From NCBI RefSeq assembly GCF_947169325.1, contig NZ_CAMVPN010000007.1, positions 1 to 54,287 on the forward strand: 54,287 bases of DNA, in the 5' to 3' direction. The stretch is from an uncultured Methanobrevibacter sp. GTDB lineage: Archaea > Methanobacteriota > Methanobacteria > Methanobacteriales > Methanobacteriaceae. Positions 1 to 54,287 of the stretch are shown here, piece after piece; the first letter of the stretch is position 1; each line of letters starts with the position of its first letter. Made by a program: the position numbers and the translations under genes. The notes below the pieces were generated by a model, which searched no databases, was not told the DNA's origin, and saw only the letters and a program-made list of their open reading frames with translations.

Positions 1-144
1 TCCATTTAATCTTGTTGTAACAAAGCCTTTTATATCTAAATGATCTTCAGTTAATGTTCCTGTTTTATCAAAAACTAATATATTAACACTCCCTGCTTTA
101 TTTATTCTGTCTCTTTGAATACAGATTTGAAAGAATAAAGAAAC
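1..144 (-). CDS. P5B-type P-type ATPase, internal fragment (foreign-looking)
   Basis: The minus-strand frame running off the left edge contains [10 protein letters not shown], the phosphorylation motif of P-type ATPases. It is preceded by [12 protein letters not shown] and followed by a LDIKGF-like stretch. This combination of RIN before the motif and TED-LD-G after it is characteristic of P5B (ATP13A2/3-like) ATPases, a family known from eukaryotes. The frame closes at a TAA at 145-147, but homology seems to stop near 120-130, where a permease frame on the same strand takes over in a different phase. Only about 45 residues are visible. The fragment could be a chimeric contig end (for example from a protozoan host), a horizontal transfer, or a gene broken by rearrangement. 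The ATPase motif is certain; the P5B assignment is likely. Confidence 0.6.
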
Positions 145-349
145 TTACAAGAAGTGAAACCATCGTAGTTTTTCCAAGGAATGCTCCGAAGCTCCAGCCT
201 GAGAAGGGAGCTGTGTCAGATATTCCCAGTATTATCTCACTTGATAGAATGAGATAAGAATATATAAGTGCAACTATTAACATAGCAAATACATATGGTT
301 TTAGTAGAATAATCTTAAGATCATATTTAAATATCTTAGATGAAAGCAA
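98..349 (-). CDS. ABC-2 type transporter permease, N-terminal fragment
   Basis: This is an 83-codon frame starting with TTG. It has a basic N-terminus (KIFKYDLK), a first hydrophobic segment at residues 16-41, a loop [10 protein letters not shown], and a second hydrophobic segment at 62-77. The layout and the TAPFS-WSFG loop resemble the N-terminal part of ABC-2 family permeases, which usually carry six or more membrane segments. The frame stops just after the second segment, where it runs into the P-type ATPase fragment. At its start it abuts the truncated adhesin-like gene on the opposite strand. No ribosome-binding site precedes the TTG, so both ends may be artificial. It is best read as a remnant or a piece of a chimeric contig end, not a working gene. 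Confidence 0.4.
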
Positions 350-350
350 A

Positions 351-1709
351 GGATTATATCATGCTGATGCAAGCGAAGTCAATGCGATTTTAGTTAAAAA
401 CGGAGGTGCATTGAAACTTGCCGATTCAATTTTAAACAAGACAGGTGACACTGCCACTTCCGGTGACGATGCTGACTTTTACGGCGTCAACTCAGCGATT
501 CTTGTAAATACAAACGGAACACTGGACATTTCAAACGTTGAAATCAACACAAACTCCAAGGGATCAAACGGAATCTTTGTAACCAACGCCGAAACCACCG
601 TTGACAACAGCAGCTCTTCAGCTGAAGCTCAGGGCGGAGACGGAGGACAGCCTCCAGAAGCCATGGGTGGTGGAGAAGCTCAAGGTAGTGACGGAGGACA
701 GCCTCCTGAAATGCCATCAGGTGAAGGTTCAGGTGAAGGCGGACAAGCCCCTGACGGAAACGGCGGCGGCCAGCCTGGCCAAAGCACAGTTGAAGGAACT
801 ACAGTAGCAAACATAAACAACGTTAAAATCACTACCCACTCAGACAAGTCAAGAGGCCTTGATGCAACCTACAACGGTAAAATCACTGCACAAAACGTCA
901 TCATAAACACTGACGGTCAAAGCTGTGCAGCACTTGCTACAGACCGTGGAGAAGGTGAAGTGCACGTTTCAAACTCAGAAATCAACACCGGTGTGAGCAA
1001 GGACTCAGGCAGAGGTTCACCTTTGATATACTCAACAGGAAACATCACTGCAGACAACACCAAAGGTACTGCATATGTCTCACAGATTGCATGCATTGAA
1101 GGTAAAAACTCAATCGAACTTACTAACTGTGACCTGACAGGTTACGCCGGAGGTAACAGGCAGGACGGTGACGAATATGTAGATTTGGGTGGAGTGTTCA
1201 TCTACCAGTCCATGAGCGGGGATGCTGATGTTGGAACATCACTCTTTACTGCTAAAAACTCAAAACTCACAATAGCTGAAGACTCACCTGTTTACAAGGA
1301 AGCTCCGATGTTTCACGTGACAAACACAGCATGTGTCATTAACTTAGACAACACCGAGTTAAGCTTCGGCAGCGGAACATTCTTAGAGATTGCAGGCCAA
1401 AACCAATGGGGAAACACTGGCTCCAACGGAGGGGTTGCTGAAGTCAATACCGACAACGAAAAGATAGACGGTAATGTCATTGTCGATTCAATAAGTTCTC
1501 TCACTTGGACAATGAAAAACACAGAGTTTACCGGAGTGATAAATTCAACCGGAAACACAACAGTTAAAGTGGCTGACGGTTCAAAATGGACATTAACTGG
1601 TGACAGTTCCGTTTCAAGTCTGGAAGTATCTGGTGAAATCGATTATGGTGAGTTTACATTGACTGTTGACGGCAAAGAGTACAACAGTTCAAATCCTTTT
1701 AAAGGATAG
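351..1709 (+). CDS. Cthe_2159-type carbohydrate-binding / adhesin-like surface protein, 5'-truncated
   Basis: The frame is open from about 351 and already reads adhesin-like sequence (HADASEVNAILVKNGG) before the first possible start, a TTG at 411. The true N-terminus with its signal peptide is therefore missing. The protein is rich in Asn, Thr and Ser and shows repeated short beta-strand units such as RGLDATYNGKI, CAALATDRGEG and FHVTNTACVINL. These are typical of the Cthe_2159 (PF14262) parallel beta-helix family, whose founding member binds polygalacturonate. A Gly/Pro/Gln-rich insert lies at 624-780. Such proteins are exported and lie on the cell surface in gut methanogens and clostridia. 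The C-terminus is complete, has no obvious membrane anchor, and is followed by a strong hairpin terminator. The function in adhesion or glycan binding is inferred from the family. Confidence 0.7.
   Translation, partial: GLYHADASEVNAILVKNGGALKLADSILNKTGDTATSGDDADFYGVNSAILVNTNGTLDISNVEINTNSKGSNGIFVTNAETTVDNSSSSAEAQGGDGGQPPEAMGGGEAQGSDGGQPPEMPSGEGSGEGGQAPDGNGGGQPGQSTVEGTTVANINNVKITTHSDKSRGLDATYNGKITAQNVIINTDGQSCAALATDRGEGEVHVSNSEINTGVSKDSGRGSPLIYSTGNITADNTKGTAYVSQIACIEGKNSIELTNCDLTGYAGGNRQDGDEYVDLGGVFIYQSMSGDADVGTSLFTAKNSKLTIAEDSPVYKEAPMFHVTNTACVINLDNTELSFGSGTFLEIAGQNQWGNTGSNGGVAEVNTDNEKIDGNVIVDSISSLTWTMKNTEFTGVINSTGNTTVKVADGSKWTLTGDSSVSSLEVSGEIDYGEFTLTVDGKEYNSSNPFKG
624..725 (+). repeat. 51-bp direct repeat in the adhesin Gly/Pro-rich insert
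   Basis: Two in-frame copies with a 51-bp period start at 624 and 675. Both encode EAQG-DGGQPPE. They are followed by degenerate Gly/Glu/Pro-rich units up to about 780. The insert interrupts the beta-helix between repeats and is a likely site of length variation by slippage. Confidence 0.7.
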
Positions 1710-1738
1710 GAAAGATTAACATCTTTCCTAATTTTTTT
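1708..1738 (+). terminator. Hairpin terminator after the adhesin-like gene
   Basis: A perfect 9-bp stem, AGGAAAGAT with ATCTTTCCT, has a 4-base loop (TAAC) and is followed by AATTTTTTT. It begins inside the stop codon of the adhesin-like gene. Confidence 0.75.
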
Positions 1739-1751
1739 AAATTCCGATAAT

Positions 1752-1982
1752 TTAACAATTCTTAAAAGCATGTTTTAATTTAACGGAATTTATTTTTTCA
1801 TTAGCAGAATATCTGCCAATCATATCCTCCAATGTTAAATTTTTAATGAATTCCAATTCTACTTTTCCATTTTCATTAATATTCCATTCAACATTATATG
1901 ATTTATTCAAATTGAATTCTCTGCGAATTTCGGAAGGTATGACAGTTTGAAATTTATCATAAATCCTGGTAACGCTTACCAT
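1752..1982 (-). CDS. AbrB/SpoVT-MazE family DNA-binding protein
   Basis: This is a 76-residue protein. Its N-terminal half (VTRIYDKFQTVIPSEIRREFNL) matches the swapped-hairpin AbrB/MazE fold: a short strand, a Q-T/V-IP strand, then an IR-x-x-F helix. The C-terminal tail (LTLEDMIGRY) is helical, as in antitoxins that wrap around a toxin. No toxin gene follows, so it is an orphan antitoxin-like protein or a free-standing regulator. The start is supported by AGGTGGTGAT just upstream and a TATA-like GATATATATG further up. The family call is firm; its targets are unknown. Confidence 0.75.
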   Translation of the reverse strand: MVSVTRIYDKFQTVIPSEIRREFNLNKSYNVEWNINENGKVELEFIKNLTLEDMIGRYSANEKINSVKLKHAFKNC

Positions 1983-2121
1983 TTAATCACCACCTAACCA
2001 CATATATTTTTTCACAACATATATATCTTTCCCCAAAATCAGAAAATTGAAATAAAACAAATATGGTTAAAAAAAACAGCGATTGGGAAACACAACACGA
2101 CAGTTTCCCAACTTTAAATTC

Positions 2122-3006
2122 TTATTTTGCGATTATTGAGTGTTCCTGTGAATTTTCATCAAAGAAGATGATTTTCACCATTGCATTATCATACTTATCC
2201 ACATTAATTGAACCGCTTCCTCCAGGAGTGGAATATTCATATATCTTTCCGTGGACATCCAAAGTCACCTTATCTCCATCAAATGAAGCTGATGAAACCT
2301 TAATTTCCGAGGTTGTGCCAGGAATTTTCACCTTCCATTTCAGATCGCCGACGTTATTGTCCTTAATGTCCTTGGATTCAGTCTGCTCTTTTGTTTCGTA
2401 ATTCTTTTTAAGGAGTTTCATTTCAGCATCGTCAACTGAAGATAGGTCCATCACGATTTGGCCTGTGACATCCACAGAGTCAAACATTGAAACCGTGCTG
2501 ACATCCCCACCTGTGAATGAAACTGATTCGACTTTTGCTTCAGCGCTTTCTGAGGCTTCGCCGGCTGTTGCATTAGCGCCCATTACCTCCTCAATGGTGG
2601 AAATGTCATTGGCGCTAATCATAACAACCTTATCACCATCGTAATAAGTGAAGTGATGCAAATCATCCTGTGAGTATAATCCTTTAACGCCACCTATTTC
2701 CTTATCCACCTCATTTTCAAATCTCAAATCGTCAAGACTTGGATCGCCGCTGTATTTTTCAACCGAAATTCCAAGATAATTATTGTCATTATCCAAATAG
2801 CCCCTGTAATATGCATTTACAGTGAATTCATCATATTCATTAATCTCATTATCTACTGCATCGCCAGTGACTTCCTCATAACCATCAGGAATAGTCAATT
2901 TGACGCCGTACAGTTCAAGAGACTGGGAACTTGCACAAACTGCTCCTGCAAGAACCATTCCCATTAAAACCAGTGATATCAATATCAAAAATTTTCTATT
3001 ATTCAT
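2122..3006 (-). CDS. Secreted or membrane-anchored hypothetical protein
   Basis: About 294 residues are encoded. From the chosen start the N-terminus is a standard signal peptide: NNRK, then a hydrophobic stretch, then a likely cleavage after VCA. An upstream in-frame ATG at 3027 adds seven mostly hydrophobic residues and is less signal-like. Neither start has a clear ribosome-binding site. The mature part starts with LYGVKLTIPDGYEEV, a pattern I associate with several small secreted proteins of Methanobrevibacter. It is followed by an acidic middle and a beta-rich C-terminal part (residues 200-294). No catalytic motif is visible. The gene is monocistronic, with about 115 bases to the next gene on the same strand. 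Function is not recognised. Confidence 0.65.
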   Translation of the reverse strand: MNNRKFLILISLVLMGMVLAGAVCASSQSLELYGVKLTIPDGYEEVTGDAVDNEINEYDEFTVNAYYRGYLDNDNNYLGISVEKYSGDPSLDDLRFENEVDKEIGGVKGLYSQDDLHHFTYYDGDKVVMISANDISTIEEVMGANATAGEASESAEAKVESVSFTGGDVSTVSMFDSVDVTGQIVMDLSSVDDAEMKLLKKNYETKEQTESKDIKDNNVGDLKWKVKIPGTTSEIKVSSASFDGDKVTLDVHGKIYEYSTPGGSGSINVDKYDNAMVKIIFFDENSQEHSIIAK

Positions 3007-3118
3007 AATGATAGTTATTGCAGTCATGGTTAATAAAAATTAGGTTAAAAAATAAGTTACTTTGAATTTTGAACAGTTTTATATCAAAAAATAAAAGAAA
3101 TGTTCAATCATTAAAATT

Positions 3119-3142
3119 TTTATGGGGGGAACTTGCCCCCAC
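3119..3142 (-). terminator. G/C hairpin terminator for the flavoprotein pair
   Basis: Read on the minus strand, TGGGGGCAAGTTCCCCCCA follows the TGA of the flavoprotein gene directly and leads into ATAAAAATTTTAA. The stem is five to six G-C pairs. Confidence 0.6.
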
Positions 3143-3143
3143 C

Positions 3144-3659
3144 TCAGCAGTCCAGACCTGCATTATAGACTTCCTTTAAAAGTTCCGGCTGAGACTTTGC
3201 ATCGCCTATGACGGTAAACACTGCCTTTTCAGTCGGGTTTTTGGAAAAGCTGATGAAATCCCTAATTCCAATCAGAGCATTTCCGTTTGAAGCTCCCGCC
3301 GATGTTATGATGTAATAGTCCTTGTCCTCCAGCTGGTTGAATATAGGATAGCATCTGTCAAAAAACCTCTTGAGGGTTCCGCACATTGAATAGTAATAGA
3401 TTGGAGTCGCATATACGATGACATCAGCTTCCATCATCTTGTCGAGGACTTCCGCAAGCCCGTCTTCCTGGAAGCACTTCATCTCAGGGGTTTTGCATTT
3501 CATACAGGCCTTGCATGCATGGAACCTTATCTCTTCGAGATTGTATTTTACAGCGGCATTGTCTCCGTCCAATGCTCCTCTTACAAATTCATCGCACAAG
3601 GTGTCTGAATTTCCCCCTATTCTCGGTGAGGAACTGATTACAATAACTTTCTTATTCAT
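3144..3659 (-). CDS. NADPH-dependent FMN reductase-like / iron-sulfur flavoprotein
   Basis: The product is 171 residues from the chosen ATG. The N-terminal strand-loop VIVISSSPRIGGNSDTL is the FMN phosphate-binding loop of the flavodoxin-like NADPH-dependent FMN reductase family. A cysteine cluster, CKACMKCK followed by a further Cys, resembles the compact cluster of archaeal iron-sulfur flavoproteins, which pass electrons between ferredoxin and oxidants. TPIYYYSMCGTLKRFFDR is the usual second flavin-contact segment. The chosen ATG at 3659 overlaps the TGA of the upstream flavodoxin gene as ATGA and has GGGGTGG in front of it. An in-frame GTG nine bases earlier is less likely. The pair is therefore translationally coupled. 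The substrate is unknown; a role in redox balance or oxygen defence is inferred. Confidence 0.8.
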   Translation of the reverse strand: MNKKVIVISSSPRIGGNSDTLCDEFVRGALDGDNAAVKYNLEEIRFHACKACMKCKTPEMKCFQEDGLAEVLDKMMEADVIVYATPIYYYSMCGTLKRFFDRCYPIFNQLEDKDYYIITSAGASNGNALIGIRDFISFSKNPTEKAVFTVIGDAKSQPELLKEVYNAGLDC

Positions 3660-4114
3660 TCTATCCACCCCTTGGCTTTTGAAACATCCCCCATGAATCT
3701 CATTCCCCTTGCAAAGTCGAGTTCAGAGTATGCTGCCTGAAGGTCGCTTACGCATTTGTCGATTCCGGAACCTCCTGATGTGCAGAAGAGCTTGATTGTC
3801 TTTCCGGTCAAATCAACGCTTTCTATGAATGTGTTGATAATTGACGGTGCGGTGTACCACCATACCGGAAATCCTATAACGACAGTATCATATGCTGAAA
3901 CGTCACATGACTCCTTGATTGGAGGCCGGAATGACTTGTCGTTCATCTCGATTGTTGATCTTGAATTCTTGTCTGTCCAGTCCAAATCTGCAGGAGTATA
4001 TTTTTCCACCGGTTCGATTTCAAAAATATCATATCCGTTTTCACCAGCAATCCTTTCTGCCACATCTTTTGTAACTCCGCTTGCCGAGAAATACGCTACC
4101 AAAACATTGCTCAT
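3656..4114 (-). CDS. Flavodoxin family protein
   Basis: The product is 152 residues. It opens with VLVAYFSASGVTKDVAERIA, the FMN phosphate loop of flavodoxin-4 type proteins. Near residue 78 it has VVIGFPVWWYTAP, the tryptophan-rich flavin-stacking loop, and near residue 110 FCTSGGSGI. These are the three flavin-contact regions of the family. The start at 4114 is fixed by AGGTGAT seven bases upstream; longer in-frame versions up to 4177 lack such a site. It is the first gene of a two-gene operon with the iron-sulfur flavoprotein, whose ATG overlaps its stop. It probably carries electrons as a soluble cytoplasmic protein. The partner is not visible. Confidence 0.85.
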   Translation of the reverse strand: MSNVLVAYFSASGVTKDVAERIAGENGYDIFEIEPVEKYTPADLDWTDKNSRSTIEMNDKSFRPPIKESCDVSAYDTVVIGFPVWWYTAPSIINTFIESVDLTGKTIKLFCTSGGSGIDKCVSDLQAAYSELDFARGMRFMGDVSKAKGWIE

Positions 4115-4202
4115 TTTATCACCTAATAGTAAATATGAATCTAATGATATATAATTGTTAACATTCGCAACAATCAATTAAAAAAACATTACAAAGACAA
4201 CT

Positions 4203-4259
4203 GGAAATTCCAAAACAAAAACAATTTTACAAGATGAAAGCAATTTGGCAAATTTTAAA
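4203..4259. repeat. Short 19-bp-spaced CAATTT repeat (weak)
   Basis: CAATTTTAC at 4222 and CAATTTGGC at 4241 are exactly 19 bp apart. This is the spacing and core seen upstream of hemD and hemB. Only two units are recognisable, and the element lies between the flavodoxin promoter and the end of the HEPN gene. Confidence 0.35.
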
Positions 4260-4269
4260 AAAAAAATAT

Positions 4270-4656
4270 TCACTGCAACATGCTAAAAATAGCATTCGCA
4301 AAGTCGTATGCCTCTTTAACATCATCTTCATCAATGATTCTGACGATGTCATAATCGGCGTCTTTTCTCAATTCCTTGAAATCAAAGAAATCATCAGCCA
4401 GTTTATATTGGTGTAACTTTCGCAAACCATATACAATAGCCAGATGCATACTTGATTCATCACTATAATCATCCAAACTATTGAAATTACCATTAACCAA
4501 AATCCATTCTTTGGCATGCAAATAACTTGCATAATAAAGACGGTTGACAATGGTTCTCCTAATACATTGAAGGTCATATTTTTCAGAATTAAATTGATGA
4601 TTATTCAGATAATCCGCCAATTCAAATAAATGTTCAGGCACAAATGCATGAACCAT
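4270..4656 (-). CDS. HEPN domain protein
   Basis: This is a 128-residue, mainly helical protein. Residues 28-52 contain RRTIVNRLYYASYLHAKEW, the R-x-YYA-x-x-HA helix that marks HEPN domains. Near residue 97 LRKDADYD matches the later R-x-x-ADY helix. HEPN proteins are often RNA-cleaving toxins using R-x4-6-H; here the Arg and His lie close enough to fit loosely. The start has GAGAGGTGAT directly upstream. It follows a 103-residue gene by four bases in the same operon, the arrangement of a toxin-antitoxin pair, but the partner is not a recognisable MNT nucleotidyltransferase. The domain call is good; the toxin role is inferred. Confidence 0.65.
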   Translation of the reverse strand: MVHAFVPEHLFELADYLNNHQFNSEKYDLQCIRRTIVNRLYYASYLHAKEWILVNGNFNSLDDYSDESSMHLAIVYGLRKLHQYKLADDFFDFKELRKDADYDIVRIIDEDDVKEAYDFANAIFSMLQ

Positions 4657-4660
4657 ATGA

Positions 4661-4972
4661 TCACCTCTCTTGAGTGAGTACAGTGGCAGAGTTATTGAAA
4701 ATATACATCAAACCTTCGTTTCTTGAAAATTCAAGAGAATCATCAACAATCATGTGAGAAATTCTACGAACTTGCTTAAAAGACCAATCATTAGGAGTGG
4801 CAATATTAAAAGTAGCCATAGAATCCCAGTCCCTTTTGTTTTTTGGTTTAAAAGAAACTTCACCAAGACCATATTTTTTACTCAAATGGATTAAAAATGT
4901 TTCATATTTTTTTAAATCCTCATCATCAAACGGAATGTTAGGATTGAAAATGTTATCTCTATCAGTTAACAT
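4661..4972 (-). CDS. Hypothetical protein, partner of the HEPN gene
   Basis: This 103-residue acidic protein with no signal peptide or membrane segment lies just upstream of the HEPN gene, with four bases between them. GGTGAATAT precedes the ATG. Visible segments are an acidic N-terminus (FDDEDLKKYETFLIHLSKKYG), a beta-like middle, and the helix WSFKQVRRISHMIVDDSLEF. I do not recognise the family. Position and size suggest an antitoxin or cognate partner for the HEPN protein. The alternative is a diverged nucleotidyltransferase-like protein, but the GS-x10-DxD motif is absent. Confidence 0.5.
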   Translation of the reverse strand: MLTDRDNIFNPNIPFDDEDLKKYETFLIHLSKKYGLGEVSFKPKNKRDWDSMATFNIATPNDWSFKQVRRISHMIVDDSLEFSRNEGLMYIFNNSATVLTQER

Positions 4973-5096
4973 ATATTCACCATTTTAATTAATATCGTTC
5001 AACAACCAAATGCTTAAATTATAATAAAATTCACCGCCAAATATACTATATACTCACTCAAATATAAATTTAACTAATTAAATTTCACTTTGAAGT

Positions 5097-5172
5097 AAAT
5101 TTAACACTATTACAACAATTTTACGAAGTTGGAACAATTTTACATTGTCAGAGCAATTTTAATTAAAATTAA
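5097..5172 (+). promoter_or_regulatory. 19-bp-periodic CAATTTTAC array upstream of hemD
   Basis: CAATTTTAC starts at 5116 and at 5135, and CAATTTTAA at 5154, each exactly 19 bp apart. A weaker unit (AAATTTAAC) sits in register at 5097. The array ends just before a TATA-like ACATTATAAA at 5181-5190. GAAGGT at 5226-5231 is the ribosome-binding site of hemD. The same array, in the same orientation relative to the gene, lies upstream of hemB. It is probably a protein-binding site array controlling tetrapyrrole synthesis. Confidence 0.55.
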
Positions 5173-5240
5173 ATTAACAAACATTATAAACAAACAAAAA
5201 CAAAATATATAACATTATAAATTAATGAAGGTAATATAAA

Positions 5241-6011
5241 ATGTCAAAACCCGTTGTTGCAATAACAAGGCCTAAGGATAGGGCAAAAAAGGCTTGTGAG
5301 ATTGTTGAAAAATTGGGAGGCAGTGCAGTTCTTGCACCTACACTTGATTTGGAACCGGTCAACAGCGAATCCTTGAAAAATCTGGTCAAAAGAAAGGACG
5401 ATCTTGATTGGATCATATTCACATCACCTACAACAATCGTTTCCCTCAACAGGTTCTATCCGGATTTCTTAAAAACCCTGAGCTGCAAATTGGCAGTGAT
5501 TGGAAACAAGACCGGAAAACTGGCCGAAAAAAATGGACTTAACGTCGATTTGATGCCTGAGGATTTCACTGCAGAAGGCCTTATCGAAGAGTTTAAAAAA
5601 CGCGAAATAACAAATCAGATTATCGGAATTCCAAGAACCGCTTCTGCAAGGCCAATACTACCTGAAGAGCTTGAAAAACTTGGAAACGAAGTCATTTTAG
5701 CCGAGGCTTACAAGTCACTCTTTCCGATGGATGAAAAATCAATAAAGGATTTGATGAGTAAAATCGAAAACTCAGAAATTGACGCAATCACATTTACAAG
5801 CCCACTGACTGTTGAAAACTTCTTTGAAATAGCTGATGACAAAGCAAAACTGGCAGAACTTTTAAATGACAATCTATTGACAGTCTGCATCGGCCCGATT
5901 ACAGCAAAGGTCCTTGACAAATACGATGTTGCCCACATTTACCCTGACACTTACACCGTTCCAGATATGATGGAATTATTATTCAAGACATGGAGAGAGA
6001 CAAATGAATGA
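5241..6011 (+). CDS. hemD: Uroporphyrinogen-III synthase
   Basis: The product is 256 residues, the normal length for the family. It closes hydroxymethylbilane to uroporphyrinogen III, the branch point to siroheme, cobamides and coenzyme F430. The bilobed HemD pattern is visible: ITRPKDRAKKACEIVEKLG at the N-terminus, WIIFTSPTTIVSL in lobe one, IIGIPRTASARPILPEEL near the hinge, and AITFTSPLTVENFFE and TVCIGPITAKVLDKY in lobe two. HemD is poorly conserved overall, but these segments are in the right order. It is the first gene of a run with a glycosyltransferase gene that overlaps its end by eight bases. The upstream 19-bp repeat array is shared with hemB, which supports joint control of the pathway. 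Confidence 0.88.
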   Translation: MSKPVVAITRPKDRAKKACEIVEKLGGSAVLAPTLDLEPVNSESLKNLVKRKDDLDWIIFTSPTTIVSLNRFYPDFLKTLSCKLAVIGNKTGKLAEKNGLNVDLMPEDFTAEGLIEEFKKREITNQIIGIPRTASARPILPEELEKLGNEVILAEAYKSLFPMDEKSIKDLMSKIENSEIDAITFTSPLTVENFFEIADDKAKLAELLNDNLLTVCIGPITAKVLDKYDVAHIYPDTYTVPDMMELLFKTWRETNE

Positions 6012-7107
6012 TAAAATAAGCATTATCTTACCTATTTTCAATGTCGGACCTCATTTGAAAGGAGGAATTGACTCCCTAATCAATCAGACAATTGGAAATG
6101 AAAATCTTGAAATCATCATGGTCAACGACTGCTCAACAGACGGATCAGACAAGATTATCGATGAATATGCTGAAAAGTATGACTGCTGTGTTGCAATACA
6201 TCACAAAACCAACAGTGGAGGAGCGCACACTCCAAGAAATACAGGCATTGAAGCCGCCACAGGCGACTACATCATGTTTTTAGACCCGGATGACAGATAC
6301 ACACCAGATGCATGTGAAGTCCTCTACAATACAATCAAGAAATACGATGTCGATTTGGCCTTTGCAAGGTTCAGGAGAATATTCGAATACGGAGGATACG
6401 TTCAGAAGTCATACTCCCCGTATGAGGACGATTTGGAAAGCGCATATCCTGATGAGACTTTCGAGTCTGCAAACTTCCTGGACATTCCGGATGTAATCTG
6501 GGACAATGTCGTTGAGAGATTCCTATATGGAAAAACCCAGGAAGTGACCTATTCAAGGAACGGACCTATTGACGTCATCCATGTCGACAATATCGAGCAG
6601 GAACCTGACCTTTTAAAAATGCAGCCCTCAGTATGGTGCAAAATCTACAAAAGGGAACTTATCATGGACAATGACATGCGCTTTAAGAAGTACGTCACAG
6701 GCGACGACATGGCATTCACCCTCGAAGCGCTTCTGAACGCCGAAGGAATCGTCTATCTGAACAATTTCATTTCCTATGATTATTACATCAGGGATTTGCC
6801 TGATGACAAATCCATTACCAACAACGTTAATGTCAGGCTTTTGGATGAGCTTATGGAAGCCTACATATACTGCAGAAAGAAAACCGAAGGATTTTCAAGC
6901 GTTGTGCAGAACGTGTCATTGAATCCGCATCTGCTTCACTGGATGCATACCTGGAAAGGCTCACCTTTCACCAAAAGCGAAAACGAACTGCTCTTAAGCA
7001 AAGTGAAAAGGCTTAAGAAAATCCACAACAGAGATTTCAAATCCAAGATGTTAATGTCAACAATGACAACAGCACTTGAAACCAAAATATTGACCTCAAA
7101 GGAGTAA
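6004..7107 (+). CDS. Family 2 glycosyltransferase
   Basis: The product is 367 residues. The N-terminal GT-A domain starts with ISIILPIFNVGPHLKGGIDSL, continues with MVNDCSTDGSDKIIDEY, and has the metal- and nucleotide-sugar-binding FLDPDDRY near residue 95. GGAHTPRNTGIEAATGDY is the usual family 2 segment before it. The C-terminal half is helical and has TGDDMAFTLEAL, the likely acceptor or base segment. There is no membrane segment, so it acts at the cytoplasmic face on a lipid- or protein-linked glycan. It overlaps hemD by eight bases and is followed directly by glf. A galactofuranose-containing surface glycan is therefore plausible. The donor sugar cannot be read from sequence. Confidence 0.85.
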   Translation: MNDKISIILPIFNVGPHLKGGIDSLINQTIGNENLEIIMVNDCSTDGSDKIIDEYAEKYDCCVAIHHKTNSGGAHTPRNTGIEAATGDYIMFLDPDDRYTPDACEVLYNTIKKYDVDLAFARFRRIFEYGGYVQKSYSPYEDDLESAYPDETFESANFLDIPDVIWDNVVERFLYGKTQEVTYSRNGPIDVIHVDNIEQEPDLLKMQPSVWCKIYKRELIMDNDMRFKKYVTGDDMAFTLEALLNAEGIVYLNNFISYDYYIRDLPDDKSITNNVNVRLLDELMEAYIYCRKKTEGFSSVVQNVSLNPHLLHWMHTWKGSPFTKSENELLLSKVKRLKKIHNRDFKSKMLMSTMTTALETKILTSKE

Positions 7108-7112
7108 TGATT

Positions 7113-8207
7113 ATGAAGGATTATAAATATGTGATTGTCGGAGCCGGACTTTCCGGTCTGACAATAGCCGAAAGGATTACAAGCGAACTGGACGAAGAGG
7201 TCCTGATTATCGAAAAGAGAAACCACATTGGTGGAAACGTATATGACTTTTATGACGACGGCATTCTGGTTCAGAAATACGGACCGCACATCTACCATAC
7301 CACTGAAAAGACCGTCCATGACTATCTCTCCCGCTTCACCGAGTGGAACGATTATGTGCACAGGGTTTTAAGCTATGTGGACGGAAAGCTCGTGCCTATG
7401 CCAATCTGCATCGACACACTCAACGCACTCTATGACCTTGATTTGGATGAGGATTCCATGAAGGAATGGATTGATGAGCACAAGGAAGACATTGACGAGG
7501 TCAAATCCTCCGAAGACGTCGTTTTGAAAAATGCAGGCCGTGACATCTACGAAAAGCTTTTCAAAAACTACACCGAAAAGCAGTGGGGAACTTCAGCGGC
7601 AAACTTGAGCTCAAGCGTCATTTCAAGAATCCCTTTCAGATTCAACCATGACGACAGGTACTTTGCTGACGCATATCAGGGAATGCCTAAGGAAGGATTC
7701 ACAAGGATGTGTGAAAACATGGCAGCATCAGACAAGATTCATGTGATGCTTGACACCGACTACAAGGACGTCATCGATGGCATCAACTATGAAACCCTGA
7801 TCTACACTGGTCCTATCGACTACTTCTACAACTACAAGTACGGAGAACTCCTCTACAGATGCCTCAACTTCGTTTACGAGATTTTGGATGAGGATTCATT
7901 CCAGGAAGTTGCAGTCGTCAACTATCCGAACGACCCTTACTTCACAAGGATTACCGAGTTCAAGAAGCTTACCTGGCAGGAAGTCGAAGGAAAAACCGCA
8001 ATCATGAGGGAGTATCCTGGATTCAACGGAGAGAAATGCTATCCTTATCCTACCCAGGAATACCTCGACAAGTTCAAGCTCTATGAAGCTGAAATGGAAA
8101 AAGAAGAAAACGTCATATTTTTAGGAAGGCTTGCCAAGTACAAATACTACAACATGGACCTGGTTGTGAAGGACGCCTTGGAAGTCTTTGAAAATCAAAT
8201 CAAATAA
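7113..8207 (+). CDS. glf: UDP-galactopyranose mutase
   Basis: The product is 364 residues. This flavoenzyme converts UDP-galactopyranose to UDP-galactofuranose. The FAD-binding GAGLSGLTIAERI, then EKRNHIGGNVYDFYDDGI and KYGPHIYHT, are signature segments of Glf; later come YTEKQWG, FRFNHDDRYFADAYQGMPKEG and YTGPIDYFYNYKYG. A second ATG at 7113 is preferred over 7107, because AAAGGAG lies eight bases before it but only two bases before the first. It follows the glycosyltransferase gene with overlapping stop and start sequences, so the two probably work together on a surface polysaccharide or glycoprotein glycan. Confidence 0.93.
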   Translation: MKDYKYVIVGAGLSGLTIAERITSELDEEVLIIEKRNHIGGNVYDFYDDGILVQKYGPHIYHTTEKTVHDYLSRFTEWNDYVHRVLSYVDGKLVPMPICIDTLNALYDLDLDEDSMKEWIDEHKEDIDEVKSSEDVVLKNAGRDIYEKLFKNYTEKQWGTSAANLSSSVISRIPFRFNHDDRYFADAYQGMPKEGFTRMCENMAASDKIHVMLDTDYKDVIDGINYETLIYTGPIDYFYNYKYGELLYRCLNFVYEILDEDSFQEVAVVNYPNDPYFTRITEFKKLTWQEVEGKTAIMREYPGFNGEKCYPYPTQEYLDKFKLYEAEMEKEENVIFLGRLAKYKYYNMDLVVKDALEVFENQIK

Positions 8208-8217
8208 AGGTGATTAG

Positions 8218-8487
8218 ATGATTACCATATGGCCACAATATCTTGACAATAACCTGACATTGAGCGAAGGGCGCAAGGTCTCAAAGGAGATTGCCGTAGC
8301 AGATCCTTCCCTTTCAGACATCGAGAGGGCTCTTAAAAGGTTAGGTTTGAAATACACCATTGACAAGGAAAGGGCATACCCTGGAAAATGGTATGAAAAA
8401 TCCGGCAGAATCCTTGTTGAATGGGAAGGCACAAAATTAGAACTGTTAAAAGAAGTTAGCATAAAGATTAAAGAGATTAGAAACTGA
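8218..8487 (+). CDS. srp19: Signal recognition particle 19 kDa protein
   Basis: The product is 89 residues, typical of archaeal SRP19. It binds the helix 6 and 8 tips of 7S RNA and prepares them for SRP54 binding. Recognisable segments are IWPQYLDNNLTLSEGRKVSKE (the conserved N-terminal IYP-YLD-x8-GR-L motif), PSLSDIERALKRLG, and YPGKWYEKSGRILVEW. AAAGGTGAT lies just before the start. It lies 10 bases after glf and five before the RecJ-like gene, so it is probably cotranscribed with the hemD-to-RecJ run. Confidence 0.93.
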   Translation: MITIWPQYLDNNLTLSEGRKVSKEIAVADPSLSDIERALKRLGLKYTIDKERAYPGKWYEKSGRILVEWEGTKLELLKEVSIKIKEIRN

Positions 8488-8492
8488 TTACT

Positions 8493-9899
8493 ATGCAAAT
8501 ACCACAACTGATGCACGAACAGTACGTCCAGGCACGTGAGATTATCGAAAACGCAGAAGACATTAAGGTATACTCCCACATCGACTGCGACGGAATCTGT
8601 TCAGGTGCAATACTATCAACCATACTAGACAGGCAGAACAAGCCTCATGAAATCGAATTCGTGAATTTGGATGTCCTTGACGACATTGAACTGACCCATG
8701 AGCTTACAATCTTTTCCGATTTGGGCTCAGGCCAGAATATTACGACAAATGCCAAAAACGGACAGAAAATCATCATCCTTGACCACCATCCACCATTAAG
8801 GGATCTTGACTACAAGGATGACAAGGATTACACCTATCTTGAAATCAATCCTCTCCATCACGGAATTGACGGGTCATATTACGTGTGCGGCGGGGGACTA
8901 TGCTATTTTCTGGCAAAGGAATTCGGATACAGTGATTTAAGCTGGATAGGAGTGCTCTCTGCAATCGGAGATATGCAGAATACCAAGACAGGGCATTTCG
9001 AAGGGCTTAATGAAATCATCCAGCAGGACGCAATAGACGGAGGATACCTTGAACTAATTGAAAACGACCTCAACATATACGGACGAAATACAAGGCCTCT
9101 TTTTGTGGCGCTTTCTTATTTCAGTGACGTGAAACTGCCTATTACAAACAACACCACGGAAACCATGGCCATTTTAGAAGAGCTTGGAATTGATGAGAAG
9201 CACAACAGGAAAACCTTGAACGAACTGACAATGGAGGAGAAGGGAAAAGTTTTCCAGAAACTGGTTGAGATGATTTCCAAAGTCGTTCCCGGAAGATACG
9301 TAAGATACATCCCTCAGCTGATTATCGGAGACTCATACACATTCCTTAAAGAGGATGAGGAAAGCTTCCTCAGGGATGCTTCAGAGTTTTCAACAGCAAT
9401 GAACGCTTGCGGAAGAAACCATGAGGAAGTTGTTGCAATGGAAGTCCTTAAAGGGGACAGGATTATTGCGCTGGACGAGCTGGAATCAATCAGTAAGACA
9501 CACCGGTACAATCTTGCAACCTCAATCGAAAAGGTCACTGAAGGAGATGAGACAAAAATCATCGAAATGGAAAACCTGCAGTACTTTGACGGTGACGGAA
9601 TCAAGCCTGAAATCGTAGGTACAGTGACAGGAATGATATTGGGACACTGCAACTGGAAAAAGCCAATCATAGGATTTACCCAAACCGACAATGACGGACT
9701 TAAGGTTTCACTGAGATGCTCCAGACTGCTTTCATATGACGGAATCCATTTCGGAAACATCATCCGCAAAATTGCCTCTGAAGTTGGAGGAAGCGGAGGA
9801 GGGCATGCCATGGCCTGCGGTGCATACATTCCGATTGATAAAAAGTCAGAGTTCCTTGATAGATTTAATTCTGAGTTGAATGGTAAGCTTATAAATTAA
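8493..9899 (+). CDS. DHH/DHHA1 phosphoesterase, archaeal RecJ-like
   Basis: The product is 468 residues. Motif I is HIDCDGICSGAI near residue 29, followed by SDLGSGQN and the DHH motif LDHHPP near residue 92. The C-terminal DHHA1 domain ends with GGSGGGHAMACGAYI near residue 430, which binds the nucleic acid end. This domain order is that of archaeal RecJ-like exonucleases, including the GINS-associated nuclease that joins the CMG helicase in some archaea. Whether this copy is the replication-associated one cannot be settled here, because Methanobacteriales carry several DHH proteins. It is the last gene of the hemD operon; about 460 bases without a clear gene follow. Confidence 0.82.
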   Translation: MQIPQLMHEQYVQAREIIENAEDIKVYSHIDCDGICSGAILSTILDRQNKPHEIEFVNLDVLDDIELTHELTIFSDLGSGQNITTNAKNGQKIIILDHHPPLRDLDYKDDKDYTYLEINPLHHGIDGSYYVCGGGLCYFLAKEFGYSDLSWIGVLSAIGDMQNTKTGHFEGLNEIIQQDAIDGGYLELIENDLNIYGRNTRPLFVALSYFSDVKLPITNNTTETMAILEELGIDEKHNRKTLNELTMEEKGKVFQKLVEMISKVVPGRYVRYIPQLIIGDSYTFLKEDEESFLRDASEFSTAMNACGRNHEEVVAMEVLKGDRIIALDELESISKTHRYNLATSIEKVTEGDETKIIEMENLQYFDGDGIKPEIVGTVTGMILGHCNWKKPIIGFTQTDNDGLKVSLRCSRLLSYDGIHFGNIIRKIASEVGGSGGGHAMACGAYIPIDKKSEFLDRFNSELNGKLIN

Positions 9900-10358
9900 T
9901 TACCTATATATATAATAAAATAAAAATATAAATTATATCAATTTCAATTGAGGAGTTGACCACCATTTAGACTCAAAAATGGAGGGTTTGAAAAAGCCCA
10001 TGTTGACTATCATAATATTTAATCCGGAAAAATATGGGACTATCAAATACATCAAATCATTTAAATTTCCAATATTAACAATTGAATTGATTTAATATCA
10101 TTTGAATCGTATTGTCCAAATATTAACCCACGGAATAATTTGGCGAATGATATCTAACTCAGGAATAGTAGATAAACTATAAACTGGTTTATACACTAAA
10201 CAACTTTAATTAAAACTTACTTGTGGAAATAAAAATCAAAAATCCACTTGTTATAAAAAATAAAACTTATTAGAACCTAAAAATGGTTTTTAATAGAATA
10301 TAATGGGATTCCAATCAACTTGAAAAATCAAGAGACACATGTCAAAGAGGGATGAAAA
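9900..10358. other. Gene-poor AT-rich intergenic stretch
   Basis: A 459-base gap lies between two co-directional genes. It holds one small frame, 9979-10095 (+), with 38 codons starting MEGLKKPMLTII, but without a convincing ribosome-binding site or hydrophobic pattern. The 3' part must contain the promoter and leader of the HTH gene; GAGGGATG at 10346-10353 is its ribosome-binding site. Several local inverted repeats are AT-rich and unremarkable. A small RNA is possible but cannot be shown by eye. Confidence 0.4.
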
Positions 10359-11165
10359 ATGATGAAAGCATTCAAAAAAAGAGGTGCTCTTACACACTTC
10401 CAGATATTAAGTGAAATATCCAAACAAGATCCACACCTCAAACAAAAAGATTTGGCTAATACATTAGGGATTACAATACAGGCAGTTTCCGAAAACATCA
10501 AAACATTAATCGAATTGGGCTATATTACTTCCAAAGACGGAAGGTCACCATATAAAATAACCCAATCAGGTATCGACAAAGTCAAAAAGGACGCAATCAG
10601 CTTAAGAAAATATTCCGATTCAGTTCTCGAAACAATGAATCATTATAAAACAATATGGCCCGCTATTGCTCGTGAAGAACTTAAAAAAGATGATATTGTT
10701 GGGCTTTTCATGGAAGACGGAGTATTATACGCCCACAAAAAAGAAGAAAATGCAACAGGCATTGTTCTTGAAGACGCAGAAGCGAACATGGACGTTGCCC
10801 TGACCAACCTTACCGGACTCATTGACATGAATGTCGGTGAAGTTACAGTAATCAACGTGCCTACAATCAAGGACGGCGGATCCAAATCCTGCGACTTGGA
10901 CCTTATCAAAAAGGTTTATGAAAACGGAACCAACACCGGCGCAAAAGTCGACAAGGTTGCCGTTGCAGGAACAGTTTCACGTGCTGTCGTTAAAAAATTA
11001 GGCTTGCCAATTGACATAGAATATGCTGCGCCTCAAGCAACTGCAAATGCAGCCCGCAAAGGGCTCAACGTTCTTGCAATCTGTGTAGGGGACATGAGCA
11101 AAGCATTCACACGTGAACTTGAAAACGAAAAAATAAAATTCAATATTATTGATGGCGGAAAATAA
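10359..11165 (+). CDS. HTH transcriptional regulator, methanogen-conserved type
   Basis: The product is 268 residues. The N-terminal 75 residues form a winged helix (ALTHFQILSEISKQDPHLKQKDLANTLGITIQAVSENIKTLIELGYI), with a MarR-like recognition helix and wing. After a short linker, residues 95-268 form an alpha/beta domain with a Rossmann-like rhythm (VGEVTVINVP, VDKVAVAGTVSRAVVKKLG, LNVLAICVGDMSKAF) and no catalytic motif that I recognise. The architecture fits a conserved group of euryarchaeal predicted regulators. Two ATG codons, at 10359 and 10362, are equally placed behind GAGGGATG. Its stop codon directly abuts the stop of the convergent helicase gene. The ligand is unknown. Confidence 0.75.
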   Translation: MMKAFKKRGALTHFQILSEISKQDPHLKQKDLANTLGITIQAVSENIKTLIELGYITSKDGRSPYKITQSGIDKVKKDAISLRKYSDSVLETMNHYKTIWPAIAREELKKDDIVGLFMEDGVLYAHKKEENATGIVLEDAEANMDVALTNLTGLIDMNVGEVTVINVPTIKDGGSKSCDLDLIKKVYENGTNTGAKVDKVAVAGTVSRAVVKKLGLPIDIEYAAPQATANAARKGLNVLAICVGDMSKAFTRELENEKIKFNIIDGGK

Positions 11166-12443
11166 CTACTTTTCCCTCATCATTTTTAATAGACTTGCAG
11201 CTATCTCATCACTTGAAATATTTTTTGAGGAATTTTCCTTTACTATTTTTAGATACTTCTCCAAATCGTCATTCTCAACTGAAGATTTGACCTTATCCAT
11301 TATTGCCTTATCCTTGATGGCTTCGATTTCGCTGTCAGACGGAACCTTCTTTTCTGTGATTTTAGATTTGGATTTTATGTTATTGAATGCATGCTCATCC
11401 TGTTTGGTGACCATGGTGAACGCAAATCCTGCATTTCCAGCACGGGCGGTTCTTCCAATCCTGTGGGTATATCCGTCCATGTTCTGCGGCACGTCATAGT
11501 TGATGATGACATCTAAATTGTTTATGTCAAGGCCACGGGCAGCCACATCACTAGCCACCAGAAATCTGACATTACCGTTTCTGAATTTGTTCATTACCCT
11601 GTCACGGGTCTTTTGGGACATGTCACCATGAAGAGCTTCAGCAGAATATCCTGATTTTTTAAGGTTTTTGAAGACAAAATCAACACCGGATTTGGTGTTG
11701 CAGAATATCAAAGCCGATTTGACATTATAAGCCTCAAAAATCTTGCACAGGTCATCGAACTTGTACTTATGATTTGTCCTGAAAGAATACTGTGTGATTT
11801 TAGGTGAGGTTTTCCTGTTTGAATCAATCTTTATGAACTTCGGATTCTTCTGATAATTTTTTGCAATCCTTTTGATTTCAGTCGGTATTGTCGCTGAGAA
11901 AAGCAGGGTCTGCCTTTGGTGAGGAGTGTCTCTTAATATCCTCTCGATGTCCTCCCGAAATCCCATGTCTAACATTTCATCGGCCTCATCCAAAACGACA
12001 GTTTCGATGCCTATCAAATCAAGGTTCCCCCTTTCGATATGGTCGATTACACGTCCGGGAGTTCCAACCACTATATGGACTCCCTTTTTAAGGACTCTTG
12101 TCTGCTTTCCTATTGGCTGGCCTCCATAAACAGCAAGGCACTTGAGCTTTTTGATGTGTTTTCCGACCTCATCGATGACGCCTGCCACCTGAATGCAAAG
12201 CTCCCTTGTCGGACAGAGGATTATTGCTTGTGGAGATTTGTCTTCAATGAAAACCTTCTCCAGAATAGGAATCGCAAATGCAACTGTCTTTCCTGAGCCT
12301 GTCTGTGCCTGGGCGGTAATGTCACGGCCTTCAAGCTCAAGGGGGATTGCAATCTTTTGAATAGGAGTGGTCCTCTCAAAGCCCATCCCGTCAATGGCCT
12401 TCAAAATATCGTTGGAAATATCAAAGTCACTGAATTTCATCAT
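11166..12443 (-). CDS. DEAD-box ATP-dependent RNA helicase
   Basis: The product is 425 residues with the full set of DEAD-box motifs in order: the Q motif (GFERTTPIQKIAIP), motif I AQTGSGKT (residues 46-53), PTRELCIQ, GTPGRVIDH, DEAD near 150, SAT, FCNTKSGVDFV, DVAARGLDI and HRIGRTARAG. A lysine/glutamate-rich tail of about 60 residues follows the core. It unwinds short RNA duplexes and resembles CshA/DeaD-type helicases used in ribosome assembly or mRNA turnover. No clear ribosome-binding site precedes the start, so the message may be leaderless. It converges on the HTH gene with no spacing between the two stop codons. Confidence 0.93.
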   Translation of the reverse strand: MMKFSDFDISNDILKAIDGMGFERTTPIQKIAIPLELEGRDITAQAQTGSGKTVAFAIPILEKVFIEDKSPQAIILCPTRELCIQVAGVIDEVGKHIKKLKCLAVYGGQPIGKQTRVLKKGVHIVVGTPGRVIDHIERGNLDLIGIETVVLDEADEMLDMGFREDIERILRDTPHQRQTLLFSATIPTEIKRIAKNYQKNPKFIKIDSNRKTSPKITQYSFRTNHKYKFDDLCKIFEAYNVKSALIFCNTKSGVDFVFKNLKKSGYSAEALHGDMSQKTRDRVMNKFRNGNVRFLVASDVAARGLDINNLDVIINYDVPQNMDGYTHRIGRTARAGNAGFAFTMVTKQDEHAFNNIKSKSKITEKKVPSDSEIEAIKDKAIMDKVKSSVENDDLEKYLKIVKENSSKNISSDEIAASLLKMMREK

Positions 12444-12464
12444 ATTAATATTTAAAAAACAGAA

Positions 12465-13325
12465 TTAAAATAATTTGCTTTGGTATGACTTTTGTGGAAA
12501 CTCATTCAAAAAGCTGAATACTTCATTGAAGTTGTTGAGAATGTTGTTCTCATGGGTTCTTCTTTTAAAAATTCTCATGAGATTCTTTTCGTCAGGTGAC
12601 GGAATCTGATATGAATCGCCGTAGTTTCTGATGTACTTTTCCTTAAGTCCTGGAAAATGCTCATCAAGCTTCTGGTAGAAATACTCGCGATTGCCCTCTC
12701 TAAGAGTCATTCCCATTCCATGGCAGAATATTCCCTTAACGCCTGTTTCGATGCAGTAATCCAAAATGGAGTTGATGTTCTCCTCGGTGTCGTTGATGTA
12801 TGGAAGAATCGGACACAGCCAGACGACTGTCGGAATGTTTTCCTCCTTAAGAATGTTTAAGACCTCAACACGCCTTGAAGTGGGACATACATGAGGCTCC
12901 AGTATTCCGCACAAATCGTCGTCTGCAGTCGTTAATGTCATCTGAATCACTACCCTTGCCTTTTCATTGATCTTTTTAAGCAGGTCAAGGTCCTTTAAAA
13001 CAAGGTCTGATTTTGTGATGCAGGTGAATCCGAAACCGTAACTGTAAATCAGCTCCAATGTGTTTCGCACATGACCCAAATGCTTCTCAAGAGGAATGTA
13101 GGGGTCAGTCATGGCACCTGTTCCAATCATTGAAGGAGTTCTTTTTCTCAGTTCCTTTTTCAAAAGCTCAAGATAGTTTTCCTTGACTTCAATGTCTTCA
13201 AAGGCATGGTTCATCCCATACTTCTTGCTTCTGGAGTCGCAGTAGATGCATCCGTGGGTGCAGCCCCTGTAAAGGTTCATCCCATTATTTTTAGAGAGGA
13301 TGCTTTTGGAAGTTACATAGTGCAT
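12465..13325 (-). CDS. Radical SAM protein, SplB-like (Rv2578c type)
   Basis: The product is 286 residues. The cluster motif CTHGCIYC (C22, C26, C29) is the CxxxCxxC that holds the radical SAM [4Fe-4S] cluster. It is preceded by the phrase NLYRGCTHGC, seen in the spore-photoproduct-lyase-like group. GTGAMTDPYIPLEKHLGHVRNTLEL is a further signature of that group, and the C-terminal half carries the remaining barrel strands. The substrate of this subgroup is unknown; true SplB repairs spore photoproduct, which is not expected in this archaeon. The gene lies about 20 bases upstream of the helicase gene on the same strand, so the two may be cotranscribed. Confidence 0.85.
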   Translation of the reverse strand: MHYVTSKSILSKNNGMNLYRGCTHGCIYCDSRSKKYGMNHAFEDIEVKENYLELLKKELRKRTPSMIGTGAMTDPYIPLEKHLGHVRNTLELIYSYGFGFTCITKSDLVLKDLDLLKKINEKARVVIQMTLTTADDDLCGILEPHVCPTSRRVEVLNILKEENIPTVVWLCPILPYINDTEENINSILDYCIETGVKGIFCHGMGMTLREGNREYFYQKLDEHFPGLKEKYIRNYGDSYQIPSPDEKNLMRIFKRRTHENNILNNFNEVFSFLNEFPQKSYQSKLF

Positions 13326-13405
13326 GAATATAATCTATCGAAACCACTATTTATAGAACCTGCGAGAGAGCAAATGTAAAGTATTAAGAAATACATAATA
13401 ACATT

Positions 13406-14089
13406 ATGGAACAAAAAAACATTACCGAATACGAAAAGAGTTATGCAATTAAAGAGCATCCTTCCATCAAAGGTGTTCAAATTATTGAAGGTAAAAACAA
13501 TTTCCCCATTAGTTGGCTCAACCAGCAAGGATATTGCGAATACCAGATATACATGAAAGGGATAGAAACTGCAGCCACACCTGAAATGACACATGGAAGC
13601 GACATCCACAACCAGCTTGAAGAGGCCTTCAAAAAGGATGCGACACCTACAAGCTTTGAGGATGCAGTCGAAGCATCCAAAAGCGAGGCGTTAATGTCAA
13701 GGGAATGCTTTGTGGTTGCACCGGAATTCGGAATAAGGGGATTCATCGATGAAATATGGATGAAGCCTGATGAAATCGTGATAATCGACGACAAGCCTGG
13801 ACGCACACCATACTTTTCAACAATGAACCAGGTAAGGGCATACTGCCTTGCATACAAGAGCATGACAGGAGAGACAAGAAAAATAAAAGGAGCACTTAGG
13901 GAGCGCGGAACATCAAACCTCTTCTGGATAGAGGTATTCACACCCGAAGTCGAAAAGGAAATAAGATTCACAATCGAGAGAATGCAGGGTCTTCTTGAAG
14001 GTTCAAAGCCATTCATTCCAACCAAAAATCCGAACAAGTGCAGGTCATGCAGATACAAACGTTATTGTGAACACTTCAAAAGAGATTAG
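13406..14089 (+). CDS. Cas4-like PD-(D/E)XK nuclease with Fe-S cysteines
   Basis: The product is 227 residues. The Cas4/RecB pattern is visible. One Cys in QQGYCEY near residue 38 is followed by THGSDIHNQLEE (motif His), GFIDEIWM (metal Asp), IVIIDDKPG (D-x-K), the NQVRAYCLAY QxxxY motif, and a final CRSCRYKRYC that supplies three cysteines. One N-terminal plus three C-terminal cysteines normally hold a [4Fe-4S] cluster in Cas4 and AddB/Dna2-like nucleases. No CRISPR array or other cas gene is in the window, so this is a free-standing Cas4-like nuclease, probably in DNA repair or end processing. An SNase-like gene follows two bases later. No ribosome-binding site is visible. Confidence 0.85.
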   Translation: MEQKNITEYEKSYAIKEHPSIKGVQIIEGKNNFPISWLNQQGYCEYQIYMKGIETAATPEMTHGSDIHNQLEEAFKKDATPTSFEDAVEASKSEALMSRECFVVAPEFGIRGFIDEIWMKPDEIVIIDDKPGRTPYFSTMNQVRAYCLAYKSMTGETRKIKGALRERGTSNLFWIEVFTPEVEKEIRFTIERMQGLLEGSKPFIPTKNPNKCRSCRYKRYCEHFKRD

Positions 14090-14091
14090 TT

Positions 14092-14559
14092 ATGAACAAG
14101 CAAAAGATTTCCCTGATTCTGCTGGTTATTTTTGCCATAACCATTGCACTGACATTGGCAAACGCATTTCTCGGAGATGACAACACCATCGAAAACAGGA
14201 CAGGGACAATAACTGTAGACGGCAGGACAATACATTATGAAAATGCGGGCAAATGCGTTAATGTGGTTGACGGAAATACAATTGAAGTCTATGGTGTCGG
14301 AAAGGTTCAACTGAGCCAGGTGAAAACCCCTGACTTAAACGAATCAGGATTCAGCGATGCAAAAAAGTTTGTTGAAGACAAATGCCTTGGAAAAATAGTA
14401 TATCTTGACATTGACGATGCACAGCCGACAGACAAATATGGCCGCACATTGGCGATAGTTTACACTGACAGCGCTGACATTAACAGAGAGCTTATCGACT
14501 CAGGCATTGCTAAAATATCATATTTCGAGCCAAGCGAATTCAAAAAAGGGGAAGTGTAG
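14092..14559 (+). CDS. Membrane-anchored SNase-like protein, probably inactive
   Basis: The product is 155 residues. An N-terminal hydrophobic segment (residues 6-26) is a signal anchor, so the domain lies outside the membrane. VVDGNTIEVYGVGKVQLSQVKTPD and DKYGRTLAIVY match the staphylococcal-nuclease fold. Aligned by eye to S. aureus nuclease, the metal ligand D21 is Asn (N62), the catalytic R35 is Gln (Q73), D40 is Lys (K78) and E43 is Asp (D81); only the R87 equivalent remains. Hydrolysis is therefore unlikely and a binding role is more plausible. It follows the Cas4-like gene by two bases and converges on a tiny zinc-ribbon gene with directly abutting stop codons. Confidence 0.78.
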   Translation: MNKQKISLILLVIFAITIALTLANAFLGDDNTIENRTGTITVDGRTIHYENAGKCVNVVDGNTIEVYGVGKVQLSQVKTPDLNESGFSDAKKFVEDKCLGKIVYLDIDDAQPTDKYGRTLAIVYTDSADINRELIDSGIAKISYFEPSEFKKGEV

Positions 14560-14661
14560 CTACTCTTCCCAATCATCAAAATCCAAATCCGGATTAAAAC
14601 CGCAGTTTTCACAGTACGGTGCATAATCATCAAGCACTGAACCGCAAATCGGACATATCAT
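14560..14661 (-). CDS. 33-residue zinc-ribbon microprotein
   Basis: The minus-strand frame starts MICPICGSVLDDYAPYC and continues ENCGF-, ending in an acidic tail DDWEE. Two CxxC knuckles 14 residues apart form a complete zinc ribbon of the kind often found alone or fused to membrane domains in archaea. GGGTGG lies before the ATG, and the start is one base after the TAA of the upstream 207-residue gene, so it is translated from the same message. The stop abuts the convergent SNase-like stop. It is short, but the motif, ribosome-binding site and operon position together make it credible. Function unknown. Confidence 0.72.
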   Translation of the reverse strand: MICPICGSVLDDYAPYCENCGFNPDLDFDDWEE

Positions 14662-14662
14662 A

Positions 14663-15286
14663 TTAAACCACCCTATGCAATCCTAAATGAATCTTGTTTT
14701 TCTTATACATCTTGTCCAGTATTGAATTCCATTCCTCAACGCTGATGTGTCCCTTGTTGGGAATCATGTCATCAAGGGAAGACTCGTTCAGGTTCAGGAT
14801 ATCCGCCAAGATAAATGACAGTGTCTTTCCCGTCAGTGACAAATCATAAGGATCATATCCCGTTACTGCCAAAATCCACACGTTATCCTTGGACGCACTG
14901 TTATATTCATGTCTTAATGCGTCAAACCATGAGGCAATCCTTTCGCCGTCATCAATGGAAATGTAGTAGTCCTCTCCTGAAAATTCAATGCTGTCGCATG
15001 CTTTTTTAATTTTACCTTCAAGCTCTGGAGAGCCTATTTCAAGGTCATACTCATTGTTGGTAATGGTATCTGAGAGATATTTTTCAATCTCCTTTCTGTT
15101 TTTGAAATATCCGATGGGCTCCAGCCTGTCCGGATCCCTGTCGCATAAATCAAAAATCAAATCCTCATCGACATCACAAATCTCATATCCTTCAAGCTTA
15201 TGGGATTTGTATTCCTTAAAGTCGATGCAATAGTTTTCTAAATCATCTTTGTTTAAATACCAAAGAACTTGAACTTTTTTAATCAT
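14663..15286 (-). CDS. Hypothetical cytoplasmic protein
   Basis: This is a 207-residue, strongly acidic protein with no signal peptide or membrane segment. An N-terminal strand VQVLWYLNKDDLENYC is followed by repeated Asp/Glu-rich helices. A middle segment DYYISIDDGERIASWFDALRHEY and the ending EEWNSILDKMYKKNKIHLG are predicted to be helical. I do not recognise the family. It lies upstream of the zinc-ribbon microprotein (one-base gap) and 14 bases downstream of the RDD gene, all on the minus strand, so it probably belongs to an operon that starts at hypE or the RDD gene. Confidence 0.55.
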   Translation of the reverse strand: MIKKVQVLWYLNKDDLENYCIDFKEYKSHKLEGYEICDVDEDLIFDLCDRDPDRLEPIGYFKNRKEIEKYLSDTITNNEYDLEIGSPELEGKIKKACDSIEFSGEDYYISIDDGERIASWFDALRHEYNSASKDNVWILAVTGYDPYDLSLTGKTLSFILADILNLNESSLDDMIPNKGHISVEEWNSILDKMYKKNKIHLGLHRVV

Positions 15287-15300
15287 AATCCCTAATAATT

Positions 15301-15702
15301 CTATTGAGAACTGTTTATAACCACAGTTCTTGTAAGGTTTCCAAATAATCTGTCAGTGTTCATGAATCTGCCGACAAGCCAGTCAAAAATGATTGGAATC
15401 CAATAAATTTTGGTCAGATTGCGAACAATAGCCTGTGGCAAATTAATATTAGCTCCATTTCTGGATTTGACTTCCAGATACATTAATGCCTTACCAATGG
15501 TTGCTCCTTTAAAGCATTCAAAGACTACAAAGTAAGCAAATCCTAATATCGGAGCAATATATGGGAAAACTGAATAAACTCCAAGGACATCCATTGGACC
15601 AAATACCAGAGATAATAAATATGCCAATATCCACATCACTGCGGAAACTACAAAGAAATCAATCACATATGCAATTATTCTTCTTGAAAAAACACTTACC
15701 AT
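15301..15702 (-). CDS. RDD family membrane protein
   Basis: The product is 133 residues from the ATG with AGGTGAT upstream; an in-frame TTG at 15717 would overlap hypE and has no such site. The N-terminus RRIIAYVIDFFVV carries the Arg and Asp of the RDD family inside the first membrane segment. A second segment near residues 45-65 and a third after GATIGKALMYLEV, the family's second signature, complete the three-helix layout. Other members have been linked to Na+/H+ exchange, but most remain uncharacterised. It follows hypE by eight bases. Confidence 0.8.
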   Translation of the reverse strand: MVSVFSRRIIAYVIDFFVVSAVMWILAYLLSLVFGPMDVLGVYSVFPYIAPILGFAYFVVFECFKGATIGKALMYLEVKSRNGANINLPQAIVRNLTKIYWIPIIFDWLVGRFMNTDRLFGNLTRTVVINSSQ

Positions 15703-15710
15703 GTTATCAC

Positions 15711-16730
15711 CTAACAAACTCTAGGAACCGGATCGGCTATAGGTGCTTCAAGGATTCTTTCACCGCCGATAGGAGTGTTTACAACCACATAGTCTCCTTC
15801 GACAACTTCACCGATTATAGCTGCATTTTCACCATATTTTTCACCTTTGATGGCTTCAAGGATTTCCTCCGCCTTATCGGCCTTAACTCCCATGACCACT
15901 TTTCCTTCGTTGGCTACTTCAAACGGATCAATGCCTAACATTTCAGATACTGCATGAACTTCGTCCCTTATCGGAATCGCATCCTGTTCCAAAACAACTC
16001 CCACTCCCGCTTTTGAGGCCATTTCGTTGATTGCGTTTGCAAATCCTCCACGGGTAGGGTCTTTCATTGCAGTAACTCCCCCAATATCTAAAGCTTTTTT
16101 GATAATATTCCACATAGGAGCCACATCGGACTTCAAATCAGTGTCAAAACCGAAACCTTCCCTGAATGACATGAGACTCATTCCATGGTCACCCAAACTG
16201 CCTGTGACGATAATCTTATCGCCGACCTGCAAAGTTGAATCCCTTATCACTTCACCTTTCTTGGCGATTCCGATTCCTGTAGTCACCATGACTATTCCGT
16301 CAAGCTTGTCCTGAGGCATTACCTTTGTATCTCCGGTGATTACGGCCACGTCAACCTCTTCACAGGTTTCGTTAAGGGATTTCATGATTTTGTCCAAATC
16401 ATCTATAGGAAATCCTTCCTGCATAATTATTGCGTTGGAAATAGCCAACGGACGTGCACCCATTACGGAAACATCATTGATTGTTCCTGCTGCGGAAATC
16501 CTACCGATATCTCCTCCAGGGAAGAATAAAGGGTCAATAGTATGACCATCAGTAGTCACTACAATTTCCCAATCGCCGAGCGGAATGGAAGCTCCATCAT
16601 CCAATGCGTCTAAACTAATACCACCGTTTACGCTTTTTTTGGTGATATTATCTAAAACGGTGCTGGCAATCAAATTGGCCATCACTTCTCCGCCGGCACC
16701 ATGATTCATACTGATTTTATCGTCTGACAT
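15711..16730 (-). CDS. hypE: Hydrogenase expression/formation protein HypE
   Basis: The product is 339 residues, the standard length. HypE takes a carbamoyl group from HypF onto its C-terminal cysteine and dehydrates it to thiocyanate, which becomes the cyanide ligand of [NiFe]-hydrogenase. The C-terminus here is DPVPRVC, with the essential terminal Cys present. The ATP-binding segments of the PurM/ThiL fold are visible: NHGAGGEVMANLI, TTDGHTIDPLFFPGGDIG, AAGTINDVSVMGA, VITGDTKVMP and DPTRGGFANAINEMA. A methanogen growing on hydrogen needs it for its F420-reducing and heterodisulfide-linked hydrogenases. The other hyp genes are not in the window. Confidence 0.95.
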   Translation of the reverse strand: MSDDKISMNHGAGGEVMANLIASTVLDNITKKSVNGGISLDALDDGASIPLGDWEIVVTTDGHTIDPLFFPGGDIGRISAAGTINDVSVMGARPLAISNAIIMQEGFPIDDLDKIMKSLNETCEEVDVAVITGDTKVMPQDKLDGIVMVTTGIGIAKKGEVIRDSTLQVGDKIIVTGSLGDHGMSLMSFREGFGFDTDLKSDVAPMWNIIKKALDIGGVTAMKDPTRGGFANAINEMASKAGVGVVLEQDAIPIRDEVHAVSEMLGIDPFEVANEGKVVMGVKADKAEEILEAIKGEKYGENAAIIGEVVEGDYVVVNTPIGGERILEAPIADPVPRVC

Positions 16731-16852
16731 TATATCTCCTAATAATCTATTATCAATAAATGATTATGTAAAAACAAGTATATAATTATAGTTAATTTTT
16801 TAAAAAAATGAGTTGAAAAATAAAAAAAAGAGAATTTAAATATGTGATATAT

Positions 16853-17227
16853 TTAAATTAATACGCCGTTGATAACACCGTCTTGACCAGGCCTGGATGT
16901 TACTTTAGCATTACCTTCAGGGGTTTCTACGATAGCACCTTTGGTAATGATGTTCCTTCTTACGTAGTTAGGGTTTGCGGTGTTTTCGATTACTCCGAGA
17001 ATGTCTACTACTTTGGTTTTACCGTTAGCGTCGGTTACGTTGATTTTGTTACCGGTAGCTAATCTGAGTTTTTCGTTTCCACCACGAGTTCTGATTTTTC
17101 TTAATTTTTTTTCATCTAATCTAGTTTCAGCAGGATCTCTTCCTAATTCTGATTTCCTTTTTCCACGGTTTGCAACATTTCTTGCACCGGATGGACTTCT
17201 AGTTGATTTTCCTTGAGAAATTGCCAT
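16853..17227 (-). CDS. rps8e: 30S ribosomal protein S8e
   Basis: The product is 124 residues, the size of archaeal S8e. The basic N-terminus [19 protein letters not shown] and the segments [26 protein letters not shown] and [30 protein letters not shown] are typical of this archaeal/eukaryotic ribosomal protein. It is absent from bacteria and so marks the window as archaeal. It is monocistronic, with TTAGGTGAAAT before the start and a good TATA box about 150 bases upstream. Codon use is notably regular, as expected for a highly expressed gene. Confidence 0.96.
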
Positions 17228-17375
17228 TATTTCACCTAATAAATATAATTTAATAAATAATAATCGCAGTCAATAAGACTCTTTCAATTAAAACTGTGCG
17301 CAAGAAAAAATAACAGTTCAATTATAGAGAGCAATAAAGAGCCCTAAAGAATAATGATAATAAAATATTACTTTA

Positions 17376-17392
17376 TCATTATATATAAATGT
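17376..17392 (-). promoter_or_regulatory. TATA box of the rps8e promoter
   Basis: Read on the minus strand, CATTTATATATAATG is a near-ideal archaeal TATA box. A start site about 25 bases downstream would give an S8e leader of roughly 125 bases, long for an archaeon and possibly regulatory. No clear leader structure was found. Confidence 0.5.
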
Positions 17393-17420
17393 TTTATTTT
17401 TAGGCCTATTTTCACAAAAA

Positions 17421-17657
17421 TTACAATTTATTTTTCAAAATAAATTCATCGATGAGTTTGTCGAAATCCTCTTCGGAAAGATTTTCATCAGATGCTGCCT
17501 TAAGAATCTTTTGAATTTCCTCGTCGGGAACGTCATCTCCCAAAAGCTCAAGGAGCAAATCCTTCAAATCCCCGTCGTCAATGTATGCTTCGCCGTTTTC
17601 ACTCATCAGACGGGATTCATCATCCTCATCAAAAACATAATAGGGAACCTTATCCAT
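17421..17657 (-). CDS. Small acidic hypothetical protein
   Basis: This 78-residue protein is very rich in Asp and Glu, with two likely amphipathic helices (DLKDLLLELLGDDVPDEEIQKIL and SEEDFDKLIDEFILK) and no Cys or hydrophobic segment. The alternating helix pattern is vaguely EF-hand or UBA-like, but no calcium loop is present. AGGTGTTGAT precedes the ATG. It follows another acidic protein by eight bases on the same strand. I do not recognise the family; a protein-binding role is a guess. Confidence 0.6.
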   Translation of the reverse strand: MDKVPYYVFDEDDESRLMSENGEAYIDDGDLKDLLLELLGDDVPDEEIQKILKAASDENLSEEDFDKLIDEFILKNKL

Positions 17658-17665
17658 ATCAACAC

Positions 17666-17953
17666 CTAATCCAGGTCAGGGAATTCATAATATACAATTT
17701 CATATGGGTCGTCGTCGAAATACCATTCGTTGGGCTCTTTGAGCTCGTCCTCATCCTCGTCTTCAAGCATGAACCCGTCCTCATCGACGTCGCCTTCAAT
17801 TTGAACTACAATATTAACGTTTTCTCCCAAAGACTCCACATCAATGCCCAGCGCATCAAGGTCTATTTCTATTTCATCACCATCTATTGCGCTTTCGGGC
17901 AAAACAATAACAATCTCGTCTCCGGGTTTGACATTAACGTTTTGGTTATTCAA
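17666..17953 (-). CDS. Acidic hypothetical protein
   Basis: The product is 95 residues from a TTG at 17953, which sits eight bases behind an ideal GGAGG. A TTG at 17968, five codons upstream, places that GGAGG inside the gene and is less likely. The first half is beta-like (VKPGDEIVIVLPESAIDGDEIEIDLDAL, VNIVVQIEGDV). The second half is an Asp/Glu run followed by aromatic acidic residues (EWYFDDDPYEIVYYEF). It is first in a two-gene operon with the 78-residue acidic protein. The family is not recognised. Confidence 0.6.
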   Translation of the reverse strand: MNNQNVNVKPGDEIVIVLPESAIDGDEIEIDLDALGIDVESLGENVNIVVQIEGDVDEDGFMLEDEDEDELKEPNEWYFDDDPYEIVYYEFPDLD

Positions 17954-18022
17954 ATTATCATCCTCCAAATTTTTGGAACTTTTTAATTATATTATTTAGT
18001 TTGTCCTATTTAAAATTTAAAG

Positions 18023-18049
18023 AGATAGTAACTTCAGTAGTTACTATCT
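18023..18049 (-). terminator. Perfect 11-bp hairpin at the end of the 115-residue gene
   Basis: AGATAGTAACT and AGTTACTATCT pair perfectly around a 5-base loop that overlaps the TGA stop. On the minus strand it is followed by CTTTAAATTTTAAA. It is probably a terminator or a 3' stabilising hairpin. Confidence 0.5.
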
Positions 18050-18381
18050 ATTTCGAAACTGAGCTCTGGAATTCCGAACTTGTTTCTGCACCTGATGGAG
18101 CAGATCTTGAGGTTTTCGATAAACATTGTGAAGCATAGGCAGATACTGTCACAGTCAATGCCTATCTTGACGTTTGAATTTTCCAGAACCTGTTTTGAGA
18201 TGTCAAACACCTCTGATGCGTTGTCGACAAGCACCAATGTCGGAATGTTGTTCTTGTCTATGCCAAGAAAGATTCCTTCCGAAATGCTGTAGTCGGCGCA
18301 GTATCCATTTCGACCGTCAATTTTTCCTACAAAGGTATCGTTTACCTCATCATAACTTGATATCAATCTTTGCTTTTCCAT
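18034..18381 (-). CDS. Hypothetical protein, weakly DUF2283-like
   Basis: This 115-residue protein has the pattern YDEVNDTFVGKI at the N-terminus, then GIFLGIDKNNIPTLVLVDNASEVFDIS. This recalls small DUF2283 proteins (YDEEADVLYI, later GIEILNAS), but the resemblance is weak. The C-terminal third has five cysteines (CDSICLC, CSIRC), which may bind metal. GAGGTTGAT before the ATG supports the start. It is monocistronic with a hairpin over its stop. The function is unknown. Confidence 0.5.
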   Translation of the reverse strand: MEKQRLISSYDEVNDTFVGKIDGRNGYCADYSISEGIFLGIDKNNIPTLVLVDNASEVFDISKQVLENSNVKIGIDCDSICLCFTMFIENLKICSIRCRNKFGIPELSFEIDSNY

Positions 18382-18551
18382 GTTATCAACCTCATACTTA
18401 CTTTAGCACCTATAACATATAAAGAAAGTGCGAGAGCATTTGAAAAGTATTCTAAAAGCATTATGAGGTAAATAAAACAATATCAAGGCAATAAAATTGT
18501 TCCCACAAAAGAATATTAAGAGGATTGAACAAAGTATAATCAGGTGTCAAT

Positions 18552-19235
18552 ATGGTAGAGGAAAGCCCGGAACAGTTAGCCCTTGAAGCCGAAATAAAAG
18601 AGCAAGCCCAAAAGTTCATAACATACCTCAATTCCACACTTCCCGAAAGCATGGAACTGGAATACGAAGGGTTTTACAGACGAGGATTTTTCGTAAGCAA
18701 AAAAAGGTATGCCGTCATTGAAGACGGGGAAATCATTGCAAAAGGACTTGAACTGGTTAGAAGGGACTGGGCGCCGATAGTCAAAAAGACACAGGAAGAC
18801 ATACTCATGGCAATCCTAAGGGAAGGGGATGCGGACAAGGCAATCAAAGCCGTTAAAAAAGTTCTCAAAAGACTGAAGAAAGGTGAAGTCAACAACAAGG
18901 AACTCATCATACACACACAAATCACAAAGCCCCTTGACCAGTACAAGCAAGTCGGACCACATGTCGTGGCTGCAAAAAAAATAGAAGAACACGGCATTAA
19001 AGTGAGCCGTGGAACCATCATCCAGTATATAATCGTGAAGGGAAAGGGATCCATAAGCCAAAGGGCCGTTCCGTACGAATACAGTGAAGGATATGCATAT
19101 GACAAGGACTACTACATCAACAATCAGCTGATTCCGGCGGTTGAGAGAATCATGTATGCCTTCGGGTACACAAAAAAGGACCTGGAGGACATGTCCAGAG
19201 GTGAGGTCCAGCAAAGTCTTGATGCATTCTTCTGA
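18552..19235 (+). CDS. polB2: Split family-B DNA polymerase, small C-terminal subunit (PolB2)
   Basis: The product is 227 residues. It starts where a normal family-B polymerase would be in its palm: YRRGFFVSKKRYAVI carries the K-K-R-Y primer-template motif. It continues through the thumb: RRDWAPIVKKTQEDIL, HTQITKPLDQYKQVGPHVVAAKK and YYINNQLIPAVERIMYAFGY. In Methanothermobacter thermautotrophicus the B-type polymerase is split into two genes, and the small one (about 220 residues) matches this protein. It therefore must associate with a large subunit encoded elsewhere to form an active enzyme. AGGTGT precedes the start. The split form is a good marker for Methanobacteriales. Confidence 0.92.
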   Translation: MVEESPEQLALEAEIKEQAQKFITYLNSTLPESMELEYEGFYRRGFFVSKKRYAVIEDGEIIAKGLELVRRDWAPIVKKTQEDILMAILREGDADKAIKAVKKVLKRLKKGEVNNKELIIHTQITKPLDQYKQVGPHVVAAKKIEEHGIKVSRGTIIQYIIVKGKGSISQRAVPYEYSEGYAYDKDYYINNQLIPAVERIMYAFGYTKKDLEDMSRGEVQQSLDAFF

Positions 19236-19272
19236 AAAATATAAATAATCTCAAAACCATAAATATCCTTAT

Positions 19273-19968
19273 ATGTATAACGATGATAACGACCGTGTCG
19301 TATTTTTTGATATAGATGGAACATTGCTTGACACTTCTGATTTTGCTGAAACAGCAAGAAAAGCAGCTATCGGACTGATGGTGGATAACGGTTTGCCTCT
19401 TGATAAGGATGAGGCCTACGGCGTTTTAAAAACAATCATCCGTGAAAAAGGGTCAAATTACGGCAAGCATTTCAACGTGCTCACCCAGGTTGTGCTTGGC
19501 CACGAAGATCCCATGCTCGTAGCCCTCGGAATGATTACATACCACAACGTTAAGATGGCACTTTTAAGGCCTTTTCCAGAAACACTCGATACATTGATTT
19601 ATCTGAAAAGCCAGGGCTACAGATTGGCAGTAATTTCAAACGGGATAACCATCAAGCAGTGGGAGAAGCTTGTAAGACTCAACATCCACTCATTTTTCGA
19701 TGCGGTGATTACTTCCGAAGAGGTCGGAAAGGAAAAACCAGACAAACTGATTTATGATGTTGCAATAAGAAAAATGCATGGAAATCCTGAAAAATCAGTG
19801 ATGATTGGAAACAAGTTCAAAGCAGACGCTTTGGGTGCCGTCAATGCGGGATTAAGTGCTATTCTTGTAAACTCTGACGTTACAGAAGATGACAGAGAAT
19901 ACATCAAAAAACATAAACTGGACATTACAATTGTTGATGATATTGGTGATGTTAATACAATATTATAA
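19273..19968 (+). CDS. HAD-superfamily phosphatase
   Basis: The product is 231 residues. Motif I FFDIDGTLLDTS (nucleophile and acid Asp) is near residue 11. A helical cap (residues 18-95) of the C1 type follows. Motif II VISNGI is near 117, motif III Lys is in GKEKPDKLIYD near 157, and motif IV IGNKFKADALGAVNAG near 178 has Lys-Phe-Lys-Ala-Asp where many members have D-x3-D. The organisation fits the archaeal TIGR02253-like subgroup, whose substrates are small phosphorylated metabolites. The start is the only ATG near the motif and has no strong ribosome-binding site. It lies 37 bases after polB2, perhaps in the same transcript. Confidence 0.8.
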   Translation: MYNDDNDRVVFFDIDGTLLDTSDFAETARKAAIGLMVDNGLPLDKDEAYGVLKTIIREKGSNYGKHFNVLTQVVLGHEDPMLVALGMITYHNVKMALLRPFPETLDTLIYLKSQGYRLAVISNGITIKQWEKLVRLNIHSFFDAVITSEEVGKEKPDKLIYDVAIRKMHGNPEKSVMIGNKFKADALGAVNAGLSAILVNSDVTEDDREYIKKHKLDITIVDDIGDVNTIL

Positions 19969-19989
19969 CTCACCAAAACAACTATTTTT

Positions 19990-20763
19990 TTAAAATTCGA
20001 GTTCTAAAGTCACTGGACAGTGGTCTGAACCGTAAACGTCGGACAATATTTCAGCTATTTTTACGTTGTCCTTCATTTCTTCATTTACATAAAAATAGTC
20101 AAGTCTCCACCCTGCATTCCTTTCACGTGCACGGGTTCTGTAGCTCCACCATGTAAAGTTGTTTTCGCCTTCGTCAAACATCCTGAAAGTGTCGATGAAT
20201 CCTGCTTCTTCTAACTGGTCCAGCCATGCGCGTTCCTCAGGCAGGTATCCTGATTTTCCTTCACAGTTTTTCGGATTGTATACATCGATTGGATTGTGGG
20301 CGATATTGTAGTCTCCGGTTATGACCAGATTCTTTCCTTGCTTTTTAAGTTCAATGAGCTCCTCAAGCAACGCATCGCAGAATGCAACCTTGAAATCAAG
20401 TCTTTTGGATTCCATCCCGCTGTTCGGAAAGTAGATGTTGTATAATATGAAGTCAGGATATTCAATTTTTAAAACCCTTCCTTCACTGTCAAGCTCTTCA
20501 ATGCCAAGACCTTTTGTCACATTAACGGCCTCGATTTTGGAGTATGTGCCAACGCCGCTGTATCCTTTCCTTTCAGCTTCGTTGTAGTACTTATGAAATC
20601 CATCAACGCCCGCCAATTTCTTTGGAATATCCTTTTCGGTAGCTCTTACTTCCTGAAAGTTGATGATGTCTGCATCACTGTTTTCAAACCAGCTCCAGAA
20701 TTCCTCCTTTTTGGAAACTGCCCTTATACCATTGACGTTCCAAGAAACCAGCTTGATAGACAT
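19990..20763 (-). CDS. xth: Exodeoxyribonuclease III / AP endonuclease
   Basis: The product is 257 residues. All ExoIII motifs are present: SWNVNGIRA, NFQEVRA (metal Glu), YNIYFPNSG, GDYNIAHNPIDVYNP (catalytic Asp and Asn), LDYFYVNEEM and GSDHCPVTLEL (catalytic His). The homologue in Methanothermobacter (Mth212) cuts at AP sites and also directly at deoxyuridine, replacing a uracil glycosylase; whether this copy shares that activity cannot be read from sequence. The ATG overlaps the TAA of pheS by one base, with GGAGT upstream, so the two are translationally coupled. It repairs oxidised and deaminated DNA in the cytoplasm. Confidence 0.94.
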   Translation of the reverse strand: MSIKLVSWNVNGIRAVSKKEEFWSWFENSDADIINFQEVRATEKDIPKKLAGVDGFHKYYNEAERKGYSGVGTYSKIEAVNVTKGLGIEELDSEGRVLKIEYPDFILYNIYFPNSGMESKRLDFKVAFCDALLEELIELKKQGKNLVITGDYNIAHNPIDVYNPKNCEGKSGYLPEERAWLDQLEEAGFIDTFRMFDEGENNFTWWSYRTRARERNAGWRLDYFYVNEEMKDNVKIAEILSDVYGSDHCPVTLELEF

Positions 20764-22304
20764 TATAATCTGACTCCTTTATCAAGAGGAACTTCACGAA
20801 GCCAATTGATGTCACTTTTGTATAGCATACGGATGTCTTCCACATCGTATCTAATCATTGCAAGCCTTTCTATACCCATACCGAATGCCAATGCAGGCTG
20901 GTCAATGCCTAACGGTTTGAGCACTTCTGGCCTGAACATTCCGGCACCTCCAAGCTCAATCCAGCTTTCCTTTTCCTCGAGATAAATCTCACTTTCGGTA
21001 GAGAGATAAGTGTACGGGAAGTAGGCAGGTCTGAACCTTACTTCAAATCCTAATTTTTTATAGAACTCTTTTAAAACACCTAAAAGATTTTGATAGCTGA
21101 TTCCTTCACCGCATACCAGTCCTTCAACCTGGTGGAATTCAGGCAGGTGCTTGTAATCGAAGGTTTCTCTCCTGAATACCCTTCCGACTGAAAACATCTT
21201 GATTGGAGGCTCATGTTCAAAAAGGTGTTTTGTTGAGATTCCTGTTGTGTGTGTCCTTAAGACGCTTTGGCGTGCAATGTCCTCGCTCCAATCGTATTGC
21301 CATCCAATTGATCCGGTATCTGCTCCGGTTTCGTGGGTTTCTGCAGTGAGTTTCACAAGGTCCATGTCCGGCAAATCACAGGTGAGAGGATTTTTGAGAT
21401 AGAATGTGTCCTGCATTTCACGGGCCGCATGGTCCTGTGGCTGGAAAAGTGAATCGAAGTTCCAGAATGCTGATTCGACATATTCACCATTGTCTTCAAC
21501 AAATCCCATATCCAAAAAGATGTCCCTGATTTCGTCAATGATTACTCTTAAAGGGTGCTTTTTGCCTGCAAAGATGACTGGAGCTTCTGCATTAATGTCA
21601 TAAGGACGGTATTCTAAATCTTTCCATTGCCCATCCTTGAGATGCTGGTGTGTTAATTGAGTGGCCTGTTCTTTGATAATGAATCCTTCCTCAAGAATAG
21701 CTTCACCTTTAGGCAGTATTTTAAAGGAATGTGAGGTTTCCTTTTTGACGTTTAAAATGTTTTTCCTGCCCGCTAATTTTTTGACTCCGTTGAGCAAATC
21801 ATCAGTGAAAAGTCGGACCCCGTCAGCATTTGCCTTCAGGTAATCCAGAGTTTCCTCATCCACATCCATTTTGGATGCAAAATCCTTACCGAAATCTGTG
21901 ATTGTAACCATTCCCTTATCGATGTTTGCCCAGTTTTTACGGCGAAGCCAACCGATAGCGATGTTTGTTTCCTTTTTGTCAACACCGGTTTCTGTGGATA
22001 AATCTTTCATGTGAATCCTGTCTTTATTAGCCAAGGCATTCAATATCCTACGTTCAGGAAGTCCCTTTTCGGCATATTCCTTTCCGTCATCAGTCAATGA
22101 ATAGATTTCCTCAACGTCCTTGTGCATTTCGATAATGTCCTTTGATGCAAGGGAACCTGCAGCACTCATTACTGACTTGATGTCCATACCAGTGTTTTTG
22201 GCAATCTCTTCAGGAGTTGCCTCAGGATTGGCTTCCAGTTCTTTTAAAAGTTTCTTTTCATAGATATGCAATTCACTAATGGTTTTTTTAATATCCTCAC
22301 TCAT
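20763..22304 (-). CDS. pheS: Phenylalanine--tRNA ligase, alpha subunit
   Basis: The product is 513 residues, the archaeal/eukaryotic length. The N-terminal 180 residues form winged-helix repeats ([44 protein letters not shown]) used for tRNA contact. The class II catalytic core follows: motif 1 near [14 protein letters not shown], motif 2 [21 protein letters not shown] and motif 3 [15 protein letters not shown]. It charges tRNA-Phe together with PheT, whose gene is not here. GGTGT precedes the ATG, and xth overlaps its end. Confidence 0.96.
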
Positions 22305-22423
22305 TTAAACACCATAATTTTAAGATTAATAATATAATAATATATGTTTGAAAACATTAATAAATATAGTGCCTAACTGGAAAAATCAACATATATTTAC
22401 CATGAATTAAAAAAATATTAATC

Positions 22424-22849
22424 ATGAGCGAAATTACTGAAGCCGTAAGGCTATTTGAAGAGGGTTACGTGTGTTCACAAGCAGTGTTTGCGGCATTTTC
22501 CCCAGATTTGGGTCTTGAAAAAGAGCAGGCATTGAAGATTGGAGCATGTTTTGGAAGTGGAATGAGAAAAGGAGAGGTTTGCGGAGCCTGCACCGGTGCG
22601 CTGATGGCATTGGGTCTTAAATACGGCCAGAGCAAGGAAAAGTCAAATGAAGCCTGTGAAAGATTTTTGGATAAATTTGAAAATGAAAACGGTTCCTACA
22701 TCTGCAACGAGCTTCTTGGATGCGACATCAGAACAAAAGAAGGGGTTGAATTTGCAGTTGAAAACAGACTGTTTAAGGAATTCTGTCCGAAGATGGTTGA
22801 ATCCGCAGCAAAACTTACAAAAGAAATAATTGAAGGGGGGATAGAATAA
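22424..22849 (+). CDS. C-GCAxxG-C-C family redox-type protein
   Basis: The product is 141 residues. Cys in GYVCSQAVF is followed by CFGSGMRKGEVCGACTGALMALG, then conserved cysteines in NEACERF, YICNELLGCD and KEFCP. This is the C-GCAxxG-C-C family (formerly C_GCAxxG_C_C), small cysteine-rich proteins common in anaerobes and thought to bind metal or take part in redox reactions. No ribosome-binding site is visible before the ATG, so the transcript may be leaderless. A G/C-rich hairpin overlaps its stop. Its precise role is unknown. Confidence 0.85.
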   Translation: MSEITEAVRLFEEGYVCSQAVFAAFSPDLGLEKEQALKIGACFGSGMRKGEVCGACTGALMALGLKYGQSKEKSNEACERFLDKFENENGSYICNELLGCDIRTKEGVEFAVENRLFKEFCPKMVESAAKLTKEIIEGGIE

Positions 22850-22859
22850 TCCCCCCCTT
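22833..22859. terminator. G6/C6 hairpin between convergent genes
   Basis: AAGGGGGGAT pairs with ATCCCCCC(C)TT around a 6-base loop that contains the stop codon of the C-GCAxxG gene. It lies eight bases from the stop of the convergent CitG-like gene and probably serves both directions. Confidence 0.6.
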
Positions 22860-22866
22860 AAAAAAC

Positions 22867-23745
22867 TTATTCGAAATTGGATTTAAGATAGCTTACAAAA
22901 ATGGATGCTGCTGTCAAATCGGCAGTGGTTCCAGGATTGTACTTGTTTTTAAACAGATAATCGTCAAACTCTTTTAACCTTTCACCAAAGTCATCAGCAT
23001 CCTTGAGGTTTAAAAGATCCCTTGTCATCATTGATATTTTCAAAGCCTCATCTGAGCCGTATTTTCTTGAAATCAGTGTGTCGGGAACCTGTGATAGTAT
23101 TGTGAGGAATGTCAAAACACATGCTTCGTTTTTGGTTTTTTCATCCTTAAGTTCATGATATGTGGGATATCCTATTTCAAAGACTGCAGGCATGTCGGAG
23201 GTCATCTCACGGGCAAGCATGTCCCATGGCGCTGAGATTTTCAAAACGTCAAACATTGTCTGATTGTTTTGCCTCAGCTCGTTTTTTGCATTGTCGCTTG
23301 AAACGTCGTATTCGTCCTGGTCGCCCATTCCTCCCGCATCGGCAATGTTTATCGCATCATATAAATCGCATGCATCATCGACTGAGGTGTTTGCCATTAG
23401 CACCTTGACATTTTCCCTTATCTCATCAAAATCGGAACTTATTGCGGCCGCAACAGCAATTGGTGTTGTCATCATCACGATTCCGAGGTTGGTGTTGTTC
23501 TTAATCCATCTGTCGGTTTCGGCCACTGCCTGGAGAATGTATTTTCCAAGTTCAGGGTTTTCGATGTCCACATCACTGCATGCTTCACGGATTGTGTCTC
23601 CGATGACAATGCCGCTTATCACGAAGTCCTCAAACTCCATGTCGTCATAGTCTCGGGTTCTATGGACATTTCCAGGTTTTGGATAACCGCTGACCTCAAG
23701 TGCTGAGGCAATCTGTGCTATTTTTGCAATTTCATCAGGGTTCAT
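22867..23745 (-). CDS. Triphosphoribosyl-dephospho-CoA synthase family protein (CitG/MdcB-like)
   Basis: The product is 292 residues, all helical. [23 protein letters not shown] is the family's signature N-terminal segment (P-KPGNVH-x-RD), and [26 protein letters not shown] and [16 protein letters not shown] are the other conserved blocks. CitG and MdcB attach ribose-triphosphate to dephospho-CoA for citrate or malonate lyases, which are absent here. Archaeal homologues must therefore make something else, and from memory the family recurs among genes linked to tetrahydromethanopterin-dependent C1 metabolism. Its start overlaps the stop of hemB (ATGA), so the two are cotranslated. Confidence 0.82.
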
Positions 23746-24746
23746 TCAATCAACTCGTTGAAAAGTAAATATGGTGCAAAGTTAGTGATAATCAGGTCTG
23801 CTCCTGCTCTTTTTATTGAAAGCAGGGATTCCAAAATTGCCCTTTCTGTTAAAAATCCCTTTTCTATAGCTGCCATGAGCATTGCATATTCACCGCTTAC
23901 GTTATATGCAACCAGAGGAAGCATGAATTCATCACGTACCATGCGAACAACATCCAGGTACGGAAGTGCCGGCTTTACCATCAGAAAGTCGCAGCCTTCA
24001 ATGACGTCAAGCTCGCATTCTCTTATGGCTTCAACGGCATTTGCCGGATCCATCTGGTATGATTTCCTGTCACCTGCATGAGGAGATGAGCATGCCGCAA
24101 CCCTGAAGGGTTCGTAAAATGCTGAAGCGTATTTTGCGGAGTATGACATTATCATCACGTTTTCATATCCTTCATCGTCCAGAGTCTGTCTGATTGCACC
24201 GACCCTTCCGTCCATCATGTCTGACGGTGCAACAATGTCTGCTCCGGCTTCGGCATGAGATAATGCAACCTTTGCGATGTATGGAAGTGATTCGTCGTTT
24301 AAAATTTCAATTCCGTCATCAGTATCATCATTTTCAACAATCATGCCGCAGTGGCCATGAGAAGTGTATTGGCACAGGCAAACATCACTTATAATCACAA
24401 GGTTTGTTTCCTTTTTGAGTTTTCTGATGGCTTTCTGCACAATGCCTGTTGCCGAATAGTCTGGAGTCGCTATTTCATCCTTGGTTTCTTCCTTTGGAAT
24501 TCCAAATACTATGATTGACTTCAATCCTTTTGCCTCAAGCTGCTTTGCAAAGTCAACGCCTGCGTCAAGGGAATATCTGAACTCCCCAGGAAGTGAGGAG
24601 ATTTCCTCCTTTTCCATTGCTTGGAGCTCTTCCTTGAAATAGATAGGGTAAATCAGGTCCTCTTTTTCAAGTTTGGTTTCACGCACGATATCTCGGATTT
24701 TAGCATTCTTTCTTAATCTTCTCATTCTTGTTGTTGGAAACTGCAT
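23742..24746 (-). CDS. hemB: Porphobilinogen synthase (delta-aminolevulinate dehydratase)
   Basis: The product is 334 residues. It joins two 5-aminolevulinate molecules, the first common step towards F430, siroheme and cobamides. The zinc-binding cysteines are in [14 protein letters not shown], and the Schiff-base lysines lie in [16 protein letters not shown] and [14 protein letters not shown]. The phosphate-free substrate pocket segment [14 protein letters not shown] is also intact. The ATG at 24746 is preferred over an in-frame GTG at 24755, because that GTG is part of the AAGTGAT ribosome-binding site. Directly upstream of its TATA-like AATTATAAAT lies a five-unit 19-bp repeat array shared with hemD. 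It is translationally coupled to the CitG-like gene. Confidence 0.95.
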
Positions 24747-24790
24747 AATTATCACTTGATTATAATTTTGATTTGAAATTATTTATAATT

Positions 24791-24875
24791 GACATATTGT
24801 TCCCCCTATGAAAAATTGTCGTGACAATGTAAAATTGATGTGAGACAGTAAAATTGTTCTGAGTCTGTAAAATTG
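24791..24875 (-). promoter_or_regulatory. Five-unit 19-bp CAATTTTAC array upstream of hemB
   Basis: Read towards hemB, CAATTTTAC units lie at plus-strand positions 24867-24875, 24848-24856 and 24829-24837. CAATTTTTC lies at 24810-24818 and a degenerate CAATATGTC at 24791-24799. The spacing is exactly 19 bp throughout, while the ten bases between cores differ. The array stops next to the TATA-like AATTATAAAT (about 24780-24789). Conserved cores with variable spacers point to a protein-binding array, not a slippage repeat. Confidence 0.6.
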
Positions 24876-24993
24876 CTTTAAAGCAATAATTAAGATTAGA
24901 AAAAGAATTTAACAAAATTTATATAATATTTTTAAAAAATAGTCACATAATATATTTTAAATCTAAAATAAAGAAAATTAATGGATGCATTAA

Positions 24994-25650
24994 ATGAGAT
25001 TCAAAACAATAGAAGACTACAATAAAGACTTGGAAGACATGGAAGAAAACCTCAGAGAAATGGAAGATAACATTGAAAAACATCAAGATAATGGAGGGAC
25101 CTTGGGCAATTATGAAACATACAAATACCTATATAATATTTTTAAAAAAGACAGAATAAGATTCATTGAAAATGTAAATAAAATAAACTTACAATTCGAC
25201 CATGATTTAGAAAAGGGAGCGCTAACAATTACAGAATTTTATAATTTGACAACAAAATTTAATAAAATTAGGAATTTAACCGGAAACTTATTTGGAAATG
25301 ACAATCCCAATGAAGATTTAGTAATCAATGGAATTATCAATTCCCCTTATAAAATCACATTGTCATTTAAAAATCCAACCGAAGAAGATGTAAAACGAGA
25401 CTCAGCCCGGAAAAAAGGACTGATTAAAATTTTCGATTTAATACAATGCGGAGATGACATTGAAAAATTAAAAAAAGAAGTAAAATTCAATACAAATGAA
25501 ATATTAATGGCATATAATGAATTTTTAAAGGAGATTATAAAACATGACAGAGGATTTATCCTAGATACTGAAATGGAGACCGTTAAAGTAGGGTTAACAC
25601 TAGAACAATGCAAAAACATATGCAAAAATTTAAAAGTTGATTTTTATTAA
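24994..25650 (+). CDS. Hypothetical coiled-coil protein
   Basis: The product is 218 residues. Residues 5-35 are a charged heptad-like helix (DYNKDLEDMEENLREMEDNIEKH), and a second long helical segment follows around 50-75. The middle is Asn-rich. The C-terminal 30 residues (TVKVGLTLEQCKNICKNLKV) form a compact helical tail. That tail is repeated, in diverged form, in a 34-codon frame directly downstream. AT content is higher than in its neighbours, and Lys and Asn codons dominate, so it may be a recent acquisition. The family is not recognised. GGATG precedes the start. Confidence 0.55.
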   Translation: MRFKTIEDYNKDLEDMEENLREMEDNIEKHQDNGGTLGNYETYKYLYNIFKKDRIRFIENVNKINLQFDHDLEKGALTITEFYNLTTKFNKIRNLTGNLFGNDNPNEDLVINGIINSPYKITLSFKNPTEEDVKRDSARKKGLIKIFDLIQCGDDIEKLKKEVKFNTNEILMAYNEFLKEIIKHDRGFILDTEMETVKVGLTLEQCKNICKNLKVDFY

Positions 25651-25653
25651 ATT

Positions 25654-25758
25654 ATGAAAAACAATGCTGACTTCACACTTAATACTAATATTGAGACTGT
25701 TAAAGCAGGCCTGACTTTAGAGCAAAGTAAAAACATTTATGAAAATTTAAATGTTTAG
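25654..25758 (+). pseudogene. Duplicated C-terminal tail of the preceding gene
   Basis: This frame encodes 34 residues, including ETVKAGLTLEQSKNIYENL. This matches the end of the preceding protein (ETVKVGLTLEQCKNICKNL) at 14 of 19 positions. It begins three bases after that gene's stop. It is best read as the remnant of a tandem duplication or of a second gene copy that lost its body. The synonymous changes suggest it is not recent. It could still be translated as a microprotein, but no ribosome-binding site is apparent. Confidence 0.6.
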
Positions 25759-25797
25759 AATACAAATATTACATTAATTACCAAAAAGAGGCCTAAA

Positions 25798-26892
25798 ATG
25801 TCAAATTCAATTGGAGAAAAATTTCGAATAACAAGTTTCGGTGCCAGTCACGGAGTGGCTGTGGGTGCCGTTGTTGATGGATGTCCCGCTAATCTTGAAT
25901 TAAGCGTTGAAGATATTCAAAAGGAACTGGATAAAAGAAAACCTGGAACAAGCAGTGTCACAACACCAAGAAAGGAAGCCGATGAAGTTCAGATTCTTTC
26001 AGGCATCTTTGAAGGAAAGACTGACGGAACACCAATCTGCGGAGTCATCTTTAACAAAAATCAGCATTCCAAAGACTATTCAATGTTTAAAAGCACGCCC
26101 CGCCCATCCCATGGTGATTTCGGATGGATGTCCAAATACGGAAACTACGACTACAATGGAGGTGGCCGTGGAAGCGGCAGGATAACAATCGGCCATGTCA
26201 TCGGCGGCGCAATTGCCAAAAAACTCCTCAAAACACAAAATATTGAAATCGTTTCCCATGTGACTCAAATTGGAGACATTAAAGCAGAGCCTCAGGAATT
26301 GAGCGCCATCATTGAAAATATAGAGAAAAATCCTGTGCGCTGCGCTGATTTGAATGCTTCAAAGGAAATGGAAGAATTAATTCTTGCTAAAAAACAGGAA
26401 GGTGATTCTGTAGGAGGAATTGTCGAAACAATAGCTGTTAATGTGCCATCAGGCCTGGGAGAACCGGTATTTGAAAGGCTTGACGGAGACCTTGCAAGGA
26501 TTCTGATGAATATCGGTGCGGTCAAGGGAGTTGAAATCGGCCTCGGATTTGACGTTGCAAACCACACTGGAAGCGAGATTAACGACGAATACCAAATAAA
26601 AGATGGTAAAATCACAACAAAAACCAACAATTCAGGAGGCATTATCGGCGGCATGAGCAACGGCATGCCGATTGTTTCAAGAATTGCAGTAAAGCCTACC
26701 CCATCAATTTCCAAATGTCAGGATTCAATCAATCTGGAAACAATGGAAAACGAAAAAATAGAAATTAAAGGAAGGCATGACCCATGCATCTGCCCTAGAG
26801 TGACAGTTGTTGCAGAATCAAGCACTGCAATTGTCCTTGCAGACCACATGATTCGCTCAGGATTCATTCATCCTTCCAACTTGGAACATTAA
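25798..26892 (+). CDS. aroC: Chorismate synthase
   Basis: The product is 364 residues. It makes chorismate from EPSP using reduced FMN, the last step of the shikimate pathway. The three signature blocks are present: [17 protein letters not shown] near the N-terminus, [14 protein letters not shown] followed by [19 protein letters not shown] in the middle, and [25 protein letters not shown] near the C-terminus. AGAGG lies before the ATG. Its stop overlaps the stop of the convergent metallo-hydrolase gene by four bases. Confidence 0.96.
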
Positions 26893-27812
26893 CGTTTTTT
26901 CATGAAAGAAACTTCATCAAACTCGTTGTTCTTAAATGCGAGCTGATAGGAGTTTTTCCTCTCATTTTTAAACATCTTATGATTTGTGCTGTGGCTCGGT
27001 GACTCGACATCTTTCAGGGAAATCAGCCTGAATCTTCTCGGATTGTTGTAATTGACATTGAATGACAATCCGTCAAATGCTGCGATTGTCTTGACTCCGG
27101 TTATCTTTGAAACCTTTTTGGCCTCAGTGACAGGATTGTTTGATATCATCTTGAGGCCCAAATGGGTCATCACAGCCACTTTAGGTTTTACCTCATTAAT
27201 CAGGTCGATGAAATTGCGGGTGCACATGTGACCGTTGATAGGTCTGTTTCCAGGTCTCAGCACGCTGGCTATTAAAATGTCTGCGCCATTATGCTCATCT
27301 GCCAAGCCTTCAAAATATCCCGTATCGGAAGTATATGAGACCTTAAATCCGTTGTAGTCTATCTGAAATCCGCAGCCGGTGGGGTCTCCATGCTCTGTCT
27401 TGGTGCCCTTTACCCTGATGTTATTGACACCGACAAATTCTCCTTCCTTTAGGACAACCTTTTCGGACTTGGATTGATGGTAGCTTGAAATGCATGGTCC
27501 CCACTCTTCAAAACCGTTCAAGACGCTGTCACTACCTATGATTGTTCCGAAATCCCTTGTCATTCCTCGTGTCATGGCTTCGATGAGCACTTCAGCATCG
27601 TTGTAATGGTCTGTGTGTGCATGAGTTACGAAAACGCCGCTCAGATTGCGGGGATCAAATCCGAATTGGTAAGTTCTCACAAGAGCTCCAGGTCCGGGGT
27701 CAATGTGATAATTCTTTCCGCCGAGATTATCAATCCTGAACCCTCCTGTCATCCTTCGCTGTGAAATGGCAGAAAACCTTCCGCCACCACTACCTAAAAA
27801 CGTAATTTTCAT
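26889..27812 (-). CDS. MBL-fold metallo-hydrolase
   Basis: The product is 307 residues. [18 protein letters not shown] is the HxHxDH zinc motif, near residue 63. It is preceded by [18 protein letters not shown], a strand-loop of the RNase Z/PhnP-like branch, and followed by the further metal ligands in [25 protein letters not shown] and MTHLGLKM. A basic C-terminal tail of about 60 residues ([10 protein letters not shown] onwards) is unusual for the family. The likely activity is hydrolysis of a phosphodiester, but the substrate is unknown. GGGGATC precedes the start. It lies 12 bases from the DUF2121 gene, which is upstream on the same strand. Confidence 0.82.
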
Positions 27813-27824
27813 TTAGATCCCCTA

Positions 27825-28745
27825 TCATAATGAACATAAAATAATATCACATTTTAGAGGTGATTTGTCCTTTTTAAGGCATAAATCCTCATTTTTGATA
27901 ACGACCTTGTCGCCTATTTTGACATTGTCACTTTCTGTAAACATCAATACATTCTGACCAGGTGCTGCCTTTTGCTGCCAGTTTCCGTCCATTGCCTGTG
28001 TCTTGTCGTTAAGCTGGACAAACAGCATGTTTCCGTCAATTGAAACCACTCTTCCAATGTCTCCATTGTCGATGATTTTTTCGGCCATTTCAATTTCAAT
28101 GTTTTGCTGAACCAGCTTTTCAGTCAGGTCCTGTCTGAACTTGATTAGGACTTTGATGTCATGGTCAATTGTCATGTTAAGATGCTGCTGTGCGGTTGGA
28201 GCGCTGTAGGTTGGCTGTTGAATTAAAGTGTCAAATTTCTTGCCAACTGTAGGAGTCTGAGAAGCGACTTCACTTAAAACATCTTCAAAGACCTCACCCA
28301 TATACTTCAGGCTTTGGGAAGCTTTCCATTTCTTTTGAATGAGATTTTGAGCCAATTTCTTTGCATAATTATTTCCAAAAATGATTATTCCCTTTTCACC
28401 GGCCTTACGTGATTTGGTCTCTGAACCCAACAGTTCAACCAGCTGATAGCCGTTGGTTGTCCCGTAAATCCTTCTTCGTTTTGTCTCAAATGTTCCTTTG
28501 GTACTCACTTCACCCCGAACGCAGTTTCCAACTATCTTCAGCTTGCTTGCATCGTCTGTGATTTTTATTGAGATGCCCAGCTCTTCTGCACGATTTGCAA
28601 ATTCCTCGTCATTGGTGATTTTACCACCATACAGTTCATTTTCTAAGGTTTGTAAATTCTCTTTATCACCGAAATATCCTATTCTTCTTTTATCTCCGGT
28701 CATTACACATCCTTTTTTACCCATGTAAGCGATAATTAAGCTCAT
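27825..28745 (-). CDS. DUF2121 methanogen protein (proteasome-like N-terminus)
   Basis: The product is 306 residues. The N-terminus MSLIIAYMGKKGCVMTGDKRRIGYFG is that of the methanogen-wide DUF2121 family. It resembles the start of Ntn-hydrolase/proteasome subunits but without their N-terminal Thr. The middle contains repeated Gln-rich helices (QQPTYSAPTAQQHLNM). The C-terminal 90 residues are beta-like (GDIGRVVSIDGNMLFVQLND, KIGDKVVIKNEDLCL), an OB- or translation-factor-like barrel. GGGGATATT precedes the start. The gene lies 12 bases before the metallo-hydrolase gene, so they form an operon. The function is unknown; conservation suggests a basic role. Confidence 0.72.
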   Translation of the reverse strand: MSLIIAYMGKKGCVMTGDKRRIGYFGDKENLQTLENELYGGKITNDEEFANRAEELGISIKITDDASKLKIVGNCVRGEVSTKGTFETKRRRIYGTTNGYQLVELLGSETKSRKAGEKGIIIFGNNYAKKLAQNLIQKKWKASQSLKYMGEVFEDVLSEVASQTPTVGKKFDTLIQQPTYSAPTAQQHLNMTIDHDIKVLIKFRQDLTEKLVQQNIEIEMAEKIIDNGDIGRVVSIDGNMLFVQLNDKTQAMDGNWQQKAAPGQNVLMFTESDNVKIGDKVVIKNEDLCLKKDKSPLKCDIILCSL

Positions 28746-29079
28746 AATATCCCCTAATTAGATATTTTAAAATTTTTAAAATATCACAAATTTATTAATT
28801 ATATATAGTTATATTAATCATGTATTAAATAGTTTAACCGAAAAATCATTTTAAAGGAAAAATTTTAAAAATCTGTCAATAAATAAAAACCATTCTATTT
28901 TTTCAAATTATTTAAAAAAGAAGTGATAATCATCAAATTCATTCAATAAGAATTTAGCATGATGTTCAATCAACATGTTTAAATATTAATATGGTCATAA
29001 ATTAGATTATAATAATTGTTAATTATTTATCATTATAGATTGGATATAATGTTAACAAAAATTATAAGGAGAAGAACTT
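28746..29079. promoter_or_regulatory. Divergent promoter region, DUF2121 and acyl-CoA synthetase
   Basis: This is a 334-base AT-rich gap between divergent genes. TTAATTATATATAGTTA near 28795-28811 is the likely TATA region of the DUF2121 gene. GATTATAATAATTG near 29003-29016 is a likely TATA element for the synthetase gene, whose ribosome-binding site AAGGAG is at 29067-29072. The segment around 29005-29025 contains ATTGTTA and only loosely resembles the palindrome found upstream of fdhD. No gene or structured RNA was seen. Confidence 0.45.
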
Positions 29080-31176
29080 ATGAAAGATCTCAATAAAATG
29101 TTTAAACCTGAATCCGTAGCCGTTATTGGTGCATCCAATACCCCTGGAAAAGTAGGATACAGTATTGTGGATAATCTCATCAATGATGGGTTTGAAGGAG
29201 AAATATATCCTGTAAACCCAAAAGGTGGAGAGATTTTAGGAAAACAAGCATATGCAAATATTAAAGACGTACCGGGAAAAGTAGATTTAGCAATCATTAC
29301 AATCCCTTCCGTATTTGTAAACACCGCTGTTGAAGAATGTGGTGAAGTCGGCGTTGAAAATATGGTAGTCATTACCGCTGGTTTTAAGGAAGTCGGCGAA
29401 GAAGGAGCTAAACTGGAAGCTGAATTAACCGCCCTTGGTGAAAAATATGGCATAAACATTATTGGACCAAACAGTTTAGGAATAACCGATTCACACACTC
29501 CGTTAAACGGATCATTCTCACAGATGATGCCACCAACAGGAAACATGGCATTCATTTCACAAAGTGGAGCTATGATGGTAGCTATCATCGACTGGAGTGT
29601 AACATCCGGAATCGGATTCAGTAAAGTAATCAGTTTAGGTAACAAGGCAGGAGTAAGCGAAATCGAGCTGCTCCAATACCTGGCAGAAGATGACGAAACC
29701 AATGTAATCATCTGTTATCTCGAATCCATTTCAGATGACGAAGACTTTGTAAGAACCATGAGGGAAACAGCACACAAAAAACCGATTATCGTTCTCAAAT
29801 CAGGTTCAAGTTCCGCAGGTGCAGAAGCAGCATCCTCACACACAGGAGCTCTTGCAGGAAGTGACCTTGCATTCGATACCGCATTTAGGCAATCCGGAAT
29901 CATGCGTGTTGAAACAATGGCAGAACTCTTCGACTTAGGTCTTGCATTCTCCAAAGCACCGCTGCCTAAAGGTGATAATGTAGCGATTATCACAAACGCA
30001 GGTGGTGGAGGAGTACTTACCGTCGACGCAATGGAAAAGGCAGGGTTGCAACTTGTACAGTTCGACGAAGAAACCACTGCAAAACTTAAAGAATGCGTTA
30101 CCGAAGAAGGAAGTGCAAAAAACCCAATCGACGTATTAGGTGACGCTCCTGTAAGCAGATACAAAGAATCCCTTGAAATCGTGTTGAGCCAAGAGGAAGT
30201 TGACAGCCTAATCGTAATGGTTTGTCCTACCGCATCAGCAGACCCTGACGGAATCGCAAATGCAATCCTTGAAGAGAGAAAAGAATTCGACAAACCGATT
30301 ATTGTAGTGAATATGGGAGGACCCTCCTTTGAAGCTGCAAATGACGCTTTAAGAGAAAACGGAGTGCCAACCTACGTATTCCCAGAAACCGCAGTAACCG
30401 CACTTGAAGCAATGACAAGATACGCAAAACTCGAATCCAGAGAATACGATGACGTCATTGAAAAAATCGATGATGTGGACAAGGATGCAGTAGCTGCAAT
30501 ATTCGACAAAGTAAAAGCCGACGGCAGAGACACCTTGCTTGGAAGCGAAGCATATGCAGTAGCTGAAGCATATGGAATTTCAGCAGCACCAATCAAATTG
30601 TCAACAAGTGCTGATGAAGCTGCAAAACTTGCAGAGGAAATGGAATTCCCTGTTGTGCTTAAAATCGCATCAGACAAGATTTTACACAAATCCGATATCG
30701 GCGGTGTAAAAGTAGGAATCTCCTCAGCTGAAGAGGCAAAAGCTACATTCGATGAAATCATTGCAAACGCCAAAGCGGCACACCCTGACATCGTGCCTGA
30801 CGGTGTAGAAGTGCAAAAGATGATGGATTCCGGTGAAGAAGTCATCGTAGGTATGATCCGTGACAAACAGTTCGGACCTATGATTGCATTCGGTATGGGT
30901 GGAATCTACGTAAACCTCATTGAAGACGTGTCATTCAACCTTGCAAAAGGAATGAGTTCCCAGGAAATCGATGAACAAATCGAATCAACCAAAGTATCCA
31001 AATTACTGGCAGGATACAGAGGAGAAGCACCTTGCGATGTTGAAGAGGTTAAAGAAGCTATCAAAAGAGTAGCAAGATTAACACTCGACTTCCCAGAAAT
31101 CTCAGAGTTGGACATAAACCCAATCTTCGTCTACGAAGAAGGTTCATCTGCACTCGATATTAAAATCAAATTATAA
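29080..31176 (+). CDS. Acetate/acyl--CoA ligase (ADP-forming), fused alpha-beta
   Basis: The product is 698 residues. It interconverts acyl-CoA, ADP and phosphate with acid, CoA and ATP. In order it has a CoA-binding Rossmann domain (MFKPESVAVIGASNTPGKVGYSI), a succinyl-CoA-ligase-like domain with IGPNSLG and ISQSGAMM, a segment SSHTGALAGSD that carries the catalytic His, and a C-terminal ATP-grasp domain (FPVVLKIASDKILHKSDIGGVKVG, ending SELDINPIFVYEEG). The alpha and beta parts are joined in one chain, as in several archaea. In a methanogen it could activate acetate or branched organic acids. AAGGAG precedes the ATG, and a perfect hairpin terminator follows. Its codon use suggests high expression. 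Confidence 0.92.
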   Translation: MKDLNKMFKPESVAVIGASNTPGKVGYSIVDNLINDGFEGEIYPVNPKGGEILGKQAYANIKDVPGKVDLAIITIPSVFVNTAVEECGEVGVENMVVITAGFKEVGEEGAKLEAELTALGEKYGINIIGPNSLGITDSHTPLNGSFSQMMPPTGNMAFISQSGAMMVAIIDWSVTSGIGFSKVISLGNKAGVSEIELLQYLAEDDETNVIICYLESISDDEDFVRTMRETAHKKPIIVLKSGSSSAGAEAASSHTGALAGSDLAFDTAFRQSGIMRVETMAELFDLGLAFSKAPLPKGDNVAIITNAGGGGVLTVDAMEKAGLQLVQFDEETTAKLKECVTEEGSAKNPIDVLGDAPVSRYKESLEIVLSQEEVDSLIVMVCPTASADPDGIANAILEERKEFDKPIIVVNMGGPSFEAANDALRENGVPTYVFPETAVTALEAMTRYAKLESREYDDVIEKIDDVDKDAVAAIFDKVKADGRDTLLGSEAYAVAEAYGISAAPIKLSTSADEAAKLAEEMEFPVVLKIASDKILHKSDIGGVKVGISSAEEAKATFDEIIANAKAAHPDIVPDGVEVQKMMDSGEEVIVGMIRDKQFGPMIAFGMGGIYVNLIEDVSFNLAKGMSSQEIDEQIESTKVSKLLAGYRGEAPCDVEEVKEAIKRVARLTLDFPEISELDINPIFVYEEGSSALDIKIKL

Positions 31177-31217
31177 TTTCTCACATGAGAAATTATCTCT
31201 TTTTTTTCTTTTTTTAT
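31173..31217 (+). terminator. Strong hairpin plus T-tract terminator
   Basis: ATAATTTCTC and GAGAAATTAT form a perfect 10-bp stem with a 4-base loop. It is followed by CTC and two runs of eight and seven Ts. Confidence 0.8.
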
Positions 31218-31236
31218 TCACACTATCAGTGATTAT

Positions 31237-31590
31237 ATGAACGGCGAAATTGATTTGGAACTTTACACTATTTCTCTGATTCGTTTGAACACTGCTTTTC
31301 AGAAATTGGATAACATCTGCGAAGCATCGACATTGATGAATGAAAGCGCCGATGATTTGGAAAGATTTTATAATGATGTTATTGACGATTTAAACCGGGA
31401 AGAGGTTAATTTCGGTGAATATTATCCTTTTTTTGAAAACGGAAAACAGACATTTCCTCAATACATCAATGCACTTGGAGAAATTGAAAATGACGAATTG
31501 GAGGAAGTTGTAGATAAACTAATTAATATTTTTAATAACTTGAACAGAATAGCTGAAGCATTTCCCACACAGGGTGGATTAAATGAATGA
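31237..31590 (+). CDS. Hypothetical helical protein upstream of DUF447
   Basis: The product is 117 residues, acidic and all helical. The segments LYTISLIRLNTAFQKLDNICEAS and LEEVVDKLINIFNNLNRIAEAF look amphipathic. No motif is recognised. AGTGATT lies ahead of the start. Its end overlaps the start of the DUF447 gene by eight bases, so the two are coupled. It could be a partner subunit of the DUF447 flavoprotein, but nothing in the sequence proves it. Confidence 0.6.
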   Translation: MNGEIDLELYTISLIRLNTAFQKLDNICEASTLMNESADDLERFYNDVIDDLNREEVNFGEYYPFFENGKQTFPQYINALGEIENDELEEVVDKLINIFNNLNRIAEAFPTQGGLNE

Positions 31591-32209
31591 AACATTAGAA
31601 AAGATTGGAATTACAACAGAAGAAAGATATGAATGCATTTATACAACAATAAGTCCTGAAGGAGTTAAGAACTCAGCTGCAATAGGATTGAAATATTTCG
31701 GCGGCAATGACGTAGGATGCAGGATATTTGAAGGGTCAAAAACCCTGGAAAACATTCAAAAAACCAAAAAGTACGTCGTTAATGTCACACAGGACCCGAT
31801 GATTTTTACAAAATCAACAATCGACAAGCTTCCGGATGAATATTATACAGACGACACTGACATTGCCGTTTTAAGGGATGCTGGATCATACATTGTCGTT
31901 AATGTCGTTGACATTGACGAGCAGAAGCCGGAAAATACTCCTATCGACAATGACCAAAGCATTTTCATGATTAAAGGTAAAATCGAAAAGGTTGTCGTTA
32001 ATGATGAAAGCATTAAAGCTTTTAACCGAGCATTTTCAGGCATTATCGAATGTCTTGTAAATGTTTCAAGATATAAGATTGTCGATGACAAAAAAAGGAA
32101 ATACTATATGGACAGAGTCATTGAAAACGACAGAATGATTTCAAGAATCGGAAATGGCAAGTCAAAAGAAATAATGAAACTTTTAAAAGAAGAATACGAA
32201 AAAAACTAA
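31583..32209 (+). CDS. DUF447 family flavoprotein
   Basis: The product is 208 residues. The N-terminal half has the split-barrel flavin-binding pattern of the DUF447 family: YECIYTTISPEGVKNSAAIGLKY, CRIFEGSKTLENIQKTKKYVVNVTQDP. The C-terminal half is helical, with a conserved AFSGIIECLVNVSRYKI segment. Members bind FMN and are common in methanogens and in methylotrophs that use tetrahydromethanopterin. The reaction is not known. GGGTGG precedes the start. The CitG-like protein at 22867-23745 belongs to another family from the same phylogenetic set. Confidence 0.82.
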   Translation: MNETLEKIGITTEERYECIYTTISPEGVKNSAAIGLKYFGGNDVGCRIFEGSKTLENIQKTKKYVVNVTQDPMIFTKSTIDKLPDEYYTDDTDIAVLRDAGSYIVVNVVDIDEQKPENTPIDNDQSIFMIKGKIEKVVVNDESIKAFNRAFSGIIECLVNVSRYKIVDDKKRKYYMDRVIENDRMISRIGNGKSKEIMKLLKEEYEKN

Positions 32210-32215
32210 ACGCCA

Positions 32216-32255
32216 CAAAAAAATAAAATAAAAGCATAGTTATTTAACTATGCTT
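32216..32255 (-). terminator. Terminator of the first solute-binding protein gene
   Basis: Read on the minus strand, AAGCATAGTTA and TAACTATGCTT form a near-perfect stem over the TAG stop. It is followed by TTATTTTATTTTTTTG. Confidence 0.8.
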
Positions 32256-33219
32256 CCCAGAACAATTTGTCATGAGTTACAGTGCTGTTTAAAATACCGA
32301 TATCCACTTCAAGTTGTTGGAATGCATCCACATCTGCTTTGAAGGTATTATCAATACCAGATATGAATGGGAAACTTTCTAATGAAAGAGCTTCTAAATC
32401 AGCATCAGCTACAATGTCTTCAGGGAGTAATTTAACTACTGCACTTGCATTGCCAGCATCAATTTGATCGTTTATGAATTTAGTAGCATCTTCATGAATA
32501 GCAACGATATCTTTTACTTTATCTTCATGGTTTTTGATGAAGTCATCAGATGCAACAACTACACAACATGGGTGGTTTGGTAAAATATCAGCAGAATCTT
32601 CTAAAACAACATTGTCACTGTTGTTTGCAGCAATACTTACATAAGGTTGGAAAGTGATGATTCCGTCAATTTGTTTTGTTTTTAAAGCATCATTCATTGA
32701 AGGAACGTTCATTGCTGAAATGTTTAAATCATCAGTAGATAATCCGTTTTCTTTTAAGTAGTATGTAAGCAATACATATTGGATTGAAGCTTCACCAGGA
32801 GTTGCGATTGATTTTCCTTTCAAGTCAGCTGCAGAAGTGATTCCTGAATCTTTGGTTACTACAATTCCACTACCGTCAGTTTGAGCGGAAGAAATAACTT
32901 TTACAGGAACACCTTTTTCAACAGAAGACAATACAGGTGCAATTCCCACATATCCAACATCGACTTCACCACTAGCCATAGCAGTCATCAAGTCTCCACC
33001 GTTGTTGAATTGTACAAGTTCAGTTGTAATGTTTTTCTCAGCGAATTTGCCTTGAGCGTCTGCAACGAATAATGCTGCATCGTGGTCAGATGGCAAATAG
33101 CCTATTTTTACAGTGTCATCTCCCCCACCTAAAAAGTCAAAGAGACCTGCACTGGCTGAACCCATTACAAGAAATGCAGCAAGTGCCAACACTAAAACAA
33201 ATGTAATTTTTTTATTCAT
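32248..33219 (-). CDS. ABC transporter solute-binding protein, NitT/TauT (SsuA) type, copy 1
   Basis: The product is 323 residues. The first 25 are a signal peptide that ends at GSASA. The mature part follows the SsuA/NMT1-like fold: VKIGYLPSDHDAALFVADAQGKF, VQFNNGGDLMTAMASGEVDVGYVGIAPVL, PGEASIQYVLLTYYL, and the unusual NHPCCVVVAS with two adjacent cysteines. Relatives bind nitrate, sulfonates, taurine or thiamine precursors; the ligand here is unknown. A second, highly similar gene lies upstream on the same strand, but no permease or ATPase gene is nearby. GGTGAT precedes the start. A 19-bp palindromic element lies 82 bases upstream and is identical to one before fdhD. Confidence 0.85.
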   Translation of the reverse strand: MNKKITFVLVLALAAFLVMGSASAGLFDFLGGGDDTVKIGYLPSDHDAALFVADAQGKFAEKNITTELVQFNNGGDLMTAMASGEVDVGYVGIAPVLSSVEKGVPVKVISSAQTDGSGIVVTKDSGITSAADLKGKSIATPGEASIQYVLLTYYLKENGLSTDDLNISAMNVPSMNDALKTKQIDGIITFQPYVSIAANNSDNVVLEDSADILPNHPCCVVVASDDFIKNHEDKVKDIVAIHEDATKFINDQIDAGNASAVVKLLPEDIVADADLEALSLESFPFISGIDNTFKADVDAFQQLEVDIGILNSTVTHDKLFWEA

Positions 33220-33300
33220 TTATAATCACCGAAATAATAAGTTAACTTATTACAGTTAATACTCTCTCAAGTACACTATAAATAAATTACCTCTCAATTT

Positions 33301-33319
33301 TATTAACAATTGTTATATT
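33301..33319 (-). promoter_or_regulatory. Palindromic operator TAACAATTGTTA upstream of binding protein 1
   Basis: On the gene strand the site reads AATATAACAATTGTTAATA, with the perfect 12-bp palindrome TAACAATTGTTA at its centre. The same 19 bases occur upstream of fdhD at 38759-38777, and a 17/19 match occurs upstream of larE. It overlaps a TATA-like element, the usual place for a repressor site. Confidence 0.6.
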
Positions 33320-33365
33320 GAATCCCTAATTAAAGTAATAATTAAAGAACTATATAAAAGTTTTG

Positions 33366-33400
33366 AAAAAAATTAGGTAGGGAAAGTTAACTACCTTCCC
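33366..33400 (-). terminator. Possible terminator of the second solute-binding protein gene
   Basis: On the minus strand GGGAA and TTCCC can pair around about 11 bases, and CTACCTAATTTTTTTC follows. The stem is short. Confidence 0.4.
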
Positions 33401-34325
33401 AGAAAATCTTATCTTCAGAAATCGGCTTTTTCAATACTCCCAAATCGACTTCCAAATCCATGAAGTCCATAACGTCCTGTTTGAAACTGTCATCCAAACC
33501 AGATATCAATGGGAAACCAGCCAATGCCTTTTTCTCAACTTCAACATCACTTACGATATCATCAGGCAAAAGACCTGCAGCCTCATCAGTGTTGTTGTTG
33601 ATGAAATCTGTTGCATTCTTATGGATTTCAAGAATCTTTGCGGTTTCGTTCGGATTGTTTTGGAGGAACTTGTCTGAAGCCACAACAACGCAGCATGGAT
33701 GGTTCGGCAATATCTCTGATGAATCGACCAGTTTTGTTGCACCGTTTTCCTCTGCAATTGTCACGTATGGTTCAAATGTAATCATTGCATCAATCTTATT
33801 GGTTTTTAGTGCATCGTTCATTGAAGGAACCTTCATTGCTGAAACCTTAACATCATCCATGGACATTCCGTTCTGGTCCAGATAGTATGTGAGCAGCATG
33901 TGCTGAATGGAAGCTTCACCAGGAGTAGCCACCTTTTTGCCAGCAAGGTCTGCCACTGAACTGATTCCAGAATCTTTTGCAACAACAATGCCTGATCCTT
34001 CAGTCTGAGCGGAAGAAATCACTTTAACCGGAACTCCCTTTTCAATTGAAGACAGCACAGGTGTTATTCCAACATAACCTACATCGACTTCACCGCTGGC
34101 CATGGCAGTCATGAGATCTCCACCGTTGTTGAACTGAACCAGTTTGGTGTTTATTCCGTTTTCCTGAAACTTGCCTTGAGCGTCTGCAACAAATAGTGCC
34201 GCATCATGGTCTGAAGGCAAGTAACCGATAGTTACAGTATCACTGCCTCCTCCTAGAGCAAAATAGGCTCCTGCAACGACAATGACAATAACTGCTATAA
34301 TAATTGCGATAATTTTGTTATCCAT
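33387..34325 (-). CDS. ABC transporter solute-binding protein, NitT/TauT type, copy 2
   Basis: The product is 312 residues and very similar to copy 1 through the whole mature domain (GYLPSDHDAALFVADAQGKF and NHPCCVVVAS are identical). Here the N-terminus is an uncleaved-looking hydrophobic anchor (IIAIIIAVIVIVVAGAYFALGGG), while copy 1 has a cleavable-type signal. The pair clearly arose by tandem duplication. It lies 41 bases downstream of the MsvR-like regulator gene, on the same strand and without an obvious terminator between, so it is probably cotranscribed with it. GGTGAT precedes the start. The ligand is unknown, and no permease or ATPase accompanies it. Confidence 0.85.
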   Translation of the reverse strand: MDNKIIAIIIAVIVIVVAGAYFALGGGSDTVTIGYLPSDHDAALFVADAQGKFQENGINTKLVQFNNGGDLMTAMASGEVDVGYVGITPVLSSIEKGVPVKVISSAQTEGSGIVVAKDSGISSVADLAGKKVATPGEASIQHMLLTYYLDQNGMSMDDVKVSAMKVPSMNDALKTNKIDAMITFEPYVTIAEENGATKLVDSSEILPNHPCCVVVASDKFLQNNPNETAKILEIHKNATDFINNNTDEAAGLLPDDIVSDVEVEKKALAGFPLISGLDDSFKQDVMDFMDLEVDLGVLKKPISEDKIFWEGS

Positions 34326-34366
34326 TTTATCACCGATTTATAATTTGATTGAAAAAGTATTAAAAC

Positions 34367-35128
34367 TTAAGGTTCGACCTCGAAGAGGCAAAATTCATCC
34401 CCCATGGAATAACATTTCGTTTCGACAATCCTAACATCAAAACCAAAGAAATTGTAGAACAACGATTCAAACATTCCCACTTCCAAATGGCACTCGGGAA
34501 GACCAGTCTTTTCAAGCTTTGCCGATTCGAAGGATTGCCTGCAGGTAATCTGCAGATTATTTTTAACTTCAAATGTCAGAAAACCCAGATTGTTTTCAGC
34601 CCAATATTTGGAGATATTGAACAGGAAATGTTCGAAATCCTGATCATAAACCTGTGCAAATATGTAATCCCCAATATGATTTCCTATAGTGCGCATTATC
34701 GGATTGATTTCCATTCCATACTCCATAAGAATGGTTTTGAATGTATGCACCAGCATCAGATTATATTCAATTTCCCCTTCCTTGATGAAATTTTGAATTA
34801 GTCTTTTTGTCCTATCGTTTGATTTGATGGTGTTTGAATCGATAGAGCCCAACATCTTTGAGTTCAGGAAAAATATCTTCTTCCTATTGTCTGTTGGATC
34901 GGGTCTGTATTTAACGATTCCCTCTTCCCTTAAGTCTTTCAGGTGCAGGGAAACCACTGCTTTTGATTTTGCCGTGTTTTTGACAATCTCATCAAAGTTC
35001 ATTTCGTTTTGTCTGAGCAAACTGATTATTTCATATTTCATCGGACTTTTGATAATGTCTATATTGACCATTTTTCGATTTTTGGCACTTTCAGCAATAA
35101 GTATCTGAATCGGGTTAGACGTTGTCAT
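34367..35128 (-). CDS. MsvR-like regulator: HTH plus V4R redox domain
   Basis: The product is 253 residues from the ATG that sits behind GGAGGTTGGC; an in-frame GTG at 35143 contains that site. Residues 25-85 are an ArsR-like winged helix (SPMKYEIISLLRQNEMNFDEIVKNTAKSKAVVSLHLKDL). Residues 120-253 are a V4R domain with four cysteines, C196, C213, C239 and C247. This architecture is that of MsvR, a methanogen regulator that senses redox state through V4R cysteines. The number and clustering of cysteines agree well. Its gene precedes the second binding-protein gene. It is a natural candidate for binding the palindromes near fdhD, larE and binding protein 1, though this is inference. Confidence 0.8.
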   Translation of the reverse strand: MTTSNPIQILIAESAKNRKMVNIDIIKSPMKYEIISLLRQNEMNFDEIVKNTAKSKAVVSLHLKDLREEGIVKYRPDPTDNRKKIFFLNSKMLGSIDSNTIKSNDRTKRLIQNFIKEGEIEYNLMLVHTFKTILMEYGMEINPIMRTIGNHIGDYIFAQVYDQDFEHFLFNISKYWAENNLGFLTFEVKNNLQITCRQSFESAKLEKTGLPECHLEVGMFESLFYNFFGFDVRIVETKCYSMGDEFCLFEVEP

Positions 35129-35377
35129 CAAGCCAACCTCCACAATGATTTATTAAACTTATTTAATTGTCTTAATCTTATATAAATATTTGTTTTTTGG
35201 CTTAAATTTAGTTTTAACAAATCTTGACAATCTATTTTTTAAAAAACAAGTTTTAAACTAATTAAAAAAAGTAATCAACTAATATTGATAATGAAAAAAA
35301 ATGTCCCCCATAGATAAATTATTATTGAATGTTCACAAATATGAAAACATGCGAGAAAAATATTGAAAGGTTTGAAT

Positions 35378-35992
35378 ATGACGGCTGAAAAAATTGACCA
35401 GTGCATGAGACCCCACGGTGAGAAGGGCATCGAGACAATCAAAAACATGAACGAAAACCACAGGAACATCTCTGAATTTGCATTTGAATGCGTAAATGTT
35501 AATGTCGATACCAAAATCATTGACATCGGCTGCGGCGGTGGAGTAAACATCGAAAAGTTCCTGAAATTGACCAACAACAATGTCGACGGACTTGATTACT
35601 CTGATGTTTCGGTTGGAGAGTCCATCAAAAGAAACAAACAGGCAATTGATGAAAAAAGATGCCGAATCATCCAGGCAAATGTCTGCGATATGCCTCTTGA
35701 AGACGAAAGCTACGATTTGGCCTCTGCCTTTGAGACAATCTACTTCTGGCCAGATATAGGAAATACCTTTAAAGAAGTTTTACGAATCCTCAAACCAAAC
35801 GGCCAGTTCATGATAGCTCAAGGAACTGACGGCAATCATCCCGATGATGAGAAATGGCTGAATAGTGTTGAGGGAATGAGCCTCCATACTGCTCCGGAAT
35901 TGAAGAAATATCTGCTTGAAGCTGGTTTTGCAAGCGTTGATGTCTTTAAAAAAGAAAATGATTATATTTTAGTGGTTATTGGTAAAAAATAA
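35378..35992 (+). CDS. Class I SAM-dependent methyltransferase
   Basis: The product is 204 residues from the ATG behind GAAAGG; an in-frame TTG at 35363 is less likely. Motif I IIDIGCGGGVNIEKF near residue 48, the acidic post-I segment VDGLDYSDVSV, motif II DMPLEDESYDLASAFETIYFWPD and motif III RILKPNGQFMIA are all present. It belongs to the UbiE/Methyltransf_11 group. The substrate is not indicated. GxGxG is intact, so it should be active. It is divergent from the MsvR-like gene and upstream of larE, but its promoter lacks the palindrome. Confidence 0.85.
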   Translation: MTAEKIDQCMRPHGEKGIETIKNMNENHRNISEFAFECVNVNVDTKIIDIGCGGGVNIEKFLKLTNNNVDGLDYSDVSVGESIKRNKQAIDEKRCRIIQANVCDMPLEDESYDLASAFETIYFWPDIGNTFKEVLRILKPNGQFMIAQGTDGNHPDDEKWLNSVEGMSLHTAPELKKYLLEAGFASVDVFKKENDYILVVIGKK

Positions 35993-36027
35993 ATTGCCTG
36001 CAAAACATTTATATTCAATCAATAATA

Positions 36028-36058
36028 TAATAACTATTGTTATATTCAATAGTTAATC
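36028..36058 (+). promoter_or_regulatory. Palindrome-like operator upstream of larE
   Basis: TAATAACTATTGTTATATT at 36028-36046 matches the fdhD site at 17 of 19 positions. A second inverted half (CAATAGTTA, 36047-36055) pairs with TAACTATTG at 36031. A TATA-like ATTTATATTC lies just before it at about 36008-36017. Confidence 0.5.
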
Positions 36059-36130
36059 TCAAAAATTTAAAACAACAATTGAAGCATAACATAACTCATC
36101 GAAGGATGTTTTTAAAAATAGTGTGATAAA

Positions 36131-37138
36131 ATGAGCTTGGAAGATAAAATCAATGTTGTTTGTGATGTCTTAAAAGACAGAAAGGTAGCCATCGGCTTTT
36201 CAGGCGGTGCAGATTCCACACTGATAGCCTACCTCTCATCAAAGGTTGCATCAGACACACTGGCAATTACAATCGACAACAATATGTTTCCAACAGGATT
36301 TATTGAAAATGCCAGAAGAGCAACAGAATCCTTTGGAATAAACCATGAAATAATCGACATTGACTTTTATGAAGATGAAGACTTCCTGGCAAACAGCTCA
36401 AAAAGATGCTACAATTGCAGAAGCATGATGTATTCCAAAATCAAGAAAACAGCCAAAGAAAAAGGCTTTGATTTTATTTGTGACGGAAACAACATCAGTG
36501 ATCTTGTAATTGACAGACCAGGAATATTGATTACATATAAACACAACTTCAAGACTCCCCTTATTAAAGCAAAACTTACTTCAAAGGAAATACACAAATA
36601 CTTGAATGAAAATAACATTCCATATTCAAGGTCAACAACATGCCTTGCAACCAGAATTCCGACCGGCACTCATCTTTGCAGGGAAAACATTGAAAAAATC
36701 AGCTACTGTGAAGATTACATTTTGCACAATACCAACTGTGAAATCGTCAAGGTCAGGGATTTTGAGGAACTTGGTATTATTGAAGTGGACAACATTAATG
36801 AATTATTAACTGAAGATAAATATAATGACATTAACGATGAATTAAAAAGCAAAGGATTTAAAAAAGTTGCTTTAAATTTATCGAAAATCGATGATGATGA
36901 ATACATTGACATCGACTTCTCGGAAGGTTCATTTTCATACCAACTTCCGTTTACAGTAAACCTTGAAAATACAAAAAGACAAATCGATAATGTCATTTTC
37001 GAAAGTCCCGAAAAACTTGAAGTTGAGAATATTGAAATATTTGAGGATGGACTGATTAAAGGCCATGATTTGGAAAGCCATGAAATTGCACTAGACAGAC
37101 TTATGGAAATATTACCAAAACTAAGGAGAAATATTTAG
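36131..37138 (+). CDS. larE: LarE-type ATP-dependent sulfur transferase, three-cysteine form
   Basis: The product is 335 residues. The PP-loop SGGADST (residues 24-30) activates the substrate by adenylation. C93 and C96 (RCYNCR) and C171 (STTCLATRIPTGT) are the three cysteines that in some LarE proteins hold a [4Fe-4S] cluster, whose extra sulfide is the sulfur donor. This differs from the single sacrificial cysteine of Lactobacillus LarE. Residues about 215-335 form an extra C-terminal region. LarE builds the nickel-pincer cofactor of lactate racemase with LarB and LarC, which are not here, so its target may be another sulfur acceptor. The ThiF-like gene follows eight bases later and fdhD converges on it. 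Confidence 0.85.
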   Translation: MSLEDKINVVCDVLKDRKVAIGFSGGADSTLIAYLSSKVASDTLAITIDNNMFPTGFIENARRATESFGINHEIIDIDFYEDEDFLANSSKRCYNCRSMMYSKIKKTAKEKGFDFICDGNNISDLVIDRPGILITYKHNFKTPLIKAKLTSKEIHKYLNENNIPYSRSTTCLATRIPTGTHLCRENIEKISYCEDYILHNTNCEIVKVRDFEELGIIEVDNINELLTEDKYNDINDELKSKGFKKVALNLSKIDDDEYIDIDFSEGSFSYQLPFTVNLENTKRQIDNVIFESPEKLEVENIEIFEDGLIKGHDLESHEIALDRLMEILPKLRRNI

Positions 37139-37146
37139 GTGAAAAA

Positions 37147-37902
37147 ATGCCAACAAGATACATAGGTGACGGATACTGGGAAATAGCTTCCCGTCAAATG
37201 AGCATAGTAACAAGAAGCGAACAGGAAAGATTCAAAGACGCAAAAATCACAGTCATAGGCTGCGGAGGAATCGGAGGCCAAACCATTGAAATGCTTGCAA
37301 GAATGGGTATTGGAGAACTTGTCCTTGTTGATAAAGACGCATTTGATCTATCCAACTTAAACAGACAGACTCTTGCTTCAATAGCTGATTTGGGTCTTGA
37401 CAAAAGTGCGGTTGCTAAAGAAAAAGTCAGACTGATAAATCCGTATGTTAATGTCACCACTTTCAACGAACATGTTGACCAGACAAACATTGACAAAGTC
37501 ATTGGAGATTCAAATATCGTAATCGATGCTCTTGACAATGTACTTACAAGAGTAATAGTATCAAGGGCTGCTAAAGAAAAAGGAATCCCATACATCCATG
37601 GTGCAATCCACGGAACTATGGGTCAGATTACAGTATTCTTGCCTAACAGCGACAAGACCTATGAGGAAATGTTCAATTTGCCTTCAGTCGGAAAAGAGCT
37701 TGATGATGAAACAATCAATGCTTTGAAAAACGTGACTTCCGGGGTTCCGCCAGTCATTGGTCCTACACCAAATCTGATTGGCTGTCTTGAAGCATTTGAA
37801 GCATATAAAATAGTGACTGGAGTCGGTAAAGTTACCGTTGCTCCAAAAATCTTGACTTTTGACTTATTGGATTTGAGTTCATTTTCACTGGATGAACTTT
37901 AA
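37147..37902 (+). CDS. ThiF/MoeB/HesA family E1-like protein lacking catalytic Cys
   Basis: The product is 251 residues. The nucleotide-binding VIGCGGIGGQTIEMLARMGIGELVLVDKDAFDLSNLNRQ and NIVIDALDN are the E1-family adenylation signature. The crossover loop reads NVTSGVPPVIGPTPNLIG, and I see no Cys at the position where MoeB and ThiF carry theirs. The two CxxC zinc knuckles of MoeB are also missing. It may therefore adenylate a carrier protein C-terminus without forming a thioester. AGGTG precedes the start. The gene is in an operon with larE, which suggests that the pair feeds sulfur to a carrier or cofactor, possibly linked to FdhD encoded on the other strand. Confidence 0.8.
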   Translation: MPTRYIGDGYWEIASRQMSIVTRSEQERFKDAKITVIGCGGIGGQTIEMLARMGIGELVLVDKDAFDLSNLNRQTLASIADLGLDKSAVAKEKVRLINPYVNVTTFNEHVDQTNIDKVIGDSNIVIDALDNVLTRVIVSRAAKEKGIPYIHGAIHGTMGQITVFLPNSDKTYEEMFNLPSVGKELDDETINALKNVTSGVPPVIGPTPNLIGCLEAFEAYKIVTGVGKVTVAPKILTFDLLDLSSFSLDEL

Positions 37903-37907
37903 ATCAT

Positions 37908-38738
37908 CTATTTTTCTAAATCCACACGTTCAGGGGCAGTGAATATTGTAAATCTATTGTCTCTGACAAAACCAACCATCGTAATGTTTCCTGCACGAGC
38001 CACATCAATACCTGATGATGCAGGAGCAGCATTTGAAATTATTATTGGAATACCTACCCTAATGACTTTTATCAGCATGTCAGCAGGCATCCTTCCACTA
38101 TATGAAATGTAACATCTTGAAAAATCATAACCTTCCCTTGAAGCGGCTCCGATTACTTTATCCACCGCAACATGACGACTGACATCTTCACGGATGATAA
38201 TGTTGTCTTCATATTTCAGCTGCGCCACATGAACACCAGCAGTCTTTTGCCAGATTTTAGCCTCATCAGTCAGATGCCTGATGTCCTTAATAATTTGGCT
38301 TGCATCTATCTTCAAATCGGAGGTATTCGGTTCGATTGTTTTGAGTTCTGATCTGATTCCACCTGCATTGTCAGAGTTTACACCCTGATATTCCAGAAGT
38401 CTGCAGACACAGGCGTGTTCACAGTTTCCTTTTCTCTCCTGAACAATTCCTTCCTGTTCAAGGTCCTCTTCAGGATTGTGGGTGAGTTTTGTTGAAACCA
38501 ATACATTTGTTCCGTCCAACCTTATTGATTCTATATCAGAATAATCTTTGATTAAACCTTCACCAAGACAGTATCCGATTGCAAAGTCCTCCAGGTCCTT
38601 TGGATATGTTGAAAACTTTCTTGGAGGCAGATAATCAATAAACAAATAAGTATATTCATCGTCAACACTATTTTCCTTGATGGTTTTGTATTCACCATCA
38701 CACCATTGGATAACATCAGTTTGCCTTAAAAAATCCAT
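37908..38738 (-). CDS. fdhD: Formate dehydrogenase accessory sulfurtransferase FdhD
   Basis: The product is 276 residues. FdhD passes sulfur from a cysteine desulfurase to the Mo/W-bis-pterin cofactor of formate dehydrogenase. The catalytic cysteine loop is NCEHACVC (C106, C110, C112), a three-cysteine version of the usual CxxC. The conserved core follows: KTAGVHVAQL, REDVSRHVAVDKVIGAA and GIDVARAGNITMVGF. A formate-using methanogen needs it for FdhA. The promoter carries the 19-bp palindrome overlapping its TATA box, so it is probably repressed under some redox or metal condition. It converges on the ThiF-like gene with five bases between the stops. Confidence 0.93.
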   Translation of the reverse strand: MDFLRQTDVIQWCDGEYKTIKENSVDDEYTYLFIDYLPPRKFSTYPKDLEDFAIGYCLGEGLIKDYSDIESIRLDGTNVLVSTKLTHNPEEDLEQEGIVQERKGNCEHACVCRLLEYQGVNSDNAGGIRSELKTIEPNTSDLKIDASQIIKDIRHLTDEAKIWQKTAGVHVAQLKYEDNIIIREDVSRHVAVDKVIGAASREGYDFSRCYISYSGRMPADMLIKVIRVGIPIIISNAAPASSGIDVARAGNITMVGFVRDNRFTIFTAPERVDLEK

Positions 38739-38758
38739 AATATCACACTGATTAATAA

Positions 38759-38777
38759 TATTAACAATTGTTATATT
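38759..38777 (-). promoter_or_regulatory. Palindromic operator TAACAATTGTTA upstream of fdhD
   Basis: The 19 bases are identical to the site at 33301-33319. On the gene strand it lies 20 bases before the ATG and begins within TTTAAATATAA, the likely TATA box. Binding there would block transcription initiation. Confidence 0.65.
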
Positions 38778-38829
38778 TAAAAATTTTGAAAACTACATGC
38801 CCAATATTAATCATCAAATATCATTAAAA

Positions 38830-41292
38830 TTACCGATAAAACTTTTCAGCCAAATATTTGCCTGTTAAACTATTTTCAGATGCGATAATGTCTTCAAGAG
38901 AACCTGAAGCTAAAATTTCACCGCCCCGATAGTCATCATCGATTCCAATATCAATAATATAATCAGCATTGGCTATCAGGTCAAGATCATGCTCGATGAC
39001 AATGACTGTAGCTCCATTATCAATCAGATAGTCCAATACGCTGATTAACAATTGCACATCCAGCGGATGAAGACCTATTGTAGGCTCATCGAATATGAAA
39101 ACTGAATTTTTCTGTGACTTTCCAATTTCAGAAGCCAATTTCAGCCTTTGAGCTTCACCGCCTGACAGGCTTGGAGTGGACTCGCCCAAAGTCAAATAAC
39201 CCAAACCCAAATCGGACAGTTTCTGCAGTTTTTTAGTTACCTTCTCAAGGCCGAACAATTCCTCCAGAGCTTCAGCAACGGTAAGTGCCATAATATCCGC
39301 AATGGACAATCCGTTGTATTTTATTTCCTCTGCTTTTTTATCATATCGTGACCCGTCACAGTCAGGACAGGTTATTTCAACATCAGGTAGGAATTGAACA
39401 TCCATAGATACGCTTCCAGTGCCGTTGCAGGTCCCGCACCTCAGTTTACCTGTATTATATGAAAAATCAGACATCTTATATTCATCTGTCAGCTTTGCAA
39501 ATTCCCGTCTTAAATCGTCAAGCACCTTCGAATAGGTTGCAACGGTGCTTCTGACATTCTGACCGATTGGAACGCTGTCAATCAAATCTATTTTTTTAAT
39601 GCCTTCACAATCAATGTCCCTGATATCATTTGGCAAATCTTCACCGTTAATTTGGGATTTGACTGCAGGATAGAGTGCTTCCAAAAGTAAAGTTGTCTTT
39701 CCACTTCCAGACACTCCGGTTACCGCTGTGAGCTTGCCTTTAGGAATGCTGATGCTCATATTCTTAACATTGTGGATTTCATTGGTTTTAAGAGAAATGC
39801 ATCCCTTTTCAAAGATTTCATCACTTTTATTTCTAATGATTATCTTTTCAGAATTTGTTAAAAACGCAGCGATTTGAGATGATTTGCATTGCTTTATTTC
39901 ATCAAGTGATCCTTTAGCAATCACATTTCCTCCGTCTGCTCCCGCATGAGGCCCCATTTCAACCATATAATCTGCAATTGACAATATCCTAGTATCGTGA
40001 TCGACCAGAACAATTGAATTTCCATCCTCAACCAGTCTTTTGATGACACTGATTAATCCGTCCACATTATTTGGATGAAGGCCTATTGACGGCTCGTCCA
40101 AAACATAGAGCACACCTGTAGTGCGATTCCTTAATGTCTTTGCAAGCTGAACCCTTTGCAGTTCCCCTGTTGATAATGTGTTTGAAGGCCTGTCAAGTGA
40201 AATGTAGCTCAATCCCAAATCAAGCAGAATATTTGCGTTGTCCATGAACTCCTCTGCAATATCCTGTGCCATCCCTTTCATCTCCTCGGGCAAATCATTG
40301 ATTACCTCAGGAATCCACAATACGATTTCCTGAAGGTTCATCTGACATGCCTGAGCAAGATTGATTCCACCCAAAAGGGTTTGTCTTGCTTTTGAATTTA
40401 ATCTTGTGCCTTCGCAGTCACTGCAGACTTTTGTGGTTAAAAACTTGTTAATCTTTGTCAATCCCTTTTCTGTTTGAGCATTTTTAAGGGCCTCTTCAAT
40501 TGCCTTGTGTGCATTTCTATACTCGGCATTTAATTCAAATAGCTTGCCGTTTTTTGAGGGGATGTTAATGTATCTTTTGACTGCAGGTCCGTTATAGACA
40601 ATGTCCTTTTCCTCTTCAGTCAAATCCCTGAATGGCACATCAACCCTAACGCCCAGCTCTCCGGCAACATGATACATCCAGGATATCCCGAACTGATTCC
40701 AGGCTGCAACTGCACCCTCTTCCAATGTTTTTGCATCATCCAAAACAAGTTTGCTGTCATCAACGTCCCTTATTAAACCAGTTCCGCTGCAGGTCGGACA
40801 TGCCCCATCGGAGTTGAATGCATATTCTTCAGCGCCCAAACCATAGAATTCCACACCGCATTCAGGGCATTTTATTGGAATTTCACGGGCAACATTCAAG
40901 GTCGGCTCCTGCAGGTGCCCGTTTGGACATGTATAATTGCCGCATCTTGAGTACAATAATCTCAGGGAGTTTAAAAGTTCTGTTGATGTTCCGAATGTGG
41001 ACCTAATGTTTGGAACATTTGGCCTTTGGTGAAGAGCCAAGGCGGCAGGGACATATTGGATTGAATCCACTTTTGCCTTTGCGCTTTGTGTGATTCTTCT
41101 TCGGGTGTATGTTGAAAGGGCATCGAGGTATCTGCGTGAGCCTTCAGAGTACAATACTCCCAGAGCAAGCGAAGATTTTCCTGAACCTGAAACTCCACTG
41201 ATGGCTACAATTTTACCCAAAGGAATATCCACATCGATATTCTTCAAATTATGAACACTGGCTCCCCTGATGATTATCATATCCTGGTACAT
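38830..41292 (-). CDS. Short UvrA-like ABC ATPase lacking the UvrB-binding domain
   Basis: The product is 820 residues, against about 940 for true UvrA. Two ABC modules are visible. The first has GVSGSGKSSLALGVLYSEG and LSTGELQRVQLAKTL; the second has GVSGSGKTTLLLEALYP and LSGGEAQRLKLASEI. Zinc knuckles occur in CPECG, CPTCSGTG, CSDCEGTRL and CGTCNGTG with CPDCDGSRY. After LLYSRCGNYTCPNGH the chain runs almost directly to CPECGVEFYGLGAEEYAFNSDGACP, so the roughly 100-residue UvrB-binding domain is missing. It is thus a UvrA2-type paralogue, probably in DNA binding or drug tolerance without UvrBC. No uvrB or uvrC lies nearby. Confidence 0.85.
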   Translation of the reverse strand: MYQDMIIIRGASVHNLKNIDVDIPLGKIVAISGVSGSGKSSLALGVLYSEGSRRYLDALSTYTRRRITQSAKAKVDSIQYVPAALALHQRPNVPNIRSTFGTSTELLNSLRLLYSRCGNYTCPNGHLQEPTLNVAREIPIKCPECGVEFYGLGAEEYAFNSDGACPTCSGTGLIRDVDDSKLVLDDAKTLEEGAVAAWNQFGISWMYHVAGELGVRVDVPFRDLTEEEKDIVYNGPAVKRYINIPSKNGKLFELNAEYRNAHKAIEEALKNAQTEKGLTKINKFLTTKVCSDCEGTRLNSKARQTLLGGINLAQACQMNLQEIVLWIPEVINDLPEEMKGMAQDIAEEFMDNANILLDLGLSYISLDRPSNTLSTGELQRVQLAKTLRNRTTGVLYVLDEPSIGLHPNNVDGLISVIKRLVEDGNSIVLVDHDTRILSIADYMVEMGPHAGADGGNVIAKGSLDEIKQCKSSQIAAFLTNSEKIIIRNKSDEIFEKGCISLKTNEIHNVKNMSISIPKGKLTAVTGVSGSGKTTLLLEALYPAVKSQINGEDLPNDIRDIDCEGIKKIDLIDSVPIGQNVRSTVATYSKVLDDLRREFAKLTDEYKMSDFSYNTGKLRCGTCNGTGSVSMDVQFLPDVEITCPDCDGSRYDKKAEEIKYNGLSIADIMALTVAEALEELFGLEKVTKKLQKLSDLGLGYLTLGESTPSLSGGEAQRLKLASEIGKSQKNSVFIFDEPTIGLHPLDVQLLISVLDYLIDNGATVIVIEHDLDLIANADYIIDIGIDDDYRGGEILASGSLEDIIASENSLTGKYLAEKFYR

Positions 41293-41369
41293 GATTAATA
41301 TATTGGAAATCTGAATTTATATAATTATCAAAAACATTAACATTAATAACACCAAACCTAATATCATCG

Positions 41370-41954
41370 ATGAAAGAACTGATTGCTATGTTTACCTATC
41401 CAAAAATATTGACACGAAAAGAACTGAAAAAGATTTCCAAATATCCCTGTGACGATGAAATAAAAGATGCATATACCAAATATTTATCCAATTACTCCTT
41501 CAAGGAATTTGTCAAATACTGTGAGGACAATGACAGTGATGATTTGGAAAAATTAATCTTCAGCTTCACAGATCTGCAATTGGAAAGATTCGAGCCGAAT
41601 TCATTGATATGGATTTCACATGCGATGGTCAATTTCATGATTTATTTCGATGTCAATCTTGATTACGGCGAGTATTATGACGCCTATGCATCAGCGCTGC
41701 AATTTACAGTATTGTACTGCGCCATGGACATGACAATCAATAAGATTTCATTTGAAGATGTTGAAATTCCAGAACATTCCAAAACTTGTTTTGAAAAGTT
41801 TTTCGCCAAATGTCCGGATTTCAGATTTAATCTAAAAACAGACTGCAATCTGGCACACAAATCATTCAACACCAATTTTGACTTTACCGGTGAAGAATTC
41901 TACTTGAAAATGAAAAAGCACTTTGATGAATGCGACTATTTAAAAAAAGAGTGA
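41370..41954 (+). CDS. Hypothetical helical protein
   Basis: This 194-residue, mainly helical, acidic protein has seven cysteines and many aromatic residues (FKEFVKYCEDNDSDDLEKLIF, NFMIYFDVNLDYGEYYDAYASALQF). It has no signal peptide or convincing membrane segment and no motif that I recognise. It is divergent from the UvrA-like gene, with 77 bases between the starts, and converges on purA. A second ATG at residue 7 is possible; neither has a strong ribosome-binding site. Confidence 0.5.
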   Translation: MKELIAMFTYPKILTRKELKKISKYPCDDEIKDAYTKYLSNYSFKEFVKYCEDNDSDDLEKLIFSFTDLQLERFEPNSLIWISHAMVNFMIYFDVNLDYGEYYDAYASALQFTVLYCAMDMTINKISFEDVEIPEHSKTCFEKFFAKCPDFRFNLKTDCNLAHKSFNTNFDFTGEEFYLKMKKHFDECDYLKKE

Positions 41955-41957
41955 AAA

Positions 41958-41976
41958 AAGAATTATAATAATTCTT
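41958..41976. terminator. Bidirectional hairpin between the hypothetical gene and purA
   Basis: AAGAATTA and TAATTCTT pair with a 3-base loop. Towards purA's downstream side the minus strand continues TTTTCACTCTTTTTTT; the plus side continues TTCTTAAAT. Confidence 0.55.
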
Positions 41977-42982
41977 TTCTTAAATCGATTGTGTCCTTCA
42001 AATCAGGTCCGGTTGAGATGATAGTGACTGGAACACCGGTTTCAGTTTGAATATCTTCAATGAAAGCTTTGGTTTCAGCGGATAACTCACTGTAGTCCTG
42101 TACACGAGCGCAATCGAACAGTCTGTCAACACATGTCAAAGCTATTTGGGTTGCTCCGTTGATTCTGCATGATTCCTTAGCGAGCTCCATGTCAAAGTAA
42201 CCGATTCTTCTGCGTCTTCCGGTTACAACTCCGTATTCTTCGAGACCTTTGCTTTCAGCTTCTTCCTGAGTCATTTCAGTTGGGAAAGGACCTTCTCCGA
42301 CACGGGAAATGTATGATTTGAACACATTGATGACTTCATCGACTTTAGTTGGTCCGACCCCAACATCAGCTGCAAATGTTGATGCTGTGGTATCCTTACT
42401 TGTTACGAAAGGATATGATCCGTAATAAAGTGAAAGGGCGAATCCCTGTGAGCCTTCAATGAATACGTCTTCCCCATTGTCAATGGCTTCATTGATTTCA
42501 ACTGATACGTCAGTAATGTAATCTTCAAGTTCAGGAACATCCTTTGCCACATCAATTGATCTCATTACGCGATCTGAGTTTGCAGGTCCGCATCCTGAAC
42601 CTGTACTTCCGATCTTTTTAGCTAAATGCTCAGAACTCTTATCTCTGTTGATATGGTCTTCAGAAATTATTGCACATCTAGGGTCAACGCACATCCTTTC
42701 TTTTACATTATACTTTTTCAAATCCTCAAATTCCTTAAACAGAACATCCGGATTGACAAGAACCCCAGCTCCAATCATGAGTTTGGCGCCGGTATGTACA
42801 AAACCTGATGGGGTTAATCTTAAACCATATTTTTCCCCATTGAATTCAACAGAGTGGCCTGCATTAGGCCCCACTCCTGCACGAGCGATAATGCTTGGCT
42901 TGTCATTGTCACAAAGGTAGGTGATGCATTTTCCCTTACCTTCGTCACCCCATGCTCCACCAACTAAAATACTACAAGTCAT
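41963..42982 (-). CDS. purA: Adenylosuccinate synthetase, short archaeal type
   Basis: The product is 339 residues, about 90 fewer than the bacterial enzyme, as is usual in many archaea. It couples GTP hydrolysis to joining IMP and aspartate on the way to AMP. The N-terminal [17 protein letters not shown] holds the catalytic Asp and GTP loop; [53 protein letters not shown] and [12 protein letters not shown] are the remaining conserved blocks. It is monocistronic with AGGTG before the start. The missing C-terminal segments are normal for this subfamily, so no truncation is inferred. Confidence 0.95.
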
Positions 42983-43168
42983 TTAATAACACCTATAAAA
43001 TTAATCATGAATATTTGAAAATTTTAGAAAATATTCAACCATTAATATTTTATTGATACTAATTAAAAAGCTTTTCCAATATTACGGCCAAATAGTGAAA
43101 AACATTGAAATTAATATGAGCAGCATTTTAATCTAAATGCAATTGAGTTAATTAAAATCAAAACAAAA

Positions 43169-43187
43169 CGGCAAAACATTTTTGCCG
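43169..43187 (+). promoter_or_regulatory. Inverted repeat CGGCAAAA-cat-TTTTGCCG upstream of the MATE-fusion operon
   Basis: This perfect 8-bp inverted repeat with a 3-base loop forms a GC-containing island in AT-rich DNA. It ends 23 bases before the TATA-like TTATATATTTTAA and 68 bases before the ATG. Because it is upstream of both flanking genes it is not a terminator, so it is a candidate operator for the partner-switching operon. Confidence 0.5.
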
Positions 43188-43210
43188 GCGATTCCGTTTT
43201 ATAAGTAACA

Positions 43211-43223
43211 TTATATATTTTAA
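43211..43223 (+). promoter_or_regulatory. TATA box of the partner-switching operon
   Basis: TTATATATTTTAA is a good archaeal TATA element. A start about 25 bases downstream would leave a short leader with the ribosome-binding site AAAGGGAAG at about 43244-43252. Confidence 0.5.
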
Positions 43224-43254
43224 AATCAAAAATACTATTGTAAAAGGGAAGATT

Positions 43255-45012
43255 ATGAATTTATTAAGCAATGACAATAAATTATTAAATTCAGTTTTTA
43301 AAAACTTTTTATTTGGAACAGTGTTTTCTGTTGTATGCACTATCTTAGGCATTATTCTAAATGGAATACTAATCGGTAATTTTTTTGGCAAAATCGGACT
43401 TGCAGCAGCAGGTTTGACAATGCCCATTATCTACGGTTACCTGACAATAGCATATGTCTTCGCATATGGAGGTTCCATCGTTGCATCCAATCATATGGCC
43501 GATGAAAAGAGAGTGAACAACAATTTTTCAGTCACATGTATCGTTGCAGCCATTGTAGGAATAATCTTAACCATTTTACTCTTATTGTTTTCAACAGATG
43601 TTGTCCAAATATTGGGGGCTTCCGGCGAATCATTCAATGCAACAGTATCATTAATGAAAGGGTTGTCATTGGCAACTTTGCCTGCGATGTTTTTATACAT
43701 TTTCGTCAATTACTCCCGAATCGATGGATATCCATTATTGGGCCTATATGCAGGTTTAATATTGTTTCTATCAAATTTGATTTTAGATCTGGCATTTGTA
43801 TTGATATTGAAAACAGATATTTTTGGCGTTGGCCTTGCTACTGCATTAAGTGCAATAATTACAGTGTTGTTCCTATTGATGCATTTTCTTTCTAAAAAAA
43901 GTTCATATAAGTTCCATAAAAAACCAGAATTTAAACCTGAACTATACGAAATAATAAAAACAGGACTTCCAAGTGCATTAAATCAAGTTTACAATATGCT
44001 CCGTACAATAATTACAAATAACTTAGGGGCGATAGTTGGAGGAGTTATATTTGTAGGTGCACTGTCCGTGCAATCAAATGTCTATCTGCTGTTGTGCAGC
44101 ATAGGCGTCGGAATTGGAACAACCACCCTTGCGCTGGGAGGAATATTCTATGGTGAAAAGGATAAGACACACTTAGAACAGCTATTGGGACTGTCCATTA
44201 AATATGCATTAATACTCGTTTCCATTACTGCAGTGATTCTGTATATTTTTGCCCCTTATTTCGTTTATGCATTTGGAAATAATCCAGACGTGTATGGCAC
44301 TGCAATTAGAGGCATCAGAATATTTGCATGGTCCCTGCCTTTATCAGGATTATGTTATGTTTTCTTAAACTTTTATAATGCAACACAACAGCTTAAAATT
44401 GCCAATTACATAGGTTTTGCCCATAGTTTCCTATTCCTTTCAGCATTTTCAACCATGTTCGCATTCCTGATTGGAGGCGACGGCATTTGGATAAGCTTTG
44501 TATTATGCGAAATTGTCACATTGCTTAGTTTACCTTTCATAATTAAATTGAAGATTAAAAAGTTCCCTAAATCATTGAAGGATTTTGTAATCATAGACGA
44601 AGACCAATTCCCATCTGAAGACACTTATGTGGCATATATTGAATCTGAAGATGAGCTGATGGATATCGTTGAAAACCTTGATGAAAAATTGTATGATAAT
44701 AATTTAGATGACAAAACCAAATTGAAAATAGAACTGATTCTAGAAGAAATGGGAAAAAATATTTTTACCCATGCATATAAATCTAATGAAAACAAATATA
44801 TCAATATAAGAATTCGTTATAAAAATACTGAAGAAGTCATTGTTTATTTCCAGGACAATGGTGTTCCTTTCGATATTGGAAAGGATTACCTAGAAAAAAA
44901 GGAGTTTCATGGAATTAAAATTATCAAGAACTTTTCAGAAGACATAAATTATAATCATAACATTAAATTGAATAACAACAAGATTGTCATTCCTAAAAAA
45001 ATAAATTTGTGA
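43255..45012 (+). CDS. MATE-family exporter fused to an RsbW-like HATPase domain
   Basis: The product is 585 residues. Residues 1-445 hold about twelve membrane segments of a MATE-type Na+/H+-driven exporter (AAAGLTMPIIYGYLTIAYVFAYGGS and similar). After a linker, residues about 460-585 carry a cytoplasmic ATPase domain of the RsbW/SpoIIAB type. Its N box is ELILEEMGKNIFTHAY (near 494) and its G1 box is FQDNGVPFD (near 536). The G2 box is degenerate (HGIKIIKN instead of GLGL), so kinase activity may be weak and the domain may act mainly as a binding module. A free STAS-domain gene follows after four bases. I know of no described transporter controlled by a fused anti-sigma-like domain. AAAGGGAAG precedes the ATG. 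Confidence 0.85.
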   Translation: MNLLSNDNKLLNSVFKNFLFGTVFSVVCTILGIILNGILIGNFFGKIGLAAAGLTMPIIYGYLTIAYVFAYGGSIVASNHMADEKRVNNNFSVTCIVAAIVGIILTILLLLFSTDVVQILGASGESFNATVSLMKGLSLATLPAMFLYIFVNYSRIDGYPLLGLYAGLILFLSNLILDLAFVLILKTDIFGVGLATALSAIITVLFLLMHFLSKKSSYKFHKKPEFKPELYEIIKTGLPSALNQVYNMLRTIITNNLGAIVGGVIFVGALSVQSNVYLLLCSIGVGIGTTTLALGGIFYGEKDKTHLEQLLGLSIKYALILVSITAVILYIFAPYFVYAFGNNPDVYGTAIRGIRIFAWSLPLSGLCYVFLNFYNATQQLKIANYIGFAHSFLFLSAFSTMFAFLIGGDGIWISFVLCEIVTLLSLPFIIKLKIKKFPKSLKDFVIIDEDQFPSEDTYVAYIESEDELMDIVENLDEKLYDNNLDDKTKLKIELILEEMGKNIFTHAYKSNENKYINIRIRYKNTEEVIVYFQDNGVPFDIGKDYLEKKEFHGIKIIKNFSEDINYNHNIKLNNNKIVIPKKINL

Positions 45013-45016
45013 TATT

Positions 45017-45313
45017 ATGGATATGGAAATACAAAAAGACGGAAAAAAATTAGACATTAAAATAGTAGGCAGATTAGATTCAAAAACTGCTCCTGAACTC
45101 AAAGAAATGCTCAATGATGAATTGAAGGATATCGAAGAGTTGACTTTTGATTTGTCCGAATTGATTTATATTTCAAGTGCAGGACTTAGAGTAATCTTAT
45201 CCGCTCAAAAAACAATGAACAAACAAGGATCAATGAAAGTTACAAATGTTCAGGACATTGTGATGGAAGTATTTAAATCAACTGGTTTTGTAGACATATT
45301 AACAATCGAGTAA
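45017..45313 (+). CDS. STAS-domain protein, anti-sigma-factor antagonist type (RsbV/SpoIIAA-like)
   Basis: The product is 98 residues, one STAS domain. IVGRLDSKTAPELKEML and LTFDLSELIYISSAGLRVILSAQ match the family; S54 in YISSAGL aligns with the phosphorylated serine of SpoIIAA (S58) and RsbV. In bacteria the unphosphorylated form binds the RsbW-type kinase and releases its target. Here the only kinase-like domains nearby are fused to the MATE and GH3 proteins on either side, so this protein is probably their shared switch. TGTGATA precedes the start. The gene sits between the two fusion genes in one operon. Confidence 0.9.
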   Translation: MDMEIQKDGKKLDIKIVGRLDSKTAPELKEMLNDELKDIEELTFDLSELIYISSAGLRVILSAQKTMNKQGSMKVTNVQDIVMEVFKSTGFVDILTIE

Positions 45314-45329
45314 TTTTGAGGTCAGAATA

Positions 45330-47465
45330 ATGGATTCAATCAAAATCGATATGTCTGAATTATCCCTTACGGAGCAATTTTACTTAAAATGCATTTCAGA
45401 GGGTGCCAAAGTTCGTGAATCATTAGATGTCATGACACAAGACCCAATGAAATATAATACAGAGTTATTGATGAAAATTATCGAAGACAACAAGGAAACC
45501 GAATATGGTCAAAAATATGATTTTGCAAACATTAAAAGCATTGAAGACTATCAGAATAAGGTTCCTATAACCGATTATGATAATTATGTTGATTATATCC
45601 GCAGAATGACTGAAAACGGAGAAAAAAATTTATTGACTTCCTATGAAATAGTTCACTATGCAAAGTCATCAGGCACAATGGGAAATCCTAAAAGGATACC
45701 CGCATCTTCCCTTAATAAAGAAATCAATTTTAAATATAATTATGCTTATCTATTTAATTTATTTGCCGAAAAAGTAGGTATTGACTGGATTAAATATCCT
45801 TTTTTAAACTTAACTGAAACTTCCATATCCACATTACCATCCGGCGATACTTATGGTTCCATTTCAGGTAAGATAATGGGAGAATTTGGAGACCAATTGC
45901 CTGATTTTGTCACATCCCCAATTGAAGCTCTGAAGCCGAAGCCTAAAACAGACATCCGTTACATTCATGCCCGTTTTGCATTAATCAATCCGGACATTCC
46001 ATTTACAGTAACCAGTTTCGTTAGTTTGTTTTTAGAAACTCTACGTTACATTAAACGTAATTGGGAACTATTAGTTAAAGATATTGAAAATGGAACTATT
46101 GATGAATCCATAAAAATGCCAAAAGAAGTACGTGAAAGCTTACTCGGTAAAATTGAACCAATGCCTGAAAGGGCGGAGGAACTAAGACAAATATTTAAAG
46201 AAGGTTTTGACGAACCTACTGTTCCTAAAATTTGGCCAAAGATGTCTCTTCTCATAGGATGCGGAAGTGGGGGTTTTTCAAATTACATTAAAAAAATAAA
46301 AGAGTTCACAGGCCCTGACTTTAATTTTGCATTTATTGGACTGACTGCATCTGAAGGCATTTTTTCACTTTTCGTTGAACTGAACAATCCGGATTCAATG
46401 CTCATACCAGACAGCATGTTTTATGAATTTTTACCATTGGTAAATTATGGAGACTACAGTAAAGTCGTGACTCTGGACCAACTAGAGGAAGGAAAGGAAT
46501 ATGAAGTCATTACAACCAACCTATCCGGATTTTATCGTTACAGGATGAAGGATGTTATTCGTTGTATTGGAATGCATAACCATACACCAATAATTGAATT
46601 TTTATATAGGTTAGACCAATGCTTAAGTTTGGCTGGTGAGAAAATCAACGAAGAAAAGTTAAGAAAAGCGGCATATAAAACTGAAAATGAATTCGGATTC
46701 GATTTAATAGACTTTTCCGTTTATGCAGATTCTACCTCATCACCAATGAAATACGTTTATTTAATGGAAATAGAAGATTTGCCTGATGATGTAACAAAAG
46801 AAAACCTTCAGGAAAGGTTAAATGAGAATTTATGTGGAACTGACCCTCTTTTATTCAATAAAATGGAAAAAGGAATTATTGGAAAAACAGAACTTCGTTT
46901 CCTGCAACCCGAAACTTATTTGTTATATAAAGAATTGAAAGTTGCTAGAGGATGTTCACCTGCTCAAGTAAAGCCTCCTAGAATCTTAAGGGAGGAAGAG
47001 GACATAAGTTTCTTTAATGTTTTACTATATGATGATTTAGAACAAGATGGAGGATTAGATATGGAAGAAATTATTCTGAAATCCGATTCAGAGAATTTAG
47101 ATTCCATTATGTTAAAAATTGAAGAATATCTCGAAGATAAAAATATTGCAATGAAATCAAAATTACAATTAGAGTTGATAATTGAAGAAATATTTGTAAA
47201 TATCTGTAATTATTCATATGAAAAAGAAGGAGAAATAAAAATCCAATATTGTCTATTAGAAGATCCTTTGAGGATAATTGTGAATTTTATAGATAATGGA
47301 ATGGAGTTCAATCCATTGAATAAAGCAGTCCCCGATTTAACTCTCAATGCAGACGAAAGAGACATTGGAGGATTGGGTTTGACAATAGTTAGGAAAAATG
47401 CAGACAGACTTGACTACAAGTATGAAAACAATCAAAACATTCTAACTATTGAAAAGATATTTTAA
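45330..47465 (+). CDS. GH3-type acyl-acid amido synthetase fused to an RsbW-like HATPase domain
   Basis: The product is 711 residues. Residues about 20-560 form a GH3-family adenylating enzyme. Motif I is HYAKSSGTMGNPKRIPAS near 110, motif II is close to GLTASEGIFSL near 335, and motif III is FYRYRMKDVIRCIG near 400, followed by LAGEKINEEKL. Plant GH3 enzymes join amino acids to jasmonate or auxin; the substrates of microbial relatives are largely unknown. Residues about 575-711 are an RsbW-like ATPase domain with N box LELIIEEIFVNICNYSY (near 613), DNGMEF (near 653) and an intact GGLGLTIV lid motif. This domain could phosphorylate the STAS protein encoded 16 bases upstream. The fusion is unusual, and both halves look intact. 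GAGGT precedes the start. Confidence 0.85.
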   Translation: MDSIKIDMSELSLTEQFYLKCISEGAKVRESLDVMTQDPMKYNTELLMKIIEDNKETEYGQKYDFANIKSIEDYQNKVPITDYDNYVDYIRRMTENGEKNLLTSYEIVHYAKSSGTMGNPKRIPASSLNKEINFKYNYAYLFNLFAEKVGIDWIKYPFLNLTETSISTLPSGDTYGSISGKIMGEFGDQLPDFVTSPIEALKPKPKTDIRYIHARFALINPDIPFTVTSFVSLFLETLRYIKRNWELLVKDIENGTIDESIKMPKEVRESLLGKIEPMPERAEELRQIFKEGFDEPTVPKIWPKMSLLIGCGSGGFSNYIKKIKEFTGPDFNFAFIGLTASEGIFSLFVELNNPDSMLIPDSMFYEFLPLVNYGDYSKVVTLDQLEEGKEYEVITTNLSGFYRYRMKDVIRCIGMHNHTPIIEFLYRLDQCLSLAGEKINEEKLRKAAYKTENEFGFDLIDFSVYADSTSSPMKYVYLMEIEDLPDDVTKENLQERLNENLCGTDPLLFNKMEKGIIGKTELRFLQPETYLLYKELKVARGCSPAQVKPPRILREEEDISFFNVLLYDDLEQDGGLDMEEIILKSDSENLDSIMLKIEEYLEDKNIAMKSKLQLELIIEEIFVNICNYSYEKEGEIKIQYCLLEDPLRIIVNFIDNGMEFNPLNKAVPDLTLNADERDIGGLGLTIVRKNADRLDYKYENNQNILTIEKIF

Positions 47466-47542
47466 ATCCCTTCAATTATTCCATCTAATCAACACACCAG
47501 TACAGAATTTCAATAGTTTGTCTGTATCTAAAATCAATCTAA

Positions 47543-49408
47543 TCAGTTCATTTTAATAATAAGCATTGTAGTATCGTCAACAAGTTCATGATTGTTGCAG
47601 AATTCGTTGATGTCCTTTTCAACGGATTTCAAGATAACATCTATTTCATTATCCTTATTCTGATTTAATATTTTTTGTAGCCTTTCTTCACCATACAATC
47701 CGTTTCCATCGTTTGCGAAAGTAACCCCATCAGTATACAAGAATAACATATCATCATGGTTCAAATGAATAACATTCTCCTCATAATGCATATCTTCCAT
47801 TCCTGCTAAAAGCAATCCCGGTTTAACATCCAAGAATTCAAAATCACCATCATTTTTCTTAATTAATGGATTTTTGTGTCCAGCATTAACATAAGACAAT
47901 ACGCCAGTTTTTGTATTAAGTTTTCCAAGCCAACAACCAACAAACAAATCTCCAATATCATCTTTACAGAGTTCGTTGTTGACCTCATGTAATGCCTCTG
48001 ACAAATCTGAATAATGGCAAACATAATCCCTGATTAATGTCATGGATTTTACCATTATTAATGAGGTGGCCACACCTTTACCGCTGACATCACCTATTAC
48101 AAATCCAATATGATCTTCATCAATTTTGAAATAATCATAAAAGTCTCCGCCGACTTCACGTGCAGCTTTCATTAATCCCCAAAGACGGACATTATTATTA
48201 TCGTCGAACTTTTCGAAATCGGTTGGAATCATGGCATGTTGAATTTCATTAGCCAATTTGAGTTCTGTTTCATACCTTTCCTTTTCTTTGGTTACATCCA
48301 ATAAATTTGCACTGTAATCGACATATTCCCGCTCCATATTAAGCAGGGATTCAGACAATGATTTAATTTCATTGCTTACAGTAATAGAATTTAAATTGAC
48401 AACTAACCTTTTTAAATCATCATCATCATTTATTTCTTCAGACAGATATTTGGATAACTGATTGATTGGTCTTATGAGCTGGTTGTCCAAAAATAGGAAA
48501 TAAATTAGCAAAGGTATGAAAATAGCCAATAGGAATCCGGATAAAATCAGCAGATAATTAAAGAATTCGGATGCAAAATCATAATAATTATAAAATCCGA
48601 TTATTGTAAATGAAATCAATAATATTGTAGGAATCAATGCTATAATAAGAAATATTGAAAAGAACAGATTATAAAATATTGTAATTTTTCCAACACTGTT
48701 TATTTTAAAAATGCCTTCATCAAATGGTTTGAATAGATATATTATTAATAATATTAAGATTAAACCAAAACAGAATACATTCGGAGTTCTGAATGTAACT
48801 ATTAAAAGAATTAATGCACTTATGAAGAATAGACGATACAATTTCTCAGGAATGTATTCTTTAAATTGAACCGTTGGAGTGTATAATGCAATATTGAACT
48901 TAGCACACAATCCAATTCCCAACAATAGCAAGACTATTCCGAATGTAATTATCATGAAATAACTTTCAAGATTTAAACTGACAGTTAAATTGAATATCTG
49001 ATTAAAGAACAGATATGTAAGCAAGACCATGACTAATGCAATATCTATTATCTTGAAAAAGCTATAAAAACTGTTTAAACTTGGTATTCCATAACGTTGT
49101 TTATAATTTAAGGAATACCATAATTTCCAAGGCATTATACCCAATACCAACAGAGATGTGAAACTTAATAGGATTGTTGGAACATTACTCATGTCTAAAA
49201 ACAAAATCCAATATACAATTTCAACTATGGCAAATCCCAATATTGAAAAAGGACCCAACAATAAACTTAACAACAGAATAATGGACAGTTCCAAGTGCAT
49301 AGAATTACTTTCAAACCAGAATGATCCAATTAAAATAAGGATTATATTTACTGCCATGGAAAATAACACAATAAATTTTCGTGACTTGAAAAGCTCTTTA
49401 CTAATCAT
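47543..49408 (-). CDS. Membrane-anchored SpoIIE/RsbU-type phosphatase, copy 1
   Basis: The product is 621 residues. Residues 1-310 contain about nine to ten hydrophobic segments with an integral-membrane sensor layout. A linker and coiled helix (EIKSLSESLLNMEREYVDYSANLLDVTKEKERYETELKLANEIQHAM) lead to the PP2C-like SpoIIE domain at about 390-621. The metal-binding segments AREVGGDFYDYF, FVIGDVSGKGVATSLIM, LFLYTDGVTFAND and DDTTMLIIKMN are complete. Such phosphatases dephosphorylate STAS antagonists; the STAS protein at 45017 is the obvious substrate. Its start overlaps the paralogous phosphatase gene by eight bases, with GGAAGGTTAG upstream. It converges on the GH3-fusion gene. Confidence 0.9.
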   Translation of the reverse strand: MISKELFKSRKFIVLFSMAVNIILILIGSFWFESNSMHLELSIILLLSLLLGPFSILGFAIVEIVYWILFLDMSNVPTILLSFTSLLVLGIMPWKLWYSLNYKQRYGIPSLNSFYSFFKIIDIALVMVLLTYLFFNQIFNLTVSLNLESYFMIITFGIVLLLLGIGLCAKFNIALYTPTVQFKEYIPEKLYRLFFISALILLIVTFRTPNVFCFGLILILLIIYLFKPFDEGIFKINSVGKITIFYNLFFSIFLIIALIPTILLISFTIIGFYNYYDFASEFFNYLLILSGFLLAIFIPLLIYFLFLDNQLIRPINQLSKYLSEEINDDDDLKRLVVNLNSITVSNEIKSLSESLLNMEREYVDYSANLLDVTKEKERYETELKLANEIQHAMIPTDFEKFDDNNNVRLWGLMKAAREVGGDFYDYFKIDEDHIGFVIGDVSGKGVATSLIMVKSMTLIRDYVCHYSDLSEALHEVNNELCKDDIGDLFVGCWLGKLNTKTGVLSYVNAGHKNPLIKKNDGDFEFLDVKPGLLLAGMEDMHYEENVIHLNHDDMLFLYTDGVTFANDGNGLYGEERLQKILNQNKDNEIDVILKSVEKDINEFCNNHELVDDTTMLIIKMN

Positions 49409-51350
49409 TTTCTAACCTTCCATTATATTTTATAATCAACATTGATGTGTCGTCAAATTGCTCACTGTTATTGCAGAATTTATCAATGTCCCTGTTGACT
49501 TCATTTATTATACCGCTTAATTTTTCATCCTTATTTTTATTGAGAATATCCCTTAAACGATCTTCTCCATAAAATTCATTATAATTTTCATTAGCTTCAG
49601 TAACTCCATCAGTATACAAGAATAACATGTCACCTGCATTTAAATCAATTTCATGTTCAACATAGGATATTCCTTCCATCCCACCAATGACCAAATTCGG
49701 ATGGGTGTCCATGTATTCGAAACTATTGGAGTCATGTTTGATTAACGGTTGGTTATGTCCAGCATTTACATAAGACAATTTTCCTGTTTTTAGATTCAAT
49801 TTGCCAATCCATGTTGTTAAAAAGAATTCCTCATTGTTTCTTTCATAAGCCAAATCGTTTACTTCTCCAATCATTTGTGATAGATTCTCATTGAATCTCG
49901 AATGATTCTTAATTAAATACAATGTTTTAACCATGAATAATGTTGCAGGAATCCCTTTATCACTTACATCACCAATGACAAAATAAACGTTGTCGTCATC
50001 AACTTTAAAGTAATCATAAAAATCCCCTCCAACTTCTCTTGCGGGACTCATATATGCATAAACTTCAAATAATTCCTTTTGTGAAAATTCCTCGAAATCC
50101 GTTGGCAACATATTTGATTGAATGTCTCTTGCCACATCAAATTCCGTTTCGAATATTTCCTTTTCAGAAGTTGCAATCTGAAGCTGGTCCAAATTGGTTT
50201 TGATACTGTTATATATCCTTATAAATGATCTGGCTAAAACTCCAGTACTATCCTCGTTGTCAATGTACTTCTTTAATTTATCCAAGGATTCGTTTCTGTC
50301 TTTAGTTTTAAAGTAATTATCTGCAAAATCAATGAAGTCATAAAGAGGATTTGTAATCCTATTTTCAATTACCTTTATATGAATTAAAGAAACTAATAAA
50401 GTCAGCACGCTTGTAAATGCAATGATAAGTAAAAATTGATATGAGGGATCCTCAAATGTAGAGCCCAGCACCGGAACAAATGACAAAATCAACATCTTGA
50501 AATAACCGAAATTCAATCCTATTGTTATTGTAATAATGATTAGGAATATCAATATGATTTCCTCAATAATCGAATAATTGTCGTTTGTCGGTTTGATTTC
50601 CTTGTCAAAAGTGTTGAAAATTATCAGTAGCGAAGTTACTATTAAAATGAAGTAGAAAATATGCTTTATGAACCTGATGCTCACAATGAATTCCTTAAAC
50701 ATGATATAGAAAACGCACATCAAAAGCACTGCTAAAAGATAATACATGTTAATGTTAACTTTTGTAATCCTTCTTTTTGGAGTCTGTAAAGGTATTTTAA
50801 GTATATTGAAAGAACTAATCAGCAGCAATCCCACAATTATGGAAAACGTGATGATATTCAAAATGTAAGGCACGTTGAAATTCACATCAGTGACTGAATA
50901 TGTATAATTCAGACCAGGATAAAGTGAGAATGAAATAACCAACAGTGCAAAGTATACGATTGAAACAATTACTGTTATTAAAAAGAACTTTACAATATTG
51001 TATGTTGAATTAAATCTCGGAGTGTCGATCTTTTTGCGGGTAAGAATGTTGTACCATAATTTATACGCCAATATTGAAATAAAGAATGTGGTTGCAAAAT
51101 CAATGATAGGGGTTGGAAATCCGATTCCCTCAATCAGTTCCCCCGTTAATGTTGCAAATGCAAAACCAAAAGCGCCTACTGGACCGAACATCAAACCGAA
51201 TGTCGGGGCCAAAGCCATGTCCACGAATATATAATTTCCACCAATACGCATACACTCAAAAAGATAGTTGAATACCAATTCCACGCAAAATGTGAAAATG
51301 AAAATAAATATTTTGTTACTAAATAATTCTTTAATCTTTGAGGGAACCAT
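49401..51350 (-). CDS. Membrane-anchored SpoIIE/RsbU-type phosphatase, copy 2
   Basis: The product is 649 residues from the ATG at 51350; a TTG one codon earlier is also possible. The N-terminal about 330 residues hold ten or so hydrophobic segments, including GGNYIFVDMALAPTFGLMFGPVGAFGFAFA, which resembles S-component or MASE-like membrane sensors. A HAMP-like helix (ENRITNPLYDFIDFADNYFKTKDRNESL) follows. The C-terminal SpoIIE domain has AREVGGDFYDYF, FVIGDVSDKGIPATLFMVK, LFLYTDGVTEANE and DDTSMLIIKYN, all intact. It is paralogous to copy 1 in the C-terminal half but strongly diverged in its membrane part. The two may thus sense different signals and act on one STAS protein. Confidence 0.9.
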   Translation of the reverse strand: MVPSKIKELFSNKIFIFIFTFCVELVFNYLFECMRIGGNYIFVDMALAPTFGLMFGPVGAFGFAFATLTGELIEGIGFPTPIIDFATTFFISILAYKLWYNILTRKKIDTPRFNSTYNIVKFFLITVIVSIVYFALLVISFSLYPGLNYTYSVTDVNFNVPYILNIITFSIIVGLLLISSFNILKIPLQTPKRRITKVNINMYYLLAVLLMCVFYIMFKEFIVSIRFIKHIFYFILIVTSLLIIFNTFDKEIKPTNDNYSIIEEIILIFLIIITITIGLNFGYFKMLILSFVPVLGSTFEDPSYQFLLIIAFTSVLTLLVSLIHIKVIENRITNPLYDFIDFADNYFKTKDRNESLDKLKKYIDNEDSTGVLARSFIRIYNSIKTNLDQLQIATSEKEIFETEFDVARDIQSNMLPTDFEEFSQKELFEVYAYMSPAREVGGDFYDYFKVDDDNVYFVIGDVSDKGIPATLFMVKTLYLIKNHSRFNENLSQMIGEVNDLAYERNNEEFFLTTWIGKLNLKTGKLSYVNAGHNQPLIKHDSNSFEYMDTHPNLVIGGMEGISYVEHEIDLNAGDMLFLYTDGVTEANENYNEFYGEDRLRDILNKNKDEKLSGIINEVNRDIDKFCNNSEQFDDTSMLIIKYNGRLEND

Positions 51351-51460
51351 CAAATATTATTTTTAGCATGTGAGTATATAATCCTTTTTATATTTTTCTT
51401 CATGTTATTTTCAAAACATTGTAAAATATTCAAATTTACATCAATTTAATAATAGTTTTA

Positions 51461-51476
51461 ATATTTAATTAAATAT
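51461..51476. promoter_or_regulatory. Perfect AT palindrome between phosphatase and kinase genes
   Basis: ATATTTAATTAAATAT is a 16-bp perfect palindrome midway in the 260-base divergent region. The region is very AT-rich, so this could be chance, but the location between two divergent signalling operons fits an operator. Confidence 0.3.
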
Positions 51477-51612
51477 CAAAAATCCGATTGTCATGAATAT
51501 ACTCATTTCAAGACACCTAAATTTTGATAATTTCAATTGAATATTCATATAATATTAAATATAATATAAGTCAAAATATTAATCATATAAATTATAAACT
51601 TAGGTAATTCAC

Positions 51613-53511
51613 ATGCATGTTGAAAAACAATATAGAGAATTAGAAGACATCGAGGAGATACGAGTTTATAATATTGACCCTAACGAGGTTTTCATTGACG
51701 TTCCCCCCGTAAAGGAACCTGAAAAAGTTCGTTTCAGCAATGTTATGAAGCACGTTCCTTCCGACATTAACGTCTTTTTACCTGTAGATGGTGGCGAAGA
51801 CTTTATTGTTCAAAGGATTGGATGGAATCTTCTTGAAAGACTGAATTTGAAATTAGAAGATGTTGAAGGTCGTTTATTTAGCGAAGTATCCCCATTTTAC
51901 TATGAAATATTTAGTGAAAGCTTTAAAGAGGTTTATGAAACTGGTGAAACCAAAGCCATGAGAATTTTTTATTACCTCAGCGATAAAATTCGAACCCTTG
52001 CAAATATTCATATAATTCGGGACGAAGATGAAATATTTGCAATTTCCGATTTGAAAAAAGCAGATACAGATGATAAATCTCCAGAAGAGCAGCAAAAAGA
52101 AGAGGAAGAAAACAAAGCCACTTTAATAGAATACTTCTCACAAACCGGAAGCTATTACAAAACCCATGATGAGTTTACATGGACGCCTGGAATATATAAT
52201 ATAATAAACCGGTCAAAAGAGACAAGCGATGCCTATTACAACATCATCTTCGATCTGGTAATACCTGAAGACAAACCTTTGGTGGAAGAATTGCTTGATA
52301 CAATGAGCCCTGAAACCGACACCTACGAAAACATCATACGTATCAAGACCCCTGGAGGACACATCAAATACCTCGACACATATCTCTACTCAAAATTTGA
52401 TGAAAACGGCGAAGAAATCAGCCATTACGGATTGTTCAAGGACATAAGTGTTGACTCCCACAAACACATGACTCGACCGGTCGACTTCATGCTGAACGGA
52501 TTCAATCATAACTCAAAATTGTCCCTGCTTGTTGAACCTTTAAGCAAACGCTACGAGTTCAGTGAAGGATTCTATAAAATGATTGAAATTCCAAAAAACG
52601 AATATATCCATAATGAAAAGATTCTTGACAACATTATCGAAGAAAATGTCCGGGAAGAAATTAATAGATTGATTAAAGGCGAATTAAACGAAGTCAATCA
52701 GGTATTCACCTATAAGGTCAATGGTGATGAAGACAATTTGAAAATATGTGAATTATTTATTGAACGTTTCAAATATGGAAACCAGGAGCACAGCATTGGA
52801 TTTTTAACAGACATTACCCTTTCACGCAAAAAGCAGCAGGAACTGATAAAGTCAAATGCGACCAAAAATATACTGATTAAAGAAGTTCACCACAGGGTAA
52901 AAAACAACCTTCAGGTATTGAACAGTTTCCTGAATCTTGAAAGAAGAGCTTATGGAGATAATCCAAACAGTATTTTAGACAACATGCAAGCCCGTTTATC
53001 TTCACTGGCGCTACTTCACGAAAAGACATACAATACAGAAGACTTCATCAACATCAACCTTGAAGACTACATGAAGGACCAGGACTCCACATTGCATATG
53101 CTGTTCGGAGCAAATGACATCAACTTCACTTCAGACGTTGACCCAGAAATCCATCTTTCAATGGACGTAATTACCCCATTGCTTTTAATTGTTGATGAAT
53201 TGACAATGAATGCTATCAAACATGCATTTCCAGACCCTGACATGGAAAACAAAACAATATCCAAAACAATCAGGTTTATTGATGAATACATATGTGAATT
53301 AGTACTGAAAGACAACGGAGTTGGTGTAAAAGACCCTAACTCCCTAATAAATCACAATTTAGGTGGGGAGATAGTTAAAAACTTAACAAAACAGATTAAT
53401 GGAGAACTAGAAATTTTAGACTGTGAAGTTGGAACTGGATTCAGAATAATATTCCCAGTGAACTTTGACCATACCCTTGATTACCATCGCGAAACAGGAG
53501 GTGACTTCTAA
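51613..53511 (+). CDS. Cytoplasmic PAS-domain histidine kinase (HisKA_2 type), copy 1
   Basis: The product is 632 residues without membrane segments. Residues 1-150 form an N-terminal region with EDFIVQRIGWNLLERLNL, shared with the next gene. A PAS-like segment at about 175-280 (GSYYKTHDEFTWTPGIYNIINR, IKTPGGHIKYLDTYLYS) is followed by a second, more diverged one up to about 410. The transmitter has the HisKA_2 H-box KEVHHRVKNNLQVLNSFLNLE near 424, then an HATPase with DELTMNAIKHAF near 528 and KDNGVGVKDPN near 566. It should autophosphorylate on His; no response regulator gene is in the window. TAGGTAA precedes the start. It is divergent from the phosphatase genes and overlaps the next gene by one base (TAATG). 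Confidence 0.88.
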   Translation: MHVEKQYRELEDIEEIRVYNIDPNEVFIDVPPVKEPEKVRFSNVMKHVPSDINVFLPVDGGEDFIVQRIGWNLLERLNLKLEDVEGRLFSEVSPFYYEIFSESFKEVYETGETKAMRIFYYLSDKIRTLANIHIIRDEDEIFAISDLKKADTDDKSPEEQQKEEEENKATLIEYFSQTGSYYKTHDEFTWTPGIYNIINRSKETSDAYYNIIFDLVIPEDKPLVEELLDTMSPETDTYENIIRIKTPGGHIKYLDTYLYSKFDENGEEISHYGLFKDISVDSHKHMTRPVDFMLNGFNHNSKLSLLVEPLSKRYEFSEGFYKMIEIPKNEYIHNEKILDNIIEENVREEINRLIKGELNEVNQVFTYKVNGDEDNLKICELFIERFKYGNQEHSIGFLTDITLSRKKQQELIKSNATKNILIKEVHHRVKNNLQVLNSFLNLERRAYGDNPNSILDNMQARLSSLALLHEKTYNTEDFININLEDYMKDQDSTLHMLFGANDINFTSDVDPEIHLSMDVITPLLLIVDELTMNAIKHAFPDPDMENKTISKTIRFIDEYICELVLKDNGVGVKDPNSLINHNLGGEIVKNLTKQINGELEILDCEVGTGFRIIFPVNFDHTLDYHRETGGDF

Positions 53512-54287
53512 TGAGAATCGAAAAAACATATCGTAAGCTAGAAGATGTTGAAGAAGTAAACATCTACGATATTAAAGAAAGTGAGCTATTTCAACAGGTT
53601 CCTCAGGAATTTGAAATGCCATACACTCCCTTTGAAAAGACATTAAATCTAATTAATAACGATATAGACATTTTCGTGCCGATTAATAACGGTGAAGACT
53701 TTATTGTCCACCGGCTCGGATTGAGCGCCCTTATACGAGGACATATCAAACAGAGCGATGTTGCGGGACGTTTACTCAGTAAAACATCCCCCGGTTTTTA
53801 TAGCGTTTTAAAAGAGCCTTTAAAAGAAGTTTTTGAAACCAAAAACATTAAGAAAATGAGATTTTATTATCATTTCCATGAAAAACTGGCCAGATTTTCA
53901 AATGTCACAATTCTTTATGACATGGACAAATTGATTTTAATTTCAGACCATAGGGACAATCGTGAAACCAATTTGCACATATCAGACGATGACAAATACG
54001 ATGAGAAAGCCAGCCTTATTGAATACTTCTCACAAACAGGAAGTTACTATAAGATTAAAGACAGATACTCATGGACCCAAGGTGTTTACAATATCATTAA
54101 CCGTGCACGTGAAGAAAACGACGAATACTACAATATCATCTTCGATTTGGTCATTCCCGAAGACAGACCAATTATTGAAAAAATGCTCAAGGTCATGGAC
54201 CAAAAAAGAAGTAACTACGAAGCAGTCGTTAGAATTAAAACCGATGACGGAACATTGAAGTATATTGAAGTGAGCCTTTATTCCAAA
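53511..54287 (+). CDS. Paralogous PAS-domain histidine kinase, copy 2 (N-terminal part)
   Basis: The first 259 codons of a second gene are visible; the window ends before its transmitter. It opens MRIEKTYRKLEDVEEVNIYD, closely matching the start of the previous kinase. It also shares NGEDFIVHRLG, IEYFSQTGSYYK, GVYNIINRA and YYNIIFDLVIPEDRP. The ATG overlaps the stop of the upstream gene as TAATG, and AGGAGGTGAC is placed ten bases upstream. The tandem copies arose by duplication and were then altered most in the region between about residues 110 and 160. Whether the transmitter and HATPase are intact cannot be seen. Confidence 0.85.
   Translation, partial: MRIEKTYRKLEDVEEVNIYDIKESELFQQVPQEFEMPYTPFEKTLNLINNDIDIFVPINNGEDFIVHRLGLSALIRGHIKQSDVAGRLLSKTSPGFYSVLKEPLKEVFETKNIKKMRFYYHFHEKLARFSNVTILYDMDKLILISDHRDNRETNLHISDDDKYDEKASLIEYFSQTGSYYKIKDRYSWTQGVYNIINRAREENDEYYNIIFDLVIPEDRPIIEKMLKVMDQKRSNYEAVVRIKTDDGTLKYIEVSLYSK

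Follow-up and report, generated by a model that had tools for sequence, protein, structure and literature searches.

Five adjacent genes of a Methanobrevibacter-group archaeon (genome 2.6 Mb) together encode all the parts of a bacterial partner switch, as recognised by Pfam profiles and motifs: a MATE exporter fused to an RsbW-like HATPase domain, a STAS antagonist, a GH3 synthetase fused to another such domain, and two SpoIIE phosphatases. We propose that these proteins form a post-translational partner switch that governs the synthesis and export of a small amide or peptide-like molecule, and we give this proposal, in its full form, a probability of about 0.5. The genes lie in a window of 54,287 nucleotides, the whole stretch of contig NZ_CAMVPN010000007.1 that was analyzed. 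A sequence-only reading of the window had already assigned the complete set of switch parts to these genes, and had held that no sigma factor serves as the switched partner. Both points stand; a search of the genome for sigma-70 region 2 (PF04542) gave no match, and the control search matched in 10 bacterial genomes.

Parts of the proposed switch

The exporter gene (43255–45012, + strand) is followed on the same strand by the genes for the STAS protein (45017–45313) and the GH3 protein (45330–47465), the three being separated by 4 and 16 nt. After a further 77 nt come the two phosphatase genes on the – strand (47543–49408 and 49401–51353), which overlap by 8 nt; the probable ATG start of the latter is at 51350. 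Based on these gaps and the overlap, we argue that the locus comprises two convergent operons. Curated Pfam cut-offs were exceeded by MatE, HATPase_c_2 (in both fusions), STAS, GH3 (three domains) and SpoIIE.

The STAS protein (98 aa) is of the RsbV/SpoIIAA type, scoring 65 bits against TIGR00377 (anti-sigma antagonist superfamily), above the cut-off, and 53 bits against PF01740. Residues 51–57 read YISSAGL, the motif in which a phospho-serine had been proposed. HMMER alignments to 1th8_B and 6m36_B bear this out, pairing Ser54 (codon 45176–45178, + strand) with the first serine of DS[ST]G, the known phospho-site (Ser58 of SpoIIAA, Ser56 of RsbV). Ser54 is thus the predicted phospho-acceptor, and the serine motif is retained in all aligned relatives but one (L048).

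The MATE protein (585 aa) has two MatE stretches above the Pfam cut-off (79 bits) and ∼12–14 hydrophobic segments, in keeping with the two repeats and ∼12 transmembrane segments of a MATE exporter; its score against TIGR00797 fell below the cut-off. A C-terminal HATPase_c_2 domain (31 bits) occupies residues 480–568. The GH3 protein (711 aa) matches the N, M and C domains of acyl-acid amido synthetases with 224, 81 and 54 bits, and its C-terminal HATPase_c_2 domain scores 57 bits. The GH3 part is homologous to the plant enzymes (phmmer E = 2e-42 to GH3.12) and carries the adenylation motifs SSGTMG at 113 and YRYRMKD at 402. Against OlsH, the sole bacterial GH3 equivalog in the NCBIfam list, it scores 76 bits, with the cut-off at 620. 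Plant JAR1/GH3.12 and bacterial OlsH share its three GH3 domains and adenylation motifs, but here the enzyme bears a C-terminal HATPase and scores far under the OlsH cut-off.

Both phosphatases (621 and 650 aa) pair a multi-pass membrane N-terminus, with about 8–10 hydrophobic segments, with a PP2C domain of the SpoIIE type (PF07228, 145 bits at residues 430–620 and 154 bits at residues 452–643, respectively). The GGDF, GDVS, TDG and DDT motifs are present in both, supplying the metal-binding aspartates of a PP2C phosphatase.

Two unlike HATPase domains

The two fused HATPase domains had both been described as RsbW-like ATPases. This description fits the domain on the GH3 protein (47082–47453, + strand), in which the N, G1 and G2 (GGLG) boxes of a GHKL serine kinase are complete. 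Its nearest NCBIfam models are RsbW and SpoIIAB, with every score below cut-off, and its motifs suggest an active STAS kinase. The description fits the domain on the MATE protein (44689–44958, + strand) only in part; the N-box Glu/Asn and the G1 Asp are retained, but the G2 box and ATP lid are gone (KEFHGIKII). In an alignment of fetched family loci, none of 30 MATE-fused HATPases had the GGxG of the G2 box, and the lid was shortened, mostly to 19–24 residues. By comparison, GGxG was kept in 4/4 GH3-fused, 2/2 SpoIIE-fused and 29/33 stand-alone HATPases of the same alignment, and the stretch from G1 to G2 measured 29 residues in nearly all of these kinase-type domains. G2 and the lid were also lost in 33 of 34 further MATE-HATPases from Lachnospiraceae and Methanomethylophilaceae, the lone exception (L137) having GGIG and a short lid. 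Because these elements are missing in nearly all relatives, the MATE-fused domain is probably not a kinase, and the possibility that both fused HATPases are kinases was rejected on the same motifs.

The MATE-fused domain is nonetheless maintained. Between sister genomes its dN/dS is 0.10–0.20, like the rest of the module, and values are well below 1 for all domains of the cluster. Hence the domain is under purifying selection, which rules out a decaying remnant. Its predicted structure (pLDDT 78, pTM 0.76) has as best PDB matches SpoIIAB in complexes with SpoIIAA (1th8, 1til) and RsbW in complex with RsbV (6m37). The simplest reading of the motifs is that the domain acts as a docking receptor for STAS rather than as a kinase. 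The two fused HATPases would then be inequivalent, with a predicted kinase on the enzyme and a predicted receptor on the exporter. For another locus (L033), in which a MATE-HATPase and STAS lie in one natural in-frame stretch, an AlphaFold model reached a pTM of 0.54, with low confidence in the middle because the alignment lacked that region.

Recurrence and spread of the module

Three further congeneric genomes (L065, L066 and L067) carry the complete five-gene cluster, with the same fusions. Full-length MATE-HATPase copies in these genomes are 75–80% identical, and GH3-HATPase copies 79–80% identical. This recurrence shows that the fusions are not assembly or annotation joins, and the low dN/dS agrees with it. 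Genes flanking the cluster differ between the sister genomes; those tested were not next to it there, save for a distant kinase in L067. The cluster therefore seems to behave as a cassette that moves as a unit.

Recurrence of the two architectures, and their co-occurrence with STAS and SpoIIE genes, had been put forward as a check on the fusions. For the exporter, the association is strong but not invariable. Among 139 family genomes, 65 had a MATE match reaching into the HATPase part, and 63 of these had STAS and 61 had SpoIIE (counts not corrected for phylogeny). STAS lay within 12 kb of 43 of 76 MATE-HATPase matches, compared to ∼1.6 expected, likewise not phylogeny-corrected. Thus, phylogeny aside, co-occurrence and adjacency are far above chance. 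Yet many MATE-HATPase genes have no STAS nearby, above all in Lachnospiraceae.

For the synthetase, the fusion recurs in the three congeneric genomes but not beyond. Other family members encode the HATPase on its own, close to GH3, and in one genome (G120, L079) STAS and GH3 form a single 676-residue protein, followed by a MATE-HATPase. The GH3-HATPase fusion is therefore a local variant. What is near-constant is the link to STAS: in most clusters, and in almost every archaeal relative of this GH3 clade, the STAS gene comes immediately before GH3. This adjacency and the natural STAS-GH3 fusion tie STAS to GH3.

Other modules place a different enzyme beside the same parts. In many Methanobrevibacter genomes a large gene precedes the MATE-HATPase gene, and the three such genes that were scanned encode nonribosomal peptide synthetases (NRPSs) with a terminal reductase domain. 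STAS lies divergently upstream at five of these loci, some with HATPase and SpoIIE genes as well. Four clusters combine GH3 genes with RimK-type ATP-grasp ligases and an ABC exporter pair (one by Pfam, three by gene order and size); these keep STAS-GH3 and lack MATE-HATPase, and no HATPase_c_2 domain was detected on their exporter. Another locus (L136) has a LuxC/AMP-binding protein, a STAS-HATPase protein and a MATE-HATPase. Thus, the enzyme slot changes (NRPS, GH3, GH3 with ATP-grasp, LuxC-AMP) while the switch and an exporter are constant.

The module had been presented as archaeal in particular, and this part of the earlier reading fell. Among 348 Lachnospiraceae genomes, 42 have MATE-HATPase and 25 have GH3; for 9 of the 25 GH3 genes examined, a MATE-HATPase lies ≤6 kb away, and full modules are present (L145, L177 and L134/L135). 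In a midpoint-rooted GH3 tree whose bacterial members are all Lachnospiraceae, the archaeal STAS-linked clade falls among Lachnospiraceae sequences, and Thermoplasmatota sequences are nested within those of Methanobacteriaceae. An archaeal invention was rejected on these grounds, the modules in Lachnospiraceae and, within the limits of that rooting and sampling, the tree. The tree pattern, read with the same limits, fits transfer among gut microbes. Because the same logic appears in other Methanobacteriaceae, in Methanomethylophilaceae and in Lachnospiraceae with NRPS, ATP-grasp/ABC and LuxC-type enzymes, the data suggest a mobile gut cassette, not specific to archaea, that controls the timing of synthesis and release of a secreted compound. 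Such a biosynthesis-export cassette, common to gut methanogens and Lachnospiraceae, offers a lead to secreted molecules in methane-producing communities.

Proposed mechanism, alternatives and known systems

In the switch that we propose, the GH3-fused HATPase would phosphorylate Ser54 of STAS, and both membrane phosphatases would strip the phosphate in response to a cue from outside or from the membrane. Once dephosphorylated, STAS would dock on the GH3 unit as well as on the exporter's lid-less HATPase domain, licensing synthesis and export together. Phosphorylated STAS would release, and both activities would drop. No transcription factor would be needed. The least certain step is the direction, that dephosphorylated STAS means on, which is drawn by analogy with RsbV/SpoIIAA and SiaC. 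A broader version of the model, which we hold tentatively and at less than even odds, is that an exporter family with a pseudo-kinase receptor domain is common to gut archaea and bacteria, in which phospho-switched STAS would gate transport and STAS-GH3 or kinase-GH3 linkage would couple export to synthesis, free of sigma factors and of transcriptional control. If the model is true, it explains how partner switching works without a sigma factor, gives a role to STAS, SpoIIE and RsbW-like genes in methanogens, and adds direct exporter gating to the known outputs of such switches. The sharp contrast between intact and degenerate kinase domains makes it readily testable.

Classical partner switches are transcriptional, and for M. 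ruminantium, regulation of NRPS expression was among the roles suggested in passages of Leahy et al. 2010 (PMC2812497). Hence the switch could instead control transcription of the biosynthetic cluster via an archaeal regulator, with the fused HATPases only tethering it near the operon products. We consider this unlikely. The genome has no sigma factor match, no constant DNA-binding member was recognised in the modules among the minority of other ORFs scanned, and HATPase and STAS domains sit covalently on exporter and enzyme, with the MATE-fused domain under constraint. It is slightly less probable again that the exporter alone is switched, with the kinase on GH3 merely through fusion of neighboring genes and GH3 itself not regulated by STAS. 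The separate HATPase gene near GH3 in most relatives would fit this, as would the MATE-STAS-HATPase-SpoIIE modules without GH3 in five fetched stretches, but most clusters have STAS directly ahead of GH3, the two are fused in L079, and STAS-GH3 persists in ABC-type clusters that lack MATE-HATPase altogether.

The fusions might also be assembly handles, with STAS linking GH3 to MATE in a complex for synthesis and export, and with phosphorylation playing little or no part. The STAS-GH3 fusion and the loss of kinase motifs in MATE-HATPase are in line with this idea; it leaves unexplained the conserved serine motif, the neighboring catalytic PP2C phosphatases and the intact kinase domain on GH3, and we regard it as the least probable of the three. 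A post-translational switch acting on both exporter and enzyme remains our preferred reading.

Parts of this picture have precedents. According to the passages of Leahy et al. consulted, M. ruminantium has two NRPS genes accompanied by MatE genes and by anti-sigma antagonists, an anti-sigma kinase and serine phosphatases; the suggested roles were sensing, export and control of NRPS expression (PMC2812497). That a methanogen combines switch, synthetase and exporter is therefore already known from that report. As described there, clusters mru0066–0071 and mru0512–0516 resemble ours in combining a synthetase, MatE, an anti-sigma antagonist and a serine phosphatase, but have NRPS in place of GH3; neither a HATPase on MatE nor direct control of exporter or enzyme is described in those passages. 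A direct effect on an enzyme is known from Pseudomonas aeruginosa, where the unphosphorylated antagonist-like protein SiaC binds and activates SiaD (PMC7647112, PMC8457831). In the SiaA/SiaB/SiaC/SiaD system, too, a phosphatase and a kinase together determine the state of the antagonist-like protein, whose unphosphorylated form acts on the enzyme; however, the target is a diguanylate cyclase, and there is no fusion, exporter or degenerate HATPase receptor. The Bacillus switches (RsbU/RsbV/RsbW and SpoIIE/SpoIIAA/SpoIIAB) share the GHKL serine kinase, the STAS antagonist with a phospho-serine and the PP2C phosphatase, and the predicted fold of the MATE-fused domain is nearest to SpoIIAB and RsbW. 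They differ in that the module here lacks a sigma factor and carries the kinase-type domain on an enzyme and a degenerate copy on a transporter. We found nothing in the open-access literature on MATE-HATPase or GH3-HATPase fusions, on the degenerate HATPase, on STAS fused to GH3 or on how far the cassette has spread. What looks new is the fusions, together with the degenerate receptor and the branch that uses GH3.

Additional genes may bear on how the switch is wired. The same genome has a second STAS-HATPase-SpoIIE set (L084), along with other SpoIIE and MATE-HATPase genes, so cross-talk between sets is possible. Adjoining the module is a gene for a PAS-HisKA_2 histidine kinase (51613–53511, + strand), a possible input whose membership is uncertain. 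No counterpart was found in L065 or L066; in L067, a kinase 41% identical to it sits between the phosphatases and the MATE gene.

Enzymes in the target slot

Fetched loci (L handles, with genome:contig in brackets and locus-internal coordinates) show how the enzyme position of the module, the target slot, is filled in relatives. Consecutive genes at 4710-8837 of L104 (G138:C41) encode STAS, a thiamine-diphosphate enzyme, SpoIIE and HATPase; the thiamine-diphosphate enzyme is a further enzyme type occupying the slot. In L136 (G143:C4; 3735-10858), a cluster from Methanomethylophilaceae, a LuxC/AMP-binding protein is encoded together with a STAS-HATPase protein and a MATE-HATPase. Natural fusion of STAS to GH3 was seen at 5147-7177 of L079 (G120:C98; 676 aa), with a MATE-HATPase gene coming next. 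In L040, an 1150-aa protein (4212-7664) is encoded close to STAS-GH3-HATPase; besides its GH3 N-domain it has a long C-terminal region that lacks any Pfam match.

NRPS genes beside MATE-HATPase

Immediately upstream of MATE-HATPase in L085, L089, L090, L093, L094, L096 and L102 lies a large gene, and in several of these loci STAS is upstream and divergent. For L094, L096 and L102, Pfam identified the large gene product as an NRPS with a terminal reductase domain, an arrangement suggesting that the compounds made may be peptide aldehydes or alcohols.

Genes apart from modules

The genome containing the window has a second tandem SpoIIE phosphatase pair (L088, contig C22; 6790-10576), in whose neighbourhood neither STAS nor HATPase was detected. 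In the window itself, a 194-aa protein with no Pfam match (41370-41954, + strand) is encoded between purA and the gene for a UvrA-like protein (820 aa; 38830-41292, - strand; ABC and UvrA DNA-binding domain matches). A second type of stand-alone HATPase (~150 aa), located apart from modules, occurs in L058, L059, L060 and L061; its lid is longer, and most copies have altered G2 boxes.
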